Positions 1 through 64,000 of a DNA stretch of 64,000 nucleotides are shown here, in pieces; the first letter of the stretch is position 1, and every line of letters begins with the position of its first letter. The stretch is from Vibrio hannami (GTDB lineage Bacteria; Pseudomonadota; Gammaproteobacteria; Enterobacterales; Vibrionaceae): the NCBI RefSeq assembly GCF_029589055.1, contig NZ_JARQZP010000003.1, positions 310,001 to 374,000 of the forward strand, written 5' to 3'. The position numbers and the translations under genes were made by a program. The notes below the pieces were generated by a model. It worked only from the letters and a program-made list of their open reading frames with translations. It was not told the DNA's origin and did no database searches.

Positions 1-447
1 GAAGAAGTGGCGTCGATTGCTGATTCCGGTCAGGTAGTCGGTATTAGATTCCTGAGTGAGTTTTTCTTCTACCTGCTTCCTTGATGATATATCAACAAGT
101 GTCCAGACAACCCCTTTGCTTAAATCTGGCTCTTCTCCAGCATCTATCGCTATCGCCGAAATACTCAACCAAACGGTGTCTCCATCCTTCTTTAAAAAAG
201 GAAAGTCCACAACGATGGGTTTTCCCTTAAGCAGGCTTTTTTCAATATAGAAGTTAAATAATTCCTGGTGGGACGAGTTGATGTGGTAGGAATCAATCTG
301 CAGTTGGTCGATATCTTCGAAGTTGCTGTAACCCAGAAGTTCACAAGCGGATTGGTTCGCCTGTGTGATATTCATGTCTTTATCAGTAAGAAGAATTCCG
401 GCTAAGCACTTTTCGTATAAACATCTGAAGTCAATCTGTCCACCCAT
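1..447 (-). CDS. PAS domain protein, start of a GGDEF domain (partial)
   Basis: Open reading frame from an ATG at 447 running off the left edge; 149 residues are visible. Residues 1-120 read as a PAS sensor domain, with GILLTDKDMNITQANQSACELLGY near the start given here only in outline (I-L-L-T-D then N-Q-S-A-C-E-L-L-G-Y), and a PAC-like WLSISAIAIDAG segment. A short linker rich in E and K leads to TDYLTGISNRRHFF, the classic beginning of a GGDEF diguanylate cyclase domain. The likely product is a cytoplasmic enzyme making cyclic di-GMP in response to a signal bound by PAS. The GGDEF signature itself lies outside the window, so activity cannot be judged. It is not clearly linked to the operon to its right. 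Confidence 0.82.
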   Translation of the reverse strand, partial: MGGQIDFRCLYEKCLAGILLTDKDMNITQANQSACELLGYSNFEDIDQLQIDSYHINSSHQELFNFYIEKSLLKGKPIVVDFPFLKKDGDTVWLSISAIAIDAGEEPDLSKGVVWTLVDISSRKQVEEKLTQESNTDYLTGISNRRHFF

Positions 448-547
448 GTTCACCCACCAGATAATTAGATTATTTATTACAGAAGTTATTAATAAGTCTA
501 ATCCAAAATGGTGAGGTGACACGGAAGAAATTGAACTGATTTACACC

Positions 548-1321
548 TTACTCTAGAAACCTTTTGTTCATCTCAAGTGCGAGAGAAAAAGAATGCGTTG
601 TTGCTCTTGAAAACTCTAACTGATCAACTTTTACGATCTTGCTATCAAGAATGTTGAAGTTGGGGCGTGATAGTGGTGGGGTCGGGTTTTTATTCATTGG
701 CCCGACCTGATATAGGTAGAAGTCAGGATTTTCAAACAACACGCTCTCTACATTGAACTTAACCACTTTTCTATTTCCGGGAGCGAGTAGTTCTCCGCCT
801 GCTGCGGTAACAATACCATTTACGATACTGCGTTGCCCTGCCACCATAAATGGGCTTTCGGTAACTTCAAAAACAACTTTTGGTTTATTTGGCAGCGATT
901 TGATCTGCTGCTGAATAGCGGTGAGCTTAGATACGAGCTGTTTTGCTTCTGCTTGCTTATCAACCAGTTGCCCAAGAGTCTCTACCTCTTCCAGGATTTG
1001 CTTTAGGGTGTGTGGGTCGTATTTAACGACATCGGCCTCGATTTGACCTGCCATCTGGTCGGAAAAAAAACGATTAGAACTAATAATTAGCAGGTCAGGT
1101 TCTAACCCTTTGATGAGTTCTACGTTAGGTTTGATATGAGAACCTATCTTAAGGGCATCAGGAAAATCGTGATTACTGCGTGTGACACCAACCACTTTAT
1201 CCTGAGCTCCCAACTTAATAAGGATATCTCCGGCGGCAGGGGCTAACAGTACGATTTTGTCGTACGCGTAACTAGTTGGGGCAAAAGCTAAAGCTAGTAG
1301 TATCAGTAGATACCGAAACAT
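548..1321 (-). CDS. ABC transporter periplasmic binding protein, BtuF/FecB-like
   Basis: 257 residues from the ATG at 1321, which begins a good signal peptide (MFRYLLILLALAFAPTSYA). An in-frame upstream codon at 1369 would put a charged leader before it and is less likely. The mature part has the two-lobe pattern of the TroA/BtuF class: an N-terminal lobe with IVLLAPAAGDILIKLGAQ and the PDLLI motif, a helical linker around residues 115-155, and a C-terminal lobe with FNVESVLFENPDFYLY. The family binds cobalamin, haem or ferric siderophores. It overlaps the ATPase gene by 50 bp and is the last gene of the riboswitch-controlled operon. That makes a cobalamin-like tetrapyrrole the best guess, but the ligand cannot be read from sequence. 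Confidence 0.85.
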   Translation of the reverse strand: MFRYLLILLALAFAPTSYAYDKIVLLAPAAGDILIKLGAQDKVVGVTRSNHDFPDALKIGSHIKPNVELIKGLEPDLLIISSNRFFSDQMAGQIEADVVKYDPHTLKQILEEVETLGQLVDKQAEAKQLVSKLTAIQQQIKSLPNKPKVVFEVTESPFMVAGQRSIVNGIVTAAGGELLAPGNRKVVKFNVESVLFENPDFYLYQVGPMNKNPTPPLSRPNFNILDSKIVKVDQLEFSRATTHSFSLALEMNKRFLE

Positions 1322-2012
1322 CGTAGACCTCGGATAATAGTTGTGGGGTGACTTCACTTCTAGGGACATCGTAAATCAGGTTGCCCTGCTTAAAAAACAG
1401 GAATCGGTCAAAGTACTGGTATGCGAGGTTGATATCGTGTACCGATGTGATCACCGTTTGCGGTTGCTGGCTCATATGCTCGAATATTTCCAGAGTATGG
1501 CGTATGTCCAGACTGGAGTTAGGTTCATCCATAAAGATAATGGGAGCTTCCTGATTGAGTACTCTGGCTATCATCACCCTGCGTTTTTCACCGCCGGAAA
1601 GGTCTGAATAACTTTTCTCTTTATATTGTTCAATATCAAGCAGCTTCAGAAGTTCCAGCGTTTTGTCTCTGTCTTCCTGCTGAAACTCATTGGTTGTTAA
1701 GTGAACATATCTTCCAAGCAGTGCTACTTCCATCACGCTGAACGGGAAAGAAATATCAGAGAACTGAGCCAGTACTGAAAACAGCCTTGCCCGTTTGGAG
1801 TGTGAGATTTTTTCTATCGCTTTGTCGTTATAATAAACAGAGCTTTTGGGTACATCAATCAAACTTGTAGCAAGGTTTATCAGGGTACTTTTTCCGCACC
1901 CGTTTTCTCCCATCAGGGCTACTTTCTCGCCGTGTTTTATCTCAAGGGCAGGAACATTAAGCCTGAAATCACCCCGGCTGAATTTAAGAGATTTAATGGT
2001 TATATCAGCCAT
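1272..2012 (-). CDS. ABC importer ATPase, FecE/BtuD-like
   Basis: 246 residues. Walker A is GENGCGKST (near residue 35), the signature is LSGGE (near 138) and Walker B is IIFMDEPNSSLD (near 158), followed by a switch histidine in TSVHD. This is a complete ATPase subunit of the iron-siderophore/haem/B12 importer class. Its start overlaps the end of the FecCD permease gene by 8 bp, and its 3' end overlaps the binding-protein gene, so permease, ATPase and binding protein are translationally linked. The C-terminus (about 25 residues after VYDVSV) is not a recognised domain. Confidence 0.9.
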   Translation of the reverse strand: MADITIKSLKFSRGDFRLNVPALEIKHGEKVALMGENGCGKSTLINLATSLIDVPKSSVYYNDKAIEKISHSKRARLFSVLAQFSDISFPFSVMEVALLGRYVHLTTNEFQQEDRDKTLELLKLLDIEQYKEKSYSDLSGGEKRRVMIARVLNQEAPIIFMDEPNSSLDIRHTLEIFEHMSQQPQTVITSVHDINLAYQYFDRFLFFKQGNLIYDVPRSEVTPQLLSEVYDVSVSTDTTSFSFCPN

Positions 2013-2955
2013 TCCAGAAGTGCTCCCTACGATGTTTCAGCAGGTAGAAGAAGAACATACCGCCAAATATAGCGGTCATGATACCGACGGGCAGTTCTGC
2101 ACCTCCAGGTATGATAACTCGCGATAGAGTGTCCGAAGTCATAAGCAAAAATGCACCAAACAGGCTTGAATAAAAGATGTTGTGTTTCATATCACTTCCG
2201 AACAGGCTTCTGGAAATGTGCGGTACTATCAGGCCAACAAACCCGATAATACCGGAAAAGCTTACTGCGACAGAAACTAAAAGAGTTGAAGCGATAAACA
2301 CCAGTGAACGGAGTCTGTGAACATTGACTCCCAGACTCTGAGCGGAGTGTTCGTCTAACGCTAGAATATTTAGCTTCATAGCATTGCGATGTAAATAGGT
2401 AAACACGATAGCAAACAGCACAAAGCAAACTATGAGCCTTTCCGCATTAACCATAAATATTCCCCCCATCAGCCAATAGACGATAGAGTTAAGAGAGTCT
2501 TCAAAATAGTATTTGGAAAAACTAATAACGGCGGATGAAACCACGTTCATTACCACGCCTGCCAGAATCATAGTGATAGGGTTAATTTTGCCACCAGTGA
2601 GTGACATTTTATAAACCATCCCCAATCCACCAATGCCGGTAATAAAAGCAAAAACAGATATAAGGTGAACGGGCATACCAAGGGAAATTGCCAGAACCGC
2701 ACCTAACGCTGAGGATGAGGCCGCTCCGGTCGTAAAACTGTCAGCTAGTGGGTTTTTCAGGGTGAGCTGATATATGCTCCCGCTAAGCCCTAGCATAGCT
2801 CCGATAATCGCTGAAAAAAGTACCCGGGGTATTCTAAGCTCAGTAAGAATTTTGTACTCGATTTGAGACATATCGAGCGGGTTGATTAAGTTGGGGCCAA
2901 TAAGCGTGGAAACCAAAAGCGTTACAACAAAGAGACTGACTAGACCCCACTTCAT
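2005..2955 (-). CDS. FecCD-type ABC permease (BtuC-like)
   Basis: 316 residues, very hydrophobic, with roughly nine or ten membrane segments. It shows FecCD hallmarks: LRIPRVLFSAIIGAMLGLSG near residue 45, the LADSFTTGAASSSALGA stretch near 75, and the cytoplasmic coupling region GFVGLIVPHISR near 248. These permeases import ferric siderophores, haem or vitamin B12 across the inner membrane. It overlaps the ABC-2 permease upstream by 4 bp (ATGA) and the ATPase downstream by 8 bp. It is slightly shorter than typical (about 330-350), mainly at the N-terminus. Confidence 0.9.
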   Translation of the reverse strand: MKWGLVSLFVVTLLVSTLIGPNLINPLDMSQIEYKILTELRIPRVLFSAIIGAMLGLSGSIYQLTLKNPLADSFTTGAASSSALGAVLAISLGMPVHLISVFAFITGIGGLGMVYKMSLTGGKINPITMILAGVVMNVVSSAVISFSKYYFEDSLNSIVYWLMGGIFMVNAERLIVCFVLFAIVFTYLHRNAMKLNILALDEHSAQSLGVNVHRLRSLVFIASTLLVSVAVSFSGIIGFVGLIVPHISRSLFGSDMKHNIFYSSLFGAFLLMTSDTLSRVIIPGGAELPVGIMTAIFGGMFFFYLLKHRREHFWNG

Positions 2956-3689
2956 GCTTCAACCTTATATACGATTCTTGTTGCGATGAATACCAGAGCA
3001 ATATTCAGAACCAACAATATTCCCAGAGAGGAGTAATTGTAAGGTGCGTCCAGCAGTGATGAGCGAATCAAATCAGCGCTATAAGTCAGTGGAGATAGCT
3101 TAGCGAGCCACTGGATAAACACTGGCATCTGGTCAACCGGAAAAAATGTACCAGATAAGAACATCATAGGTGTAATCACGAATGAGTTCATTGTTGCCTG
3201 ATCTCTATGGTTTTTCATCTTAAGAGATACAATTAAACCAATAAGCGCAAAAGCAATTAGGTGTAGCACTAAAGCAAGCAGAAACTGGATACCAAAGTGC
3301 AGGGAGATACCGCATATTACGCTATAAACAGAAACGACCACCACGGGAATCATGCCTTTGGTCACGCCATAGGCGACTTCACCCAAAACAATTTGCCAGC
3401 GCTGATTTGGTGATAATAAGTACTCTTCGAATATCTTGAGATAGAAGCGGCTGATGTTAATTTCAGTCGCAATATTGTAGCTGTGATTCATGCTCGACAT
3501 GGCTAATAAGCCGGGAAGCAGGAAGGTAAGGTAGTCGATTCCCTCAACGCTGGTTCCTTTCCCTACACCATAGCCGAATGCCATCAGATACAAAAATGGA
3601 GGCACAGCGGCAGCCAGAACCACCCGAACCAGTTTTTTTCTAAGAACTGTGCATTCGCGGTAATAAATACCAACAACACCATCAAGCAT
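2952..3689 (-). CDS. ABC-2 type exporter permease
   Basis: 245 residues with six predicted membrane segments. It has the ABC-2 membrane family features FLLPGLLAMSSMNHSYN and the late motif MFLSGTFFPVDQMP, followed by LAKLSPLTYSADLIR. This is the NodJ/DrrB-like architecture, in which a small permease pairs with the ATPase encoded immediately upstream (8-bp overlap). Such pairs usually export lipids, antibiotics or other small amphipathic molecules. An exporter sitting between a periplasmic cobaltochelatase gene and a FecCD importer in a B12-riboswitch operon is unusual. The substrate is unknown, and a tetrapyrrole or metal-binding molecule is only an inference. Confidence 0.85.
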   Translation of the reverse strand: MLDGVVGIYYRECTVLRKKLVRVVLAAAVPPFLYLMAFGYGVGKGTSVEGIDYLTFLLPGLLAMSSMNHSYNIATEINISRFYLKIFEEYLLSPNQRWQIVLGEVAYGVTKGMIPVVVVSVYSVICGISLHFGIQFLLALVLHLIAFALIGLIVSLKMKNHRDQATMNSFVITPMMFLSGTFFPVDQMPVFIQWLAKLSPLTYSADLIRSSLLDAPYNYSSLGILLVLNIALVFIATRIVYKVEA

Positions 3690-4569
3690 TTTTTGCTAAC
3701 CTCTTTCCTGTTAAATGAAGGAATACATCTTCAAGTGTTGTTTCTCTGATACTGACAGGTGCATGCGTAATTTGAGAAAGCCTTTCCAGAGCTTGCTCTC
3801 TGTCGTCAAAAAATTCCTGTTTCAACTCTTCGGTTTCAATATCGAGTACGCACTGTCCAAGTTGTTGTTTTAGCGTCTCGGCGGTGCCTTCGGTTACTAT
3901 TTTACCGCTATCGATAAAAATCACTCGCTCAGAGAGGCGTTCTGCCTCTTCGATATAGTGAGTAGTCAGAAAGATAGTACATTTATGTTCCTGATTGATC
4001 TTATTCAGGAATGACCACATCTTGCGTCGGCTATGAGGGTCAAGGCCAACCGTTGGTTCGTCGAGGAAGAGGATTTTCGGTTTATGCATAAGTGCGCGTG
4101 CGATAACCAGCTTGCGCTTCATACCACCGGATAATTTTCCCGAAGGTTTTTGTTTGTGTTCTTGCAGGCCTGCAAATTCCAGACTCTCCTCGATCGCCTG
4201 TTCAAGCGCTTTTCCTCGCATTTTATACAGAAGACCATGTACTCGAAGGTTTTCGGCGGGGGTGAGTTCTCTGTCGATATTGTTGTGTTGAGGCACAACA
4301 CCAATTAAACGTCGGAGTTCGTGTCTGTCTGATCGATTTTCCAGGTTATCGTAAAAGATCTGGCCGGAATCCGGTTCCAGCAGGCCTGTTAACATTTTAA
4401 TTGTGGTTGTTTTCCCGGCACCGTTTGGGCCAAGAAAGGCGCAAATTTCCCCTCTTTGCAGGGTGAAGCTCATATTATCTACCGCCCGGCTCTTACCAAA
4501 ACTGCGGGTAAGAGACCGGACTTCAATAAACGCGTCTTGTTTTAAACCTGCGTCTTGAGTTGAGTCCAC
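3682..4569 (-). CDS. ABC-2 exporter ATPase (NodI/DrrA-like)
   Basis: 295 residues. Walker A is GPNGAGKTT (near 48), the signature LSGGMKRKL (near 145), and Walker B ILFLDEPTVGLD (near 168), with TTHYIEEAERL after it. The C-terminal 70 residues form the regulatory extension usual in drug- or lipid-export ATPases, ending ETTLEDVFLHLTGK. The protein should energise the permease encoded just downstream. The gene lies 40 bp after the cobaltochelatase gene in the same direction, so it probably shares the riboswitch-controlled transcript. Confidence 0.9.
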   Translation of the reverse strand: MDSTQDAGLKQDAFIEVRSLTRSFGKSRAVDNMSFTLQRGEICAFLGPNGAGKTTTIKMLTGLLEPDSGQIFYDNLENRSDRHELRRLIGVVPQHNNIDRELTPAENLRVHGLLYKMRGKALEQAIEESLEFAGLQEHKQKPSGKLSGGMKRKLVIARALMHKPKILFLDEPTVGLDPHSRRKMWSFLNKINQEHKCTIFLTTHYIEEAERLSERVIFIDSGKIVTEGTAETLKQQLGQCVLDIETEELKQEFFDDREQALERLSQITHAPVSIRETTLEDVFLHLTGKRLAKNA

Positions 4570-4609
4570 TACTTTTTTGAATTTAACGGTGCGTTCACGA
4601 AACTACCCT

Positions 4610-5590
4610 TTACTTAAGCGCTAACTTGGCATCGTTTGCCGCGTCAACAAGGTGCTGAAGATAGATTTTCTGGATAGCATCTTTGCTTCCCAGGCCTTCT
4701 AATACAGGTATTACTTCAATACCTTCTTTGGTCAGCATTACCTTCCATGAATCGTCTTCATCGCCGGCCATATCATTGGTTGCGTGGTCGCCTGCAACTA
4801 CCATCAGAGGCTTAGCCGTTACTTTATTAACGCCATCTTTTTTCATATCTGCCAGCACTTTATCGAAACCAGGGTGGCCTTCAACCAGACCTACGTAGGT
4901 TTTCACTTCAGGGTAGGCTTCGTTCATCAATTCGCCTAACTCGTAGTACAAGCCTGTTGAAAGGTGATCGTTGCCATGTCCCATGTAAACAAGAGCCGAG
5001 TTATTTTTCTTAGCCAATTCGACGTCATCTTTTAAGGCAACAGTGAGTTTTTCAAGATCCTGACGGTATTCATGACCTTTTCCCCAGGTACCCATCAGTG
5101 GACGACCTACAGCGATGGTGTTGAATGGCTTCCACTTTTCTTTGATCGTTTCAATAGAACGCAATCCGTTGATATAAGCGTTAAGGTCGATGAACTCCTC
5201 ACCATGTGTCAACAAAGTCGTCTGAACAACGATGTTTTTGTAACCTTCATTCTGAAGGTCTGCGAGAGTACCAAGAATGTTCTTCACTTCGTAGAAGTTT
5301 TCTGGGATCTCCGGGTGAGCGTCTTTATACTGCTGATCAGAGTCTCTTTCGTGCCAGATCTTACGAATGATGTTTGATGTAAACGCAAACTTAACCGGAA
5401 TGTCTGGATAGGCGTTCTGTACCTCTTCCTGAATACCGATAAGAGAACCCACTGCAGTATTGTAAGTTGTTCCGAAAGCAGCAAGTACAATAGCCGTTTC
5501 TCCTTCGCTAGCGGCATTATCTGAAGCCTGTGCCAGAGGAGTTGCCGCTATTGCGCACATTAAAAGAGAGGTTGAAAATTGTTTTAGCAT
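4610..5590 (-). CDS. cbiK: Periplasmic CbiK-type sirohydrochlorin cobaltochelatase
   Basis: 326 residues from the ATG at 5590. A signal peptide (MLKQFSTSLLMCAIAATPLAQA) predicts periplasmic location, as in the periplasmic CbiK described in Desulfovibrio. An upstream in-frame start at 5707 would bury that signal and lies inside the riboswitch leader. The chelatase core begins AIVLAAFGTTY. Likely metal-binding or catalytic residues are the His in TTLLTHGEEF, the Glu and His of VEGHPGF, and the His of VVAGDHATNDM. CbiK enzymes insert cobalt into sirohydrochlorin, or iron in some members. The reaction is odd in the periplasm, where the B12 pathway does not run, and the gene heads an operon of an exporter plus an importer. 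A second, cytoplasmic CbiK-like gene lies at 47548. Confidence 0.88.
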   Translation of the reverse strand: MLKQFSTSLLMCAIAATPLAQASDNAASEGETAIVLAAFGTTYNTAVGSLIGIQEEVQNAYPDIPVKFAFTSNIIRKIWHERDSDQQYKDAHPEIPENFYEVKNILGTLADLQNEGYKNIVVQTTLLTHGEEFIDLNAYINGLRSIETIKEKWKPFNTIAVGRPLMGTWGKGHEYRQDLEKLTVALKDDVELAKKNNSALVYMGHGNDHLSTGLYYELGELMNEAYPEVKTYVGLVEGHPGFDKVLADMKKDGVNKVTAKPLMVVAGDHATNDMAGDEDDSWKVMLTKEGIEVIPVLEGLGSKDAIQKIYLQHLVDAANDAKLALK

Positions 5591-5711
5591 TGTTATGTAC
5601 CGTAAGTTATATCCATTAATAAAGTACTTACGGGGTTGATAGTCGGGTATTAGCAAAGAAAGCTTATGTACCACGAGTAACCCGCTCGTATTGTGAAATC
5701 TATTCACATTT

Positions 5712-5882
5712 ATTCAGGCAGGTCTCCTGGCTCTTGGGTCACTATCTGACAGATTCCCTTCCCGGTATTACCCAGTGGTTTTAGTTCTGTAGACTCGCCA
5801 ATTACAGTTGCGGGCACAGCTCAAGAATTTAACTTGATTCCCTATTAAGCGAATGCAAAAATCATTGCACCTGAAGTGTATT
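5712..5882 (-). promoter_or_regulatory. Cobalamin riboswitch upstream of the periplasmic cbiK operon
   Basis: Read on the minus strand, this leader contains the conserved core around GTGCCCGCAACTGTAA (5798-5815 region) and ends with the B12 box AGCCAGGAGACCTGCC (5716-5733 region). The sequence upstream, with TTCAGGTGCAATGA and AATAGGGAA, matches the usual 5' part of the aptamer. About 120 bases separate the B12 box from the cbiK start. This aptamer represses in the presence of adenosylcobalamin, so the chelatase, exporter and importer should be expressed when B12 is scarce. Confidence 0.93.
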
Positions 5883-6313
5883 TATAATGCCCCAATAAAA
5901 CATTAATTAACTGTGATTAAAATCAATTAATTGATGCTTTATCAAAAAATTGCCATAAATGGATAAATTTTTGTCATTGATAGATAAATTTTTGCTTGAT
6001 ATAAGCTGATAGATAATTCATTAGTGTGTAGTTCAAATATATTATTGTTGATGCCATTGCTGACAATGTTTTTTTACAAGATACACTGTGGTTGATGGTG
6101 GTGTGATTTTAATTTATCTTATTGTTTATAATAAGTATTATATCAATTTGTTTGTTGGTTTGGATGACAAGAAAATCGTATGTTTATTAATTTATTGCTA
6201 CCGTAATTAGATATGGTTGTCGATATTTTTTCATCAATCACTGATATATTCGATATTATATTTAGACAAGAAGTATATAACTTTATTAACGATTGGTTTA
6301 ATTCGAGGGATCG
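5883..6313. other. AT-rich divergent intergenic region
   Basis: 431 bp, strongly AT-rich, between the riboswitch leader (minus) and the kinase gene (plus). It should hold both promoters. I see a palindrome ATCAATTAATTGAT near 5923-5936 and related runs such as ATAAATTTTTG repeated near 5962 and 5984. No open frame or RNA gene is recognisable. Confidence 0.5.
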
Positions 6314-7498
6314 ATGAATAATATAGTAATGGCTGTGAATGCTGGCAGCTCAACAATTAAATTTCAGCTGTTTGAAATGCCTTCAGAACAGGTGGTCGCG
6401 AAGGGTTTAATTGACAAAATAGGGAAGCAGGACGCGGTATTCTCAATCACTTATGGTGAAGGTAAGAAGTTCAGTCTAGAAGAACCTATTTCTGATTATA
6501 AGAGCGCGATTGAAAACCTGCTGACATCGTTGACTGAGCTTGGTGTTGTTTCGGATCTTGGTGAGATTATTGGTGTCGGGCATAGGGTAGCTCATGGTGG
6601 GGAGCGTTTTAGCCAGGCGACGGTTGTAACAGAAGAAGTCCTGCAAGAAATTGTAGCTCAAACAGAGCTTGCTCCTTTGCATAATCCCGCCAATGTGACA
6701 GGTATAAAAACTGTTATGAACACACTGCCTGATGTGTGTAATGTTGCTGTCTTTGACACCGCTTTTCATCAGACAATGAAACCCGAATATTATTTATATG
6801 CGATTCCATATGAGTTGTACCAAAAATATGGCGTACGTAGATATGGGTTCCACGGAACCAGTCATGCGTATGTAGCAGAACTTTGCGCTGAAGAGTTGGG
6901 TAAGCCTCTATCAGACCTTAAGGTCATAAGTTGTCATCTGGGAAGTGGCGCAAGCATTTGTGCTATTGATAGTGGTGAATCTGTGAATACTTCGATGGGC
7001 TTTACGCCACTGGCTGGCTTAATGATGGGTACCCGATGTGGGGACATCGATCCGTCTATATCTGGTTACTTACAGGACAAATTGAATACCGATTCATCAC
7101 AAGTTCAGGAAATCTATAATAAAGAGTCTGGTCTGCTGGGTATTTCTCAGCTTTCTAACGATTGCCGAGAAATAGAACTTGCTATGGAGTCTGGTAATTT
7201 ACAGGCACAGCTTGCTCTGGACATGTTTGTCGAGCGAATTCGTCATTTTATCGGCAGTTACATGGTTCAAATGGGAGGCCTAGATGCATTGATTTTCACG
7301 GGCGGTATTGGTGAAAACTCTCGAACAGTAAGAAGCAAAGTCACAGCAGGACTTTCTCGCCTGGGCATTGAGATGGATGACGAAAGAAACAAGGCGAACG
7401 ATACGTTAATTCATAGTGATACGTCGAAAGTTTCTGTGCTGGTACTAAATACTAACGAAGAATTAATGATAGCTCGAGAGGTCTATCAAAAGCTGTAA
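6314..7498 (+). CDS. Acetate/propionate kinase (AckA/TdcD/PduW family)
   Basis: 394 residues, full length for the family. Visible motifs are VNAGSSTIKFQL at the start, GVGHRVAHGGERF near 93, the catalytic-region VFDTAFHQTM near 147, YGVRRYGFHGTSH near 170, and FTGGIGENSR near 330. The enzyme interconverts acyl phosphate plus ADP with acid plus ATP. There is no pta gene beside it, unlike a housekeeping ackA, and the pdu operon in this window has no pduW. This copy may therefore act as the propionate kinase of propanediol degradation; that assignment is inference. The start follows a GAGG element (TCGAGGGATCG). A hairpin without a T run (AAGGTGCTGT...ACAGTACCTT, 7517-7545) follows the stop. Confidence 0.88.
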   Translation: MNNIVMAVNAGSSTIKFQLFEMPSEQVVAKGLIDKIGKQDAVFSITYGEGKKFSLEEPISDYKSAIENLLTSLTELGVVSDLGEIIGVGHRVAHGGERFSQATVVTEEVLQEIVAQTELAPLHNPANVTGIKTVMNTLPDVCNVAVFDTAFHQTMKPEYYLYAIPYELYQKYGVRRYGFHGTSHAYVAELCAEELGKPLSDLKVISCHLGSGASICAIDSGESVNTSMGFTPLAGLMMGTRCGDIDPSISGYLQDKLNTDSSQVQEIYNKESGLLGISQLSNDCREIELAMESGNLQAQLALDMFVERIRHFIGSYMVQMGGLDALIFTGGIGENSRTVRSKVTAGLSRLGIEMDDERNKANDTLIHSDTSKVSVLVLNTNEELMIAREVYQKL

Positions 7499-7547
7499 CT
7501 TTTATTCACGAGGCCTTAAGGTGCTGTTAATTAGTACAGTACCTTGA

Positions 7548-7803
7548 GTATCGGTGGCGGTAAGACTCTGGATACTGCAAAAACAGTAGCGTACTACGCT
7601 TAACTTTCAGCTGTTATGGTACCTACTAGCGCGTCTAACGATGCGCCATGTAGCGTACTTCAGTTCTATACACTGAAGGTGGCGTGTTTGACGAGTACGC
7701 GCTTCTACCAACTAACCTGGCTGAAATGGGCGTAAAAGAGACCGATAAAGAGAAGCTTTACGAACAAGCGGCAATTCTTGCCGCTGACCGTCTGGGTTCT
7801 TAA
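7548..7803 (+). pseudogene. Mosaic remnant of glycerol dehydrogenase (gldA-like)
   Basis: Three pieces of one protein are recognisable. SIGGGKTLDTAKTVAYYA, followed by a stop, and then VMVPTSASNDAPCS are the nucleotide-binding and catalytic part of iron/zinc-dependent glycerol dehydrogenase. Next, in a different frame, YTEGGVFDEY is joined directly to LLPTNLAEMGVKETDKEKLYEQ, which belongs near the C-terminus, and then to AAILAADRLGS before the stop at 7801-7803. The gene therefore has at least one in-frame stop, one frameshift and two internal deletions, and cannot make an enzyme. It lies next to a kinase and in a genome with propanediol/glycerol metabolism, so a former fermentation locus is likely. 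Confidence 0.75.
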
Positions 7804-7853
7804 TATTGCTTCTTAAGACCAAATCTCAGTATCTTATTGAAAAATAAGCACCC

Positions 7854-7884
7854 AAAAGGCTCAGAACAACCTGGGCCTTTTTCT
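7854..7884 (+). terminator. Rho-independent terminator
   Basis: AAAAGGCTCAG pairs with CTGGGCCTTTTT across the loop AACAAC. The stem is followed by a T run. It closes transcription from the kinase and gldA-remnant region. The A run on the other side means it could also work on the minus strand. Confidence 0.7.
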
Positions 7885-7965
7885 TGCATCAAAAATCCCG
7901 ATTTCATTTCAACTAGATGCTGCGCGGATATACAGAAACGCGGTGGTGTTAAGGGAGGATTGAGA

Positions 7966-8169
7966 ATGAACGGTGCAGAAGCCAGACAAGAGTTTAGAAA
8001 AGTTGTCGACGACTTAAAATCTCGCGGTACCTATGCAGGAGAGATAGAGTTTGGCCCTGAAGGCGATTGGCTGGGAATGGTTTACGAGAAAAACTATGAC
8101 TACAGTGATTTCCGTGAACAGGTACAGTATGCGAGATTAGTTTATAACGGCAGGACATCACTGAAGTGA
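7966..8169 (+). CDS. Small conserved-looking protein of unknown function
   Basis: 67 residues starting at ATG 7966, preceded by a strong ribosome site (AAGGGAGGATTGAGA). A longer reading from 7837 would run through the terminator hairpin and is rejected. The protein is charged and soluble, with no membrane segment. It begins MNGAEARQEFRKVVDDLKSR and has a central aromatic part (DWLGMVYEKNYDYSDF). I do not recognise the family. It stands alone, between a terminator and a convergent NIPSNAP gene. Confidence 0.6.
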   Translation: MNGAEARQEFRKVVDDLKSRGTYAGEIEFGPEGDWLGMVYEKNYDYSDFREQVQYARLVYNGRTSLK

Positions 8170-8445
8170 TGTCCATACCTGGATTTGTGTAAGTAACGAG
8201 GGAGACTGACAGATTAATCTATCCCAGTTTTCGATCTTGCATATCTATTCCAAAACACCCGATGTGAAGGTTGGTAAGGTATGGTAATAGACCTTGCCTC
8301 AAGCGCTCCTAAGTTTTCTTCCGTAGTGATTATAGAAAACTCGCGAATTCTAGCGATGATTTGTTGGAAGTATCTGTCTGCTGCTACCTTTAGCGAATCA
8401 TCTTGGGTGCTGTAGTAATTATGTAGTGAGCTAAGGGTAGTGTGT

Positions 8446-8757
8446 TCACAAGGCAGGGTAAAGTAGCTTTACATTAATTGAGTGTTCATCAATCAATGTA
8501 AATACTTTTGGTCGAATAACGGTAATCCACCAATCATTATAAGTTTCTTTATAGATACGTTGACGAGCATCTTCACTTTCAAATTCTCGAAGCCACACAA
8601 AAAAGTCAACCCCGTTGTCATCAGTTCGCAGATACGTATCTATAATCAACATTCCTTTCGAGTGCTGATATGGAAGGAGTTCATCATTCATCCACTGAAT
8701 CCACTCCTCTGTTTTCCCCGGTTTAATTTTATACTCACGCAATTCTATGATTTTCAA
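8446..8757 (-). CDS. NIPSNAP family protein
   Basis: 103 residues beginning MKIIELREYKIKPGKTEEW, the standard opening of NIPSNAP proteins, which are dimeric alpha-beta barrels of the ABM type. Later comes the typical FFVWLREFESEDARQR segment. Bacterial members have no established common reaction; some neighbour oxidation or sugar-acid pathways. It is cytoplasmic and monocistronic. Between it and the small gene to the left (8170-8445) I see no gene. Confidence 0.8.
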   Translation of the reverse strand: MKIIELREYKIKPGKTEEWIQWMNDELLPYQHSKGMLIIDTYLRTDDNGVDFFVWLREFESEDARQRIYKETYNDWWITVIRPKVFTLIDEHSINVKLLYPAL

Positions 8758-9118
8758 CTATTTTTCCATTTTTTAATTCGATTCATTTTAAATCAATCAA
8801 GTAAACAACTAATTTAGCAAAATCACTGAACCGTTTCTATCGAGCAGAAGACAGTAACTTAACCGACCTATTTCGAATCACCGCATTTGACCACGAATTT
8901 TTGATGTAAGGCATAAAACTAACATGACAACCAAATGTTTTCACAATGTTACCATTTGGTGATCTTGAACGTTTGATTCTTTAGATATTGACGTTAATTT
9001 TTAGATATAGCGAAAAAACTCGAAGGTAGAGTGGGTGTTGTAACATTACTATTCATGCGTGGTAACAAATAAGCAACATCTTATAACCACCTACACCTAA
9101 TAAAGAGGAGAACGCTAC
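8758..9118. other. Divergent promoter region, NIPSNAP gene and aldA
   Basis: 361 bp, AT-rich. The end carries AAAGAGGAGAACGCTAC, a strong ribosome site for aldA. Two near copies of GTAACA (near 9040 and 9062) and the phrase TTTTTAGATAT lie upstream. I see no gene and cannot name an operator. Confidence 0.45.
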
Positions 9119-10552
9119 ATGCAAACTCAACGACATTACAATAACTATATCAATGGCGCCTTTACAGACACTAGTGAACGTATTGACGTATATAATCCCG
9201 CAACAGAGGAGCTAATTTCTACTGTACCGGCTTCGAATGAAAGTGAAGTAGAACAGGCTTTAAATGCTGCGACAAAAGCAAAGAGTCAGTGGGCAGGAAC
9301 GCCAGCAGTTGAGAGAGCGAAATATTTGCGAGCTATCGCAGAGAAAGTGCGTGAGAACACGGAATATTTAGCTACAGTTATTAGCGAAGAGCAAGGTAAA
9401 ACTCTTGATTTGGCAAAAGTTGAAGTGGGTTTTACCGCCGAATACATTGACTATATGTCAGAGTGGGCCAGAAGAATTGAAGGTGAAATTATCACCAGTG
9501 ACAGACGCGGTGAAAATATCTTTTTATTTAGAAAGCCTATTGGTGTTGTCGCGGGTATTCTACCTTGGAATTTCCCATTTTTCCTCATCGCTCGTAAAAT
9601 GGCTCCTGCATTAGTAACCGGAAACACCATTGTTATTAAGCCGAGTGAAGAGACTCCCAATAACTGTTTTGAATTTGCCAAGTTAGTTGCAGAGACAGAC
9701 CTACCCGAAGGGGTGTTTAATGTAGTATCGGGGCGAGGTAATGTTGGTGCACAGTTATCGATGAGCAGTAAAGTCGATATGATAAGTTTTACTGGTAGCG
9801 TCAAGACGGGGGAGAATATTATGGCAGCAGCTGCCCCTAATATTACTAAGCTGAACCTAGAACTTGGGGGTAAAGCTCCGGCTATAGTTCTTGATGATGC
9901 TGATGTAGGTTTAGCGGTTAAAGCGATTAGAGACTCAAGAGTCATCAATTCAGGGCAAGTATGTAACTGTGCTGAGAGGGTCTATGTGCAGCGAGGGGTC
10001 GCAGAAGAGTTTATTGCGCGTATTACTAAAGAGATGCAATCGACTCGCTTTGGTAACCCTTTAATTGACCCAAATATAGAGATGGGACCACTCATAAATC
10101 GTCAAGGTTTGCAGAAAGTCCAAGATTCGGTTAATACGGCCCTAGCTCAAGGAGCGAAGTTGGAGTGCGGGGGAACCGTTGCTGATAACGAAAAAGGTTA
10201 TTATTTCCTACCGACAGTGTTAAGCGGCTGCAATATGTCCATGGATATCATGAAGCTGGAAACTTTTGGCCCAGTATTACCGATTCAGATAGTGGACTCT
10301 TTAGACGAAGCAATTGGTTATGCTAATGATTGTGAATATGGGTTAACGTCTTCCATATATACCAAAGATCTCTCCAAAGCTCTACATGCGGTAAAAATGC
10401 TTGAATTTGGCGAAACGTATATTAACCGAGAAAACTTTGAAGCAATGCAAGGCTTCCATGCTGGTGTTAGAAAATCAGGTATTGGTGGTGCAGACGGGAA
10501 ACATGGCTTATATGAATTTTTAAGTACTCAAGTCGTATACATGCAATCATAA
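9119..10552 (+). CDS. aldA: Lactaldehyde dehydrogenase AldA
   Basis: 477 residues, full length, and close to E. coli AldA along its whole length by eye. It has the NAD-binding segment ILPWNFPFFLIARKMAP (near 145), the glutamate motif LELGGKAPAIV (near 247), the catalytic cysteine in SGQVCNCAERV (near 281), and the diagnostic C-terminal ETYINRENFEAMQGFHAG. The enzyme oxidises L-lactaldehyde to lactate, and glycolaldehyde to glycolate, in rhamnose or fucose degradation. Lactaldehyde is the aldehyde partner of 1,2-propanediol, so the gene fits a genome that metabolises propanediol, although it is not in the pdu operon. Confidence 0.92.
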   Translation: MQTQRHYNNYINGAFTDTSERIDVYNPATEELISTVPASNESEVEQALNAATKAKSQWAGTPAVERAKYLRAIAEKVRENTEYLATVISEEQGKTLDLAKVEVGFTAEYIDYMSEWARRIEGEIITSDRRGENIFLFRKPIGVVAGILPWNFPFFLIARKMAPALVTGNTIVIKPSEETPNNCFEFAKLVAETDLPEGVFNVVSGRGNVGAQLSMSSKVDMISFTGSVKTGENIMAAAAPNITKLNLELGGKAPAIVLDDADVGLAVKAIRDSRVINSGQVCNCAERVYVQRGVAEEFIARITKEMQSTRFGNPLIDPNIEMGPLINRQGLQKVQDSVNTALAQGAKLECGGTVADNEKGYYFLPTVLSGCNMSMDIMKLETFGPVLPIQIVDSLDEAIGYANDCEYGLTSSIYTKDLSKALHAVKMLEFGETYINRENFEAMQGFHAGVRKSGIGGADGKHGLYEFLSTQVVYMQS

Positions 10553-10862
10553 GTCGTATGAACTACTGTGAATACTCTTTTCGAGGATAGTTACACCCAC
10601 TTAACTTGAAATCTGGATAAGAATCGAAGAAGACTAAAAGCTGGTTCTGTGAGCAATGTTTCGACCAAATAGAACTCACTATAAATGAACCAGCTATGCA
10701 AAAATTAGCTCATGCATCTATGTCCAAACGATTGATTACGTTATATATCGACAACTAATAAACCCCAATGTTACCCAGTTTCATCAGAATAATTCTCGCT
10801 TTAGAATCATCGATTATCTAGGCTCCTAATAGAGTAGCAATTAATCAATAAACAAAACTAAG
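10553..10862. other. Convergent intergenic region with an inverted repeat
   Basis: 310 bp between the convergent aldA and yhcH-like genes. AGCTGGTTCTGTGAG near 10639 and CTCACTATAAATGAACCAGCT near 10676 form a partly paired hairpin (AGCTGGTTC/GAACCAGCT). It might be a weak transcription end. Nothing else is recognised. Confidence 0.4.
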
Positions 10863-11327
10863 TCAAACGAAGATATCAGCAGGTATCTTTATAATCGCCT
10901 TTCTGACCCTACCTGTTGAATCAACGGCACAAAGGGGGCGATGCACCTGATTAGGAAAATAAAGTACAAAATCTCCCGATTTCAAATCAACAAAATTTTC
11001 ATTCACTACATCTTCGATAATAAGCAAATCGTTTTCTACTTGATCAATTATTTGAATATCTTCCTCTAATACATTTGAGTATCCTATTCTCTCACAACCC
11101 TCAAGCAGAACTTGAACATCTATATATTTTTTATGAATTTCAGCCGCTCTTTGACTGCTATGCTCTGTTAGTGCTGAAATTAGGTTCACAAAGATTCGCT
11201 CATCTGATAGAGAATACACACCATCTGGATTACGTTCAGCAATTGCTACCGCCTCGTCAATCACGTTCCTTAACATAGTATAAGTGTAGGGAAGAAGGTC
11301 CAATTGAGTAATATTTCCGAATAACAT
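10863..11327 (-). CDS. YhcH/YjgK/YiaL family protein
   Basis: 154 residues, the usual length. Features are IFVNLISALTEHSSQRAAEIHKKYIDVQ in outline (the HKKYIDVQ motif is diagnostic), a short acidic middle, and FVLYFPNQVHRPLCA with the metal-ligand His of the cupin-like fold. Members are thought to act as isomerases or anomerases in sugar or sialic/uronic acid use, and they often sit beside polysaccharide lyases and KdgM porins, as here. Its promoter should lie in the 11328-11390 stretch. Confidence 0.85.
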   Translation of the reverse strand: MLFGNITQLDLLPYTYTMLRNVIDEAVAIAERNPDGVYSLSDERIFVNLISALTEHSSQRAAEIHKKYIDVQVLLEGCERIGYSNVLEEDIQIIDQVENDLLIIEDVVNENFVDLKSGDFVLYFPNQVHRPLCAVDSTGRVRKAIIKIPADIFV

Positions 11328-11389
11328 GGGGTTACCTTAACAATTTAATTAACTTTAAGTAATTATTATTTACACACATAATACAATTA

Positions 11390-11416
11390 AAAAAAAAGCC
11401 AGCCAAAATGACTGGC
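11390..11416 (-). terminator. Rho-independent terminator, minus strand
   Basis: On the minus strand GCCAGTC pairs with GGCTGGC around an ATTTT loop and is followed by nine T residues. It is a textbook terminator, yet no recognisable full gene lies upstream of it on that strand. It may be left over from a lost gene. Confidence 0.75.
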
Positions 11417-11439
11417 AAGGGTGTGCTAATAGTTAGGCT

Positions 11440-11538
11440 TTAGTCACTACCAGCAAGTGCAAAATTTAATATACAAGGTCTTTCGTCATATCGCAATAAG
11501 TAAAACACTGTTTCATTAAAAAGAACATGCCGTTCCAT
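11440..11538 (-). pseudogene. Possible 3' fragment of a lost gene
   Basis: A 32-codon frame (MERHVLFNETVFYLLRYDER, then PCILNFALAGSD) ends just before the strong terminator at 11390-11416. The composition reads like the C-terminus of a real protein, but there is a stop just upstream and no ribosome site. I cannot name the family. A short real peptide is the alternative. Confidence 0.3.
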
Positions 11539-11939
11539 ATGGTGTTGTTCTCAATACCATATGTACTTTTGACTAAGATTTTTTGAAACAATATGCCGGA
11601 TCATCTATATAAACTAGTTCGTCTGTTACAGACGAGTGAGCGCACTCTTAACACCATAGCGCACGCGCCTCTTTAGCGACAAGCTGGCAACCATTAGCTC
11701 GTAAGTTCATTGTTTAGATCTACTGGATTCCGTATTAAGCCATTTCAACGGCAATAAATCAGCTCTCATATGAACGCTTAAGATCTTCATATTTTTATGT
11801 CAAGTTTATTTTTTCAAGTTGCGATACAAAGTCTCATTATTAATATTATTAGACACTTATATGAAACTTCCTGATATCGATCACTTTAATGAACCAGCAT
11901 TTCAATATTATAAGTACGGTGTTTTGTATGGGGGTTTTT

Positions 11940-13121
11940 ATGATTTTTAGAAAAAGTACAATATTGGTAAGCATGGTTTTGTCGTGGGGTGCTTACGCGA
12001 ATGACGTTGATTTTATTTCTTACGATCAAGTAGCGTTAGAGCACAACAAACAACACTTGGATGAGAAGAAAGCATCTCTTGAAAGCTTATTGAGTCTGGC
12101 TGATAAGGCACTAGTGGCGGAGGTTGATCCAGTCACGAACAAGACTCTTCTGCCTGCAAGCGGGAATAAGCAGGACTACTTTAGTTTTGGTCCTTATTGG
12201 TGGCCTAACCCAGATACCAAAGATGGTTTACCATATATTCGTCGTGACGGCGAATACAATATGGCAACCAAAAGCACAGCTACCGACAAGCAGCGTTTTA
12301 TTCGATTTGCTAAAGATGTGACTAATTTGGGTCTTGCCTATTACTTTACTGATGATAAAGCCTACGCAGAAAAAGCGATCGCACAATTGGATGCATGGCT
12401 TGTCAATACTGATACCCGCATGAATCCACACCTGAAGTATGCACAAGCAATTCCTGGCATCGTAGATGGTCGTGGTATAGGCATTATCGAAAGCAGGCTG
12501 CTAATCCCGGTTCTTGATAGTGCTAATGTTCTGAAAGAAGTGATGAAGCCAGAGCAGTATAACGCGATTGTAGAGTGGTTTTCAGAGTTTAATGAGTGGC
12601 TTCTAACCAGCAATCATGGCTTTGAGGAAGACAACTGGCATAACAACCATGGAACATGGTACGACGCTCAGGTAGCGGCTTTTTCTATTTTTGTTGGACA
12701 AGATGATATTGCCAAAAAGCGTCTCAGGATTGCGCAAATGCGCCGCATTGGTAGCCAATTTGATATGAATGGACGTCAGCATGGAGAGCTTGAACGTACT
12801 CGTCCCTGGCACTATTCGAACTTCAATTTGGAGGCGTATAACCACTTAGGTCACTTTGGCGACAGATTAGGTGTAGATGTTTGGAACTATGAAGTCGACA
12901 AACACTCTCTCGAAAAAGGCTATCAATATATCGCTAAGTTCGCTAACAACCCAGACGGTTGGCTATACAAAGAACTAAAGGGCTTCGATGGTTCAAAAGC
13001 TTATGTGAATTTGCTGTATGCACAAAAAGCTTATGGAGGAGAAGTATTTACTGATGCTCTCAAAGAGCTAAAAAAAGAAGAAATAAACAATAAAAAAGTA
13101 GCCAATCTACTGTTCAAATAA
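11940..13121 (+). CDS. Secreted polysaccharide lyase, alginate-lyase superfamily (PF05426-like, possibly PL38)
   Basis: 393 residues from the ATG at 11940, which follows GGGGG at good spacing and opens a signal peptide (MIFRKSTILVSMVLSWGAYA). An earlier ATG at 11889 is possible but would lengthen the leader. Motifs of the family are FSFGPYWWPNPDT near 85, RRDGEYN near 104, HLKYAQAIPGIVDGRG near 178, the substrate-cleft DNWHNNHGTWYDAQ near 243, and ELERTRPWHYSNFNL near 294. These alpha/alpha-barrel enzymes cleave alginate or glucuronan by beta-elimination. The KdgM-like porin gene 13 bp downstream, presumably in the same operon, supports periplasmic degradation of uronate oligomers. The exact substrate is not decidable here. 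Confidence 0.85.
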   Translation: MIFRKSTILVSMVLSWGAYANDVDFISYDQVALEHNKQHLDEKKASLESLLSLADKALVAEVDPVTNKTLLPASGNKQDYFSFGPYWWPNPDTKDGLPYIRRDGEYNMATKSTATDKQRFIRFAKDVTNLGLAYYFTDDKAYAEKAIAQLDAWLVNTDTRMNPHLKYAQAIPGIVDGRGIGIIESRLLIPVLDSANVLKEVMKPEQYNAIVEWFSEFNEWLLTSNHGFEEDNWHNNHGTWYDAQVAAFSIFVGQDDIAKKRLRIAQMRRIGSQFDMNGRQHGELERTRPWHYSNFNLEAYNHLGHFGDRLGVDVWNYEVDKHSLEKGYQYIAKFANNPDGWLYKELKGFDGSKAYVNLLYAQKAYGGEVFTDALKELKKEEINNKKVANLLFK

Positions 13122-13134
13122 AAGGGAATCATGT

Positions 13135-13809
13135 ATGCCTAAAATATTTAAATTAGCGACTACAGCAGCAATAGTATTAATTGCTAGTGCTTCCGTTTCA
13201 GCCGCTTCTCTTGATTTTCGTCAAGAGTATAAACACGACAGCGAAGACTATTCTAGCCGTGTAAAAATCGGGTCCGGAATAGGTAACATTTATTTTGGTG
13301 TCGAAGCAATGCAAAAAGGGAAACCGTTTTCTGAGTGGGAATCAAAAGGGAATGAATTTGACATTGGTTACAAATATAAAATCAATGATAAGTGGATGCT
13401 AATTCCTGGTATGCCAGTTACTTTTTTCCCAGGCAGTGTAAGCTACAAACCCCAGATTCGAGTACAATATAAGTTTGATTCAGGTCTTGTGACTAAGCTG
13501 CGCTATCGTCACCAGTTCAGAGAGTTCTCTGATGACCGTGATAGCGAAACACTCAGTTATGTCACTGCTAACGTTGACTATCAATATGATCATTTCCAGT
13601 TTGGTCTTGAAGGTAACTATACTAAAGGTCATGATGATCAAGTGTTTTTCGACAATGGGGACACTAATTGGGATCTGGGTGTAAAAATCGGCTATAAGGG
13701 CGAAGATTGGAACTGGAGACCATATGTTGAGTTTGCCAATGTCTCGGTAAGCGGCACAAAAGCAGATCGGCAGTTACGCAGTCGTGTTGGCATTACTTAC
13801 AGTTTCTAA
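13135..13809 (+). CDS. KdgM-family oligouronate outer-membrane porin
   Basis: 224 residues with a signal peptide (MPKIFKLATTAAIVLIASASVSA). The remainder alternates hydrophobic and polar residues as in a 12-strand beta-barrel, with LDFRQEYKHDSEDYSSRVKIG in outline at the start, VQYKFDSGLVTKLRYRHQ near 105, and a terminal SRVGITYSF ending in Phe as outer-membrane proteins do. KdgM and NanC porins pass acidic oligosaccharides such as oligogalacturonate. It follows the lyase gene by 13 bp with a GGGAATC ribosome site. A 13-bp hairpin follows it. Confidence 0.88.
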   Translation: MPKIFKLATTAAIVLIASASVSAASLDFRQEYKHDSEDYSSRVKIGSGIGNIYFGVEAMQKGKPFSEWESKGNEFDIGYKYKINDKWMLIPGMPVTFFPGSVSYKPQIRVQYKFDSGLVTKLRYRHQFREFSDDRDSETLSYVTANVDYQYDHFQFGLEGNYTKGHDDQVFFDNGDTNWDLGVKIGYKGEDWNWRPYVEFANVSVSGTKADRQLRSRVGITYSF

Positions 13810-13818
13810 CTAGCCCAA

Positions 13819-13851
13819 AGCCTCGTGTGAATGATTAGTTCATACGAGGCT
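13819..13851 (+). terminator. Hairpin after the porin gene
   Basis: AGCCTCGTGTGAA pairs with TTCATACGAGGCT around TGATTAG. There is no T run after it, so it may be a terminator of the weaker kind or an mRNA-end stabiliser. Confidence 0.5.
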
Positions 13852-14027
13852 GTGAATAAAAGGCAACACCAAGCTTATTAGCCGTAATAAATAGGACGGC
13901 GCTCCAATCAAACTTTACCTACCAGACTCAGTTATCTAAAACAGGCAATAAGTCACATTCGCTATACCTATGGATAGTCCTTAAATTGATGGCTGTTTAT
14001 AATGATTGCAATATTTGACCGTTCTTT

Positions 14028-14237
14028 TCTATATATCAAAATGAGTTAAGTACACAGATTGCCACTGTGGCAGAAGAGCAGGGTAGTGTCACTCAGGAAG
14101 TAAGTCGTAACATGTCAGTAATTAGAGATATTGTATTAGAACTCGAACGGAACAGTAAAGGCGCGCTGACCGATGCGGAAAGCATATCAGACGTTAGCTC
14201 TGAGTTATCCGATATCGTTAGTCGATTTAAGTTGTAG
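14028..14237 (+). pseudogene. 3' remnant of a methyl-accepting chemotaxis protein
   Basis: The open frame up to the TAG at 14235-14237 reads QIATVAEEQGSVTQEVSRN followed by a helical stretch and ends SSELSDIVSRFKL. The first part is the tail of the signalling domain of chemotaxis receptors, and the ending is the typical C-terminus of many vibrio receptors. The upstream part of the gene (sensor domain, membrane segments, HAMP) is missing. The region 13852-14027 shows nothing else. The sugar-binding protein gene 120 bp downstream could once have partnered this receptor. Confidence 0.7.
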
Positions 14238-14360
14238 CGAGGATCCGAGATTTTGCGATTATTCCACGAAGGTAGAGCTCAGTCATAAGTTTTGCTAACT
14301 GACAATGTTACCGAAGGTGATCCTCAGAATATTGTGCGTTCAATCAAAAGGTAGTATTTG

Positions 14361-15488
14361 ATGACCAAATTTAACAAATGCGTGACTAAGTTATTTTGTT
14401 TTCTTTTTACTACGATATCATGCGTAAGTGTAGCGTCAGATGAAGCCGACAGAATGCACGTGGTTTTTCTAAACCCAGCACATCCAAATGATTGGTTTTG
14501 GTCAATGACAACTGATTTTATGCAGGCTTCAGCCGAAGACCTTGGTATTGAATTTGAAGTTATTTACTCAAATCGCAACCACAAAAAAGTTGTTCGACAG
14601 GCAAAAGAAGTGGTTAACCGTGAAACCCCTCCTGACTATATACTTACAGGAAATGAAAAGGGAAGTGCTGGCGGAGTTATTGAAGTCGCAGAATCTGCTG
14701 GTGTTAAGGTATTTCTTTTCAATAATCCATTTGTAAGCAAAAGCGATCGTGCCCACTTTGGCCAGCCACGTGATAAATACGTTATGTGGATTGGGCAATA
14801 TTCGGTGAATAATTTCTTTGCGGGCTATAAGATGGGAGAGGCGCTTATTAAGCAAGGTATTGAAAAGAACCTTTTCGCTCCTGATAAAACTTTGCACATT
14901 GTTGCTATATCCGGAAGCCGCAATACACACGCGTCTTCAGCTCGTGTAGCAGGATTAGAGGCGGTAATCGGTGCTTATTCGGAAAGAGCGAAATTACTTC
15001 AAGTAGTATCAAGTGATTGGAGTGAAAAAAATGCTTATGACAAAACAAAACGCTTACTAACTCGATATAAGCATATTGGTGCTGTTTGGGGTGCGAACGA
15101 CAGTATAGCACTCGGCGCAATAAAAGCTGCTGAAGAATTTGGAAAAGTCCCCGGCAAAGATATGATTTTTGCCGGATGCGGTTGGTCTGAAAAAGGCATT
15201 AACAAAGTAAAAGAAGGAGTGCTAGCGACGACTGTCGGAGGGCACTTTATGGATGGTGCTTGGTCATTGGTGATGTTGTACGATTATCATTATGGATATG
15301 ACTTTACTAGGAATACGATGAACTCTGATATGCATTCTATTGAGAGGCATAACGCAGAAAGCTTTATTGAATACTTTGGGTTTCGAGATTGGAGCCGGAT
15401 AGATTTCTTAAGATTTTCGAAAAAGCACAACCCTACTATGAAGAGATATGATTTCAGCTTAGAGACGGTTTTGGAACAACTAAACTGA
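14361..15488 (+). CDS. Periplasmic sugar-binding protein (Peripla_BP_4, RbsB/LuxP-like)
   Basis: 375 residues from the ATG at 14361, after AAAGGTAG; an overlapping TTG three bases earlier is possible. There is a signal peptide (KCVTKLFCFLFTTISCVSVAS). The fold is that of the ribose/galactose-binding class: VVFLNPAHPNDWFWSMTTDF near 32, DYILTGNEKGSAGGVIEVAE near 95, HIVAISGSRNTHASSARVAG near 180 and GAVWGANDSIALGAIKAAEE near 240. No ABC permease or ATPase gene is beside it, so it may feed a receptor or sensor kinase instead, as LuxP does. A decayed chemotaxis-receptor fragment lies just upstream. The ligand is unknown. Confidence 0.8.
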   Translation: MTKFNKCVTKLFCFLFTTISCVSVASDEADRMHVVFLNPAHPNDWFWSMTTDFMQASAEDLGIEFEVIYSNRNHKKVVRQAKEVVNRETPPDYILTGNEKGSAGGVIEVAESAGVKVFLFNNPFVSKSDRAHFGQPRDKYVMWIGQYSVNNFFAGYKMGEALIKQGIEKNLFAPDKTLHIVAISGSRNTHASSARVAGLEAVIGAYSERAKLLQVVSSDWSEKNAYDKTKRLLTRYKHIGAVWGANDSIALGAIKAAEEFGKVPGKDMIFAGCGWSEKGINKVKEGVLATTVGGHFMDGAWSLVMLYDYHYGYDFTRNTMNSDMHSIERHNAESFIEYFGFRDWSRIDFLRFSKKHNPTMKRYDFSLETVLEQLN

Positions 15489-15631
15489 CTTCAAATACTT
15501 CTACTTTAGCGTTGTCACTGCTATATGCAAATGTCCTATTACTATAGGACACAGCCAGTAGAAGAATCATATAGGCGTATATGAAAAAACACCGGCTATG
15601 AAGGTGGATACTCTTTAGCCTTAGCTAAAAG

Positions 15632-16408
15632 CTAAGACATGAACTGACCACCATTGACATGCAGAATTTGCCCAGTGACATACCCGGACATCAGGTGAGA
15701 GGCGAGGTACGCAAATGTTGGTGCCATCTCATCAGGTGTACCTAAACGGCTCATGGGTATACCCTTGCTCATTCTCTCCTTTGCCTCATCGTCTTTGTCT
15801 GCATGGAATGCTGTATCGACAGTGCCTGGAGCAATAACATTGAACCTAATATTATCGGCAGCATACTTCTTTGCCCATGAACGATTAATCGTATGTAACC
15901 AAGCTTTAGATGCTGCATACAAAGATGCACCAGGTCCACCACCGGAGTATGCAGCAATAGATCCAACACTGATGACTGAAGCTGACCAGTTTTTGTTTTT
16001 TGCTGACTCTTTGAGGAAAGGTAGGCACAGTCTCACCATTGTATGTGCAGAGCGCATATTAAGATAAGCGACATCATCAAAAAGCTCAGCGTCGATATCT
16101 TCAGTCTGTCTTCGTTCTACTAGTCCACCAACATTATTGACTAGTACATCGATACGACCGCGCTCACGGACAAAGTTTTCAACAAACGTTTCACATGCTT
16201 CATCGTTACAGAAATCTACCTGATGAAAACTCGCAGAGCCGCCCAAATTATTTATTGTTTCAATAGTGTCAGCAATGTTTTCGTGCTGACGATAAGATGT
16301 GAGTGACACGTGTGCACCGCTAGAGGCCAAGAATTTTGCAGCTGCTAAACCGATACCGTTGGTTGAGCCAGTTATCAGAATATTTTTGTTTTTTAAATCG
16401 TTAAACAA
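15632..16408 (-). CDS. Short-chain dehydrogenase/reductase (SDR)
   Basis: 258 residues. The cofactor loop is TGSTNGIGLAAA (near 13), then NNVG near 90, the catalytic Ser in VISVGSIA, and Tyr-Lys in YAASKAW (near 158). It ends YVTGQILHVNGGQFMS, typical of classical SDRs such as FabG-like or 2-keto-sugar reductases. The start is a TTG at 16408 with GGGGAT upstream; no better in-frame start exists nearby. It sits at the edge of the uronate-polysaccharide set, where reductases of 4-deoxy-5-hexoseulose uronate are known, but the substrate is not readable. Confidence 0.8.
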   Translation of the reverse strand: MFNDLKNKNILITGSTNGIGLAAAKFLASSGAHVSLTSYRQHENIADTIETINNLGGSASFHQVDFCNDEACETFVENFVRERGRIDVLVNNVGGLVERRQTEDIDAELFDDVAYLNMRSAHTMVRLCLPFLKESAKNKNWSASVISVGSIAAYSGGGPGASLYAASKAWLHTINRSWAKKYAADNIRFNVIAPGTVDTAFHADKDDEAKERMSKGIPMSRLGTPDEMAPTFAYLASHLMSGYVTGQILHVNGGQFMS

Positions 16409-16699
16409 TTTCCATCCCCACTAGTATTTAAGCTTTGGGAACACTTTATACGATATTTGGGTGCAAATAAACTGAAATGATGTTTTGATTATCTAGGGAA
16501 AGTTTGAGTGCTGAGCAAATTGAGAAAAATCATTAACGAGGTGAACTATGACAAGAAAATAACGTGGTTGATTCGCATAGGTAACTGTCCAGTTTGATAG
16601 GTGTAGAACACATTCGTATGTAATATTGTTCCTAGTGGATACATAAAGTCAGTCGACGTGATGCAAAATGACGACAAGTACAAATATTGTTGCAATGTA
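16409..16699. other. Intergenic region, nothing recognised
   Basis: 291 bp between two minus-strand genes. It contains the SDR promoter side at the left. I find no RNA gene, no clear hairpin and no open frame worth calling. Confidence 0.4.
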
Positions 16700-17463
16700 T
16701 TAGAAGGTATATTCTCTGATGATTTGGTCTAACCTACCATTTTGTTCTATTTTTCTTATGCCGTTATTAAATTGACGAACTAGCTCTTCAGCATTCTTGA
16801 TCTTTTTTGATATTACTAAATACATAGGTACACTGCGAACAGGTGTATTGGAGTAAGTGATTTTATTTTGTTCTTCTTTTGATAATTTGCTTAAATAGTA
16901 GAGACCCACATTTTTCGTTATTAAAACACCGTCAAGTGATCGATATAAAAGCCTGTTTAGTGAAACGTCATCATCAGCAACACGCTCAATACGTATAACT
17001 CCGTCTTTCTCAAGTTTATCTAAGAGTGGGGTTGGAGCCAGCTCATTCACACCTATATTAAGCTTCTGTTTGCTTGGTTCGTCACTTAAATCAATAGGGT
17101 TTGACTTGAGGTGAAAAACCACACTTTCAGTTGCGACAACGGGCAAGCTATATATTAGTTCTTTGGCTCTTTCATCCGAATATAGCCAGAGGGTAGATGC
17201 ATGCCATTCTTTTTTTTGTCATCTTGTCCATTTTTAACATATAAGTAGGAACGTCGCCACGGGAAGAAACCAAAATTTGTTTTGATACCGACGGCAGAGA
17301 AAGCTTCAGACACAATATGGTTAGCCAACCCTCCATGCGGTAGGTTTTGTGAAGTGTAAGGAGCCCACTCTCCAGTGGTTACATTGACAATTCGCCAGTC
17401 GACCTGAGCATTTACCATGAACGACATCAAAGATATGATAATGAAAAATAGAGAAATTTTCAT
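16700..17463 (-). pseudogene. Periplasmic solute-binding protein (SBP_bac_3), frameshifted
   Basis: The first 102 codons (from ATG 17463) carry a signal peptide and GEWAPYTSQNLPHGGLA, then FGFFPWRRSYLYV, typical of amino-acid-type binding proteins. After a run of eight A (minus strand; T run at 17210-17217) the frame is lost. Adding one A restores KEWHASTLWLYSDERAKEL and joins the second part, which continues from PVVATESVVFHLK to the stop at 16700. The whole would be about 254 residues. A one-base loss in a homopolymer is the simplest reading; it could be a real mutation, slippage-type switching or a sequencing error. Confidence 0.75.
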
Positions 17464-17875
17464 CAGTAGCCTATTAGCAAAATAAGTACATCAACAACTC
17501 GGCTATATGTTTAGGGAGTATCCTATTTCTTAGCTGCGTATAGTAAGCCATGAAAACAATATGAGTAACGTGCTTTGCTTGGGAAGCCCATTAAGATAGC
17601 TTTTCTGAGAAGCCTATGACTGAACTTGAAGACTGTCAATCCCTTTATGGAAATCTTTCATCGTTACGAATACTGCTATTACTCTGACATTTTAACTTTC
17701 TAATGCTATTTGTCTTATTGTTAGTATAGTGCAGGCTCGCCAAACTGCACAAGCAACCGTGATAGCTTGCCGAGTTACCTCCGCTCGAACAAATCTGTCC
17801 TGTTGGAAGAACTCAATTTGAGAAAGGGAGAATTAGCGATTCCTGATCGCGTTTTGGGACACCGATAGAATATGA
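17464..17875. other. Intergenic region, nothing recognised
   Basis: 412 bp between minus-strand genes. A short stretch near 17790-17850 reads as a plausible but stop-interrupted peptide (ERGELAIPDRVLGHR), perhaps a gene remnant. No hairpin, repeat or RNA gene is evident. Confidence 0.4.
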
Positions 17876-18637
17876 CTACTCTTGAACCTTTAAATATCGG
17901 TGCCAGTTGTTGCTGATTTGCTGGTAATTAAATTCGCAGTAATCTTTTCTGTTATCAAGATAATCGCTTTCTACTTCATCCAGTAAGTACTCGAACTTCT
18001 CCGGGTTGCTGCCGTACACAAGACAGAGGGTAGCGAAGTAACGTTGCATGTCAAAGCTATGTTCACCTGCATACTCGGACATAGCATAATATTCCGGTTT
18101 GTCTTCCGACTCGTAAGCAAACATATCGGCGGCACTGATCGCTACATCAGACCCTTTATCAACGTACTCTAATAACAATACTGTCGCAAAGTTATCAACG
18201 GCGTCTTCCTCTTTCCCCAGAATTGCAATGTCCTGGTCTGCTACATAGGCGTGTCCTGCTTCATGAAGCAAAGTATGCATTAACGTATCTAGTGCAGCGT
18301 ATTGAGCCGATCTACCGTGTTCTTTTTCGTAGTTGTTTTTAGCAAAATATGCCTTCGCCTGAAGGTAGAAATCATAAGGGATAAAAACGGCGTGTTGTTG
18401 AGAGTCATAATATGGCCCATCGTTTTGACCATAGATGATTGTGAGCTTGTTGTTGAATGGGAATACACTATCTGCCAGCTCAGAAAATATAGGATTGATT
18501 CCACTTTCGATGATTTCGTCCCGAGCTTGTTTTTGTTGGGCATTGTTTGCTTTTTCTAACTCAACGGTCACGCTTTCACTAGCGAGCACGGGGACAAAAA
18601 GGGTGCTGGTCAGCAGAAGAGACAGTATTCGATTCAT
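17876..18637 (-). CDS. DUF4344-type putative secreted metallopeptidase
   Basis: 253 residues with a signal peptide (MNRILSLLLTSTLFVPVLAS). The zinc motif HExxH is present in LMHTLLHEAGHAYVADQD near residue 120, followed by ILGKEEDAVDNFATVLLLEY, the glutamate-containing helix typical of DUF4344 proteins. Also seen are YGQNDGPYYDSQQHAVFIPYDF in outline and FATLCLVYGSNPEKF. The family has the hallmarks of a periplasmic zinc peptidase, but I know of no defined substrate. The gene appears monocistronic, with a TAAGGAG-like site (AAGGAGTAAAATAATG) at its start. Confidence 0.8.
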   Translation of the reverse strand: MNRILSLLLTSTLFVPVLASESVTVELEKANNAQQKQARDEIIESGINPIFSELADSVFPFNNKLTIIYGQNDGPYYDSQQHAVFIPYDFYLQAKAYFAKNNYEKEHGRSAQYAALDTLMHTLLHEAGHAYVADQDIAILGKEEDAVDNFATVLLLEYVDKGSDVAISAADMFAYESEDKPEYYAMSEYAGEHSFDMQRYFATLCLVYGSNPEKFEYLLDEVESDYLDNRKDYCEFNYQQISNNWHRYLKVQE

Positions 18638-18656
18638 TATTTTACTCCTTGCTATT

Positions 18657-18697
18657 AAAAAGGGGATTATATAGTCACTAACTATATAACCCCCTTC
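18657..18697 (-). terminator. Rho-independent terminator of the amino-acid ABC operon
   Basis: On the minus strand GGGGGTTATATAGT pairs with ACTATATAATCCCC around TAGTG and is followed by five T. It lies just past the end of the ATPase gene and before the DUF4344 gene. Confidence 0.85.
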
Positions 18698-18724
18698 AAT
18701 ATAAGCAAAGTAACCAATTGAGTT

Positions 18725-19450
18725 TTATAGAATGCTGGCAAGAAATTTCTGCAATCGAGGATGCTTAGGTTGGTCAAAGAAGTTTTCCGGGCTGTCATCT
18801 ACCAGAAGTTCACCGTCTTCCATAAACAACACTCTGTCAGCAACTTCTTTAGCGAAACCCATTTCGTGAGTAACAACCACCATGGTCATCCCTTCCTGAG
18901 CGAGAGACTTCATTACATCCAGTACCTCGCCCACCATTTCTGGATCTAGTGCTGATGTAGGTTCATCGAACAGCATAATGTCTGGCTTCATCGCCAGTGA
19001 ACGAGCGATAGCAACACGCTGCTGTTGACCACCGGATAACTGGCTCGGAAATACTTCCTTTTTATCTCCCAGTCCAACGCGAGCTAACAGACCTTCGGCT
19101 TCCGATTTGACCTCTGATTTATCACGGTTAGACACTTTCTGAGGGGCTAGCATTACGTTGTCGCGAACAGAAAGGTGAGGGAACAGGTTAAACGACTGGA
19201 ATACCATACCGACGTTTTCACGCAGTACGTTGATATCAGTATTTTTGTGGTACATGTTGATACCATCGATGATGATATCGCCACTACTGATCTCTTCCAG
19301 TTGGTTCAGTGTACGAAGAAAGGTCGATTTACCTGAGCCAGATGGACCAATGATAACCACTACTTCACCGCGTTTTACTGTCGCTGAAACATTTTTTAGT
19401 GCATGACATTGGTTTGGATAAATTTTTTCTATATTAGTTGCGATGATCAT
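18725..19450 (-). CDS. Polar amino-acid ABC transporter ATPase (GlnQ/HisP-like)
   Basis: 241 residues from the ATG at 19450, which has CAGAGGCGATGAC upstream; a GTG at 19480 would add ten unconserved residues. Walker A is GPSGSGKST, the Q-loop [11 protein letters not shown], the signature [16 protein letters not shown] and Walker [21 protein letters not shown], all in the order and wording of the polar amino-acid class. It is the last gene of a three-gene operon (binding protein, permease, ATPase) with its 5' end 22 bp past the permease stop. Confidence 0.92.
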
Positions 19451-19472
19451 GTCATCGCCTCTGAATTCGGGT

Positions 19473-20426
19473 CTAGTCACTGCTTGCTAACCTCTTCTCG
19501 ATTTTTTGAACACCAAACGACAACGTAGAGGTAAGTACCAGATAAAGCGCTGCTACTACAAACCACACTTCAAATGACGCGAAGCTTCCACTCACGACTT
19601 CACGACCTGCTTTCGTTAAATCGGTAATAGAGATAACAGAAACAAGAGAAGAGTCTTTAATCAGGTTGATTAACTGCCCGGCCATAGGAGGAAGGGTACG
19701 TTTAAATGCCTGAGGTAAAATAACGTAGATCATCGCTTTCGGATAAGTCATACCCAAAGAGCGTGCAGCTTCCATTTGGCCTGGAGGAATAGATTGAATA
19801 CCAGAGCGAATAATTTCGGCTATGTAGGCACCGGTAAAAATAGAAAGGGCTGCAATACCAGCCGTATAGCGGTCTAAATCGAAAACAGTACCAAGGAAGA
19901 AGTAAACAATGAATATCTGCACCAGCAGTGGTGTGCCCCGGATAATCTCTACATAAAGCAGAGCAAGGTTTTTACTCATTGGATTGGCCGATATTCTCAT
20001 CAAGGCAGCGACAAGGCCAATCAATATGGCAAAAAACAGAGAGATAACGGAAAGCTTCAGAGTCATTATCAACCCTTGAATTAACACTCCCGGCTTACGC
20101 TGTTCCACGCTAGAGATCAAATCGCCTTCAAACAACAGGTCGCCTTCGGCTACCATTACTTTGTTGGTCGTATCAATAACCTGGGAAGGATCACCATCGT
20201 CAAATTCGATAACGAGTTGGCCTTCAGCGTTGAGTGCAACAGTACCGTCGCCCTCTGCATATGTTTCTAGAGGCGAGTTATCGATGATATAAGGGAGAAT
20301 TCTACCCCACTGCCATGTGTAGTTGATTTTCTGGGAAGCGGTATAGATACCATATCCAATGACAATCAAAGCTAAACAGAACAGCAGATGCCAAATCCAC
20401 GAATTTGTTTTCTTTTGCATAAACAC
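19473..20426 (-). CDS. Polar amino-acid ABC transporter permease (HisM/GlnP-like)
   Basis: 317 residues. Membrane segment 1 (near 12-30) is followed by a periplasmic stretch of about 80 residues ([17 protein letters not shown]), then the transport domain with [16 protein letters not shown] near 112, [17 protein letters not shown] near 162 and the EAA loop [22 protein letters not shown] near 220 in outline. The long periplasmic insertion between the first and second segments is seen in several vibrio amino-acid permeases. A single permease gene implies a homodimer. Confidence 0.9.
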
Positions 20427-20468
20427 ACCAAAAAGGAGGTCAGGGAAGCTCCCTGACCCAAATAGAAA

Positions 20469-21266
20469 TTACTTAATTTGTTTTTGCCAAGCGTCGCTCT
20501 TGAACCACTTGTTATAGATGCGATCGTAAGTACCGTCGCCTTTAATCTGGCGAAGGAAGTTATTCAGGAAATTCACCATATCAAGGTCACCCTGTTTAAC
20601 GGCAATACCCAGTGGCTCGTAAGTAAATGGTTCCAGAATAGCGGCAGTTTTATCTGCGTTCTGAGCTGTAAAGATTGAAACATATGGCATGTCGTATACC
20701 ATTGCATCCGCTTTACCGTTAATAACCTCCATAGCCGCATCGGTTTCTGTTTCAAATGCGTTGTACTGAGCTTTATTAACCATACGTTTAGCAACCTGTT
20801 CGCCTGTTGTACCAAGCTTACTGGTGATAACGTACTTAGGATCGTTTAAGTCCTTGTAGCTTTTGATCTTACCTTCGTGTTTAGGGTTAAGAATCAATGA
20901 CTGACCTATAACGATATATGGGTCTGAGAAGTTCACTTTCATGTTACGTTGAGCATTGATAGTCATACCAGCAAGAATCATGTCGCACTTACCTGTTACT
21001 AACGCTGGGATAATGCCATCCCATGCAGTATTTACAGGAACATACTTAACGCCCATCTGCTTAGCCATCACCTTACCAAGGTCGATATCAAAGCCAATGT
21101 AGTTACCGTTTTTAGCCTTCATTTCAAAAGGCATATAACCTGCATCGAAACAAGCACGTAGCTCGCCTGACTCCGCGATACCATCCAGAACTTCACCTGC
21201 TGAAACATTTGCTGAAAGCAATGCTGCTGCACCTACTGCTAATAATTTACCTGTCATTTTTTTCAT
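20469..21266 (-). CDS. Amino-acid-binding periplasmic protein (SBP_bac_3)
   Basis: 265 residues with a signal peptide (MKKMTGKLLAVGAAALLSANVSA). The family motifs are GELRACFDAGYMPFEMKAKNG near 31, GFDIDLGKVMAKQMG near 58, DGIIPALVTGKCDMILAGMT near 85 and a C-terminal GTYDRIYNKWF. It is the first gene of the operon 21266-18725. The divergent neighbour is a homocysteine S-methyltransferase gene, so a sulphur amino acid or S-methylmethionine is a reasonable but unproven ligand. Confidence 0.9.
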   Translation of the reverse strand: MKKMTGKLLAVGAAALLSANVSAGEVLDGIAESGELRACFDAGYMPFEMKAKNGNYIGFDIDLGKVMAKQMGVKYVPVNTAWDGIIPALVTGKCDMILAGMTINAQRNMKVNFSDPYIVIGQSLILNPKHEGKIKSYKDLNDPKYVITSKLGTTGEQVAKRMVNKAQYNAFETETDAAMEVINGKADAMVYDMPYVSIFTAQNADKTAAILEPFTYEPLGIAVKQGDLDMVNFLNNFLRQIKGDGTYDRIYNKWFKSDAWQKQIK

Positions 21267-21512
21267 CTGATCACACGTCCATATTGTTTTAAGTCTGTAT
21301 GAATTGAATTGTAATTCATGTTTACCGCATGATTATGCCATAATAATTCAGTTTGGCTATATTTATATTCTGAATAATAAAAACTAGAGCAAATTATGTT
21401 CGAAGTTGGCGCATAAAATTAGTACAAATTAACATTGGTATAACAATTTAACGGTTGTCTACAGAGATTCGAAACAATTAGACTTAAAACAAAAATACAA
21501 ACGAGAAAAGTA

Positions 21513-22425
21513 ATGAGTGAGAAGAAAGTCAAAATCCTTGATGGTGGGATGGGAAGAGAACTAGAGAAGCGAGGCGCGCCATTTCGTCAACCAGAGTGGT
21601 CGGCGTTGGCCATGATGGAAACTCCTGAAGTTGTATGTGATGCGCACAGAGCTTTTATTCAGAGTGGAGCTGAAATAATAATTACCAACAGCTACGCCTT
21701 AGTACCTTTCCATATAGGTGAAGAAAAATTTAAACAGCAAGGATTATCGCTGGCGGCTAGCGCCGGTGAAATGGCAAAAAAAGCTTCAAAACTTGAAGAT
21801 AACGGAACCCTAGTCGCTGCATCGATACCACCGTTATTTGGTTCGTATCGCGCGGATCTTTATCAGCCTGAACGAGCCGAAGAGGTGGTCACATCACTTA
21901 TTAAAGGCCAGGCACCCTACGCAGATATTTGGCTTGCAGAAACACAAAGCCTGATGGCTGAAACCTTCGCTGTACATGAATATGTACGTAAACTTGATGG
22001 TGACGAAAAGCCATTTTGGGTCGCGTTCACTATTGAAGACAGTGTTCCAACAGTTCAACCTCAACTGCGTTCTGGTGAAACAGTTAAGCAGGCGGTAGAG
22101 GCAATGTTGCAGTTGAATGTTGCAGCTATTCTATTTAACTGCAGTCAACCTGAGGTGATGGAAAGCGCTTTAAAGGTGGCTAAAAAGGTGTTGAGTTCGT
22201 CAGGTAATAATGAGGTTGAGCTAGGGGTATATGCCAATGCATTCCCTCCAACGACACAAGATGAAGCAGCGAATGATGGCTTGAGTGAAATGCGTGAAGA
22301 TCTCAACTTATCTACCTATACTGGATATGGCGGTTAAGTGGTCTGAATGTGGCGCTACGATTATTGGTGGGTGTTGTGGAATAGGACCAGAGTATATTGC
22401 TGCTCTTGCCAAGCAGTTTCAATAA
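21513..22425 (+). pseudogene. mmuM: Homocysteine S-methyltransferase (MmuM-like), frameshifted near the 3' end
   Basis: The first 274 codons carry the Hcy-binding barrel: ILDGGMGRELEKRGAPF, TNSYALVPFHIG, IWLAETQSLMAE and LFNCSQPEVM, the last with the first zinc cysteine. The frame is lost at ACTGGATATG (near 22320). Removing one G restores DMAVKWSECGATIIGGCCGIGP, which contains the two other zinc cysteines (GGCCG) and ends at 22425. The enzyme moves a methyl group from S-methylmethionine to homocysteine. As written, the protein loses its zinc site and would be inactive. A single inserted base or a sequencing error explains it. Confidence 0.82.
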
Positions 22426-22540
22426 ACAATGGAGACTCGGTAACATATAATTTAAATAGTAACTAGACTTATAGATATGTTGCGAGCTCGCTGCTATTTG
22501 GGATCATTACCAACTTATTTTTGCTGGAGGCAACGCCCAC

Positions 22541-23050
22541 ATGAGAAATCTTTTTATGATCGTATTGGCTGTGGTGTTAACGGGTTGCCTTGGTATGCCA
22601 GAAAACATCCAGCCAGTAGGGGAGTTTAATGCTCAGCGCTATATGGGGAAATGGTATGAGGTTGCTAGGCTCGACCACAGCTTTGAACGCGGATTAACGA
22701 AAGTCACAGCTGAGTATGCAATTAAGGAAAGCGGTAAAATTTCAGTTATCAACAGAGGGTATTTAGCTGAGCAGGACGAATGGAAACAAGCAGAAGGCAA
22801 AGCCTATTTTGTCGACTCTGAGCAAGAAGGCTATCTAAAGGTGTCGTTCTTTGGACCTTTTTATGGCTCTTATGTGGTTTTTGAATTAGGAGAGAAGTAT
22901 GAGTACGCTTTTGTTTCTGGTCCAAATAATGATTATTTGTGGCTATTATCCAGAACTCCAAGTGTAGATAACGAACTTAAAGATAAGTTCATAAACAAAT
23001 CAAAGGTACTTGGTTTTGATGTGAACAATGTTATTTGGGTAGAGCATTAG
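22541..23050 (+). CDS. blc: Outer-membrane lipoprotein Blc (bacterial lipocalin)
   Basis: 169 residues with a lipoprotein signal (FMIVLAVVLTGC; the lipobox LTGC puts the acylated Cys at residue 16). The lipocalin signature RYMGKWYEVARLDHSFERG follows near 33, then FFGPFYGSYVVFEL near 104 and the second lipocalin motif YLWLLSRTP near 132. Blc proteins bind lysophospholipids at the outer membrane and are linked to stress and stationary phase. The ribosome site GGAGG precedes the start (GCTGGAGGCAACGCCCAC). Confidence 0.9.
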   Translation: MRNLFMIVLAVVLTGCLGMPENIQPVGEFNAQRYMGKWYEVARLDHSFERGLTKVTAEYAIKESGKISVINRGYLAEQDEWKQAEGKAYFVDSEQEGYLKVSFFGPFYGSYVVFELGEKYEYAFVSGPNNDYLWLLSRTPSVDNELKDKFINKSKVLGFDVNNVIWVEH

Positions 23051-23083
23051 TTAGTTAAAGTTTTAGCGGTCACTTTAGTATAC

Positions 23084-23401
23084 CTAAGACCACTTACGTT
23101 GTTTATTCTGTTCTTCTTTTGCTAAAAACGCTTTTTCAAGATCAATATTATATCGATTAGCTATGGAGCAAAGATAGATAAAAATATCAACGAGTTCGCC
23201 GCTCAATTCGCCAACTTTCGAATTTGCGTCAATAGCTATCCCTTCGGCTTTTCGGACGGCTTTAAATAGTTCTCCCACTTCCTCGCCAAGTAATAGGCAC
23301 TTGTCTTTGGCATTTTGATCTGCAAAACCTCGTTCTGTTTCTAGCTCTGAGACGTATTTTTGAAAATCAGTCAGTGTGGGGCTTTTCTTTAACTCAGGCA
23401 C
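23084..23401 (-). CDS. MazG-like nucleotide pyrophosphohydrolase
   Basis: 105 residues. LLLGEEVGELFKAVRKAEG near 37 and GELSGELVDIFIYLCSIANRY near 64 give the EExxE...ExxD metal-binding pattern of all-alpha NTP pyrophosphatases of the MazG/dUTPase-2 superfamily. It is a short single-domain member. The substrate is probably a (d)NTP, but this cannot be specified. It ends 9 bp before the acetyltransferase gene region and may be co-transcribed with it. Confidence 0.8.
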   Translation of the reverse strand: MPELKKSPTLTDFQKYVSELETERGFADQNAKDKCLLLGEEVGELFKAVRKAEGIAIDANSKVGELSGELVDIFIYLCSIANRYNIDLEKAFLAKEEQNKQRKWS

Positions 23402-23410
23402 AATAATTCC

Positions 23411-23875
23411 TTATCCACTAGCTAATTGAAGTGTCATAAAGCAGCTATTTGGGTCTGGTTTATAAGCAGCAAAAGGTTCGCAGTAGCTAAAGCCAAACTT
23501 TTCATATAAAGATCTTGCTGGGCCGAAGTAATCTTCTGCGCCTGTTTCCAAACTAATTTGCTTATAACCTCGCGTCGATGACTCCTTGATAACATGCTGA
23601 AGTAGCTTACTGCCAACGCCAGTTTTTCGTGCATTGGTAGAGGTTCGCATCGATTTGATCTCAGCGAGCTCTTGGGAATGTTGTTTAATAGCCACACAGC
23701 CCATTAGTTCATCATTCATCCAAGCGCTAAAAAAAGTGATCTCAGGTGATTTAAGTTCATCGATATCTAGAGCATGAACACTCTCGGGTGGTGATGTCGC
23801 ATACATGTCGGCAAGGTGCTCTTCAAGAAGTGCAAGCACTTCTCCTCCCGATAGATCGTCAACTTTAATCTTCAC
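23411..23875 (-). CDS. GNAT family N-acetyltransferase
   Basis: 154 residues. The acetyl-CoA loop is RKTGVGSKLLQHVI near 95 (the R/Q-x-x-G-x-G/A pattern), preceded by AEIKSMRTSTNAR and followed by ISLETGAEDYFGPARSLYEKFGF, the usual motif B. It resembles the small GNAT proteins of the YedL/PaiA-like kind. The acceptor is unknown. It lies directly upstream of the MazG-like gene on the same strand. Confidence 0.85.
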   Translation of the reverse strand: MKIKVDDLSGGEVLALLEEHLADMYATSPPESVHALDIDELKSPEITFFSAWMNDELMGCVAIKQHSQELAEIKSMRTSTNARKTGVGSKLLQHVIKESSTRGYKQISLETGAEDYFGPARSLYEKFGFSYCEPFAAYKPDPNSCFMTLQLASG

Positions 23876-24105
23876 TTTTACTCCCTTTTAGCGCTTATTT
23901 TACGACATTATAGCCACTGATTAACGCGTTAAGATATGTTTTTTACTTAACTACCTCAAACGATAACTTCGAAAAAATAGAAGTGTTACTTCTAAATAAT
24001 CGTTTTTATCGAACCATAAATAAATAATAAAGTTGAGCTTATTACATATAAACAAGCTGTGTTTAATAAGTTTATTGTTTTAATCTCTCCCCCGCCAGAC
24101 AAAGG

Positions 24106-24435
24106 ATGTCGGTGTATATAGGTACTAAAGATATGAAGGAATTTACAACACGCTACGCTGTATTTAAAACAAATTTAGGGTATGCACTTAAGTTAAAGAA
24201 ACTTCCTAATGGTTCTTATGTTAGTCAGGATGGCATGACTTTAACGTCGATTTCAGCGTTTAATCAAAACTTTAACCATCAATTACCGGTATCGGAAACG
24301 AGTATGGCGCTAGTAAACTCAGATGTTGTTAGTGTTCGGGTACCAGCACATACTGATGACGAAGGTTATAAAAAAGAGCGCGCATTCCCTTTAGAAGAAA
24401 TCAAATATTATCTGAATGTGAAAGCAGCGAGCTAA
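24106..24435 (+). CDS. Hypothetical protein, unknown family
   Basis: 109 residues if the first ATG is used; an ATG at 24133 (MKEFTTRYAVFKTNLGYALKL) is equally plausible and neither has a strong ribosome site. The protein is soluble, with a beta-rich start and a charged C-terminus (KKERAFPLEEIKYYLNVK). I do not recognise a domain. It is convergent with the pdu operon and shares a small hairpin with its end. The region 23876-24105 is AT-rich promoter sequence. Confidence 0.55.
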   Translation: MSVYIGTKDMKEFTTRYAVFKTNLGYALKLKKLPNGSYVSQDGMTLTSISAFNQNFNHQLPVSETSMALVNSDVVSVRVPAHTDDEGYKKERAFPLEEIKYYLNVKAAS

Positions 24436-24448
24436 CGGTAACTCGCTA
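24427..24448. terminator. Convergent hairpin at the end of the pdu operon
   Basis: AGCGAG and CTCGCT pair around CTAACGGTAA, overlapping both stop codons. T runs are lacking on both sides, so termination strength is uncertain. Confidence 0.4.
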
Positions 24449-24880
24449 CTCCCAACCTAAATAAGATCTTAAAGGTTCAATTCCTATTCCTTCGATTGCC
24501 GAGGTAGTAAATATCTCGCTTACCCCAGCAGCATGGAGGAACTCGCAAGCTCTTTCTGAACGGGTTTGTTGCATGTCCGACTTGGTCACTACACCAATAA
24601 CCGGGCGGTTAAATACCTGTGCAAATAGAGGGGCAAAGATACTATAGTCTGTATCAGCACTTTGCACCAAAGCCACAATATCTGAATCGTATGACGTGTT
24701 AATTAGTGCACTGTAGAGGCGAGGATTTTCCAGATATTCACCGGGAGTATCAATCGCGGAAAAACAGAATTCCAGCGACTGAGTTTTTTGATATTGAATA
24801 GGTTGGTGGGTTAGGGATTGTATGAGCGTTGTCTTACCACACTCGCTTTGACCCACCAACATGACGCGCTTACTACTCAT
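24446..24880 (-). CDS. pduV: PduV, Ras-like GTPase of the pdu microcompartment
   Basis: 144 residues. The P-loop is GQSECGKTTL near residue 10, with DTPGEYLENPRLYSALI near 46 and the specificity motif VVTKSDM near 98 (T/NKxD). PduV/EutP proteins are small GTPases attached to bacterial microcompartments; in Salmonella PduV associates with the shell and is linked to its movement. It is the last gene of the pdu operon, 27 bp after pduU. In Salmonella pduW and pduX follow; here they do not. Confidence 0.88.
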   Translation of the reverse strand: MSSKRVMLVGQSECGKTTLIQSLTHQPIQYQKTQSLEFCFSAIDTPGEYLENPRLYSALINTSYDSDIVALVQSADTDYSIFAPLFAQVFNRPVIGVVTKSDMQQTRSERACEFLHAAGVSEIFTTSAIEGIGIEPLRSYLGWE

Positions 24881-24907
24881 AGGCTATATGTGACCAAATA
24901 AAACGTA

Positions 24908-25267
24908 TTACGTTCTCGTTAACTGACAAGAGCTAAATTTCATCATATCGCCCAGTGTATAAATAACCTGTTTAAGTGCGTACTCCACAGCAGATACATC
25001 GCCAGTGATAACCACTGAGCCTGTAAAGCGGTCCACAAAGCCTAGGTCAACGGCACCTGATTTGGTTGCGATATCACCTGCAATAATGGATGCCTCACTT
25101 GGAGTAATGGTCATAATGCCAATCGCATTACCCGAGTTGCCATTTTCAGTGGTTAATCCCAGCTTTTTAAACAGGTTTTTATTAGGGTTGGCAATCAGGT
25201 GTACCAGGGTAATCTGTTTACCCGGTACGTATTCCTGAATCACTCTTTCTTTGTCATCACTATGCAT
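24908..25267 (-). CDS. pduU: PduU, circularly permuted BMC shell protein
   Basis: 119 residues. It begins with the PduU-type N-terminal strand ([22 protein letters not shown]) that forms the small beta-barrel on the hexamer, followed by the permuted BMC core with [21 protein letters not shown] and a terminal [14 protein letters not shown]. It builds hexameric tiles in the propanediol microcompartment shell and has been proposed to bind PduV, whose gene follows. Confidence 0.9.
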
Positions 25268-25280
25268 GTGTAACCTCTGA

Positions 25281-25829
25281 TTACATCAATTGCTGCCAAA
25301 GTGCGGCATCTGGTTTTGCAATCACACTGTTCTGTACCAACAGACCTTTCTCGCCAGCATCCTGAGAGGCGTTAGCTACCGCGGCTTTCACATCGGCAAT
25401 ATCACCGTTTAGCACCATGTAACATTTACCACCGATACCAAACGCCATATGTATGCGAACCAATTGAACATTTGCCGATTTAACTGCACGATCCGCTGCC
25501 GTAATACACGCACCAACACTGTAGGTTTCTACCACACCAATAGATTGTTTCTTTGGTACCTCGTTAACGCCGCTTAATGCAGGAAGAATGGAGGCGTGTA
25601 CATTCGGGATAACAAAGTGATCCACCGTCATATGTTCACCGGCTTTTCGACCATTTTCTACTGCTTGTTTTACTGCACCAATTTCACCGCCAATCATCAC
25701 AATATACTTACCAGGACAGATTGTTTTTGTCACAAGCAGACTAACATTGGCACTTTTAAGCATTACATCGCTTACCTCTATGCCGCGGGCAATACTGGTT
25801 AGCTCTACCAGACCAATTGCGTGATACAT
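25281..25829 (-). CDS. pduT: PduT, tandem-BMC shell protein with Fe-S site
   Basis: 182 residues with two BMC domains: [21 protein letters not shown] at the start and [21 protein letters not shown] near 98. PduT trimers carry a [4Fe-4S] cluster in the central pore, held by a cysteine of the second domain at about residue 38 of that repeat. A cysteine in [13 protein letters not shown] (near 138) is available. The likely role is electron passage to or from PduS, whose gene lies immediately upstream with 3 bp between. Confidence 0.9.
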
Positions 25830-25832
25830 AAT

Positions 25833-27217
25833 TTACTCCCTGATAATTGTGATAGCGGAATCGCTGATATTGCTAACAGTGCCATTGATACTGGCGTGAA
25901 TAGAGACACCTAGAGCTTCGTCATCTGGCTGGGCAATACATTGTCCGAGAGAGACCTTATCACCAATAGATACAACCGGTTTTGAAGGTGCCCCGATATG
26001 TTGTTGAACCGGAATAACGATCTGATCTGGTTGCCAATCCAGAGGTTCTAGTGGTGCCGCTTTTGCGTAGTTTTCTATATTCAACTTAGCAACCAGGCGT
26101 TTTACCGGCACCATACGATACTCTGCCATAGGATCTGCAGGTCTAAGTTCTCCTTCGTATCGTGCTCCCTGTTCGCGAAGTTTTTTCTTTAGTATCTTAT
26201 TTACTCGCATAGGGGAGATATCTACTGGGCAGGCATAAGCTTCACAGACACCACACTCTGAACAGGTTAGGGCAGACATAAGCACCGACGGTTTCGCTAC
26301 GTTTTCGTAGCTGATTGCTTTAACGAGTTCACTTGGTGGAAGTTCATGACCAACCAAATGACGAGGACAAAGCTCAGTACATAGACGGCATTGTTCGCAT
26401 ACGGTTTTCGCCATATTGATGACGCTTTGGTCAGACTGTTTTTGTCTTCTTATTAGAATATGGTCATCCGGGAACACTAACAGACCACCCGTTGTTTTGG
26501 TTACTGGAGTCGAAAGGTCTTCAACCAGTTTGCCCATCATAGGACCACCGGAGATAAATGCCGGATTTAGAATCGTCGTTCCACCGGCTAAGTCCAGTGC
26601 TTCCTGCAGTGATATACCGATTGGTACAGTCAGTGTTACGGGTTTAGCGACGGCACCGTTTATCGTTAGTGTGCGATGAGTAACAGAGGCCTCACTTTCA
26701 AGTGCATCAGCAACCTGAATCAAAGTCTGAACGTTGTTTACCATCACGCCAACAGAAGCGGGTAGCGCGCCTGCGGCTACTCGGCGTCCTGTCGCCATCC
26801 AGATAGTAATAACTTCATCACCCGCAGGATAGACGTCAGGCAAAATATGAATTCTAACGTTTTCGGGAAGTAGAGAGTCAGCGCATCAATCGCTGGCTGG
26901 TATTTCTGCTTAAGTGCTATCACGCCTTCTTTGGCGTTGGTCATCATCATGCCATAGAGTAGGCCGCGGATTAGTTTATCCGGAGTTTGTGCCATAAGCT
27001 GCTGGTCGACTTTGAGCATGGGTTCGCATTCAGCCGCGTTAACCAGATAGATCTCTGCTTCTGCCTGCATTTTTACGTAAGTTGGAAAACCCGCGCCACC
27101 TGCTCCCACGATGCCAGCGTCGCGGATTTTCCGTAAGAGGGTCGGCTTGTCATGCTGGACAAAAGTCTGGTTTGCCAGTTCAACATTTCGGTCTGCCGTG
27201 TCTAAAAATGGAGTCAT
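25833..27217 (-). pseudogene. pduS: PduS cobalamin reductase, frameshifted
   Basis: The N-terminal part (from 27217) has the RnfC-like flavin/NADH segment DAGIVGAGGAGFPTYVKMQ and NAAECEPML. The frame breaks near 26856, where TACTTCCCGAAAACG needs one more base, most simply CCCC. Restored, LYFPENVRIHILPDVYPAGDE continues into the C-terminal part, which has two ferredoxin motifs (CEQCRLCTELCPRH and CSECGVCEAYACPV). The intact protein would be about 460 residues, the normal PduS length. It reduces cob(III)alamin and cob(II)alamin for PduO. Because all neighbouring genes look intact, an assembly error is quite possible. Confidence 0.85.
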
Positions 27218-28329
27218 ACTACTGCCTCAAATAACTTGCGGATTTCATTTTCGGAAGCCCGGTATGGATTAGTTTCAAAAGTTTTATCAGCTTGCGTTGC
27301 TTTTACCATCTCAGGCAGCTTTTCTCTCAATTGCCTATGATCGACACCGTTGGCACGCATAGTACCCTTGATGTTGATTTCCTTGAGCAGTTGTCGAATT
27401 TGATAAACAAGCTGGTTTACCGCCACATTATCGTTTACCCCTTTTGGGCATAACTGACAGAATTTAGCCAATCGAGCATAGCGTTTACGAGCACGGATAT
27501 CTTTTGCGTTTAACTTAATTGTATGGGGTAACAATAGGGCGTTCGCCAGTCCATGTGGCATATGGTATTGAGCACCTAGCTGATGAGCCAGTGCGTGGTT
27601 TATACCCAAACCTGACTGTGTGAACGCCATGCCCGCCATAGCTGAGGCGTTGTGCATTTTTTCCCGTGTAGAAACACACTTCCCATTCCGGAAAGCAATG
27701 GGAAGGTACTTAAAGACAATGTAAGTTGCTTTCTCTGCCAGAGCATCCGTAAAGTCATCAGCTCCAGTTGATACATAAGCTTCAATAGCGTGTGTTAGCA
27801 CATCCATTCCAGTATTTGCCGTGATGTTGTCAGGCAGGGTTACAGTCAGTTCTGGATCGAGTATGGCGACATCTGGGAAAATATCAGGGTGGAAGATCGG
27901 ATGTTTTTTGCCCTGCTGCTTGTCACTTATGACCGTTGCTGATGAGACTTCAGAGCCTGTACCACTAGTTGTCGGAATTGCAATACAGTACTCAAGACCT
28001 AAATCTTGATGCTGTGATGCGATAAAATTCATTGCTTTGGCGGCGTCAATAGCTGAACCACCCCCAAACCCGATGATTACCTGAGGTTTTATCTTATGCA
28101 GTTGCTCAATGCCTTTTACGACAGTTTCAATGTCTGGATCTGGCGAGATATCTGAAAAAAGATAGACCTCATTTTTTTCTTTAAGCTGATTTTCAAGTCG
28201 CGCAAAAAGAGGACTGCTTGCTAAAAAGCCATCGCACACTATCCAGATCTTTTTACCGCTGAACTTATTTAAGTAGCTCAAACTGCCAACGCCACTATAT
28301 ACCTTTGTTTTGACTGAAAAATGGGTCAT
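27214..28329 (-). CDS. pduQ: PduQ, iron-dependent 1-propanol dehydrogenase
   Basis: 371 residues of the Fe-ADH class. The nucleotide motif GFGGGSAIDAAKAMNF is near 88, and PTTSGTGSEVSSATVI near 130. The metal ligands are Asp and His in MDVLTHAIEAYVS near 185, followed by the His pairs in GLGINHALAHQLGAQYHMPHGLANA near 240 in outline. The enzyme reduces propionaldehyde to 1-propanol and recycles NAD inside the microcompartment. The start overlaps nothing upstream, and the stop overlaps the pduS start by 4 bp. Confidence 0.93.
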   Translation of the reverse strand: MTHFSVKTKVYSGVGSLSYLNKFSGKKIWIVCDGFLASSPLFARLENQLKEKNEVYLFSDISPDPDIETVVKGIEQLHKIKPQVIIGFGGGSAIDAAKAMNFIASQHQDLGLEYCIAIPTTSGTGSEVSSATVISDKQQGKKHPIFHPDIFPDVAILDPELTVTLPDNITANTGMDVLTHAIEAYVSTGADDFTDALAEKATYIVFKYLPIAFRNGKCVSTREKMHNASAMAGMAFTQSGLGINHALAHQLGAQYHMPHGLANALLLPHTIKLNAKDIRARKRYARLAKFCQLCPKGVNDNVAVNQLVYQIRQLLKEINIKGTMRANGVDHRQLREKLPEMVKATQADKTFETNPYRASENEIRKLFEAVV

Positions 28330-28349
28330 ATCTTTTCCTTGTCCTGATG

Positions 28350-29753
28350 TTAACGGATAGAGAATCCGTTATGCAGTACACAGCGTCGTGTGCGTGCGAA
28401 CGATCGAGCTGATGTTGTGCCTTCCCCTGTTGGAGTTGCGATAGTAAATGTGTTGAAGCTTTCCGCGCCTACACCGATACCGCCATATGAAGGGCCGTTC
28501 TTAACAAAAATAGAGGTTTGCATTAGCTGGGCCACTTTGTTGAGGCGAGACACGTTCTGAGAGTGCATGATTGCTGTGTGGTGCAGGTTGTTTTCTATCT
28601 TAAGAGAAAGCTCAAGGCCTTCTTCAAAGTCTTTAACTCGCACAACAGGAATTACTGGCATAAGCTGCTCTTCAATAACAAACAAGTCGTCTTTGTCTGC
28701 TTCGAAAATAATCAGTTTTGGTTCGTTTTCTGGAACATGTAGGCCAGCTGCTTCTAGGATAGTTGCAGGGCTACGACCAACCATATTCTTATTAACAGTG
28801 GTGCCGTTGAAGCAAGCGTTGCGAAGCTTCTCAATGTCAGCCGGATCAGTAAGCAGATGCGCGCCAAACACTTTCATCTGTTCAATAAGACGAACAGCGA
28901 CGCTTTCTACAACAACAACAGATTTTTCTGCGATACAAGGCACGTTGTAGTCCAGCGATGCGCCTGCAACGATGCTTTGAGCAGCCGTTGTGATTTCGGC
29001 AGTTTCGTCAACCAGACATGGTGGGTTACCAGCACCGGCACCGATCACTTTTTTACCGGTTTTCATTGCTGCGTCTACGATACCCGGGCCACCAGTTACT
29101 GCAAGAAGTGCAATTCCCGGATGGACCATCATTTCCTGAGTAGACTCAAATGTAGGCTTATCTAATGTAACGATCAGGTTACGAATACCACTCGCTTTAA
29201 AGGCGATCTCTTCCAGCTTTTCGATTAGCCAAATCGAAATCATTTTAGCGCCAGGGTGAGGGCAGAAGTAAACGGTGTTACCTGCTGCTAGCATTGAGAT
29301 TGAGTTGTTGATGATAGTCTCTGTCGGGTTAGTACTTGGCGAGATAGAGCCGATAACACCAAATGGAGAGTATTCAAACAAAACCATACCATCATCGCCG
29401 GTTAGGGCTTCTGTCGTCAAGTCTTCAACGCCAGGTGTATTTTCCAATGCAGCTGTGTTTTTCAAGATCTTGTGTTCTGTGTTGCCCATTCCTGTTTCGG
29501 CCGCTGCATCAGCAGAAAGCTTAGGAATGAGTGGTGCAACTTCTTTTCGTATAGCAGAAATGATTGCCATACGTGTTTTTAGAGGACTTTGGAAATAACG
29601 CTGATACGCCTTTTGTGCTGCTTTAACTGCACTGTCCACATCACTGAAAATCGCCACTTGTTCAGATGCATCACATGCTGGTGTTGAAGTATCTGATGAT
29701 AGCTTCTCTACCAGTATGTTACGAACAATGGTCTCTAGTTCGGTTGTATTCAT
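28350..29753 (-). CDS. pduP: PduP, CoA-acylating propionaldehyde dehydrogenase
   Basis: 467 residues. The N-terminal 18 residues (MNTTELETIVRNILVEKL) are the kind of amphipathic helix known to target PduP into the shell. The dehydrogenase fold shows FSPFGVIGSISPSTNPTET near 130 (here beginning EYSPFGVIG), AVTGGPGIVDAAMKTGKK near 205, and the catalytic cysteine in DYNVPCIAEKSV near 270. It converts propionaldehyde and CoA to propionyl-CoA. The gene is directly upstream of pduQ and 2 bp from pduO. Confidence 0.93.
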   Translation of the reverse strand: MNTTELETIVRNILVEKLSSDTSTPACDASEQVAIFSDVDSAVKAAQKAYQRYFQSPLKTRMAIISAIRKEVAPLIPKLSADAAAETGMGNTEHKILKNTAALENTPGVEDLTTEALTGDDGMVLFEYSPFGVIGSISPSTNPTETIINNSISMLAAGNTVYFCPHPGAKMISIWLIEKLEEIAFKASGIRNLIVTLDKPTFESTQEMMVHPGIALLAVTGGPGIVDAAMKTGKKVIGAGAGNPPCLVDETAEITTAAQSIVAGASLDYNVPCIAEKSVVVVESVAVRLIEQMKVFGAHLLTDPADIEKLRNACFNGTTVNKNMVGRSPATILEAAGLHVPENEPKLIIFEADKDDLFVIEEQLMPVIPVVRVKDFEEGLELSLKIENNLHHTAIMHSQNVSRLNKVAQLMQTSIFVKNGPSYGGIGVGAESFNTFTIATPTGEGTTSARSFARTRRCVLHNGFSIR

Positions 29754-29755
29754 GT

Positions 29756-30790
29756 TTATTTTTCCTCTAACTCTAATCCGGCAATAGCGGCGGTGGCGAT
29801 ATTGATATCTTGTTCAACAGAGCCCCCACTGATTCCTATTGCACCAATTATTTTGTTGTTGTGATAAAGAGGAAGACCCCCACCGAATGTGACTAGCTGT
29901 CCTTCGCTGATGGCTTCCAACTGATAAAGATCGCTGCCTGGTTGAATCAAGCCGGGTAGCTGGTGTGTCGCACATTTAAGTGCAATAGCTGTGTATGCTT
30001 TCTTAGGTGCCAGTTCGATGCTAGCTAGCAGAGAATCTGGCATACGATAAGTGATGATGAGGTGACCGTGTTCATCCATCACTGAGATAACCATAGGTAC
30101 GTTAATTTTTAATGCGGCATCAACAGCCTGTTGTAACATTTTGTGCACGCGTATAAACCCAAGTGATGACGGGTCTTCTTTTAATGTATTCATGTTTGTT
30201 TCACTTGTTTTTGAACTGTTGTCGGAAACCGCTTGTTGATATTTTTCGACAACGGTTTTAACGATGCCTTCTTTGTATGCAATGTGATCTTCTAATCTAG
30301 ATACTGCATAAAGAAAATCTGACATTCGATTCAGATACTTAAGGGCAACTGAACGAACATTAGTGGTTTGACTTAGCTCTACAAGGCGACGTTCAGCTCG
30401 ACGAGCGATGGTTCTCGCCAGATGCAGACGGCTACCTGATTCGGTAGCGCCAGGCAATACAAAACTCGTTACTGGAGGCAGTGCAGACATACAGCGATCT
30501 ACTGCTTTTTCTAGTGCCTCTATGTCCTGTATTTCTACAAATCGTTCTTGTTTGTTTTTGCCGTTGCCAGAGTCTGCGATTTCAGCGCCTAGATAGAAAA
30601 GCTGATGTTGAATATCTTCAAGAAGCTGGCGGTTGTACTCATCTTTTACCGCTTTAGCAGCGAAACTAAGGCATGAGTTTAATTCGTCAATCGTGCCGTA
30701 TGTATCGACTCGTTCATCAGATTTCGAAACTCTTACGCCACCAATCAGAGAAGTTTGTCCTGCGTCGCCTTTTTTAGTGTAGATAGCCAT
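29756..30790 (-). CDS. pduO: PduO, ATP:cob(I)alamin adenosyltransferase with GlcG-like C-terminal domain
   Basis: 344 residues in two domains. Residues 1-190 are the PduO-type adenosyltransferase, with YTKKGDAGQTSLIGG at the start (ATP site), VDTYGTIDELNS near 28, and GATESGSRLHLARTIARRAER near 117. Residues 210-344 are the DUF336/GlcG haem-binding-like domain (LKINVPMVISVMDEHGHLI, then GLPLYHNNKIIGAIGISGG). The first domain makes adenosylcobalamin for PduCDE. This fits the lack of any other adenosyltransferase gene in the window. Confidence 0.93.
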   Translation of the reverse strand: MAIYTKKGDAGQTSLIGGVRVSKSDERVDTYGTIDELNSCLSFAAKAVKDEYNRQLLEDIQHQLFYLGAEIADSGNGKNKQERFVEIQDIEALEKAVDRCMSALPPVTSFVLPGATESGSRLHLARTIARRAERRLVELSQTTNVRSVALKYLNRMSDFLYAVSRLEDHIAYKEGIVKTVVEKYQQAVSDNSSKTSETNMNTLKEDPSSLGFIRVHKMLQQAVDAALKINVPMVISVMDEHGHLIITYRMPDSLLASIELAPKKAYTAIALKCATHQLPGLIQPGSDLYQLEAISEGQLVTFGGGLPLYHNNKIIGAIGISGGSVEQDINIATAAIAGLELEEK

Positions 30791-30793
30791 GAC

Positions 30794-31081
30794 TTACATC
30801 TCCTCCTGATAGGTTAGCGAGTCAACAATGCCGACAATGGCAGCATCAACCGCATCGCCCATGCCATCGATAGCATGGCGTGCCGAAGAACCGCGTGTAA
30901 CAAAAACCAGTTCACCTTCACCTGCACCTACTGAATCAACAGCGATTTCATCGGAGAGGTGTGCATCTTCAGGATAAGAACCGTCACCACGAATAGGGCG
31001 GATGATCAGTAGCTTTTTGCCAACCAATGATGGTGTTTTTTGAGTGGAAACAACGGACCCAACTACTTTTGCTAATTGCAT
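30794..31081 (-). CDS. pduN: PduN, pentameric BMC vertex protein (EutN/CcmL family)
   Basis: 95 residues, the normal size. [19 protein letters not shown] at the start and LLIIRPI, then [22 protein letters not shown] near 50, are the EutN/CcmL motifs, ending [10 protein letters not shown]. Pentamers of this protein cap the vertices of the polyhedral shell, so it is needed for closure. Confidence 0.92.
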
Positions 31082-31084
31082 AAT

Positions 31085-31600
31085 TTACTCCGCCTTGATC
31101 AATTTTATTTGTCTCTGGTTCAGCATTTCAGTTGCTAACGCGGTAATCAGAGAGCGGGAAGGGGCTACCAACCAACGTCCCTTTAGAACCACGGCAAGGG
31201 AGTAATCAATCACTTTGGATGTAGTGACATTAATCTCTTGCCCTAGCTGGTCAAAATAGGCGATGGGCAGCCCTGACAAACTGGTTATCGGAATGCGTGC
31301 CAGTAAATTTTCGTGAATACTTATTTGAAGAGTCATGCCATACGAAACTGCATCCATCACGGTTTTAACCGCTGGATTACTGTCATCTGAAGAGGCGAGT
31401 TTGCATAGGAACGACAGGTCAGCAAGTGTTATGGATAACACGCTATATCCGGTAAAAATGGATGGCGATAAACCTTCTCCAAGCGTGGTGACATTGGTCT
31501 TATAAACGGCACCTTCTCGCTTTTCCAACATCTTTATGACTGCTTCGACAATCATCGAGATATCGGGAGCATTCTTACTTTGGTCGGGGCTATAACTCAC
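31085..31600 (-). CDS. pduM: PduM, microcompartment assembly protein
   Basis: 171 residues starting with GTG at 31600, 7 bases after AAGGAG. The sequence has no enzyme motif that I can name. It matches PduM in position (between pduL and pduN), size, and wording such as SIHENLLARIPITSLSGLPI and a C-terminal RWLVAPSRSLITALATEML. In Salmonella PduM is required for proper microcompartment assembly; its mechanism is not known. Confidence 0.8.
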   Translation of the reverse strand: MSYSPDQSKNAPDISMIVEAVIKMLEKREGAVYKTNVTTLGEGLSPSIFTGYSVLSITLADLSFLCKLASSDDSNPAVKTVMDAVSYGMTLQISIHENLLARIPITSLSGLPIAYFDQLGQEINVTTSKVIDYSLAVVLKGRWLVAPSRSLITALATEMLNQRQIKLIKAE

Positions 31601-31611
31601 ACTCAGGCTCC

Positions 31612-32265
31612 TTACTCAACAGAATTAAGCAATATGGCAAACGCTGAATTGTTTCCTACATCAGCCGCATTCGCTTCATCGGTATCTATGTGCATTTCCA
31701 GAACTAATTCGGGAGCAACACGAATAGCGACATCGTCAAATACTGTTTTACGTTGGGTTCCCTGAATCGAAACTTTTACCGTATCACCATGCTTAACGTT
31801 GTAGACAAGTGCGTCTAATGGAGACATATGGATATGTCTTACTGCAACGATGGCTCCCTGAGACAGTTCTATCTCACCAAATTCACTAATTAAGGTTACA
31901 CCTGGAGTTCCATCAAGTGCCCCGGACATACGTAGTGGCGCTTTTACACCCAAAATTCGCGCGTCTGTTGCAGAAAGCTCTACTTGAGTAGCACTGCGAA
32001 GAGGGCCAAGTACCCGTACACGTTCCAGTTGTCCTTTAGGACCTTTTACTGTTACGGTCTCTTCAGCTGCGTAGTGCCCTGGTTGAAGCAGCATTTTCTT
32101 TACCGTCAAATCATTACCAGGAAACAGTGCCTTAAAGTCGGGCTCTGAAAGATGGATATGACGATTAGAAATACCAACCGGAATAGGGCGATGACGCATC
32201 TCTTCAAATACAGTTTCTATGGAATCGCGAACCTTTTGTTCGCTGATCGTTGTTTCTGAGGTCAT
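31612..32265 (-). CDS. pduL: PduL phosphotransacylase
   Basis: 217 residues. The first 20 or so (SETTISEQKVRDSIETVFEEM) look like a shell-targeting helix. The two-barrel enzyme shows the zinc histidines in VGISNRHIHLS (near 36) and VRHIHMSPLDA (near 141), plus PGHYAAEETV. PduL converts propionyl-CoA and phosphate to propionyl-phosphate, freeing CoA inside the compartment. A kinase, possibly the one at 6314, would then yield ATP. The start overlaps the pduK stop (ATGA). Confidence 0.93.
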   Translation of the reverse strand: MTSETTISEQKVRDSIETVFEEMRHRPIPVGISNRHIHLSEPDFKALFPGNDLTVKKMLLQPGHYAAEETVTVKGPKGQLERVRVLGPLRSATQVELSATDARILGVKAPLRMSGALDGTPGVTLISEFGEIELSQGAIVAVRHIHMSPLDALVYNVKHGDTVKVSIQGTQRKTVFDDVAIRVAPELVLEMHIDTDEANAADVGNNSAFAILLNSVE

Positions 32266-32879
32266 CTTTTCTTACCTTCGTGAATACAGTCTACGTGTGG
32301 TTCGCCTTTCATACGCGGACACTCTGGGTCCTGACATAAGTTGCAAGTTGCCTTTTTGGGCTCTTCTTGGGCAGAAGGCAGTTCAGCGCTCTCTGAGAAA
32401 GGTGTTTCTTCTTGTGCTTCTTCGATATCTTCCGCTACGCTAACTTCAGATTCAGATTCAGATTCAGATTCAGATTCAGATTCAGATTCAGATTCCTCTA
32501 AAACAGCTTCAGGCTCAGGATCTTCGTCTTCTTGTTCGGGCTGCTCTTCTTCCGAAGACTCTGGGGCGATAGGAGCTTCTACTTCAGAAATTGGATCCGG
32601 CTTATCCTGTGGGACAATAGTGGCTAGCAGTTTTGCGTCTGGGCGTGAGAGCACTTTTTGTGCGACAAACCCGTTGCTTTGCTCTGCTAGTGCTGCGCCG
32701 GTTGCAACCGCAGCTTGAACTGCCGCAACATCTCCAGTGACTTTGATGGTCATCCAACCACCACCTTTTGCAGTATCGATACCAACCATGTTGATTGCTG
32801 CGCACTTGGCCATTGCATCAGCGGTATTAATCGCTAGTGCCAGCCCTTTTACTTCTAATAAACCTAGAGAAACTTTCAC
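32262..32879 (-). CDS. pduK: PduK, BMC shell protein with acidic repeat linker and Cys-rich tail
   Basis: 205 residues, GTG start at 32879 with AGGAGA upstream. Residues 1-88 are a BMC domain (LGLLEVKGLALAINTADAM). Residues 95-175 are an extremely acidic linker that includes eight Ser-Glu repeats, encoded by a perfect hexanucleotide array. The last 30 residues hold four cysteines in CNLCQDPECPRMKGEPHVDC, the tail motif typical of PduK and proposed to bind a metal or Fe-S centre. PduK is a minor hexameric shell tile. The long acidic linker is unlike that of Salmonella PduK, which is about 160 residues. No pduJ precedes it. Confidence 0.9.
   Translation of the reverse strand: MKVSLGLLEVKGLALAINTADAMAKCAAINMVGIDTAKGGGWMTIKVTGDVAAVQAAVATGAALAEQSNGFVAQKVLSRPDAKLLATIVPQDKPDPISEVEAPIAPESSEEEQPEQEDEDPEPEAVLEESESESESESESESESEVSVAEDIEEAQEETPFSESAELPSAQEEPKKATCNLCQDPECPRMKGEPHVDCIHEGKKR
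32445..32495. repeat. Perfect hexanucleotide tandem repeat inside pduK
   Basis: Eight perfect copies of TTCAGA (plus strand), plus a partial ninth unit, encode Ser-Glu repeats on the minus strand. Since the unit is six bases, copy-number changes keep the frame and would only lengthen or shorten the acidic linker. Confidence 0.95.
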
Positions 32880-32881
32880 GT

Positions 32882-33256
32882 CTATTCTCCTGTCTGGTCA
32901 AATGTGTTTTTAAATGGAATGCCTTTTACTAAACGGGCGGCGTTGTTCCCAAGTGCTCTAAGTGCAGCACTGTTATGAATTGTTCTTGTATTTGCAGTAA
33001 ATAGAGGTGCTTCTTCGGGCAGATTCTTTTGATGAATCACCATCTCTTGTTCTGTACATGCAATGCCGACCGAAAGAGCTGAAAGCTGAGAAGCTTCATA
33101 GGCCTGACTGATGAGCTCTTGGTTTGCGATCTCCTCAAGTTGAAAAGGGATGCTCTCTTCTTCGATGCCAAACAGTACTTCCTGCCACTCAGAGGGAAAC
33201 TCACTACTGTTGTAGCGAATGTGGATCGAAGGTTTATTGTCGACAAAAAGGTTCAT
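32882..33256 (-). CDS. pduH: PduH, diol dehydratase reactivase small subunit
   Basis: 124 residues of the DdrB/PduH family: SIHIRYNSSEFPSEWQEVLFGIEEE in outline near the start, SVGIACTEQEMVIHQKNLPEEAPLF in the middle, and NNAARLVKGIPFK at the end. It resembles the beta subunit of diol dehydratase. With PduG it swaps damaged cobalamin for fresh cofactor. It overlaps pduG by one base (TAATG). Confidence 0.92.
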   Translation of the reverse strand: MNLFVDNKPSIHIRYNSSEFPSEWQEVLFGIEEESIPFQLEEIANQELISQAYEASQLSALSVGIACTEQEMVIHQKNLPEEAPLFTANTRTIHNSAALRALGNNAARLVKGIPFKNTFDQTGE

Positions 33257-35079
33257 TATTTGTCTCCTTTAATGTGAGACAAGATCAAGCCTGTTGCTAC
33301 AGCATTACGTGGACCTTCACAGCCGCGAACATTACCCTGTCCTGCTACCAGGTTGTAATGTGCTAATGAGTCGGTAACTAACTGTGGTATTTCAAAATCA
33401 AGCGATGAACCACCAACCAGAACCACAAACGGAATATCTCGGATATTGCCTGTTGGGCTTACGGACTTCAGTGCACGTATAGAGTTTTTCACGAAAACAC
33501 GGGACTTAGCTGAACGTCGAATGGCTTTAATTCGCTCTAGCGGTAGGTCACCACTTAGCGGGATAAACTTGTCCTCCTTCACCACTACCACGCGAGCAAA
33601 TACATCTGCGGGAAGTGGTTTTTCAAAGAACTGTACCGTGCCGTCTTCGTGGCGAATGTGGAAAAGGCTTTCAACTTTCGCAAGAGGGTAACGCTTTATA
33701 TCTTCAGCCAGATAACGGTCTTCTAGTCCCAGTTCAGCGGCGATAATCATGGTGACCATCTCACCGGCGCCTGCAAGGTGGATAGCAATGATATCGCCGC
33801 TGGAATTAATAATAGATGCGTCGGTAGAACCTGCTCCGAGATCCAGGATCGCCATCGGCTTATCGGTTCCTGGTGTAGTTAATGCGCCCAAAATTGCGGC
33901 TTCGGCTTCCGCACCACCAATTTGTACGTCTATGTTTAGTGTGTTGTGTATTTCTTCGGCGATGCGCGCCATTTGTAGGTGGTCTGATTTCACCATTGAT
34001 GCGATGCCAACAGCGTGTTCCAGCGAGAACTCACCCGCAAGACCGCCTTTTACAGTCACAGGAACAAAGGTATCTACAGCAAGAAGGTCCTGAATAAAGA
34101 CTTCATTGGTTGGCTTGTTGGTAAGCTCAGCCATCGTTTGGCGAACGTTTTCCAGCATACCGCCAATATTAGTACCAGTTTCTCCGGTTACGTTATCTAT
34201 CTTGCTGCAAGAGCCGACAGCATCCATTATTGCGTCACTACCGGCGGTGATCTCTACAGTGAGTGTTTTATTTTCACTGAATATAGACAGTGCTCCCGCG
34301 GGTATAGTGCGGGCTTTTACATCACCTTCTGGTGTTTTTACTACTACAGCAGAGCGTGTACCAATTAATGCACGAGCGATAGGAACAACACTTTTGGTTT
34401 CATCGGAGGTTAGGTCGAACATTGTAGCTATGCCATATGGGTTCGACAGGGACTTAATCACTTGCCCCGGAGCTGCTACTTCAATCGCAGCATTCATTCC
34501 CATTGGAATTTTGTCGATATAACTCACTTCATCAATAATCGGAATGACTTTATCCAGGCGGTTGTTTACCAGTACACCATCGTCTTTTTGTAAGATAGCG
34601 CCGACAATCTGATAGCCAGCGTTTGAAGAGGCATTAATCATTGCCGCAACATCGGCAAAGTCGACCTCTTTTGGCACGACCAAAATGTATGGTTTGGAGT
34701 TGTCTTTTGTAAGCAGGTCACTGATTGAGATGGTTTCGCCTGCACCTATGCCTAATCCGCCTGGTGTCTTAGGGTTGTGACCAATCATTGTTGATTCGGT
34801 GATGATGGTTTCTGTAATCATCTCCATAGCAACGTCGCCAATAACCGGCGTTGCCTCGTTAATTCTTATTAGGTCAAGATCGTTGACCGTAAGTCCGGCT
34901 TTCTCTACAACCAGATTTAATGATTTGTATATACCCACCAGGTTCTGTTTAGTTCCTTTGATCCCCGTGGTTTCTGTTAGTGCACTGGCAACAAATTCTT
35001 GTAATCCGTTTTGTTCAACTCGGGCTAAAGCCACTTCTGTTGAAGAGTTACCTATGTCTACACCAACGATATATTTCAT
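33256..35079 (-). CDS. pduG: PduG, diol dehydratase reactivase large subunit
   Basis: 607 residues, full length for DdrA/PduG. The actin-like ATPase core opens with VGVDIGNSSTEVALARV; also seen are MIGHNPKTPGGLGIGAGE near 95, AILDLGAGSTDASIIN near 410 and VLVGGSSLDFEIPQLV near 555. The chaperone-like complex with PduH releases inactivated cobalamin using ATP. Unlike the tightly spaced genes around it, pduG is preceded by a 78-bp gap that contains a strong hairpin with a T run. Confidence 0.94.
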   Translation of the reverse strand: MKYIVGVDIGNSSTEVALARVEQNGLQEFVASALTETTGIKGTKQNLVGIYKSLNLVVEKAGLTVNDLDLIRINEATPVIGDVAMEMITETIITESTMIGHNPKTPGGLGIGAGETISISDLLTKDNSKPYILVVPKEVDFADVAAMINASSNAGYQIVGAILQKDDGVLVNNRLDKVIPIIDEVSYIDKIPMGMNAAIEVAAPGQVIKSLSNPYGIATMFDLTSDETKSVVPIARALIGTRSAVVVKTPEGDVKARTIPAGALSIFSENKTLTVEITAGSDAIMDAVGSCSKIDNVTGETGTNIGGMLENVRQTMAELTNKPTNEVFIQDLLAVDTFVPVTVKGGLAGEFSLEHAVGIASMVKSDHLQMARIAEEIHNTLNIDVQIGGAEAEAAILGALTTPGTDKPMAILDLGAGSTDASIINSSGDIIAIHLAGAGEMVTMIIAAELGLEDRYLAEDIKRYPLAKVESLFHIRHEDGTVQFFEKPLPADVFARVVVVKEDKFIPLSGDLPLERIKAIRRSAKSRVFVKNSIRALKSVSPTGNIRDIPFVVLVGGSSLDFEIPQLVTDSLAHYNLVAGQGNVRGCEGPRNAVATGLILSHIKGDK

Positions 35080-35108
35080 AATACTTCCAGTTTTCAGTCA
35101 TTGTCTGC

Positions 35109-35149
35109 AAAAAAACTCTCCCCCTTAAAGTAGGAAAAAGGGGAGAGTT
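35109..35149 (-). terminator. Intra-operon terminator between pduE and pduG
   Basis: On the minus strand AACTCTCCCC and GGGGAGAGTT form a 10-bp stem (35114-35149), followed directly by seven T. It lies after the pduE stop and about 30 bases before the pduG start. It should end a share of the transcripts after pduABCDE. Confidence 0.85.
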
Positions 35150-35157
35150 AAGGTGGC

Positions 35158-35679
35158 TTAGTTATCGCCTTTTAGTTTCTTTCTTTGCTCATAAAGCTCG
35201 GCAGCTTCTTTTACGTAACCAGCACAAACTGTTGCCTGATATTTGCTTTGAAGTTCCTGGGCAATATCTAACAACTCTTGTTTACTTGAGCGGTAAGGGC
35301 GAAGAGCGTTATATATTTCAAGAACACGTTCATCAGGAACTTGCGTTAGTTCTGCAGCACGCTCGAAGTTAACCGCAAGCAACTCACGACCAGCACTACG
35401 CGCGATATCAGCCTGAATTCTTAAAATTTCAGGGGTGATACGCATGTCCTGGTTAGTAACAGTGCCGTTAATTACGCCTTCAAGCGTGATATCGTCTGCT
35501 GTTTTACCTGTAGGAGTTTTAACCCAATCAGGGTGTTTACTTGCCAAAGGGTAATCGCTGACGGTTGCGCCCGATTTGCTTTGAGGCTTTGCGCTAGCAG
35601 AAGATGGTGCAGCACCTTGCTGACCATTCATTTTATCCAGCACCTCGCGAACCATAGATTCAATTGCTTCTGAGTTCAT
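35158..35679 (-). CDS. pduE: PduE, propanediol dehydratase small subunit
   Basis: 173 residues. The first 18 (MNSEAIESMVREVLDKMN) form an amphipathic helix like known shell-targeting peptides, followed by a flexible Ser/Ala-rich linker. The conserved subunit starts at VSDYPLASKHPDWVKTPTGK and continues with ITLEGVINGTVTNQDMRITPE and FERAAELTQVPDERVLEIYNALRP. It is the gamma subunit of the B12-dependent diol dehydratase. Confidence 0.93.
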   Translation of the reverse strand: MNSEAIESMVREVLDKMNGQQGAAPSSASAKPQSKSGATVSDYPLASKHPDWVKTPTGKTADDITLEGVINGTVTNQDMRITPEILRIQADIARSAGRELLAVNFERAAELTQVPDERVLEIYNALRPYRSSKQELLDIAQELQSKYQATVCAGYVKEAAELYEQRKKLKGDN

Positions 35680-35693
35680 TTTTATAATCCTTC

Positions 35694-36344
35694 TTAAATG
35701 GCAACCTGTAGCTCTACTGCATTCTTACCAACCACAACGTGTTTGGTTTCTTTAATATGCAGAACCGCTGATTTAGCTTGATACTTAGGTCTAGCCATCT
35801 GGTCATTCAGTGTTGGAACTGGCTGAGGCGTTTCACCTTTTGCATACTTAGCAGCGTTCTTACCGATTTGGCGGTAAGTATCCAGGGTAAGTAGCGGTGC
35901 CTGAGGGAACAGTTCTAGGTTAGATAGTGGTGGTAAGCCTTTCTGGTGGATTACCGTCGTACCTTTTGACTGAATTCCGATACAGATGCCGCTGCCACAA
36001 AGGTTTTCCCCTTCCACAGCAACAAACGCTACGTCAGAAGATTTAAAACAACGAACAACACGAGCGCTTAAACCTTCTTCTTCAATACCTGCGATCATTT
36101 CACGCAAAATATTTTGGTGAGGTACGCCTACGATGCTTTCTGTTTGTGAAAGCCCGAATGCAGGACCAACAGCGATAACAACTTCGTCTTTCTTAGTGCT
36201 TACTTTTGCTTCACCAAGGTCGGTTAAAAAGCTCTTTCCGCTTGGCTTATCTGCAAACGAAACCGCTTTACTTTCGCCCTGAGTAGGCATGTTAGTGATC
36301 ACGTCTTCAATGATCTGTCTAAGTAGTTTTTCATTAATTTCCAT
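35694..36344 (-). CDS. pduD: PduD, propanediol dehydratase medium subunit
   Basis: 216 residues from the ATG at 36344; an in-frame GTG two codons earlier is less likely because GGGGGAG lies at good distance from the [22 protein letters not shown] is the shell-targeting helix. Then come [22 protein letters not shown] and [30 protein letters not shown] in outline, the cobalamin-facing beta subunit. It forms PduCDE with its neighbours. Confidence 0.94.
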
Positions 36345-36356
36345 GGTCACTCCCCC

Positions 36357-38021
36357 TTAACCCAACTCGTTCGGATCTAATGCGTTTGGAATATTCTTAA
36401 CCTGTTCCCAACGTTCACCTTCTAGTCGGTAACCAGTCGCAGGACCGGCATAATCGTTCAGGTGGTTCACCGCTGACACTACTTCGTTATCACCAAGGAT
36501 AATTGCGGAAGTGTGTAGGTAGTCTCCGGAAATTTTTGCTTTTTGAATGTTAAGCATGTCTTGCGCAATATCGTCAAAACCACCTTTCACAAGCGCTTGA
36601 ACAACCTCAAGACCTGTTCTGTTTTCATCGATGATTTCTTGCGCTGCTTTAATATCTTCAACCATGTTACGTTCAGGCATATCTTTCGAACCGTGAGCGT
36701 AGGTTGCAGCAGTTACTTCTTCATCTGTGATTTCTGGTAGCCCCATGCCAGCAAAGATAGCTTGCATTGCGCGGGCTGCTTTGTTTCGGGTTGCAACAAC
36801 GGCTTCTTCGGTTACAGGGTTCAGACCACCGTCAACACGAAGGTCACGCTGAAGTACGGTGTAATCGTCAAAGTCTTCTGCGTCTTCGTTTGAACCTGCA
36901 AACATGTTGTCGTAGTTAGGAGTCGCTGAGTAACCAGAAGAGATAAAGTCGGTACCAGGCAAGAACTGCATTAGCATTCGAGCAGTACGACGCATATCAG
37001 AGTGCGTGAACGTCTGGTCATTACTTGATGCACATTCAAGGTCAATAGTTGTACAGATCAAGTTTTCAGCAAGGATTGCACGAACACCAGATGGAACAGC
37101 TGTTGGAACGCCAACACAACTAACAGAACCGTTCTGCAATCCCTGTACACCAGCTGCTTTAGTGATGAAAATACAACGAGCTTCCAGGTAAAGCATCGAC
37201 TTACCTTCCGCATAACCCATTTGTACTTCAGAGCCACTACCAGAGGTAAAGCGCATTTTCAGACCACGAGACGCATATGAAGATGCAAGGAAGCCTTTAG
37301 ACCAAGGCGTATCATCACCATCGGTAAATACTGGCTCAGTACCATAAACAGAAATCGTTTCTGCATAGCACGTGTGGCCTAGCATACCTAGCTTAAGCTC
37401 AGTCGCTTCTTCTAGTGCGCACTGAGTCAGTACGCCGGGACGACCAACCTGAGAACCAACAAGCAGAGCAATAGCGTTGAATGGCGCGTAACGTGCTACT
37501 GCAACGGTAGTTTCTTGCTCATCGAATCCGCGAAGTGCACCTTCAGCAGCATCAGCTGCGATTTGCACCGGGTTGTCCTTAATGTTGGTTACGTGAGCCT
37601 GTTGAGAAGGTGACTTTCTTGGACGCATTTTTTGCATCGCCATCATCATTTCAACAACGTTCATCTGTGACATAACTTCTACAAGTTTCGCAGGAGTCAT
37701 CGCTGTAGACAGAGGAACAATCTCAGAACGCGGTACATTAGGGTCACAAAGCATATTGGCAAACTTCACAGAGTCTATAGCCATTGCTTTTTCTGCGTTT
37801 TCCAGATTAATACCGTAGCGCGCAATAAAGTGGTCGATTAGATCGAACTCAGATTTTGGTTTGCTGTCTAGTTCGACAACCTCACCGTTTACAATCTTAA
37901 TCGAAGGTTTTGGGTCGTTCGGGCTTTCCATCGCGATAAAGCCTTCTTCTACCCACTCTTTAACAAAACCATCCTTGTTAACAGGGCGCTTTGCTAATGC
38001 TTCAAATCGTTTTGATTTCAT
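36357..38021 (-). CDS. pduC: PduC, propanediol dehydratase large subunit
   Basis: 554 residues, the normal length and very close to Salmonella PduC by eye. The TIM-barrel catalytic subunit shows KRFEALAKRPVNKDGFVKEW at the start, the diol/potassium-site stretch CALEEATELKLGMLGHTCYAE near 205, FTSGSGSEVQMGYAEGKSML near 260, and HSDMRRTARMLMQFLPGTDF near 340. With bound adenosylcobalamin it converts 1,2-propanediol to propionaldehyde, and glycerol to 3-hydroxypropionaldehyde. Confidence 0.96.
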   Translation of the reverse strand: MKSKRFEALAKRPVNKDGFVKEWVEEGFIAMESPNDPKPSIKIVNGEVVELDSKPKSEFDLIDHFIARYGINLENAEKAMAIDSVKFANMLCDPNVPRSEIVPLSTAMTPAKLVEVMSQMNVVEMMMAMQKMRPRKSPSQQAHVTNIKDNPVQIAADAAEGALRGFDEQETTVAVARYAPFNAIALLVGSQVGRPGVLTQCALEEATELKLGMLGHTCYAETISVYGTEPVFTDGDDTPWSKGFLASSYASRGLKMRFTSGSGSEVQMGYAEGKSMLYLEARCIFITKAAGVQGLQNGSVSCVGVPTAVPSGVRAILAENLICTTIDLECASSNDQTFTHSDMRRTARMLMQFLPGTDFISSGYSATPNYDNMFAGSNEDAEDFDDYTVLQRDLRVDGGLNPVTEEAVVATRNKAARAMQAIFAGMGLPEITDEEVTAATYAHGSKDMPERNMVEDIKAAQEIIDENRTGLEVVQALVKGGFDDIAQDMLNIQKAKISGDYLHTSAIILGDNEVVSAVNHLNDYAGPATGYRLEGERWEQVKNIPNALDPNELG

Positions 38022-38041
38022 GGAGCAACCTCTGTTAAATG

Positions 38042-38845
38042 TTAAATATAAGAAGGACGGGTATTTACTGGCTCGTCACCCATAGTTGACAGTAAGGTTT
38101 TACCTACTTCGCGAGCGGAAGTAACAGCTTGTCTTACAGCGCCAGAGTCGCCAGAGATGATTAGGATCACTTCGTTACTAAAGGAAGTACCGTTAGAAGG
38201 AGAGCTATAAGCTACAGTTTCTACGTTTGCAGATTTAACTGCTGTATCTGCCATTAGTACGCCTACAGCAGCAGGTGCACCAACGATTACGCCACACGCT
38301 TTACCTAGAGGAGCACCAAATGCTTTTTCCAGTGCGTAGCTTGCGCGAGCACTGTATTGAAGTTCGATGTGACCAGCATCGTTCGCGTATACGTCACCAA
38401 ACGTACGATCAATCTCTTTTAGAGCGACTTCTACTGCGCGGCGAACGTCAGAAACGTCATCACCGCCAAACACGATAAGAGAACCATGGCCAGCACCACC
38501 TTTTGTATCGCGTGGAAGCTCAATTGAAACCACTTCGGTGTTAGTGCCTTTTACGGCTTCATCCGCAGCCATAATATGTGGACCTGCACCTACGCGTGCC
38601 CCCATGATGCCGATAGAGCGGTAGCGCTTTTCAAGCTTCATTGCGTCTAGTACTTCGCTATCTACGTTTGCGATAACCAGACCGATAGTGTCACCCATCG
38701 CTGTACCAACGAATTCAGTTAAACCACACGTCTTTTCCATTATTTTGCCTCGTTGTTTTTCATTCTGGTCAGATGTTGCATCTGCTTTGTCGTTGACCTT
38801 AGCCATAACCTGAGCCATGACTGCGTCGACCAGGTTGCTATCCAT
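38042..38845 (-). CDS. pduB: PduB, tandem-BMC shell protein with internal start (PduB')
   Basis: 267 residues. The N-terminal 35 residues include a helix (NLVDAVMAQVMAKV) and are followed by two BMC domains, which read GDTIGLVIANVD and, near 165, CGVIVGAPAAVGVLMADTAV. An internal ATG at 38740 (MEKTCGLTEFVG) has its own GAGG site seven bases before it. It should give the shorter PduB' form, as known in Salmonella. In Salmonella the long form anchors the shell to the enzyme core. Its start overlaps the pduA stop (TAATG). Confidence 0.94.
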   Translation of the reverse strand: MDSNLVDAVMAQVMAKVNDKADATSDQNEKQRGKIMEKTCGLTEFVGTAMGDTIGLVIANVDSEVLDAMKLEKRYRSIGIMGARVGAGPHIMAADEAVKGTNTEVVSIELPRDTKGGAGHGSLIVFGGDDVSDVRRAVEVALKEIDRTFGDVYANDAGHIELQYSARASYALEKAFGAPLGKACGVIVGAPAAVGVLMADTAVKSANVETVAYSSPSNGTSFSNEVILIISGDSGAVRQAVTSAREVGKTLLSTMGDEPVNTRPSYI

Positions 38846-39126
38846 TACTCAATTCCTTTAGGTAAAATTTTCTCTACATCAGTGTGTGGGCGTGGAATTA
38901 CGTGAGTTGCTACGATTTCGCCAACGTTAGCTGCAGCAGATGCGCCAGCGTCTGTCGCTGCTTTAACTGCACCTACGTCTCCACGAACGATAACTGTTAC
39001 CAGACCAGAGCCGATTTTTTCGTAACCTACTAGATCTACGTTTGCTGATTTAACCATGGTGTCCGCCGCTTCAATCGCTGCTGTTAGACCTTTAGTTTCA
39101 ACCATTCCTAGTGCTTCTTGTTGCAT
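38845..39126 (-). CDS. pduA: PduA, hexameric BMC shell protein
   Basis: 93 residues from the ATG at 39126 ([20 protein letters not shown]). A longer reading to 39168 adds a leader absent from PduA. The BMC-H core includes the pore-loop [18 protein letters not shown], and the C-terminus is [13 protein letters not shown], nearly identical to Salmonella PduA by eye. The hexamer pore admits propanediol. It is the first gene of the operon and the only canonical BMC-H tile, since pduJ is absent. Confidence 0.95.
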
Positions 39127-39722
39127 AACTACCTCGATATTTAATTTGGTGTTTGTTTTTTCGAACATGAGAACTCGGAGTTAAATCTATACGGTGTTGA
39201 GGAAAAAAATTGTGTACTTACAGGGCAGTATTTGGCAAAAAAACATCAATGGGATGTGAAATAATTGTTCTTGATGTTATTAAACCCCACGAGCACAGGG
39301 CTTTAGAGGCGAGGGTGAGGATATAAAAATTTTCTCAGCGGATATTTTCACAATCGAGATCTAGAGCAAATTATTGGCATATTTATGAGCTTGCTAACAC
39401 TTTGAGATATTTAAAAAGACAAAAATATATTGCTGTTTAAATATTGGGCAATGCTATTAAATACAATGACATATCTGTTGTAATCAAGAGTAAAATGACA
39501 ATATAGTTGCATGGCATGAAGACAAAAAAGTGCTATACAGCGTACCGAATGACAATTTATTGCTATGAGAATGGCGTATAGTAAAAGTCAGGAAAAAGAT
39601 GACTTATTTCCAAAAGAACAATTATCAGAGAACTCAATTAATTATCTATTTACATTAACAATAACACCATTTCGTCACATTTCTTGGATCGATGTATGAC
39701 GGAACTAACTGGAAGAAATGAT
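39127..39722. promoter_or_regulatory. Divergent control region between pduA and pduF
   Basis: 596 bp, AT-rich. Three related direct repeats lie at 39465-39480, 39493-39510 and 39547-39564, each beginning AATGACA and ending in a GTTG or TTGC motif. They sit closer to pduF. They are candidates for binding an AraC-type activator; PocR is encoded next to them, and in Salmonella PocR acts at this position. The pduF ribosome site is GGAAG at about 39710. I see no gene. Confidence 0.6.
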
Positions 39723-40514
39723 ATGAAAGATACATTAAAAGGACAGTGTATTTCTGAGTTCTTGGGTACAGGGCTGTTTCTGTTTTTTGGCGCTAGCTGT
39801 TTAGCAGCCATAAAAGTCGCAGGTGCTAGCTTTGGTTTGTGGGAAATTTGTATTACGTGGGGTTTGGGTATCTCACTTGCTGTTTATTTGAGTGCAGGTA
39901 TCTCCGGCGCGCACCTAAATCCAGCGGTAACGGTGGGGCTTTGGTTATTTGCGAATTTTGATAAAAGAAAGGTTATCCCCTACGCACTATCCCAAACAGC
40001 AGGCGCATGTTTCGGTGTTGCTATGTGTTACTTGATATATGCAGATTTGTTTATCGCGTACGAGCAAGCTGAAGGTATGGTTCGCGGTAGTGAAGAGAGC
40101 CTTTACCTGGCAAGTATATTTAGTACCTATGCAAATGGCGCGATTCCACTTTGGCGCGCATTCCTAGTTGAGATAGTTATTACAGCAACTCTGATGGCGT
40201 TGATTCTAGCGTTAACAGATGATGGAAATGGCGTTCCTAAAGGTGCAATGGCTCCACTACTTATTGGTATTTTAGTTGCAGTAATCGGCGCAGCCACAGG
40301 TCCATTAACTGGCTTTGCAATGAATCCTGCCAGGGACTTTGGTCCTAAGCTGTTTGCATGGATGGCGGGTTGGGGTGAAGTAGCCTTTACAGGAGGGAGA
40401 GATATCCCTTACTTCATTGTTCCAATTGTTGCGCCTTTAATTGGTGCGATTATTGGCGGTGCTGGCTATAGGGCACTTATCACCAATAATTTGCCCGGAA
40501 CAGCAACGGATTAA
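39723..40514 (+). CDS. pduF: PduF, glycerol/propanediol diffusion facilitator
   Basis: 263 residues from the ATG at 39723; an earlier start at 39684 lacks a good ribosome site. It is a six-segment aquaglyceroporin with both NPA motifs: SGAHLNPAVTVGLW near 63, and the NPARDFGPKLF form near 200. SEFLGTGLFLFFGASCLAA and MVRGSEESLYLASIFSTY match PduF. It lets 1,2-propanediol and glycerol cross the inner membrane. Confidence 0.94.
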   Translation: MKDTLKGQCISEFLGTGLFLFFGASCLAAIKVAGASFGLWEICITWGLGISLAVYLSAGISGAHLNPAVTVGLWLFANFDKRKVIPYALSQTAGACFGVAMCYLIYADLFIAYEQAEGMVRGSEESLYLASIFSTYANGAIPLWRAFLVEIVITATLMALILALTDDGNGVPKGAMAPLLIGILVAVIGAATGPLTGFAMNPARDFGPKLFAWMAGWGEVAFTGGRDIPYFIVPIVAPLIGAIIGGAGYRALITNNLPGTATD

Positions 40515-40530
40515 ATCAATATTGATTTAA
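40511..40530. repeat. 20-bp perfect palindrome at the pduF stop
   Basis: TTAAATCAATATTGATTTAA is perfectly symmetric and includes the pduF stop codon. It has no GC stem, so it is a poor terminator; an operator or chance AT-rich symmetry are the options. Confidence 0.5.
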
Positions 40531-40640
40531 TTGGTGGTAATAGTTCCCCATTTTGATATCTTTCATCAGAGATGGCGTAGGTGATGTTGTGAACTTGATA
40601 CTGTTATCACTTTAGAAATCAAAGTTAAAAGGAAATTCTA

Positions 40641-41558
40641 ATGAATCGACCAGAAAGCTTCCTGGAATCTCAGGGAATAAACAAGGTTTTACAAGACTTT
40701 GCTAATGCAACAGGGCTTGCAGTGGTTCTGGTCGATATCGATGGCAAAGAAGTATCGGCTTGCTTTAACTTTACTAGCTTTTGTCAGAAAATCAGGAAAA
40801 AGCCTGAGTTGTACGCAAGATGCATAGAAAGTGATCGATGTGGGGGGCTAGAGGCATCAAAATCAAATAAGCCGTGTGTGTATCGTTGTCATGCTGGATT
40901 AGTTGATTTCTCTATACCTTTAATTGTAAGTGGTCATCTAATTGGCTTTGTACTCTGTGGTCAGATTAGAGTCGAAAGTGGTACGAAGGTCGGAGATATC
41001 CAGCTGGTTGATATGAAATGGATGAAAGACGCGGAGCTAATAGAGGATTACAACAACATAGCTGTTGCAGATTATTCCAAAGTTTTTTCTGCCGCGGATT
41101 TACTTAAAACGTTAGTTGATGACTCAATTAAAAAACATATGGATTTTGTTGTTATTAACGATAAATATGATGTTAGAACTTTATTTAAAGTAAATGATAA
41201 TAGTCAGCCTCATGACAGCAAAATTAAAAAAGCATTGAGATATATAGAGGCACATTTCTTTGAAGATGTTGGACTTGAAGAAGTTGCGGATCATGTTTAT
41301 TTAAGTCCCCACTATTTCAGTAAGCTATTCAAAAAAGAGATGAAAATCGGTTTTAATGCCTACGTTAATCAGCAAAGAATGATTGGCGCTAAGAAGATGC
41401 TGCAATATAGTGATTGGTCAATTTCAAGAATTGCGCATAACCTAGGTTTTTCGGGGGCAAGCTATTTTTGTAAAGTGTTCAAGAATGCGTACAAAATAAC
41501 ACCGCAAGAATTTAGGGAATCGTTAAAAGATGAAGAAGAAATATTAGTGGATGTTTAA
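40641..41558 (+). CDS. pocR: PocR, AraC-family activator of pdu and cob operons
   Basis: 305 residues. Residues 10-170 are the PocR sensory domain: the FCQKIRKKPELYARCIESDRCGG stretch in outline, then YRCHAGLVDFSIPLIVSGHLIGFVLCGQ in outline, with the conserved cysteines of this domain. Residues 195-300 are two helix-turn-helix motifs (LEEVADHVYLSPHYFSKLFKKE and SISRIAHNLGFSGASYFCKVFKNAYKITPQEFR in outline). In Salmonella PocR responds to propanediol and activates both operons. The gene lies between pduF and the cob operon exactly as there. Confidence 0.94.
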   Translation: MNRPESFLESQGINKVLQDFANATGLAVVLVDIDGKEVSACFNFTSFCQKIRKKPELYARCIESDRCGGLEASKSNKPCVYRCHAGLVDFSIPLIVSGHLIGFVLCGQIRVESGTKVGDIQLVDMKWMKDAELIEDYNNIAVADYSKVFSAADLLKTLVDDSIKKHMDFVVINDKYDVRTLFKVNDNSQPHDSKIKKALRYIEAHFFEDVGLEEVADHVYLSPHYFSKLFKKEMKIGFNAYVNQQRMIGAKKMLQYSDWSISRIAHNLGFSGASYFCKVFKNAYKITPQEFRESLKDEEEILVDV

Positions 41559-41704
41559 TTATTTTTCGGATAAATAATTTGCTATATAAACATGATGGAT
41601 GTATTTATTAAATTTGTTATTGGTCGGCAATTTTTGTATTACTGAGTGGTCGGAATTTATCATGGACGCAAAACTTAATCGAAACTTCTATCTTTTTGTA
41701 TAAA

Positions 41705-41718
41705 TTGATAAGTATCAA
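41705..41718. promoter_or_regulatory. Perfect FNR-type box upstream of the cob operon
   Basis: TTGATAAGTATCAA matches the FNR consensus TTGAT-N4-ATCAA without mismatch, inside a longer palindrome (AAATTGATAAGTATCAATTT). It lies about 85 bp before the riboswitch aptamer. It fits anaerobic induction of an oxygen-sensitive cobalamin pathway. Confidence 0.75.
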
Positions 41719-41735
41719 TTTAGATAAGTTAACCA

Positions 41736-41753
41736 TGTGAGAACATTCTCACA
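41736..41753. promoter_or_regulatory. 18-bp palindrome, unknown operator
   Basis: TGTGAGAACATTCTCACA is perfectly symmetric. The half sites resemble CRP sites but the spacing is eight bases instead of six, so I do not call CRP. It lies 17 bp after the FNR-type box and likely overlaps the promoter. Confidence 0.55.
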
Positions 41754-41789
41754 AGCTATTTAGTGCTTGGCGATTATACGAAATTGATT

Positions 41790-41912
41790 CGTAGCCAAAG
41801 TTAAAAGTGAATCAGGTGAGAATCCTGGACTGTACCCGCAACTGTAAGCGGATAGTTTGTATCGGTAGATTTGCAAGTTATCCGTAAGTCAGAACCTGCT
41901 AAATTGCGATAC
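41790..41912 (+). promoter_or_regulatory. Cobalamin riboswitch of the cob/cbi operon
   Basis: The aptamer shows AATCAGGTGAGAATCCTGG, the core ACCCGCAACTGTAAGCGGA (41834-41852 region), and the B12 box TAAGTCAGAACCTGCT (41885-41900 region). About 130 bases separate it from the cbiDC start, and they contain the hairpin at 41949-41994. Repression by adenosylcobalamin is expected. Confidence 0.93.
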
Positions 41913-41948
41913 CCGAATAATTCGGGAACAGATCAAATAGAACAATCT

Positions 41949-41994
41949 GGGCGGGAGCACTCAGAGTCGTCTTGTCACACGATTTCTCCTGCCC
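41949..41994 (+). terminator. Hairpin in the riboswitch expression platform
   Basis: GGGCGGGAG pairs with CTCCTGCCC around a 28-base loop. There is no T run, so it may be a Rho-dependent or translational control element. A smaller hairpin (CCCGAATAATTCGGG) precedes it. The rest of the 41559-42042 gap holds the promoter, the two palindromes and the riboswitch. Confidence 0.5.
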
Positions 41995-42042
41995 TTGCTG
42001 TAAATAAAATTTGAAATGTATATACATTTTGGAGTGGTGTAA

Positions 42043-43884
42043 GTGGGAAAACTGAAACGTTCAAAAAGCAATACAGAACTGCGCTGGGGCTATACCACAG
42101 GCGCATGTGCTGCTGCGGCCGCGAGGGCTGCGGTGAGAGCGTTAATTGCCAAAGAGTTGTTCACCGATATCGAGATCAAGTTACCTAACCGAGATTTGGT
42201 GACTTTCCCTCTTGCGCGCCTAGAAACTGGTAAATCTGAAGGATTTGAAGAAGTTATCGCTGGCGTTATCAAAGACGCCGGAGATGACCCAGATTGTACT
42301 CACGGCCTGGAAATTCAATGCACCGCTCGTTGGGATGGCGAAACTGGCATCCACCTTAAGGGTGGTGAAGGTGTCGCAACAGTAACGCTTCCAGGGCTGG
42401 AGCTTCCGGTCGGAGAGCCCGCTATTAACCCGGTGCCAAAAGCCAATATTTTAGAAATGGCTGAGCTGGAGTGGGCTAAGGCGCCAGACAAACTGCGGGA
42501 CGAAAAGGGGCTGGAACTGACAATTTCGGTTCCGGGTGGTGAAGAAGCCGCCAAACAGACAATAAGCGAAAGGTTGGGGCTTATTGGTGGCATATCAATT
42601 TTAGGTACACGCGGAACAGTAAAACCCTACTCAACATCGGCTTATGCAGCGTCAGTAAGGCAGTCGGTGCAGATTGCTCAGGCTAATGGGCTGGATCATT
42701 TGGTGTTAACTACAGGCAGCCGTTCAGAAAAAGCAGCAATGGCGCAGTTCCCTGAACTTGGGGAAATGGCATTTATACAAGCTGGGGACTTTATTGGCGT
42801 GGGCCTTCGCGCGGCAAAACGTTACGGCATAAACAGAGTGACACTTGTCACCATGATAGGAAAGCTGGGCAAATTAACATCTGGTCGAATGATGACTCAT
42901 GTTTCTGGCCATGCGATCGACTTTAAGCATTTAAGTGAACTAGCTTCTGAGTCGAATATCCCAAAAGAGTTATGCCAACAAATTACAGAAGCTAATACGG
43001 GACGACATGTATTAGATCTGGTTCGTGAACACAACCCGACAGATTATTTTAATCGACTATGTGAAGAGGCACAGAAACATGCCAGCGAGTATGTTACTGA
43101 CGCAGTAGCAGTCGATGTCCTTTTTATCGACTTTGATGGTTCTCCACTGGGTCGGTTTTCGGGAGAAGTGCAGGCGCACGAACAGAGAGAATTAGAAGAA
43201 CTTTCAGGTGGAATTACCATGGATTCAATGCAACAAATGACTCGTCAGGGACGGGTAATAGAAAACGACTCGTTTTCTATCATAGACAATGAAATCGAAC
43301 AGTTTCACGGTGGTCACAACTTTGACGAAATGCAGTGGCCAGTTGTGAGAAGGGCTATTCATACCACTGGCGACTTCGAGTTTGCTAAGCTTTTCAAATT
43401 TAGTCCGGGCGCTGTTCAGGCTGGTATCAGTGCGTTGAAAGCGGGTTCACCAATCATCAGCGATGTCACAATGATCACAAGTGGAATCAGTGCTCAGCGC
43501 CTTTCTGTTAATAACAATCAGGCCTACTGCTTTATTAGTGATAAAGGTGTTATCGCTGCCGCAAAAGAGAGCGGCGATACTCGCGCTATCTGGGCAATGC
43601 GTAAAGCTCGTGACCTTGGTTTACTTGATGGTGCCATCATCGGTGTCGGCAATGCCCCAACGGCCCTGTATGAAATTCTGAGAATGGTAGAAGCTGACGA
43701 AATTAAACCAGCGCTGGTTATCGGTATTCCGGTTGGCTTTGTGAAAGCGGAAGAGTCAAAGCAGGCACTACTGGAACAGAAGAAGGTGCCATATATTTTG
43801 AGCACTGGTCGTAAAGGCGGCAGTCCAATCGTTGTTTCAACGATTCATGCTCTTTTGTATCAGACGGTAGAAAATGATGGCTAA
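42043..43884 (+). CDS. cbiDC: CbiD-CbiC fusion: C1 methyltransferase and C11-to-C12 methylmutase
   Basis: 613 residues, GTG start at 42043 after GGAGTGGTGTAA. Residues 1-395 are CbiD (LRWGYTTGACAAAAARAA at the start; TVKPYSTSAYAASVRQSV near 190; LVTMIGKLGKLTSGRMMTHVS in outline). Residues 410-613 are CbiC/precorrin-8X methylmutase, with VVRRAIHTTGDFEFAKLF carrying the catalytic His, and ISGLISAQ-like MITSGISAQRL. CbiD methylates C1 and CbiC moves the C11 methyl to C12, giving cobyrinate. The two are separate genes in Salmonella. This is the first gene of the operon behind the riboswitch. Confidence 0.92.
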   Translation: MGKLKRSKSNTELRWGYTTGACAAAAARAAVRALIAKELFTDIEIKLPNRDLVTFPLARLETGKSEGFEEVIAGVIKDAGDDPDCTHGLEIQCTARWDGETGIHLKGGEGVATVTLPGLELPVGEPAINPVPKANILEMAELEWAKAPDKLRDEKGLELTISVPGGEEAAKQTISERLGLIGGISILGTRGTVKPYSTSAYAASVRQSVQIAQANGLDHLVLTTGSRSEKAAMAQFPELGEMAFIQAGDFIGVGLRAAKRYGINRVTLVTMIGKLGKLTSGRMMTHVSGHAIDFKHLSELASESNIPKELCQQITEANTGRHVLDLVREHNPTDYFNRLCEEAQKHASEYVTDAVAVDVLFIDFDGSPLGRFSGEVQAHEQRELEELSGGITMDSMQQMTRQGRVIENDSFSIIDNEIEQFHGGHNFDEMQWPVVRRAIHTTGDFEFAKLFKFSPGAVQAGISALKAGSPIISDVTMITSGISAQRLSVNNNQAYCFISDKGVIAAAKESGDTRAIWAMRKARDLGLLDGAIIGVGNAPTALYEILRMVEADEIKPALVIGIPVGFVKAEESKQALLEQKKVPYILSTGRKGGSPIVVSTIHALLYQTVENDG

Positions 43885-45130
43885 TATTGTTGTTGTCGGT
43901 GTTCCAGAAGATGGTTGCCTGAGTTTAACGAGCCGGGCGGTAAGTGTGGTGTCGGAAGCACGAGTTGTTGCCGGACACCCCCGTCACATCGAATGGTTCC
44001 CACAGTTTAATGGTACCTTTCTGGATATGACGCAGGGCTTTTCAGAATGGCTTAGCGAAGTTATTGATGAGAGTGAAGAGGGTGATGTGGTTGTTCTTGC
44101 ATCCGGTGACCCGCTGTTTTTTGGTATCGGAACAACGTTACTTAAAAGGCTTCCTGCCAGCGAACTATCGTTTATTCCAACCCAAAGCTCCGCCCAACTG
44201 GCATTCTCAAAATTGGGCTTACCATGGAATGAAGCGAGCTACCTTTCTGTTCACGGAAGAGAGCTTGCCGGATTGGTAGCACAGATGCAGCAGGGTAGCT
44301 TGTTTGCCATACTTACCGACTACAAAAATACGCCGCAGGTTATTGCGCGTCATATGCAGGCGTTTTATGAAACCAACTGGCAGCTTTCTGTTTGTGAGCA
44401 ATTGGGTGGAACCTCAGAACGAGTCAGAACATTCACGGTTGATGAGTTGGTCGAGTGTGATATCGAGTTTGATAAGCTAAATGTCCTTGTCGCCCAGCGC
44501 GAAAGTAAGGCGTTGTGGGGTGGCAATGGTCAGTTTGCATCAGACGAAAGCTTCCTTAAACGTATGCCGCAAAACGGTTTAATCACCAAGCAGCCGATAA
44601 GAAATCTGGCGCTGACAACAATGAAAATCGGCCAGGAGGATATTGTCTGGGATATTGGTGCAGGCTCTGGTTCTATCTCTATTGAAAGCGCGAAGTTTGC
44701 TTTTAAAGGTAAGGTTTACGCCATCGAATGTAACGATGCTTGCTTTGACAGTATTCAGGCAAATATCTGTGCTCACGGCACCGATAATGTCGAGCTGATT
44801 ACAGAACCTGCTCCAATTGCTCTGACTGAGCTGCCTAAGCCAAATGCGGTTTTTGTAGGTGGTAGCAGAGGTGCTATGGATGCCATTCTTTCCTATTCAT
44901 GGACATCTTTAAAAGAGCGCGGTCGTCTGGTGGTTTCAGCCGTTACCATGGATACCGTTGCTGAAGTTTACCAATGGGCAAAAAACAACGAACTTCGTTT
45001 TGATGCTCAGCTAATCAATATTTCAAATACCCAGCCTTTGGCGCACTACCAACGCTATCAGGCAGAAAACCCCATTCATCTTTTTTCGTTTGTAAAAAAT
45101 CAACAGTCTCCGGGAGATACACATGAATAA
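43874..45130 (+). CDS. cbiET: CbiET fusion: C5/C15 methyltransferase and decarboxylase
   Basis: 418 residues. Residues 1-205 are the CbiE tetrapyrrole methylase (VVASGDPLFFGIGTTLLKR near 75). Residues 225-415 are CbiT, a class I methyltransferase with WDIGAGSGSISIESAKFAF near 258 (SAM site) and VFVGGSRGAMDAIL near 327. Together they methylate C5 and C15 and remove the C12 acetate carboxyl, like the aerobic CobL. The start overlaps cbiDC by 11 bp. Confidence 0.93.
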   Translation: MMANIVVVGVPEDGCLSLTSRAVSVVSEARVVAGHPRHIEWFPQFNGTFLDMTQGFSEWLSEVIDESEEGDVVVLASGDPLFFGIGTTLLKRLPASELSFIPTQSSAQLAFSKLGLPWNEASYLSVHGRELAGLVAQMQQGSLFAILTDYKNTPQVIARHMQAFYETNWQLSVCEQLGGTSERVRTFTVDELVECDIEFDKLNVLVAQRESKALWGGNGQFASDESFLKRMPQNGLITKQPIRNLALTTMKIGQEDIVWDIGAGSGSISIESAKFAFKGKVYAIECNDACFDSIQANICAHGTDNVELITEPAPIALTELPKPNAVFVGGSRGAMDAILSYSWTSLKERGRLVVSAVTMDTVAEVYQWAKNNELRFDAQLINISNTQPLAHYQRYQAENPIHLFSFVKNQQSPGDTHE

Positions 45131-45887
45131 TAATAAATGCGGTCAGCTATACGCAGTAGGCGTAGGTACGGGAGACAGTGAGCTACTTACTCTTAAAGCT
45201 GCACGCCTGATTCAGGAAGCGGACGTCGTTGCCATTCCCGAGAAAAACAAAGGCAAAGCAGATTCGTTTGCATGGGAGATCGTTACTGGTGCTATCGATG
45301 AAGAAAATATCAAAGGCGAGCACTGTTTCTTGCATTTCCCAATGACTCGCGATGCGTCGGTCAATGTACCGGCATGGCAATCCGCTGCGTTAACGATTCT
45401 CGACCGATTAAAGCAGGGTAAATCCGTTGTGTTCGTAACAGAAGGCGACCCATCGGTATTTAGCACCTGGGCATATATTCAGGAAGAACTAGAAGAAATC
45501 GCGCCTGAAGTGGTTCCAGTTATCGTCCCTGGTGTAACTTCCATTACCGCCGTTCCTGCTGCTACCAAGATACCTTTGGCCGATGGCAAAGAGCGTTTTT
45601 GTGTTGTACCCGCGACGTATGGAATCGACTGTCTGGAGTCGTTAGTGAAAGAGTTTGACACCATTATGTTGATCAAAGCAGGACGTATGATCGAGGCACT
45701 TTCAGCGAAGTTAAAAGAGCTTGGTCTTGAAGACACTGCAACCTATGTATCTCATGCGAGCACTGACAAGGAAGAGATCTATCGAAATTTGGATGACGTT
45801 CCGCAAGAGCACCGCTACTTCTCAATGGTTCAGCTTTCTATCCGTACGCGACGTGGTGTGCTTCGTGGCAAGCAGTCAGCAGCGTAA
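45123..45887 (+). CDS. cbiL: CbiL, cobalt-factor II C20-methyltransferase
   Basis: 254 residues of the tetrapyrrole methylase fold: LYAVGVGTGDSELLTLKAAR at the N-terminus, the GEGDPSVFSTWAYI-like EGDPSVFSTWAYI near 103 and VPGVTSITAVPAATKIPL near 137. The wording is typical of CbiL/CobI. It adds the C20 methyl that later leaves with ring contraction. It overlaps cbiET by 8 bp. Confidence 0.92.
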   Translation: MNNNKCGQLYAVGVGTGDSELLTLKAARLIQEADVVAIPEKNKGKADSFAWEIVTGAIDEENIKGEHCFLHFPMTRDASVNVPAWQSAALTILDRLKQGKSVVFVTEGDPSVFSTWAYIQEELEEIAPEVVPVIVPGVTSITAVPAATKIPLADGKERFCVVPATYGIDCLESLVKEFDTIMLIKAGRMIEALSAKLKELGLEDTATYVSHASTDKEEIYRNLDDVPQEHRYFSMVQLSIRTRRGVLRGKQSAA

Positions 45888-45899
45888 CTGGTACTTATA

Positions 45900-47537
45900 A
45901 TGAAACTGGCTATTTACGCTATTACCGCAACGGGAGCAAAACAGGGCGAAAAGCTTAAACGAGCGTTACCTTTTGCTGACCTGTTTGTTGCACCTGTTGC
46001 TTTTGATGATATTGAAAGGGCGCTGCTATTAAACCTACCACTGTCTGGTTTTATCGCGGAACACTTTAATCAGTATGACGGACATATTTTCATTTGTGCG
46101 ACTGGCATTGTCAGCCGGATGATAGCGCCGCTGATTGACGATAAACGTACCGATCCTGCAGTGATCTGCATGGATGAGCAGGGGCAGTTTGTTATTTCTA
46201 TGCTGTCTGGTCATCGTGGTGGAGCAAATGAGCTGACTCAGCGAGTTGCGCACATTGTGAAAGCAACACCTGTGATTACTACGGCATCCGATGTTTCAGA
46301 AAACATCTCAACCGATATGTTAGGCGCGCCATTTGGCTGGAAGTTAGATCCAATTTCGGAGCCGTCAATCACTAAAGTTTCTGCCGCCGTTGTGAATGAT
46401 GAAGCTGTAATTGTGGCTCAAGAGACTGGCGAGAGAAACTGGTGGAAATACGAAAAACGTATGCCCGCCAATATCCTTACCCATACCTCTTTGGAAGGTA
46501 TTCGAAGCAAAGATTTTAAAGGCGCGATACTAATCAGTGACCGAAAGAATCCGGGAATCTCGGACTGGGATAACAAGTTGGTATTATGGCGTCCTAAGTC
46601 TCTGGTTCTTGGACTGGGGTGTGACCGTAACACACCTATTTCTACTCTAAAAGCCGGATTAGAAGCCTTTAGTGAGAAGTTTAATCTCACTTTGGATTCA
46701 GTACAGGCAATTGCAAGTATCGAGCTTAAAGCGGATGAAGTCGGGCTTAACGAGTTATCTGCGGAAATGCAGTGGCCGTTTGTCACCTTTGCCGCAGATC
46801 AGCTTGATGGAATCGAAGGTATTGAAAACCCTTCGGACTACGTGAAGAAAGTGACTGGCAGCAATTCAGTCGCTGAAGCCGCTGCGCTTAAGTTAAGCAA
46901 TACCAACCAGTTAGTTGTTGCTAAATGGGCGTTTAAGCAAGATGGCTTCAATATGACAGTGGCTTGCTGTCGTAAAGAATTCAGCGAACCTTTGGTAAGG
47001 CATAAGCGCAAAAATTGGTTTGGGGCAAAGAAACATGGCAGCGAAGAGCGCCATGGCGATAAATCTTTGCCTGCGTCTTCAACTGAAATCGAAACCAAAG
47101 AGATCAAAGTAAATGCACATGGTAGCGAAGTGGTTGAAGGCTATCAGTGCAAGCCGAAACACGTTGATTTAGACAGGCCAATGCTGTTCCACAAGCACCA
47201 TATCCTGCTTTGCGAAGGCAAGCGTTGTGCAAAAGCCGGAAGCAAGAATCTGGCTCATGATCTACGAGGCATTCTAAAAGAACTTGGGCTGTCGAAAGGC
47301 GATAAGCGCATCAAGATCAGCCGCACCATGTGTGCGGGTGCATGCAGGAATCGTTCGACTATGGTGATTTACGAACGCTCAGAACAACCATCAGAAAACC
47401 ATGCACAGTGGTTGCGTGGAGTAGAAGAGTTTACCGAACAACGATGGCGCGAAGTATTCACAGCGCTTGCTGAAGGTAAGCCGTTAACCCAAATTATTGA
47501 AAACAAGTACTTCGCGGCAGTAGACGCGGCGGAATGA
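45900..47537 (+). CDS. cbiG: CbiG with C-terminal [2Fe-2S] ferredoxin domain
   Basis: 545 residues, longer than usual CbiG (about 350). Residues 1-370 are cobalt-precorrin-5A hydrolase, with IFICATGIVSRMIAPLI near 62, VISMLSGHRGGANELTQ near 97 and SLVLGLGCDRNTPIS near 235, plus a GSNSVAEAAALKLS segment near 320. A basic, His-rich linker (370-430) follows. Residues 430-530 read as a thioredoxin-like [2Fe-2S] ferredoxin, with CEGKRC and CAGAC cysteine pairs. CbiG opens the ring lactone and releases acetaldehyde. The added redox domain may serve the reductive or cobalt-handling steps of the operon. Confidence 0.9.
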   Translation: MKLAIYAITATGAKQGEKLKRALPFADLFVAPVAFDDIERALLLNLPLSGFIAEHFNQYDGHIFICATGIVSRMIAPLIDDKRTDPAVICMDEQGQFVISMLSGHRGGANELTQRVAHIVKATPVITTASDVSENISTDMLGAPFGWKLDPISEPSITKVSAAVVNDEAVIVAQETGERNWWKYEKRMPANILTHTSLEGIRSKDFKGAILISDRKNPGISDWDNKLVLWRPKSLVLGLGCDRNTPISTLKAGLEAFSEKFNLTLDSVQAIASIELKADEVGLNELSAEMQWPFVTFAADQLDGIEGIENPSDYVKKVTGSNSVAEAAALKLSNTNQLVVAKWAFKQDGFNMTVACCRKEFSEPLVRHKRKNWFGAKKHGSEERHGDKSLPASSTEIETKEIKVNAHGSEVVEGYQCKPKHVDLDRPMLFHKHHILLCEGKRCAKAGSKNLAHDLRGILKELGLSKGDKRIKISRTMCAGACRNRSTMVIYERSEQPSENHAQWLRGVEEFTEQRWREVFTALAEGKPLTQIIENKYFAAVDAAE

Positions 47538-47547
47538 TAAGAAAGAC

Positions 47548-48386
47548 ATGAAAAGATTAAGACATTACACAAAAGGCACCGCGATTGTACTGAGCTGTTT
47601 TGGCTCAGTGGTAGAGCAGGGGCGCTATCAGGAACTTCAAGAAAAGGTTCAGGCTCGCTACCCGCAATGTACCGTGCGGGTGGCTGTGAGTTCTCGTATG
47701 GTGATTAAAAAGCTGGCAGCGAAAGGTGAGCAACATCAGCACTTACCATCGGTACTGGCGTCTCTTGATATGGAAGGCTACCAGCGCATTCTGGTGGTTT
47801 CCTGCTACCTTTTCCCGACCGATGAGCACAAGCAGGTGGAAATGATTGTAGAAGGGTTTAAAAACTTCTCCCTATCTGCAATTGACTATACTCCTGCGAT
47901 TATCCACCACACCCACAGAGCAAATGATTTGCTGTCTACTCTCAACTCCCGTTTTCAGTCCGGCAGTGATATCAATCTCTTTGTTCATCACGGTGCGCCA
48001 TATCTGGATAACCCGGGGCATCAGGCTATCAGCTACTGCGATACGTTGTTGTCACAACTTTCGCCCAAAAACATCTCCTGCTCACTGGAAGGTGCAATGC
48101 CATTTGACCTGCTGCAAACCACTATTAAGGGCAAGTTCGAAGGCGATACTAAGCCTGTGCTACGAATCATTCCGCTTCTGCTGGTATCCGGCAACCATTT
48201 TGTGAAAGACATGGTGGAAATCATGCTCAGCTATCTGAACAGTGCGATGTTCAGATAGCTGAAGGTGACAACGGAGAATCATTTAATCTTCTCTCATTGG
48301 ATGCGGTAACAGACATTATATTCACCCAGATTGAACAGGGTCTGGTTCGACTAAAAGCGCCAGCTGAGGAGGCGAACGTTGGCTAA
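47548..48386 (+). pseudogene. cbiK: Cytoplasmic CbiK-like cobaltochelatase, frameshifted
   Basis: No signal peptide. The first 236 codons show AIVLSCFGSVVEQGRY, the Cys/His-containing VVSCYLFPTDEHKQVEMIV near 90, FVHHGAPYLDNPGHQ near 150 and the His of LLVSGNHFVKDMVEI near 213, in the same order as CbiK. The frame then ends early at 48258. With one extra A after CTGAA (near 48240) it continues as QCDVQIAEGDNGESFNLLSL and on to a stop at 48386, overlapping cbiH. The chelatase core is complete before the break. Activity might therefore survive loss of the last 45 residues. Confidence 0.78.
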
Positions 48387-49200
48387 ATTATATCTAGTGG
48401 GACTTGGTCCCGGCAGTCTGGACCTGATGTCCGTTCGTGCACAAGAAGTGATTAAAAGCGTAGATGTGGTAGTGGGTTATGGCTTGTACGTAAAGCTCAT
48501 CGCATCACTTATTGATACGCAAACCCTGGTCAGAACCGGGATGACCAAAGAGTGGCAGCGCGCTGATGCGGCAATCAAACATGTGCAGGAAGGTAAAGAC
48601 GTCGCGCTTGTCTGTTCTGGTGATGCTGGCATGTATGCTATGTCGCCATTGGTATTTGAGCTGCTTTCATCTCAGGATATTGATATCGAAGTAGAAACCG
48701 TACCAGGCATTACGGCTGCTAACGCTTGTGCATCGCTGGTGGGTGCGCCACTTGGCCACGATAGTTGTACGATTTCTTTGTCTGATCTGCTGACTCCATG
48801 GGAAGTGATTATCAGAAGAATTGAAGCCGCAGCAATGGCCGATTTCGCAATTACCTTCTATAACCCACGCTCTAAAAAGCGTCAGAATCATATTATCGAA
48901 GCGCAGCAAATCCTGCTAAAGCACAGACCAGCAGACACGCCAGTCGCGGTAGTTAACGCAGCTTATCGTGAAGAACAAAGCGTACAGCTTTCTACACTGG
49001 ATAAATTTACCGAGCTTGAGTTTGGTATGAATGCCGCCGTAATTGTGGGTAACGAAAGCAGTTATCGCTTTAACGATTTGATCGTGACACCGCGTGGATA
49101 CAAAAACAAATACACACTGGAAGATGGAGAAACTCGAGAAGGGCAAACTCCAGGGCGCTCTCTAAAACAAGAATCAGAAAAAAGTGAGGATGTAGCATGA
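48379..49200 (+). CDS. cbiH: CbiH, cobalt-factor III C17-methyltransferase (ring contraction)
   Basis: 273 residues starting with TTG at 48379, six bases after a perfect AGGAGG. The methylase motifs are LYLVGLGPGSLDLMSVRAQE at the start, VCSGDAGMYAMSPLVFELL near 75, and VPGITAANACASLVGAPLGHD near 112 with SLSDLLTPWEVIIRR, which is diagnostic for CbiH/CobJ. It contracts the ring and methylates C17. The last 30 residues are charged and not conserved. Confidence 0.92.
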   Translation: MAKLYLVGLGPGSLDLMSVRAQEVIKSVDVVVGYGLYVKLIASLIDTQTLVRTGMTKEWQRADAAIKHVQEGKDVALVCSGDAGMYAMSPLVFELLSSQDIDIEVETVPGITAANACASLVGAPLGHDSCTISLSDLLTPWEVIIRRIEAAAMADFAITFYNPRSKKRQNHIIEAQQILLKHRPADTPVAVVNAAYREEQSVQLSTLDKFTELEFGMNAAVIVGNESSYRFNDLIVTPRGYKNKYTLEDGETREGQTPGRSLKQESEKSEDVA

Positions 49201-49994
49201 CCGTTTATTTTATTGGTGCCGGACCGGGCGACCCGGATTTAATTACCGTTAAAGGCGCAAAGTTGGTAGAAACCTGCCCGGTGATCCTGTACGCAGGAAG
49301 CCTTGTACCAAAAGCCGTTATTGAACGTGCTCGTCCTGATGCGAAAGTTTACGATTCCGCTAGTATGGATTTGGATGACATTACTAAGGTTTACACCGAT
49401 GCGCATGCAAAGGGCGAAGACGTTGCCCGTGTGCAAACGGGCGATCTTTCCATTTACTCTTCACTTGCCGAGCAGACTCGTCGCTTAAACGACTTAGGCA
49501 TCGACTGGAAAGTGATTCCGGGTGTTTCGTCGTTCCAGGCATCTGCTGCAGCGCTTGGTCAGGAGCTCACGTTACCTGAAGAGTGCCAGACTATTATCCT
49601 ATCCCGCGCATCTGGTAGAACACCAGTGCCTGAAAAAGAGAATCTGAAAGCACTGGCGAGTCACGAAGCGACATTGTGTTTGTTCCTGAGTGCAACTCTA
49701 ATCCGAAAAGTGGTGCGTGAACTCAGCGATGTTTATCCGCAAAACTGGCCGGTTTGTGTGGTTGAGAAAGCATCCCACCCTGAGCAGCGCATTATCCGGG
49801 GAACACTAGCGGATATCGCAGAAAAAATGCATGAAGCGAACATTAAATCTACTGCGATGATCATCGTGAGTAAGGTATTTGCTATCGATGATTTTGTTGA
49901 TTCTAAACTTTATGACCCGACTTTCTCCCACGCTTGCCGAAAAGCCAAAGTCGTTGAAGCAGAGCCGGTAACAGAAGGAGAAAGCCATGAATAA
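49197..49994 (+). CDS. cbiF: CbiF, cobalt-precorrin-4 C11-methyltransferase
   Basis: 265 residues. VYFIGAGPGDPDLITVKGAK, YAGSLVPKAVIERARPDA and VARVQTGDLSIYSSLAEQ are the standard CbiF/CobM motifs, followed by VIPGVSSFQASAAALGQELTLPE and ASGRTPVPEKE. It overlaps cbiH by 4 bp (ATGA) and cobA by 8 bp. Confidence 0.94.
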   Translation: MTVYFIGAGPGDPDLITVKGAKLVETCPVILYAGSLVPKAVIERARPDAKVYDSASMDLDDITKVYTDAHAKGEDVARVQTGDLSIYSSLAEQTRRLNDLGIDWKVIPGVSSFQASAAALGQELTLPEECQTIILSRASGRTPVPEKENLKALASHEATLCLFLSATLIRKVVRELSDVYPQNWPVCVVEKASHPEQRIIRGTLADIAEKMHEANIKSTAMIIVSKVFAIDDFVDSKLYDPTFSHACRKAKVVEAEPVTEGESHE

Positions 49995-51360
49995 GGGAAA
50001 AGTCTATCTTATCGGCGCGGGTCCTGGTGATCCGGGTTTGCTGACTTGCCGTGCGAAACAACTGCTGGCGGATTGTGATGTGGTTTGTTATGACAAACTG
50101 GTGAGTGCAGCGATCTTATCCACTATTCCGGAAGGCGTTCAGATTCATCAGGTTGGTTACCTTGGTTATCAGGGCACTCATATCGATTATGGTATGCACC
50201 CGGATGTGCTTGAGTTTGCATTGGCTGGTAAGTCAGTGGCTCGCCTGAAAGCGGGTGACCCTTGTATTTTTGGTCGCACAACAGAAGAGTGCCGTGACCT
50301 GAAAGAGAAGGGCATTCCATACGAAATCATTCCTGGAATCACTGCAGCATTAGGTGCTGCGTCATACTCAGGTTTCCCGCTAACAAGTGGTGGTGTCGCG
50401 TCAAGCGTGACTTTTGTTAGTGGTCATAAGAATACCAAAGCACTTAACTCATGGAGCCGTCTTGGTCCTGATGGCGGTACGTTAGTGCTGTATATGGGCG
50501 CGAAGAAGCTTTCTGAACATACAAAAAATCTGATTGAGAACGGCAAAGACAAAAACACACCAATTGCTTTGATCAGTTCTGCAACAAGTGCGGATCATGG
50601 CTGCATCACTGGCACGCTGGAAACCATAGCGGATAACGTAGAGAAGGCTGGATATAAAGGGCCAGCGTTAGTGATTATCGGAGAAGTGGTTGAGCAGGCG
50701 GATGAACTGGACTGGCGAAATCAGTTACCGCTGACTGGCGTAAGAATGCTTACCTGTGGTCAGTATGAGGAGCTGAAATCACTTCGGAATGCTGGTGCGG
50801 AAGTGATAGCGGTTGAAAACTTGCCGGTTAACTCTCTGCTTGATAACGAAGACCTTGAGTATCTAACTTCTCTGTCAGAGCTTAACTTCAGTGACCTGCC
50901 GTCCTTTAAAGTGTGGTGGCGCGCAGTGAAAGTGAATCATTGGGACATTCGTAAGTTCAGTATGCCTATGGGCAGTGACAACCGCTACGTAAGGCAAGCG
51001 CTGAGTGATATTGGAATCCGACCGGAAAACCTTTCTGATAAGGCAGTAACGCTAACGCTTAGCGAAGAAAAAGCTTTTGGTGAAAAAGAGAAATTCTATT
51101 TAGCTGGCCGAATGGAAAGTGAGCCTCAACACTATGCATTGCCAGAGGTAGAGTGGGTATTGGTTGAAAATATAGCGGTGTTCCAGTCTATTGCTCAGCA
51201 TCACCCGGATGTAATCGAAAATGCTCAGCTAGTACCGCTGAACGAAGAAGTAAGAGAGTGGGCAATAGCGAATGATTACTTAGCTGAGAGCAACGACATT
51301 CCAGAGTTTGTTGATATTACCGATCTGGAACAATCATGCGAGCGAGCAGATGTTGCCTGA
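49987..51360 (+). CDS. cobA: CobA uroporphyrinogen-III C-methyltransferase with a HemD-like C-terminal domain
   Basis: 457 residues. Residues 1-245 are SUMT: VYLIGAGPGDPGLLTCRAKQ, YDKLVS, VARLKAGDPCIFGRTTEE and IPGITAALGAASYSGFPLT. It makes precorrin-2 from uroporphyrinogen III. Residues 250-457 begin TGVRMLTCGQYEELKSLRNAG and end in an acidic tail. By position and secondary-structure rhythm this looks like a divergent uroporphyrinogen-III synthase domain, as in known CobA-HemD fusions, but the conservation is weak. No cbiJ reductase gene is seen in the operon, and whether this domain contributes another function is open. Confidence 0.85.
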   Translation: MNKGKVYLIGAGPGDPGLLTCRAKQLLADCDVVCYDKLVSAAILSTIPEGVQIHQVGYLGYQGTHIDYGMHPDVLEFALAGKSVARLKAGDPCIFGRTTEECRDLKEKGIPYEIIPGITAALGAASYSGFPLTSGGVASSVTFVSGHKNTKALNSWSRLGPDGGTLVLYMGAKKLSEHTKNLIENGKDKNTPIALISSATSADHGCITGTLETIADNVEKAGYKGPALVIIGEVVEQADELDWRNQLPLTGVRMLTCGQYEELKSLRNAGAEVIAVENLPVNSLLDNEDLEYLTSLSELNFSDLPSFKVWWRAVKVNHWDIRKFSMPMGSDNRYVRQALSDIGIRPENLSDKAVTLTLSEEKAFGEKEKFYLAGRMESEPQHYALPEVEWVLVENIAVFQSIAQHHPDVIENAQLVPLNEEVREWAIANDYLAESNDIPEFVDITDLEQSCERADVA

Positions 51361-52323
51361 ATACACGCTATCGGATGACCTAAGCCTGCTGGCAAGTGCG
51401 TTGGCAGTTGTTTTCGCGCTATGGATTGATAAGTGTTTGGGCGAGCCCCGCCGCTTTCATCCTTTGGTAGGTTTCGGTTATCTGGTTAAACGTATTGAAA
51501 CATTTTGTCGAAGCATTTCGTTTCTCAGTGAGGAACAGCAAGGTTTGTTTGCCTGGTTGTTAGCGGTGGTTCCACTGGTCATCGGAACGGAGTATCTGGT
51601 TGTGTTTGCACTGGAACTCAATATAGTGTTCTGGTTTGTACTCAATGTAGTGATTCTTTATCTCACTATCGGTGGGCGAAGTTTGATTCAACATGCGGAC
51701 AATATTTATCAGCCGCTTAAAGTTGGTGATATTGAGGGTGCGCGCTATCAGGTATCCATGATCGTAAGCCGGAATACTGAAAAAATGGAAGTGAAAGATA
51801 TCACCTCTTCTGCTATTGAGTCGGTATTAGAAAATGGTAATGATGCCGTGTTCGCTCCGATGATCTGGTTCTTGATCTTAGGTGCTCCAGGTGCAGTATT
51901 GTTAAGGCTTGCCAATACTCTGGATGCCATGTGGGGTTACAAAAACGAAAAGTACATAAATTTTGGCTTTATTAGCGCCAAGGTAGATGATTTCTTAGGT
52001 TGGTTACCTGCCAGAGCTACCGCTTTGGCTTATGCCTTTCAGGGGATTTCAGTAATGCAATTACCTGCTGGAGGACACAAGCCAAAGAGTGTAGTAGTCC
52101 AAATGGTGGCGTTGTCATGACGAGTGGTGCCGGTGCGCTGAATGTCACTATAGGTGGCCCTACCTATTATCACGGGGTACTGCATGACAAAAAAACGATG
52201 GGAACAGGAGAGTATGCCAATGCTGACTCTATTCCTGCCGCGAATAAACTGGTTGAACGCGGAAGCTTTATGCTGAGTTATCTATGGTTAGCTTTCGCTT
52301 GCGTCATTGTAGGAGTAATTTAA
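51350..52323 (+). pseudogene. cbiB: CbiB adenosylcobinamide-phosphate synthase, frameshifted
   Basis: Membrane protein with LGEPRRFHPLVGFGYLVKRIE near 32, SMIVSRNTEKM near 125, and FAPMIWFLILGAPGAVLLRLANTLDAMWGY in outline. The frame breaks at CAGGGGATTTC (near 52042). One more G restores DFSNAITCWRTQAKECSSPNGG and joins a second part (ALNVTIGGPTYYHG, ADSIPAANKLVERGS) ending at 52323. Restored length is about 324 residues, normal for CbiB, which attaches the aminopropanol phosphate arm. The ATG at 51350 overlaps the cobA end; earlier starts are possible. A homopolymer error is quite possible. Confidence 0.85.
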
Positions 52324-53399
52324 TGACGATTAAACATGGTGGCAATTTGATAGAGATTGCTGCCCGATATGGCACAGAGCCCACAGAGTGGCTCGACCTT
52401 TCAACAGGAGTGAGCCCGTTTACCTACCCTGTAGGTGACATTCCAACATCCGTTTGGAACCGACTTCCTGAAACTAATGATGGATTAGAACCAGCAGCGA
52501 AAGTGTATTACGACGCGGCGTTTGAACCGATAGCCGTATCTGGTTCTCAGGCTGCAATTATGGCTCTTCCAGGGGGCATCACCCTTGAGCTAGGGCGCTG
52601 TGGAACCATTGCGTTGCCAAGAGTGGGGTACAAAGAGCATCAGCACGCATGGAGTAGTTTTGAACAGGATGGCAACGAGTGGGAAATCGAGTTCTATGAC
52701 GACTTTCCAACGGCGCAGCAGATAGAAACCTGCGATGTTATTCTGATAATCAATCCAAATAACCCAAGCGGAAAGTTTACCGAGCAGGAACAGTTGCACA
52801 AAGTTTTAAGCAACAAAGAGCAAAAAGGCGGTTATCTGATAGTAGATGAGGCGTTTGCGGATTGCACTCCAGAAATCTCTATGCTGAACCCTTACAAACA
52901 TAGCGACAACCTGATTGTTCTACGTTCAGTAGGAAAGTTCTTTGGCCTTGCCGGAGCAAGAGTTGGATTTGTATTTGCTAAGTCGGTCATAAAATCTTTG
53001 CTTGAAGAAACACTCGGCCCATGGACAGTAACAGGGCCTGCCCGTTGGGTGATGAAAAACGCGCTTCAGGATATGAAATGGCAAGAAGCGACAGCAAAGA
53101 GAATTGCAGACGATTCTGAACGGTTAAATCAGCTACTCGATAGCAAACTCGATTGCAAGCGAGCCGGGACGCAGCTATTCACTACGGTATATATGCCAGA
53201 TGCACAAGCGTGCCACGAGTTGCTATGTCGCCAACAGGTGCTGACAAGACTGTGTGATGAGAAAAATGCCATTCGCTTTGGATTGCCTGAAACTGAGGCT
53301 CAGTGGCAGCAACTAGAGTGTGCTTTAAATTCGCTACATAAAAGCCTAGTTCGTCATTCCTGCGAAGGCAGGAATCTCTCAAAAAATAGTGAGGTTTAA
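52323..53399 (+). CDS. cobD: CobD, threonine-phosphate decarboxylase (aminotransferase fold)
   Basis: 358 residues from ATG 52323, overlapping the cbiB stop (TAATG). It is a PLP fold-type I enzyme: IKHGGNLIEIAARYG at the start, LDLSTGVSPFTYP, IINPNNPSGKFT near 141, VDEAFADCTPE near 173, and the PLP lysine in VLRSVGKFFGLAGARVGF near 205. CobD makes the aminopropanol phosphate used by CbiB. The last 15 residues (SCEGRNLSKNSEV and before) come from a small palindromic repeat inserted at the 3' end. Confidence 0.93.
   Translation: MTIKHGGNLIEIAARYGTEPTEWLDLSTGVSPFTYPVGDIPTSVWNRLPETNDGLEPAAKVYYDAAFEPIAVSGSQAAIMALPGGITLELGRCGTIALPRVGYKEHQHAWSSFEQDGNEWEIEFYDDFPTAQQIETCDVILIINPNNPSGKFTEQEQLHKVLSNKEQKGGYLIVDEAFADCTPEISMLNPYKHSDNLIVLRSVGKFFGLAGARVGFVFAKSVIKSLLEETLGPWTVTGPARWVMKNALQDMKWQEATAKRIADDSERLNQLLDSKLDCKRAGTQLFTTVYMPDAQACHELLCRQQVLTRLCDEKNAIRFGLPETEAQWQQLECALNSLHKSLVRHSCEGRNLSKNSEV
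53352..53376. repeat. REP-like palindrome in the 3' end of cobD
   Basis: CGTCATTCCTGCGAAGGCAGGAATC in outline: CGTCATT, then TTCCTGC-GAAG-GCAGGAA. This is the widespread short genomic palindrome usually written CGTCATTCCCGCG. Here it supplies codons for RHSCEGRNL. Confidence 0.85.
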
Positions 53400-53404
53400 A
53401 TTCA

Positions 53405-53926
53405 ATGAGTAATGTAGAACTTATCCTCGGTGGAGCCAGATCGGGTAAAAGCAGCTATGCCGAACGCGTTGCAAAAGAGTCTGGCAAAAGCGTTATTTAT
53501 ATCGCGACATCTGAAGTGCGTGATGAAGAGATGGCAAAGCGCGTCGAGCTGCATAAAGCGCAAAGACCATCAGAATGGCTGGCGGTAGAAGAGCCGTTTG
53601 CCCTTTCTGACGCACTAAAACAGCACAGCACGCCAGATAACTGCATCTTGGTCGATTGTTTAACACTATGGTTAAGCAACTCACTCTTTGGAGATACTGA
53701 TAAAGAGTGGGCAGATGCAAAAGCCGAGTTTTTACAGACACTGACGGAACTACCCGGACAGGTACTGTTGGTCAGCAACGAAGTGGGTTGCGGCATTGTA
53801 CCTATGGGTGAAATAAACCGCCGATACGTGGATGAAGCAGGGTGGCTACATCAGGCAATTGCTGCACAGGTCTCTAAGGTCACACTAGTGACAGCGGGAC
53901 TGCCATTAACTCTTAAAGGAGAATAA
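53405..53926 (+). CDS. cobU: CobU, adenosylcobinamide kinase/guanylyltransferase
   Basis: 173 residues. The P-loop GGARSGKSSYAE starts at residue 9, YIATSEVRDEEMAKRVELHKAQRP covers residues 32-55 and carries the nucleotide-accepting His, DCLTLWLSN is near 85, and VSNEVGCGIVP is near 123. The enzyme phosphorylates adenosylcobinamide and transfers GMP to it. It lies five bases after cobD and two before the cobT-like gene. Confidence 0.94.
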   Translation: MSNVELILGGARSGKSSYAERVAKESGKSVIYIATSEVRDEEMAKRVELHKAQRPSEWLAVEEPFALSDALKQHSTPDNCILVDCLTLWLSNSLFGDTDKEWADAKAEFLQTLTELPGQVLLVSNEVGCGIVPMGEINRRYVDEAGWLHQAIAAQVSKVTLVTAGLPLTLKGE

Positions 53927-53928
53927 TT

Positions 53929-54942
53929 ATGAGTTGGTTGAACTACATTACCCTAAACTCCGTGGCACCTGTTCCTAACCTGCATCAGATTAGTGATGCA
54001 GGAGCGGGAGAGGGGTTAATGCAGCTTCACCCAACGCGTGACACTGAACATATCGCTTGTGGTAAAGCAAACACCTTGTTAAAAGGCGAATACCTTCCTT
54101 CTCCTGTTCTTGGTAATGGCTCTGTTACCCCTGCTATTCTCGTTCATGGATTGTTTAAAGCGCTTCAGAAAAAGGGTTTTAAGATTCGCCTTCACTGTTA
54201 TCAATTAGGACTGGACAACACCCCTGATTTTACGGATTGCCAACTGGATGATGTTGTGGTTCATCAGTGTGATACTGGCGAAGAAGCAAAACTGATTCAG
54301 GAAACGCTCATTCCTGAATTAAAAAGACAGGCCAACAACAAAGAAGAGCACCTGATTGCAGAATCGGGCATTGGCGGAACAACCTTTGCCACACTATGGC
54401 TTCGGCGCTGGATAGATGAGTCACTCTGGTTCGCAGGTAGTACAAAAGATCCTCAAAAGCTCGCCATAAAATCAGAACTGCTAAACTCTTTGTGGAAAAA
54501 ATCTTCAGACCACCCTTTAGATGTTGCAAGCTATCGCCAAAGCTTTGAACTTTCAGACCCTGTCCAGCGCGCATGCTGCGCGTTGTTAGAGGCTCCGTTT
54601 AAGAAACTTAACCTGGCTGGTGGCGCGATGATATTCGCACCCGTGATCGCGATGAACGGCGGCTCACCGGTTAAGGAAGTCTCCATTTCAACAACCAAAT
54701 GGGTGCTTGATTCTAACGACTCAAGAGTCGCGGCATACTCGCTGCCGGATAACTGCCATTTATCTACTCCTAAAGCTAACTTTTTGCTTTCGGAGCACGA
54801 AGCGATCCGCATGTATGAAAAAGGCTATGTAATCGAAGGGTGTGGTTTAGGTGCATGTCTCTATTTTGCAGAGCAGCATGGGCTGTTAGAGCATGAAATC
54901 ATCGCTAGCTTAGATAGTGCTGTGAAGCATTGGTTGGTGTGA
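53929..54942 (+). CDS. CobT-like protein (TIGR00303-type phosphoribosyltransferase family)
   Basis: 337 residues. The sequence shows AESGIGGTTFATLWLRRW near 143 and VIAMNGGSPVKEVSISTTKW near 240, which match the glycine-rich segments of the CobT-related family rather than the Salmonella-type CobT. Position at the end of the cob operon supports a role in activating the lower ligand (transfer of ribose phosphate to dimethylbenzimidazole or another base). No cobS or ribazole phosphatase gene is present nearby. The family assignment is by eye and the substrate base is unknown. Confidence 0.7.
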   Translation: MSWLNYITLNSVAPVPNLHQISDAGAGEGLMQLHPTRDTEHIACGKANTLLKGEYLPSPVLGNGSVTPAILVHGLFKALQKKGFKIRLHCYQLGLDNTPDFTDCQLDDVVVHQCDTGEEAKLIQETLIPELKRQANNKEEHLIAESGIGGTTFATLWLRRWIDESLWFAGSTKDPQKLAIKSELLNSLWKKSSDHPLDVASYRQSFELSDPVQRACCALLEAPFKKLNLAGGAMIFAPVIAMNGGSPVKEVSISTTKWVLDSNDSRVAAYSLPDNCHLSTPKANFLLSEHEAIRMYEKGYVIEGCGLGACLYFAEQHGLLEHEIIASLDSAVKHWLV

Positions 54943-54945
54943 CAG

Positions 54946-55756
54946 CTATGTAGATAGTAAAGAAAGCGGGCTGGTGACATTGCTTGCACCTCGGTTAAGT
55001 ACGTGAGTATATATTTGGGTCGTTTTTACATCTTTGTGACCTAACTGCTCTTGGACTGTTCGTATGTCGGCTCTCGATTCTAATAGATGAGTCGCGAAAC
55101 TGTGCCTTAATGTATGGCAGGTAACGTGTTTGGATATTTTTGCTTTTCTGGATGCTTGCTTAATTGCTTTGCTCAGTGCTGTAGAGTCGATGTGGTGACG
55201 TCTAATCAAGCCTGTTTCAGGATCGCCAGATAGTTTTCTTGAAGGGAATAGAAATTGCCATTGAAGCTCCTTTGCCTTGCCAGACCCTAACGACACCATA
55301 ATCGAAGTCGATATCTTGATACCGCAATCGCAGGAGTTCCATTTGCCTTAGGCCGCTACCATATAGCATTTGTACATGGAGTTTATATATGGGGTTTATG
55401 GCCTGGAAAAGTCTGCCTAGTTCTTTACGCGTAAGGACTACAGGAATCTTTCTTTCAATGGCAGAACGTTGAAACCTTAATTCCATTGAGAGTGGACGCT
55501 TAACAATCTCTTTGTACAAAAAGTTTATAGAATTTAAGGCAATAGCTTGTGTCTTCTGTGAAGAGTTTCTAGATGTAGCAAGGTAGGTGAGAAATGCCTC
55601 AACGTGAGATTCGTCCAGTTTGTCAGGGTGCTGTTTCTGATTGTAGTAAATAAACTGTTTAATCCAATAAACGTAGCTTTGTACCGTCTTGAGCGCATAA
55701 TGCCGGGCTAACATATACTCGATGATATATTGAATAAACGGTGAATTTGACTTCAT
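54946..55756 (-). pseudogene. intI: Superintegron integrase with internal deletion and frameshift
   Basis: The first part (from ATG 55756) is a vibrio-type Int[62 protein letters not shown] with the first catalytic Arg, then [16 protein letters not shown]. There, near 55285, it jumps in another frame to [19 protein letters not shown], continuing to [14 protein letters not shown] and TTQIYTHVL with the other catalytic residues (H, R, H, Tyr). About 55 residues expected between GKG and the LFPS motif are missing. This includes the segment that distinguishes integron integrases from other tyrosine recombinases. As read, it cannot produce a working enzyme. Confidence 0.9.
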
Positions 55757-55774
55757 GTTCGTTGCTCGTTTTAA

Positions 55775-55790
55775 CTGGTTTTATGAACAG
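55775..55790. promoter_or_regulatory. LexA-type box at the intI promoter
   Basis: On the minus strand CTGTTCATAAAACCAG matches CTGT-N8-ACAG with one mismatch, 19 bases before the intI start. Integron integrases of vibrios are known to be SOS-regulated through such a box. Confidence 0.65.
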
Positions 55791-55904
55791 TATCTGATTC
55801 TTGGCAAAATTTAGTGTGATATAAGGATGATTTCCGTATTTTAGAGTTGTTAGTTAAACTGAACTGTTTACTATTGAGTTATTAATCAAATGGTTAACTG
55901 GCTC

Positions 55905-55973
55905 TTTAGTTCGTGCTATAAACGGACAAACCAGTGTGAGATAGACGGAAAGAAACCGTTTAGAAAGCGTTAT
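55905..55973 (+). other. Integron attI site
   Basis: The region upstream of intI ends in the simple core GCGTTAT (55967-55973), where the cassette array begins. The left boundary is approximate. Placement relative to intI is as expected. Confidence 0.65.
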
Positions 55974-56342
55974 GTAGCTGTTTTAGTTCATGTTTTCTAG
56001 CTTTGTTCGGCGCAAGGATACTGAGTTCTACGTCAGTGCTTTTCACCTTTCAGTCATCATGATTCTATGTGTTCAAGCACGCTGTTTCTTTGTAGTGGGA
56101 TGCCTGTCCACAAACCGAAATTTCTGTGCTCGCTGTGGTTAGCTTCAGTGAAAGTATCCTTTGCCATGTGAGCACAGCTGGTGCGGGAACCTCCTCAAAT
56201 GTCGCTTCATTGCCAAGTGCGTTAATCGAGTCAGTTCAACTTGGGCAGCTGTCCGTTTTACTCAGTGGTAGGGTCTAGTAATGATATTCCAAATCAACAC
56301 TTTGCCACCAAGCCTTTAGGTTCATCGTACTGTCTCGCCACA
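55974..56342. other. First cassette, no convincing gene
   Basis: 369 bp between attI and the first attC. No plus-strand gene is seen. On the minus strand there are broken frames: a 16-residue MNLKAWWQSVDLEYHY, then stop-interrupted stretches such as EEVPAPAVLTWQRIL and KSTDVELSILAPNKARKHE. These look like a decayed reverse-oriented gene, or a non-coding cassette. Confidence 0.5.
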
Positions 56343-56459
56343 TAACAAACTGTTCAAATGGACTGCAAACCTTGGGCACTTTTGGTTCGGTTGAGTTTCG
56401 TGATTACGGTGGCCTTGTTAGGTTTTGTGGCGGTTTGCAGCCAGTTAACAGGGCGTTAA
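56343..56459 (+). repeat. attC site 1 (VCR-like)
   Basis: Starts TAACAAACTG and ends GGGCGTTAA. GGACTGCAAACC and GGTTTGCAGCC are the arms. About 117 bp, in the vibrio size class. Confidence 0.88.
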
Positions 56460-56821
56460 TAGGCTACTGAAAAACATAAAGTTTGTGGTTAGGTGATTCT
56501 GTGTTTGTGGTGAGTATTTGGGCTTTTAGGTAGCCAAGCAATCGCTTTGGTTCAGGTTGGTTCTTTGGTGCTTTCGCCATTTTAGGTCATCGAAAGGGCT
56601 AATATGCCACCAACCATTTTCGGTCTTTCAACATCACTGAGTGGCAATTAGTTTTGCCGTTACTTCTGTGGGCGGCGTCTCCTCGGAAAATTTAGTTTTT
56701 GCGCGAGCTTCAATTCGGTTTCTGGTTATTTCAGGTGGTCAGTAGCCTGCATGTATTTAGCTTCTCCGCCGTTTCGGGTGTTGTGCAGTAGTGAACACCA
56801 GTAGCGAGGTAAGTCCTTTAT
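56460..56821. other. Second cassette, no convincing gene
   Basis: 362 bp without a plus-strand gene. The minus strand has a stretch without an ATG (ENGWWHISPFDDLKWRKHQR) ending in a stop, and several other fragments, which suggests a decayed gene. Confidence 0.45.
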
Positions 56822-56939
56822 TAACAAGGCGCTTAACGGGACAAAAAACGTTTGGCATTTTTGGTTCTGGTTGGTTTTGGTGTTATCGTTGTTTTTATTG
56901 AGGTTATTGGGTGTTTTTTGCCCATTAGCTAAGCGTTAA
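56822..56939 (+). repeat. attC site 2
   Basis: Starts TAACAAGGCGC and ends AAGCGTTAA; arms GGGACAAAAAACG and GTTTTTTGCCC. About 118 bp. Confidence 0.88.
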
Positions 56940-56955
56940 GCGCAAAGGAGGTATT

Positions 56956-57600
56956 GTGCCAAAGAAGAAAAGGGTTAGTCGTACCAAAGATGATCTGAAA
57001 AAGGAACTCAAGGAGCAAATTTCTCTACTAGAGCATGCTTGTACAAGCTTTGACTTGGGTCTTGATGCTATAGGAAAGCATATCGCTCTAACACTCAGGG
57101 TTCTTCTACATCATAGAGGGCAGTCGAGATCTTTACTTGAACAGCTAGGTTTAAGAAGTAAGAGGTTTTACGATACCGCTGGACCACTTAATCCAGGCAA
57201 TTTACTTACTGAATGTAATTTGGTTGGAATGAGAGTATCTGGAGAAGGTGGGGAATACATGCCAATGGTTCAAATGGGCGGATCACCTATAACGCCCCAA
57301 AAAATAAAGTTCGTTGATTGGTGGAACAACGATGTGCTCAAAGATAATAAAGGTAGAACTTATTGTCGCAGAGAACTTGTTGAAAATGTAGCTAATACAG
57401 ACGGGGGCGCTCATGTTGATCCAGACCTTGAGGAAGCCTATATGGATTTATCTCGCAATAATTCATTAGGTTGGCAGTTTTCTGATGGCAATATCGAAGA
57501 GGCTTTAGCAGGCAGACCAGAACTGGCCTGCATGAGGCAAATTGCTCATGAAGTGCTATTAACTTTAAAAGATACTGCGCCTGAGTATGTCGGCGCTTAA
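56956..57600 (+). CDS. Cassette gene, unknown function
   Basis: 214 residues, GTG start at 56956 five bases after AAAGGAGG. The start is basic (PKKKRVSRTKDDLKKELKEQ) and may form a short coiled coil. A central RVLLHHRGQSRSLLEQLGL and KFVDWWNNDVLKDNKGRTYCRRELV follow, then NVANTDGGAHVDPDLEEAYMDLS in outline. I do not recognise the family with certainty; it is a soluble protein. The stop codon TAA is also the first three bases of the following attC, as usual in cassettes. Confidence 0.8.
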   Translation: MPKKKRVSRTKDDLKKELKEQISLLEHACTSFDLGLDAIGKHIALTLRVLLHHRGQSRSLLEQLGLRSKRFYDTAGPLNPGNLLTECNLVGMRVSGEGGEYMPMVQMGGSPITPQKIKFVDWWNNDVLKDNKGRTYCRRELVENVANTDGGAHVDPDLEEAYMDLSRNNSLGWQFSDGNIEEALAGRPELACMRQIAHEVLLTLKDTAPEYVGA

Positions 57601-57717
57601 CAAGTGCTTAAAGGCGGACAGCCAACGCTTGGCATTTTTAGTTTGAATTGAGTTTAGTGATTACGGTGTTTTGCTTGAGTGCAGTGTAAGTTGGCTGCCA
57701 CTTAAGCAGGCGTTAAA
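57598..57717 (+). repeat. attC site 3 (VCR-like)
   Basis: Starts TAACAAGTGCTTAAAG and ends AAGCAGGCGTTAA; arms GGACAGCCAACGC and GTTGGCTGCC. About 120 bp. Confidence 0.9.
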
Positions 57718-57943
57718 TGCACTTGAGAAATAGAGTGCGGTATTTTGGAAAGCCTGGTAGTTGCGTTTTGTTACGGGCTTGCTTGGCACCGACATCTGCA
57801 AGTGGTATTTGAACCATGAAAATCATTGCTTTCGTACTGTGTTGCGGAAGCACTTTGAAAGTTTGAAAAAGGAATTTGGCTTTCGGCTCTCCCGTATTGT
57901 CGCATCCACTATTTCTTTGAATTTTATTTGCATGGAAGTGCAT
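57713..57943 (-). CDS. Possible reverse-oriented cassette gene
   Basis: A 76-codon frame (MHFHANKIQRNSGCDNTGEP at the start) fills the cassette almost exactly from one attC to the next. Its stop uses bases of the attC core. It has no good ribosome site, and a plus-strand frame over the same bases starts only with TTG. It may be real or the cassette may be non-coding. Confidence 0.35.
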   Translation of the reverse strand: MHFHANKIQRNSGCDNTGEPKAKFLFQTFKVLPQHSTKAMIFMVQIPLADVGAKQARNKTQLPGFPKYRTLFLKCI

Positions 57944-57944
57944 T

Positions 57945-58039
57945 TAACAAGCCAAGTCAGGGGACAATTTTAAGCAGGCTCTCGCCGCTTGGCGTCGATT
58001 TTAGCCTGCTTTAAAAATTGCCTCTGCTTGGGGCGTTAT
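57945..58039 (+). repeat. attC site 4, short non-VCR type
   Basis: 95 bp, TAACAAGCC to GGCGTTAT. Nearly the whole site pairs with itself: CAATTTTTAAGCAGGCT-like left arm with AGCCTGCTTTAAAAATTG on the right, plus CCAAG/CTTGG. Its sequence differs from the other sites, which suggests the cassette came from another host. Confidence 0.88.
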
Positions 58040-58077
58040 GTACTTATTAGTTATCAAACGAGTCGTAGGAGTTGATA

Positions 58078-58843
58078 ATGACAACAATTGGTTCACTGTT
58101 TAGTGGGGTTAAATTCCCATATGTTTCACCTATTCAATTTACTGACATCATGATGGACTCTTTTGTCATCCAGACTGAAAATGTAATTGAATCGGAAGTC
58201 GCAAAATTTAAGGAAAATGGGCCAGAAGAACAAGTAATTGAGATATGCGCTGAAGAAGGGATCTCATGAGTATATTGAACATTATTGCGGCTTAACCAGC
58301 CAAGAAGTCATGTTAGATGAGATCTTTACTGAGTACTTTCCTAGTTTGAATCGTCGGTCTGCCTTTCAGACGATTTACAGCACTTACGAAGTTGAATTAC
58401 AGGCTCTATGTAGGCGCTATCACAAAGATTTGGGCGGCAAGAAGTTCGACCGATATGAAGGCTCAGGTATTGTAAAAGTACATAATTTCATTAAGCACCA
58501 CTTTCCAAACTTGGAAAATACCGCTGAATGGGAGGCTATTGATCAATTACGCATACTAAGAAATAACTGCGTTCATAACGATGGTCGTGCATTCAAGTCT
58601 AATAGTAAACCAGTCAAAGAGATAGAAAGCTTAATTCAAAAGCACTCGAATCTATTCCATCATGATGGCATAAGGGATGTTGATGCTAGCGGGAATGCTA
58701 TCAGGTATGTTAGTGGGGGTGAACGCCGAAAAGGGCGCTATGTGTTGTTTGAAAAAGGTAGTTTGCAATATGTGATTGGTGCTTTCGAAGAATACGTAAA
58801 AGCTATTGTTGGTGAGTTTTCCAAACAGCAAAAACGTACATAA
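58078..58843 (+). pseudogene. Cassette gene broken by one base; HEPN-like C-terminal helix bundle possible
   Basis: From ATG 58078 (TAGGAG seven bases before), 62 codons run to a stop in GAAGAAGGGATCTCATGA. Removing one G joins EEGSHEYIEHYCGLTSQEV to the second part, which runs to the stop at 58843, giving about 255 residues. The second part has IDQLRILRNNCVHNDGRAF; the R-N-x-x-x-H spacing resembles HEPN-type proteins, but I am not certain. I do not name a function. The final TAA begins the next attC. Confidence 0.65.
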
Positions 58844-58957
58844 CAAACGCTTCAACCTGACTGCCAACCTATGGCATTTTTGGTTCGGTTTGGCTTTTGT
58901 GATTACGGTGGCCTGCTTGAGTGTGGTGCAGTTGGCAGCAAGTTAAGCGGGCGTTAT
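58841..58957 (+). repeat. attC site 5 (VCR-like)
   Basis: Starts TAACAAACGCTTC and ends AGCGGGCGTTAT; arms GACTGCCAACC and GTTGGCAG. 117 bp. Confidence 0.9.
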
Positions 58958-58983
58958 ATTTATAATTTAGTAAGGTATTTAAG

Positions 58984-59622
58984 ATGTTTATTAATAATAA
59001 TGAAAATATTCCAGATGAGTTTTTTGTGTTTGTGAATTTTTCGTCTCCTTTAGCCGCGAATAATTATAAGGTAGGGGCGTATACATCAGGCGCTTGTAGT
59101 ACATGGCTTCATGAAGAAACACGTGCTAAGTATGAAGATGGCAGCCTAAATTACTTACCATTTGAACCTAGCCAAAGAGATCCTATGGCAGTGTCACCGT
59201 ACTGCTTAAGTGCTATCAATGATTATAGAATTGAATATGATGCGGAAGTTTATAGAAAGGAACATCATCCACTGTATCCATCTCGATTATCTGCAACATA
59301 TGCTTTTGGTGATTTTGAAACATGCCAAGAGGTGAGCAGAAAATATGGGTGGGATCTGAAAACGGTTCGTAAGTTCAAGCTTTTGGAGTCGCCGCTAAAT
59401 CGGGTTGCTAAAGTTAACATGGAGCATGTTTCTTTGGCTCGTCATGCTTATCGAACTGCTACAATACAAAATGTTGAGGATATTTGGCGTGCTTATTGGA
59501 CTGGCGAGGGCAACATTCAAATGGAGCTACCAGATGGTCCAGAATTTACCCGTAATACTTATGACTCTGGTGAAATTTGGGAGTATTTAGTCGAGGGATG
59601 CTTACAACCCGTGGAAAAATAA
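58984..59622 (+). CDS. Cassette gene, unknown (possibly DUF2441/ADP-ribosyltransferase-like)
   Basis: 212 residues, ATG start; the upstream AAGGTATTTAAG gives a weak ribosome site. The protein is soluble and aromatic-rich: FFVFVNFSSPLAANNYKVGAY, YRKEHHPLYPSRLSATYAFGD and AYWTGEGNIQMELPDG. The P-S-R-L...A-F-G-D pattern recalls proteins with an ADP-ribosyltransferase-like fold in other integron cassettes, but this is a weak guess. Codon use is AT-rich, unlike the cob genes. It lies upstream of an attC that carries an insertion sequence. Confidence 0.7.
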   Translation: MFINNNENIPDEFFVFVNFSSPLAANNYKVGAYTSGACSTWLHEETRAKYEDGSLNYLPFEPSQRDPMAVSPYCLSAINDYRIEYDAEVYRKEHHPLYPSRLSATYAFGDFETCQEVSRKYGWDLKTVRKFKLLESPLNRVAKVNMEHVSLARHAYRTATIQNVEDIWRAYWTGEGNIQMELPDGPEFTRNTYDSGEIWEYLVEGCLQPVEK

Positions 59623-59625
59623 ATA

Positions 59626-59743
59626 TAACAAAGCATTTAAGAGTGATTCTCAACGCATGGCATTTTTCATTCCATCGTTGGGTTTTGTGTTTATGGTGGT
59701 AAGGTTAAGTTTCGTGGTAGCGTTGCTCACACCTTAATGCGGC
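59626..59743 (+). repeat. attC site 6, interrupted by an insertion sequence
   Basis: Starts TAACAAAGC and runs to CCTTAATGCGGC. The missing end GTTAG is at 61112, on the far side of the element. Joined, the core reads GCGGCGTTAG, a normal attC end. Confidence 0.88.
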
Positions 59744-60016
59744 TACATGGATTCCCCCGGTTGTCAAACGTCCGCTAAACTTCAAGTGATGGGTTTTGGA
59801 CTGCCGCTCTACATTCGACCTACTTATCGACGATTTGCATACGTCGTGGCCCTGATGACTTTGCGCGACTGCGGTGCCTTATTCGTTAGATGACATCAAA
59901 ATGTGTCCGCCGCATTAACAGGCTCTCCGCTAGTGGTCTTAACCTATCTCCATCCATTGCGTCCGCTATGACCCGGTGGGTGTGACTTTTGTTACGCTGC
60001 TTAAGACGTAAAGCGC
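59744..60016 (-). ncRNA. Candidate guide (bridge/seek) RNA region of element A
   Basis: 273 bp downstream of the transposase stop, with no open frame. It has a hairpin CGACG-ATTTGCATA-CGTCG (near 59831), a conserved GCTCTACATTCG (59806-59817) shared with elements B and C, and TTATTCGTTAG (59879-59889), which repeats the element-target junction ATTC-GTTAG. The position matches the guide RNA region known for IS1111-type elements. The orientation and ends are not determined. Confidence 0.55.
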
Positions 60017-61042
60017 TTAGGCAGCGCAATTTTTATACTCTGTTTGATTGTGTAGCAGTGACCAGATGATACGAGCATTTTTAGCTGCAAGTGCCACAAT
60101 GGCTCGATTCATCCCCCTTCGCTCTAATACGCCTCTGCACCATTGGCTTAACCTGTCTTGTTTATCTCCCAGATTGGAGATAACTGTTCTCGCTCCATGA
60201 ACTAAAAGTGTTCGAAGGTACTTGTCGCCATGTTTGGTTATTCTGCCAAGTCGTGGTTTTCCGCCTGTGGAGTATTGCTTGGGCACTAAACCTAACCATG
60301 CAGAGAAGTCCCGACTTTTATCGAACTGGGATCCATTGCCGATTGATGCCAATATTGCGGTTGCTGTTTGAGGGCCAATACCTCTGACTTTCATTATTCG
60401 TTGAACGTTGTCACTGGCTTTAGCAAAGGTATCAAAAGTATGTTCAGTATCAGCAATACGCTGATTGAGCATATCGAGATGCTGAGAGGCATCATGAAGT
60501 ACAGCTCTTGCCAGTTGAGGAAGTTCATTTTCAGCATCTTCAAGCATTAGCGGTACTTGTTTCATTAAAGATGAACGACCGACAGGTATAACTAAGCCGA
60601 ACTCAGAAAGCAGTGCTCTAATACGATTCATGATAGCGGTTCGTTCACGAACCCAATGCTCCCGCATTCGGTGAACGGACAATATGGCTTGTTGCTCGGG
60701 CGATTTAATCGGAACAAATCGGGTAGAAGGTCGCTGAACCGCTTCGCAGATAGCAACGGCATCATCGAGGTCGTTCTTGCCTTTAGTTCGATATGGTGCG
60801 ACATACTTAGCTGCCATGATGCGTGGGTCATGTCCGAGTTTTTGAAGTGTCCTCGCCCAATAGTGTGCACCGCCACACGCTTCAAGTCCTATACGCATAG
60901 GTGGCATATTTGCTATTGTAGTCAGCAAGTTAGAGCGGTTAACGGATTTGTGGATTAGAACTTTACCATTCTGGTCGACAGCATGAAGACTGAAGTGGTT
61001 TTTAGCTAAGTCGATACCGCAGAAAAAAGAATAATCAGACAT
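60017..61042 (-). CDS. IS110/IS1111-family transposase, element A
   Basis: 341 residues from ATG 61042 (GGAGG five bases upstream). The N-terminal DEDD nuclease-like domain shows Asp in FCGIDLAKNHFSLHAVD, Glu in RIGLEACGGAHYWAR and two Asp in KNDLDDAVAICEAV. The C-terminal Transposase_20 domain begins VRGIGPQTATAILASIG and has PKQYSTGGKPRLGRITKHGDK, where the Ser is the probable nucleophile. It looks complete. It directs cut-and-paste with a structured RNA in this family. Confidence 0.93.
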   Translation of the reverse strand: MSDYSFFCGIDLAKNHFSLHAVDQNGKVLIHKSVNRSNLLTTIANMPPMRIGLEACGGAHYWARTLQKLGHDPRIMAAKYVAPYRTKGKNDLDDAVAICEAVQRPSTRFVPIKSPEQQAILSVHRMREHWVRERTAIMNRIRALLSEFGLVIPVGRSSLMKQVPLMLEDAENELPQLARAVLHDASQHLDMLNQRIADTEHTFDTFAKASDNVQRIMKVRGIGPQTATAILASIGNGSQFDKSRDFSAWLGLVPKQYSTGGKPRLGRITKHGDKYLRTLLVHGARTVISNLGDKQDRLSQWCRGVLERRGMNRAIVALAAKNARIIWSLLHNQTEYKNCAA

Positions 61043-61133
61043 GGTGCCTCCGGTTTTAATAATGACCACATAAGTGTGGCTGATCCTCGGGAGGGGGAGT
61101 CCATGTCATTCGTTAGTTGCCCAGCGCCTGAAG

Positions 61134-61412
61134 TTAGCTTGTCGGGAACTTCTGCTTTTGATGGAGTACACGCATGATACGAATGATTTCACCCTCAACC
61201 CAGTACGAGACAATCATCGAAATTTCAGGAATGATCAGCAGCCTACCTCGTATTCCATCACGCTGAACTCCCATTAAAGGTTGCTCTAACAGGCACTCAA
61301 CTTTTGACTCAATGAGGTCATCAGTTTTTTCGGCTGCTGCTGGGTTAAAGTCGTATAGAAATTCAAAGATCTTCTCACGATCATTTAGAGATTCTTCTTC
61401 CCAGACAATCAT
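61134..61412 (-). CDS. RelE/ParE-family toxin
   Basis: 92 residues: MIVWEEESLNDREKIFEFLYD at the start, NPAAAEKTDDLIESKVECLLEQP and GRLLIIPEISMIVSYWVE, which match the plasmid-stabilisation (ParE/RelE) fold. It lies in a cassette but points against the array, with the antitoxin gene upstream overlapping by 4 bp. The target, ribosome or gyrase, is not readable from sequence. Confidence 0.87.
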   Translation of the reverse strand: MIVWEEESLNDREKIFEFLYDFNPAAAEKTDDLIESKVECLLEQPLMGVQRDGIRGRLLIIPEISMIVSYWVEGEIIRIMRVLHQKQKFPTS

Positions 61413-61693
61413 TGGTTGCCTCGGTTACGAATTCTTGCTTTACGCTCTTCCATTCGAGACTTTGCTGTATCGTGGTCAACAAAAACGGCTTTACCTGAGT
61501 CATACTTCTCAAATGCTAGGTTTACCTGTTCTGTTAACCAAGCATCATGCGATAATGTTTTTCTTTGCTGTTCAGCTAGTTGCTCAGTGAGTTCACGGCA
61601 AGCATCACTAAGTGTTCGGCCTTGGCTCTCTGCCATTTGCTGGGCTAGACGTTTGGTTTCTTCGTCAACACGAAATTGAATTCTAGTGTCCAT
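61409..61693 (-). CDS. RelB/DinJ-family antitoxin
   Basis: 94 residues from ATG 61693 (GAGGAATGCATT upstream); a longer reading to 61729 adds an unconserved leader. DTRIQFRVDEETKRLAQQMAE is the ribbon-helix-helix DNA-binding part of DinJ/RelB proteins, followed by an acidic toxin-binding tail. It should bind the toxin and repress its own promoter, which must lie between 61694 and 61749 because the module points against the array. Confidence 0.87.
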   Translation of the reverse strand: MDTRIQFRVDEETKRLAQQMAESQGRTLSDACRELTEQLAEQQRKTLSHDAWLTEQVNLAFEKYDSGKAVFVDHDTAKSRMEERKARIRNRGNQ

Positions 61694-61749
61694 AATGCAT
61701 TCCTCTTGTGTGTGTACAAATGTTAGCACTACACATTGGGTCGGGCAAC

Positions 61750-61862
61750 TAACAAATTGCTTAAGAGTGACGGCTAACCTTGGGCATTTTCGGTTCGGTT
61801 GGCTTTAGTGTTTATGGTGGCATTGTTTGGGTCTAGTGGTGTTAACCGCACCTTAGCAAGGC
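61750..61862 (+). repeat. attC site 7, interrupted by an insertion sequence
   Basis: Starts TAACAAATTGC and runs to CCTTAGCAAGGC. The end GTTATATG lies at 63196 beyond element B. Joined it gives CAAGGCGTTAT. Confidence 0.88.
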
Positions 61863-62088
61863 TACATGGACTCCCTCTTTTGTCAACAATAGCTACCGCT
61901 GACAACAGTGGATCGGACAGCAGCTCTACATTCGGTGCTTCATCGGATTTTACCCGTCACCCTGATGATATTCGCTTGATGCTGGCCTCATTCGTTAGAC
62001 AGTGTTTTCCACTTTCTTGCTAAACAGGCTTTAGCATCTCGGTCTGAACATATTGTCATCAATGGCTATTGCTTTGATTCGGTAAGGG
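61863..62088 (-). ncRNA. Candidate guide (bridge/seek) RNA region of element B
   Basis: 226 bp without an open frame, downstream of the transposase stop. It shares GCTCTACATTCG (61923-61934) with the other elements and has TCATTCGTTAG (61988-61998), which matches the right junction of the element with attC (TCATTC-GTTA). The 5' and 3' ends of any transcript are unknown. Confidence 0.55.
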
Positions 62089-63117
62089 CTAACCGCTTAT
62101 ATAGTTAGCGTTATACTCGTTGTCTGTTGTTAATAGTGCCCAAATTATTCGAGCGTTTTTGGCTGCTAGGGCGACAGCCGCTCGTTTGTATCCTCGTCTT
62201 TCAACGAGCTGTTGTATCCATAAACTGTTTCTATCGGTTTTCTCTTTACAGCGGGCAATGACAGCTCTCGCACCATGAATAAGCAGAGTACGAATGTGCT
62301 TTTCGCCTCTTTTACTGATACGACCAAGATGTACATTACCACCTGTCGAATATTGCCTTGGTACTAATCCTATCCACGCCGCGAATTGGCGACTGGTACC
62401 AAACTGTTTGCCATCACTGACGGTTGCGACTATAGCTGTTGCGCTGTGCTCCCCAACCCCAGGGACGGCCATGAGCTTGGCTGCTTGCTTCATTTCCTTA
62501 CTCAGGTGATAGACTTTTCTATCATAGCGAAGGATTTCTTCGTTAAGGTGGCGGATGTTGTTTACTAAATCACTCAGTAGTTCCCGAGCAAGAAAAGGAA
62601 TGCCATTTTCGGCATCTTCGAGAATATCGGGCACCATTTTCTGAAGTGGATAGCGACCTTGAGGAATGATGATGCCAAACTCGGACAGTAAGCCACGAAG
62701 TTGATTAATGGTCGCGGTTCGACTTTTTACTAGACTATGCCGTATTCGATGTAGGCAAAGTACGGCTTGCTGCTCTTCGCTTTTAACCGAGACAAATCGA
62801 GTTTTTGGCCTAGAGACAGCTTCACAAATGGCTTCTGCATCATTCGGGTCGTTCTTCTCGTTTTGTCGGTATGGAATGACAAACTTAGACGCCATAATTT
62901 TAGGCGTATGACCCAGCTTTTTAAGTTCTCGTGACCAGTGATGAGCACCTGAGCAGGCTTCCATCCCAATAATACACGGTGGAATATTGGCTAATGTGTC
63001 TAAGAGTTTGTTTCTTTTAACAGTTTTGCGTAAGACGCACTTGCCATATGCATCTACGCCATGAATACTGAATACATTCTTGGCAAGATCAACGCCAATA
63101 GTTTGAATGGTGGACAT
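62089..63117 (-). CDS. IS110/IS1111-family transposase, element B
   Basis: 342 residues from ATG 63117 with GGAGG before it. DEDD motifs are IGVDLAKNVFSIHGVD, IGMEACSGAHHWSRE and KNDPNDAEAICEAV. The C-terminal domain has VPGVGEHSATAIVATVS and PRQYSTGGNVHLGRISKRGEK. It is intact, and about as similar to the element A protein as two related families would be (many conserved blocks, different linkers). Confidence 0.93.
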   Translation of the reverse strand: MSTIQTIGVDLAKNVFSIHGVDAYGKCVLRKTVKRNKLLDTLANIPPCIIGMEACSGAHHWSRELKKLGHTPKIMASKFVIPYRQNEKNDPNDAEAICEAVSRPKTRFVSVKSEEQQAVLCLHRIRHSLVKSRTATINQLRGLLSEFGIIIPQGRYPLQKMVPDILEDAENGIPFLARELLSDLVNNIRHLNEEILRYDRKVYHLSKEMKQAAKLMAVPGVGEHSATAIVATVSDGKQFGTSRQFAAWIGLVPRQYSTGGNVHLGRISKRGEKHIRTLLIHGARAVIARCKEKTDRNSLWIQQLVERRGYKRAAVALAAKNARIIWALLTTDNEYNANYISG

Positions 63118-63196
63118 AGTAACCTCCAGATTCTAAGCGTATCCATAGTTAACTATGGCACGCTGCGGCTCGGGTAGAGGGAGTCCATATCATTCG

Positions 63197-63514
63197 TTAT
63201 ATGCCAGTGATTAAGAAGTCAATCGCTGCAATGATCTCATCCCGAAAAGTACTTAGCTCATTCACAGGGTCACGTAGGATTTTCGTTGGAACACTAGCCA
63301 TTTGGTGTGTCAGGATCACGAAGTCACCTTCGTCAATGTGAATCACAGGACAAAGATGAGTAGGGGCTTTCTTGTCAAGAAATTCGACAGGAGTTAGTGG
63401 GATGACTAGTCGTGTATTAAGTGTATCCAAAAGTTCACTTTGTACATCGACAAAGTATGGGTAAGCCTTAGCGGTGTTTTTATCGTTGTTTGGGTATAAA
63501 GCAAATTGTGACAT
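63197..63514 (-). CDS. ccdB: CcdB gyrase-poisoning toxin
   Basis: 105 residues, very similar by eye to the chromosomal CcdB of Vibrio fischeri: MSQFALYPNNDKNTAKAYPY at the start, NTRLVIPLTPVEFLDKKAP and HIDEGDFVILTHQMASVP, with the C-terminal FLITGI. CcdB traps DNA gyrase. The last codons and the stop TAA are formed by the attC core bases GTTATATGCC, right at the insertion-sequence junction. The gene points against the cassette array. Confidence 0.93.
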   Translation of the reverse strand: MSQFALYPNNDKNTAKAYPYFVDVQSELLDTLNTRLVIPLTPVEFLDKKAPTHLCPVIHIDEGDFVILTHQMASVPTKILRDPVNELSTFRDEIIAAIDFLITGI

Positions 63515-63759
63515 TAGAATACTCGGTAAGAATCAGAGAATAGTCCGTGGTTTTCAGCCAGTTCGTTACAAGCATTAATGGCTTCCGAATTTTGCTCTAA
63601 CCATTCCTTTTTTAGCAGTTGACTAACTTCTTTCTCTAAAGCTTTCTCCATAGTCGCAGATAGATTGACGTTAAGGCGTTTTGCTTCAGCAAGTAATTCA
63701 CTGTTTAAGCTTAAGTTTGCTGCTTTTTTGGGGGCTTGTGTATTGTATGTATTTCTCAT
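63514..63759 (-). CDS. ccdA: CcdA antitoxin
   Basis: 81 residues: AANLSLNSELLAEAKRLNVNLSATMEKAL in outline (ribbon-helix-helix DNA-binding part) and a C-terminal toxin-binding tail with FSDSYRVF. It overlaps the toxin start by one base (TAATG). Transcription should start between 63760 and 63816, opposite to the array. Confidence 0.92.
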   Translation of the reverse strand: MRNTYNTQAPKKAANLSLNSELLAEAKRLNVNLSATMEKALEKEVSQLLKKEWLEQNSEAINACNELAENHGLFSDSYRVF

Positions 63760-63816
63760 TGTAGTAACCTATGCGCATTATATGTACGCATCAAGTATAG
63801 GTGGGAGCATGGCATA

Positions 63817-63928
63817 TAACAAGTGCTTTAAGACGGACTGCCAACCTGTGGTATTTTTGGTTAGAGTTGAGTTTAGTGATTACGGTGGTCTGTTTGGGGG
63901 GCGTGTATTGGTAGCCGCTTAAGCAGGC
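63817..63928 (+). repeat. attC site 8, interrupted by an insertion sequence
   Basis: Starts TAACAAGTGCTTTAAG and ends AAGCAGGC, directly followed by an element. Arms GGACTGCCAACC and TTGGTAGCC. The rest of the core lies beyond the window. Confidence 0.87.
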
Positions 63929-64000
63929 GACATGGATTCCCCAGGTTGTCAAACGCCCGCTAAACTTCAGGTGATGGGTTTTGGACTGCCGCTCTACATT
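63929..64000 (-). mobile_element. IS110/IS1111-family element C, partial at window end
   Basis: The 72 visible bases start GACATGGATTCCCC and share long stretches with the left end of element A (AACTTCAGGTGATGGGTTTT near 63964, then GGACTGCCGCTCTACATT). It is the third element in the same attC position and orientation. Confidence 0.82.

What the first reader, a model, noticed from the sequence alone, without database searches (positions are those of the whole stretch)
59744..62088. Candidate guide RNAs that carry the attC junction sequence
The non-coding ends of A and B both contain ATTCGTTAG, which is the same string formed where the element end (ATTC) meets the attC core (GTTAG). Both, and C, share GCTCTACATTCG. 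In IS110/IS1111 elements a structured RNA from the non-coding end pairs with donor and target. These strings are likely the guide loops that make the elements recognise attC. If so, A and B are natural, independently evolved examples of RNA-guided recognition of an integron site.
Basis: partly seen in the sequence, partly recalled or inferred. Interest (0 to 1): 0.8.

Follow-up and report, generated by a model that had tools for sequence, protein, structure and literature searches.

The report
RNA-guided elements aimed at integron sites
Two jumping elements sitting in a Vibrio-type gene-capture array carry a predicted guide RNA with short stretches that match both sides of the array's recombination site, and among relatives the match changes together with the landing site, so the RNA likely decides where they insert; guide RNAs that match this kind of site are already known from related elements.

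Summary
The strings are real. A (59744-61111) and B (61863-63195) are IS1111-type elements in attC sites. Transposase-bound RNAs matching attC are already published for ISKpn4 and ISPst6, so these are new members of a known kind. ATTCGTTAG (RNA CUAACGAAU) fits the left-target guide. GCTCTACATTCG (RNA CGAAUGUAGAGC) is not an attC guide: its AUGUAG matches the element's own right end, and across 15 IS1111 elements that box follows the right end (0 of 10,000 permutations). The part that varies with the site was missed: a 10-nt slot 5' of CUAACG (A UUAAUGCGGC, B UUUAGCAAGA) complementary to the attC spacer. In 28 B-family insertions with 8 slot strings, slot and flank covary (2 of 40,320 relabellings reach the observed match). 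Slots aimed at another attC class and at attI-type sites occur; the attI-slot RNA forms one clade while its transposases do not (p-AU 8.5e-48), so the RNA module was probably exchanged between elements. A and B fold alike and share a 100/100 transposase group with the same left-end start and CUAACGAAU, so 'independently evolved' is not supported. Transcription and activity are untested.

The parts
59744..61111 (-). Element A, whole IS1111-type insertion (1368 bp) in an attC site
   Evidence: LE TAAC|GAATGAC-ATGGACTCC and RE CCAT-GTA|GCC with inverted sub-terminal repeats; uninterrupted YTAACGCCGCATTAAG in 9 of 41 genomes
60017..61069 (-). A transposase (DEDD, IS110/IS1111)
   Evidence: PF01548 + PF02371; NF033542 'IS110 family RNA-guided transposase', 352.6 bits against a cut-off of 140
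59744..60016 (-). A non-coding end carrying the predicted guide RNA
   Evidence: Conserved fold in A (20 sequences) and in 29 A, B and other sequences
59908..59918 (-). A right-target guide, RNA UUAAUGCGGCG, complementary to the right flank GCCGCATTAA plus the core base
   Evidence: Matches its own flank at 59734-59743; 22 of 46 A-family insertions pair at all ten positions allowing wobble
59881..59889 (-).
   Evidence: Left flank ends TAAC in 42 of 46 A insertions
59855..59859 (-). A left-end donor guide, RNA GUCAU (complement of LE ATGAC)
   Evidence: Box covaries with the LE across 15 elements, 0 of 10,000 permutations reach
59809..59814 (-).
   Evidence: Equals RE ATGTA + G; box covaries with the RE, 0 of 10,000 permutations reach
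61863..63195 (-). Element B, whole IS1111-type insertion (1333 bp) in another attC site
   Evidence: LE TAAC|GAATGAT-ATGGACTCC, RE CCAT-GTA|GCC
62089..63117 (-). B transposase (DEDD, 55% identical to A)
   Evidence: PF01548 + PF02371; NF033542 349 bits; identity
61863..62088 (-). B non-coding end carrying the predicted guide RNA
   Evidence: Same fold as A
62016..62023 (-). B right-target guide, RNA UUAGCAAG, complementary to its right flank (GCCTTGCTAAG)
   Evidence: 8-nt match to its own flank at 61853-61860; slot covaries with flank across 28 B insertions
61990..61998 (-). B left-target guide, RNA CUAACGAAU
   Evidence: Left flank TAAC in 28 of 28 B insertions
61965..61971 (-). B left-end donor guide, RNA AUAUCAU (complement of LE ATGATAT)
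61926..61931 (-). B right-end donor guide, RNA AUGUAG
59734..59743 (+). attC spacer half TTAATGCGGC at A's insertion point
   Evidence: sequence
61853..61862 (+). attC spacer half TTAGCAAGGC at B's insertion point
   Evidence: sequence
63929..64000 (-). Start of element C, a deleted relative of A (305 bp, runs out of the window)

Best explanation
A and B are IS1111-type insertion sequences seated in attC sites, and the non-coding end of each is predicted to make a guide RNA that would pair with both sides of the attC crossover and with both ends of the element. Shown by sequence: the 5' side of the first internal loop (right-target guide) is complementary to the attC spacer to the right of the crossover, and the 3' side (CUAACG) matches the TAAC of the attC core on the left; a second region holds two boxes that follow the element's left and right ends. 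Inferred: the transposase binds this RNA, the first loop would hold attC and the second the circle junction, and strands are exchanged at the shared G so that the element integrates as TAAC|GAATGAY...ATGTA|GCC. Changing or exchanging the RNA module likely re-aims the element, as relatives suggest whose slot matches another attC class or attI-type sites.
For: Transposase families. Ends and non-coding end downstream of the gene. Right-target slot follows the flank: 28 B insertions, mean unbroken match 7.36 against 3.86 for relabelled guides, 2 of 40,320 permutations reach, identity included. A and B slots go with different attC spacers: GCCGC in 23 of 46 A and 0 of 17 B with slot TTTAATTGGG (p 9.6e-5); GCCCAATTAA in 1 of 46 and 10 of 17 (p 1.5e-6) (copies are not fully independent). 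Slots for another attC class (L070, L071) with uninterrupted sister sites nearby and for attI-type sites (L060, L061, L137, L139). Donor boxes follow LE and RE in 15 elements. Same fold plan in A and B; 97.1% of cells paired against 28-48% when slid. Precedent: ISKpn4 and ISPst6 RNAs bound to their transposases and matching attC (PMC11187229, sections 6, 9, 10, 13 read).
Against: No transcript or binding data. 7 of 17 insertions with slot TTTAATTGGG sit at GCCCTGTTAA or GCCTTGTTAA, with only a 4-nt unbroken match; L059 has a mismatch (5-nt run); L094 (transposase frame with a stop) does not match its flank (4 nt). Only 9 of 46 A insertions match at all ten positions by Watson-Crick pairs alone; spacer position 4 mismatches in 18 of 46; 2 of 46 flanks are internal rearrangements. 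The left half (TAAC) hardly varies, so its pairing cannot be tested by covariation. Two fold controls are not decisive: 9 pairs with changes on both sides, reached by 15 of 500 shuffles, and 21 further pair types, reached by 484 of 500. No empty copy of B's site was found (0 of 41 genomes).
Confidence: 0.88

Rival explanations
1. The transposase protein or the folded attC hairpin selects the site; the string matches are relics of shared ancestry or of captured flanks.
For: Most flanks keep TAAC and many keep TTAA, which a protein could read; some insertions match the slot poorly.
Against: Slot and flank change together within one transposase family 80-100% alike, including a second attC class and attI-type sites. 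Transposases of attI-slot elements do not form a clade while their RNA ends do.
Confidence: 0.06
2. One reading: ATTCGTTAG and GCTCTACATTCG are both attC guides, evolved independently in A and B.
For: Both strings are shared by A and B and are more than chance.
Against: GCTCTACATTCG follows the element's right end, not the target, and is kept almost unchanged in elements with other targets (L060, L070, L134). A, B, L048, L178, L179 and L041 share one group of 19 rows (100/100) with a left end starting GAATGA and CUAACGAAU.
Confidence: 0.03
3. A refinement rather than a rival: the GAAU after CUAAC is a handshake-like guide that pairs with the element's left end after strand exchange, so that CUAACGAAU reads the finished junction.
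For: CUAACGAAU equals the left junction TAAC|GAAT in A, B and L048; handshake guides are shown for IS621 (PMC11208158, passages read).
Against: In IS621 the handshake bases adjoin the right, top-strand guides, not the left ones; the second B copy has CUAACGGAU; no covariation test was possible because the elements with this box share the left-end start GAATGA.
Confidence: 0.35

Closest known systems
ISKpn4, ISPst6, ISPa25 (IS1111 elements that target attC; seekRNA)
   Same: IS1111 type, same kind of target, RNA from the downstream non-coding region with a top-strand match 5' of a bottom-strand match; ISKpn4 and ISPst6 RNAs co-purify with the transposase, ISPa25's is predicted (PMC11187229)
   Different: Their sequences were not at hand, so no direct alignment; here the right-target slot differs between A and B and goes with different attC spacers; the donor boxes are mapped here
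IS1111-attC group (Tetu and Holmes 2008; Post and Hall 2009)
   Same: Insertion into attC (as cited in PMC11187229)
   Different: Neither paper was read: Tetu and Holmes is not held, Post and Hall was not asked for
IS621 bridge RNA (IS110)
   Same: Internal loop with left and right target guides plus separate donor guides; core included in pairing (PMC11208160, PMC11208158, passages)
   Different: Here the RNA region lies downstream of the gene, the guide order is reversed, there are long sub-terminal repeats, and the base shared by target and donor is G rather than CT
ISEc11 and ISXne4 (natural re-direction)
   Same: Related transposases with replaced target-matching RNA (PMC11187229)
   Different: Here eight slot strings within one family, two attC classes and attI-type sites, and RNA and transposase trees in conflict

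Membership tests
IS1111 family | DEDD transposase with PF01548 and PF02371 | tested here: met
IS1111 family | Sub-terminal inverted repeats with short terminal extensions (7 and 3 bp; lengths recalled) | tested here: met
   ATGGACTCC / GGAATCCAT in A, ATGGACTCC / GGAGTCCAT in B; GAATGAY and GTA extensions
IS1111 family | Longer non-coding region downstream of the gene | tested here: met
   273 bp (A) and 226 bp (B) between stop codon and right end
IS1111 elements targeting attC | Insertion at the attC core, TAAC|G | tested here: met
   TAAC in 42 of 46 A and 28 of 28 B insertions; uninterrupted YTAACGCCGCATTAAG in 9 of 41 genomes, clustered in some
[quoted passage not shown]
   by sequence:
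seekRNA / bridge RNA system | Donor-binding segments | tested here: met
   by sequence and permutation only:
seekRNA / bridge RNA system | RNA made and bound by the transposase, needed for insertion | not testable with these tools
   needs RNA sequencing and purification
IS621-type bridge RNA | Handshake guides | tested here: inconclusive
   GAAU fits the left junction but could not be tested by covariation
Rfam families | Match to a described RNA family | tested here: not met
   no gathering-level match in the non-coding ends

The most novel reading that the evidence does not exclude
IS1111 elements of this kind carry the guide RNA as an exchangeable module: by recombination it moves between transposase lineages and re-aims the element within the integron world, from one attC class to another and from attC to attI-type sites.
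Probability: 0.6. Interest if true: 0.75.

Novelty: new member of a known kind. Interest (0 to 1): 0.52.

Why it matters
It gives a natural mutation series for an RNA-guided recombinase: eight slot strings with their sites inside one transposase family, plus donor boxes with their ends across the wider IS1111 family. That makes the pairing rules of this branch testable by simple swaps, and it suggests how a selfish element can follow the changing recombination sites of its host's integrons, including attI-type sites. Aiming at attI by such elements was not seen in the listings of the paper searches made here (two of these lists were capped at 20 of 37 and 20 of 53 papers).

Tried and rejected
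Rfam at gathering level: nothing in the non-coding ends. Plasmid collection for ISKpn4-like relatives by non-coding DNA: only Vibrionaceae records, so no direct comparison with ISKpn4. Exact empty copy of the second attC class in 10 genomes: none; near copies were then found beside the elements. attI reading of the GCTTTATA site: first doubted because no intI lay beside the inserted copies, then 5 of 21 uninterrupted sites proved to have an intI-like frame starting 213-216 bp away (the frame of L163 is only 168 aa long); the other 16 showed none in the stretch held, so the word attI-type is used. L060's site is 79% identical over 208 bases to the same genome's intI-linked site (L159). L137's and L139's sites resemble instead a dispersed repeat (82% and 90% to L176). 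L061's is ambiguous (77% over 156 bases to its own genome's intI-linked L163, 74% over 186 to L176); unrelated pairs in that table reach about 60-70%. Fold of the joined attC strand: weak (z -1.5 and -0.3), not used; the B join carries one extra base from an off-by-one.

Rows dropped: one search gave 92 rows (63 A, 28 B, 1 other) after losing 5 places without a readable right end (L042, L061, L067, L072, L113). L061 and L067 were put back by hand with letters, and L135's slot was corrected by hand; L072, L069 (its box was not matched) and the truncated L140 stay out. Of the 63 A rows 46 are distinct with both ends; of the 28 B rows 26, plus the two put back, make 28. One search used 29 chosen sequences of those at hand. 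One search used 15 elements; the pattern missed L183 and took a wrong stretch for L182 and L005, and they were counted as the script read them. L008 had no readable ends and was not counted; 30 loci were tried, 22 gave a protein that passed the pattern, which with A and B makes 24 rows; it warns of long branches (L005, L119), and the root is the midpoint.

Full report
What is there. The window lies on one contig of a 5.37 Mb genome. The genus is Vibrio by inference: G052 of the same genus has a contig of the same length and a match at the same coordinates as Vibrio maritimus NZ_CP090440.1. Beside a split integron integrase gene (54946-55756, minus strand) runs a short cassette array. Two IS1111-type elements sit in its attC sites: A, 59744-61111, and B, 61863-63195, transposases 55% identical. 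A deleted relative of A (C) begins at 63929, and a deleted relative of B lies beyond the window. Another large contig holds a second A-B pair, its A copy broken. The genome has six exact copies of TAACGAATGAYATGGANTCC, four here and two there.

Ends. In transposase orientation the left junction is TAAC|GAATGAC-ATGG (A) or TAAC|GAATGAT-ATGG (B), and the right junction is CCAT-GTA|GCC. Uninterrupted YTAACGCCGCATTAAG exists 27 times in 9 of 41 genomes, clustered as in arrays in some (8 in G024, 7 in G012), which fixes the insertion point as TAAC|GCC. For B's spacer no uninterrupted copy was found (0 of 41).

Both are present and exceed chance. Read as RNA they are CUAACGAAU and CGAAUGUAGAGC. They belong to two different parts of one RNA.

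The missed guide. Five prime of CUAACG lies a slot whose letters are complementary to the right flank: in A UUAAUGCGGCG against GCCGCATTAA and the core base, in B UUAGCAAG against GCCTTGCTAAG. Among B-family elements the slot varies (80-100% identical transposases; 23 of 227 genus genomes at 1e-125; 33 of 148 at 1e-100, which takes in the A family). Slot to flank: TTTAATTGGG to GCCCAATTAAG (10 of 17; 6 at GCCCTGTTAA, 1 at GCCTTGTTAA), ATTAGCTTGG to GCCAAGCTAAG (1), TTGTGCTCAG to GCTGAGCACAG (2), ACTATAAAGC or TCTATAAAGC to GCTTTATAGAC or GCTTTATATAC (4), TTTAGCAAGA to the window's and the second B copy's spacers (2). Over 28 distinct insertions the mean unbroken match is 7.36 against 3.86 for relabelled guides; 2 of 40,320 relabellings reach it, identity included; class-weighted, 3 of 40,320. 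The slots ACTATAAAGC and TCTATAAAGC are nearly alike, which makes their swap harmless. L094 does not fit (4 nt) and L059 has a mismatch (5 nt).

A against B. The A family has one slot almost throughout; L044 and L117 differ by one letter. Of 46 distinct A insertions 23 have GCCGC, against 0 of 17 B insertions with slot TTTAATTGGG; GCCCAATTAA is 1 of 46 against 10 of 17 (Fisher p 9.6e-5 and 1.5e-6; copies are not fully independent). All ten positions pair, wobble allowed, in 22 of 46; 9 of 46 by Watson-Crick alone. So the guide is a preference with tolerated mismatches, mostly at spacer positions 4-6.

Other attC class and attI-type sites. L070 and L071 sit in an attC class with uninterrupted sisters in the neighbourhood (L129 9280, L130 2169). 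The site AACGCTTTATANACGG was found 21 times in 18 of 148 genomes. At 5 of these 21 an intI-like frame starts 213-216 bp away; these are attI by position. The window has the same layout: CCGTTTAGAAAGC|GTTATG at 55956-55972 (2 mismatches to the query; shuffles reach one such match 18 times in 100, so the layout carries the argument), with the integrase start at 55756. The four inserted elements do not sit beside a recognisable intI; in the stretch of L137 one weak integrase-like match (30% identity) lies about 5 kb away. L060's site is 79% identical over 208 bases to its own genome's intI-linked site; L137's and L139's resemble a dispersed repeat; L061's is ambiguous. I therefore say attI-type.

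Exchange of the RNA module. On the transposase-gene tree (28 rows) the four attI-slot elements do not group (p-AU 8.5e-48). On the tree of the RNA 3' of the target loop (27 rows; L067 left out by the script) they form one clade, 97/97. For the short stretch upstream of the RNA the test is borderline (p-AU 0.052). Exchange of the RNA end by recombination explains this best; convergence in the slot alone would not unite the rest of the RNA.

Donor boxes. In IS1111 elements the box 5' of the second hairpin follows the left end (A GUCAU for GAATGAC, B AUAUCAU for GAATGAT, L048 AUUUCAU for GAATGAA, L184-L186 AUUCCAU for TAATGGA) and the box 3' of it follows the right end (AUGUA, AUCUA, AUAUA, AUACA). 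Over 15 elements 0 of 10,000 permutations reach the observed mean for either box; the right-end box matches fully in 14 of 15, the left-end box has a run of 7 in 9 of 15 and of 5 in 3 more. The elements are related, so permutations overstate independence.

Fold. RNAalifold gives A (20 sequences) and B (8) the same plan: stem 1, an internal loop with the two target guides on its two sides, a small hairpin, then a second stem-loop. In 29 sequences 97.1% of cells pair, against 28-48% for slid partners and none of 500 shuffles; but 9 pairs with changes on both sides are reached by 15 of 500 shuffles and 21 further pair types by 484 of 500, so those two counts do not support the fold by themselves.

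Known or new. PMC11187229 (abstract, sections 6, 9, 10, 13 and passages read) shows RNA bound to the ISKpn4 and ISPst6 transposases with both target matches, notes ISPa25 with the same matches at 46% identity, and describes natural re-direction in ISEc11/ISXne4. A and B are therefore new members of a known kind. Not seen in the listings of the held-paper searches (some capped): slot series following attC classes, attI-type aiming, or RNA-module exchange. Preprints and most subscription papers are not held. One paper reports an IS1111-group element disrupting attC sites in integrons (PMC11616780, passages).

Common origin. A, B, the Thiobacillus element L048 and three others share one group of 19 of 24 rows, 100/100, with a left end starting GAATGA and CUAACGAAU; independent evolution is not supported. 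Rooting is by midpoint only.

Mechanism, shown and inferred. Shown by sequence: ends, target matches, donor matches, covariation, fold plan. Inferred: transcription, binding, pairing in the complex, exchange at the shared G, and any handshake role of GAAU (analogy with IS621, PMC11208158, passages only).

Noticed in passing
window 54946-55756, minus strand: Integron integrase gene is split into two overlapping frames (55217-55756 and 54946-55299), so it is probably inactive; described only.
   Followed up: partly
window 61134-61729 and 63197-63759, minus strand: Cassettes between the elements carry toxin-antitoxin pairs (ParE-like with a RelB-like partner just under its cut-off; CcdB/CcdA).
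   Followed up: no
L012 9187-12847 (another contig of the same genome): A second A-B pair; this A copy is broken and its right end is GTC instead of GTA, as in element C, although the RNA box still reads AUGUAG. L060 has GTG and L117 ATA. Unexplained.
   Followed up: partly
L158, L160, L162, L165, L170, L171, L174, L176: A dispersed repeat of about 200 bases begins with the attI-type core GCTTTATANACGG after AAC, without intI; in 7 of these 8 a frame starts 20-110 bases away on the other side (not L165). It may be an orphan attI or a cassette-like site; compare the delta-attI cassettes of PMC12901181 (abstract start in a search listing only).
   Followed up: partly
L094 (G052 C3 87000-89400): Slot TTTAGTAAGG does not match the flank GTTTATGCTAAG; the transposase frame has a stop.
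   Followed up: no
window 60017-61069: A's transposase shows a weak match to the TIGR-Tas endonuclease model (26.7 bits, cut-off 100).
   Followed up: no
window 5700-5889 and 41744-41917: Two cobalamin riboswitches.
   Followed up: no
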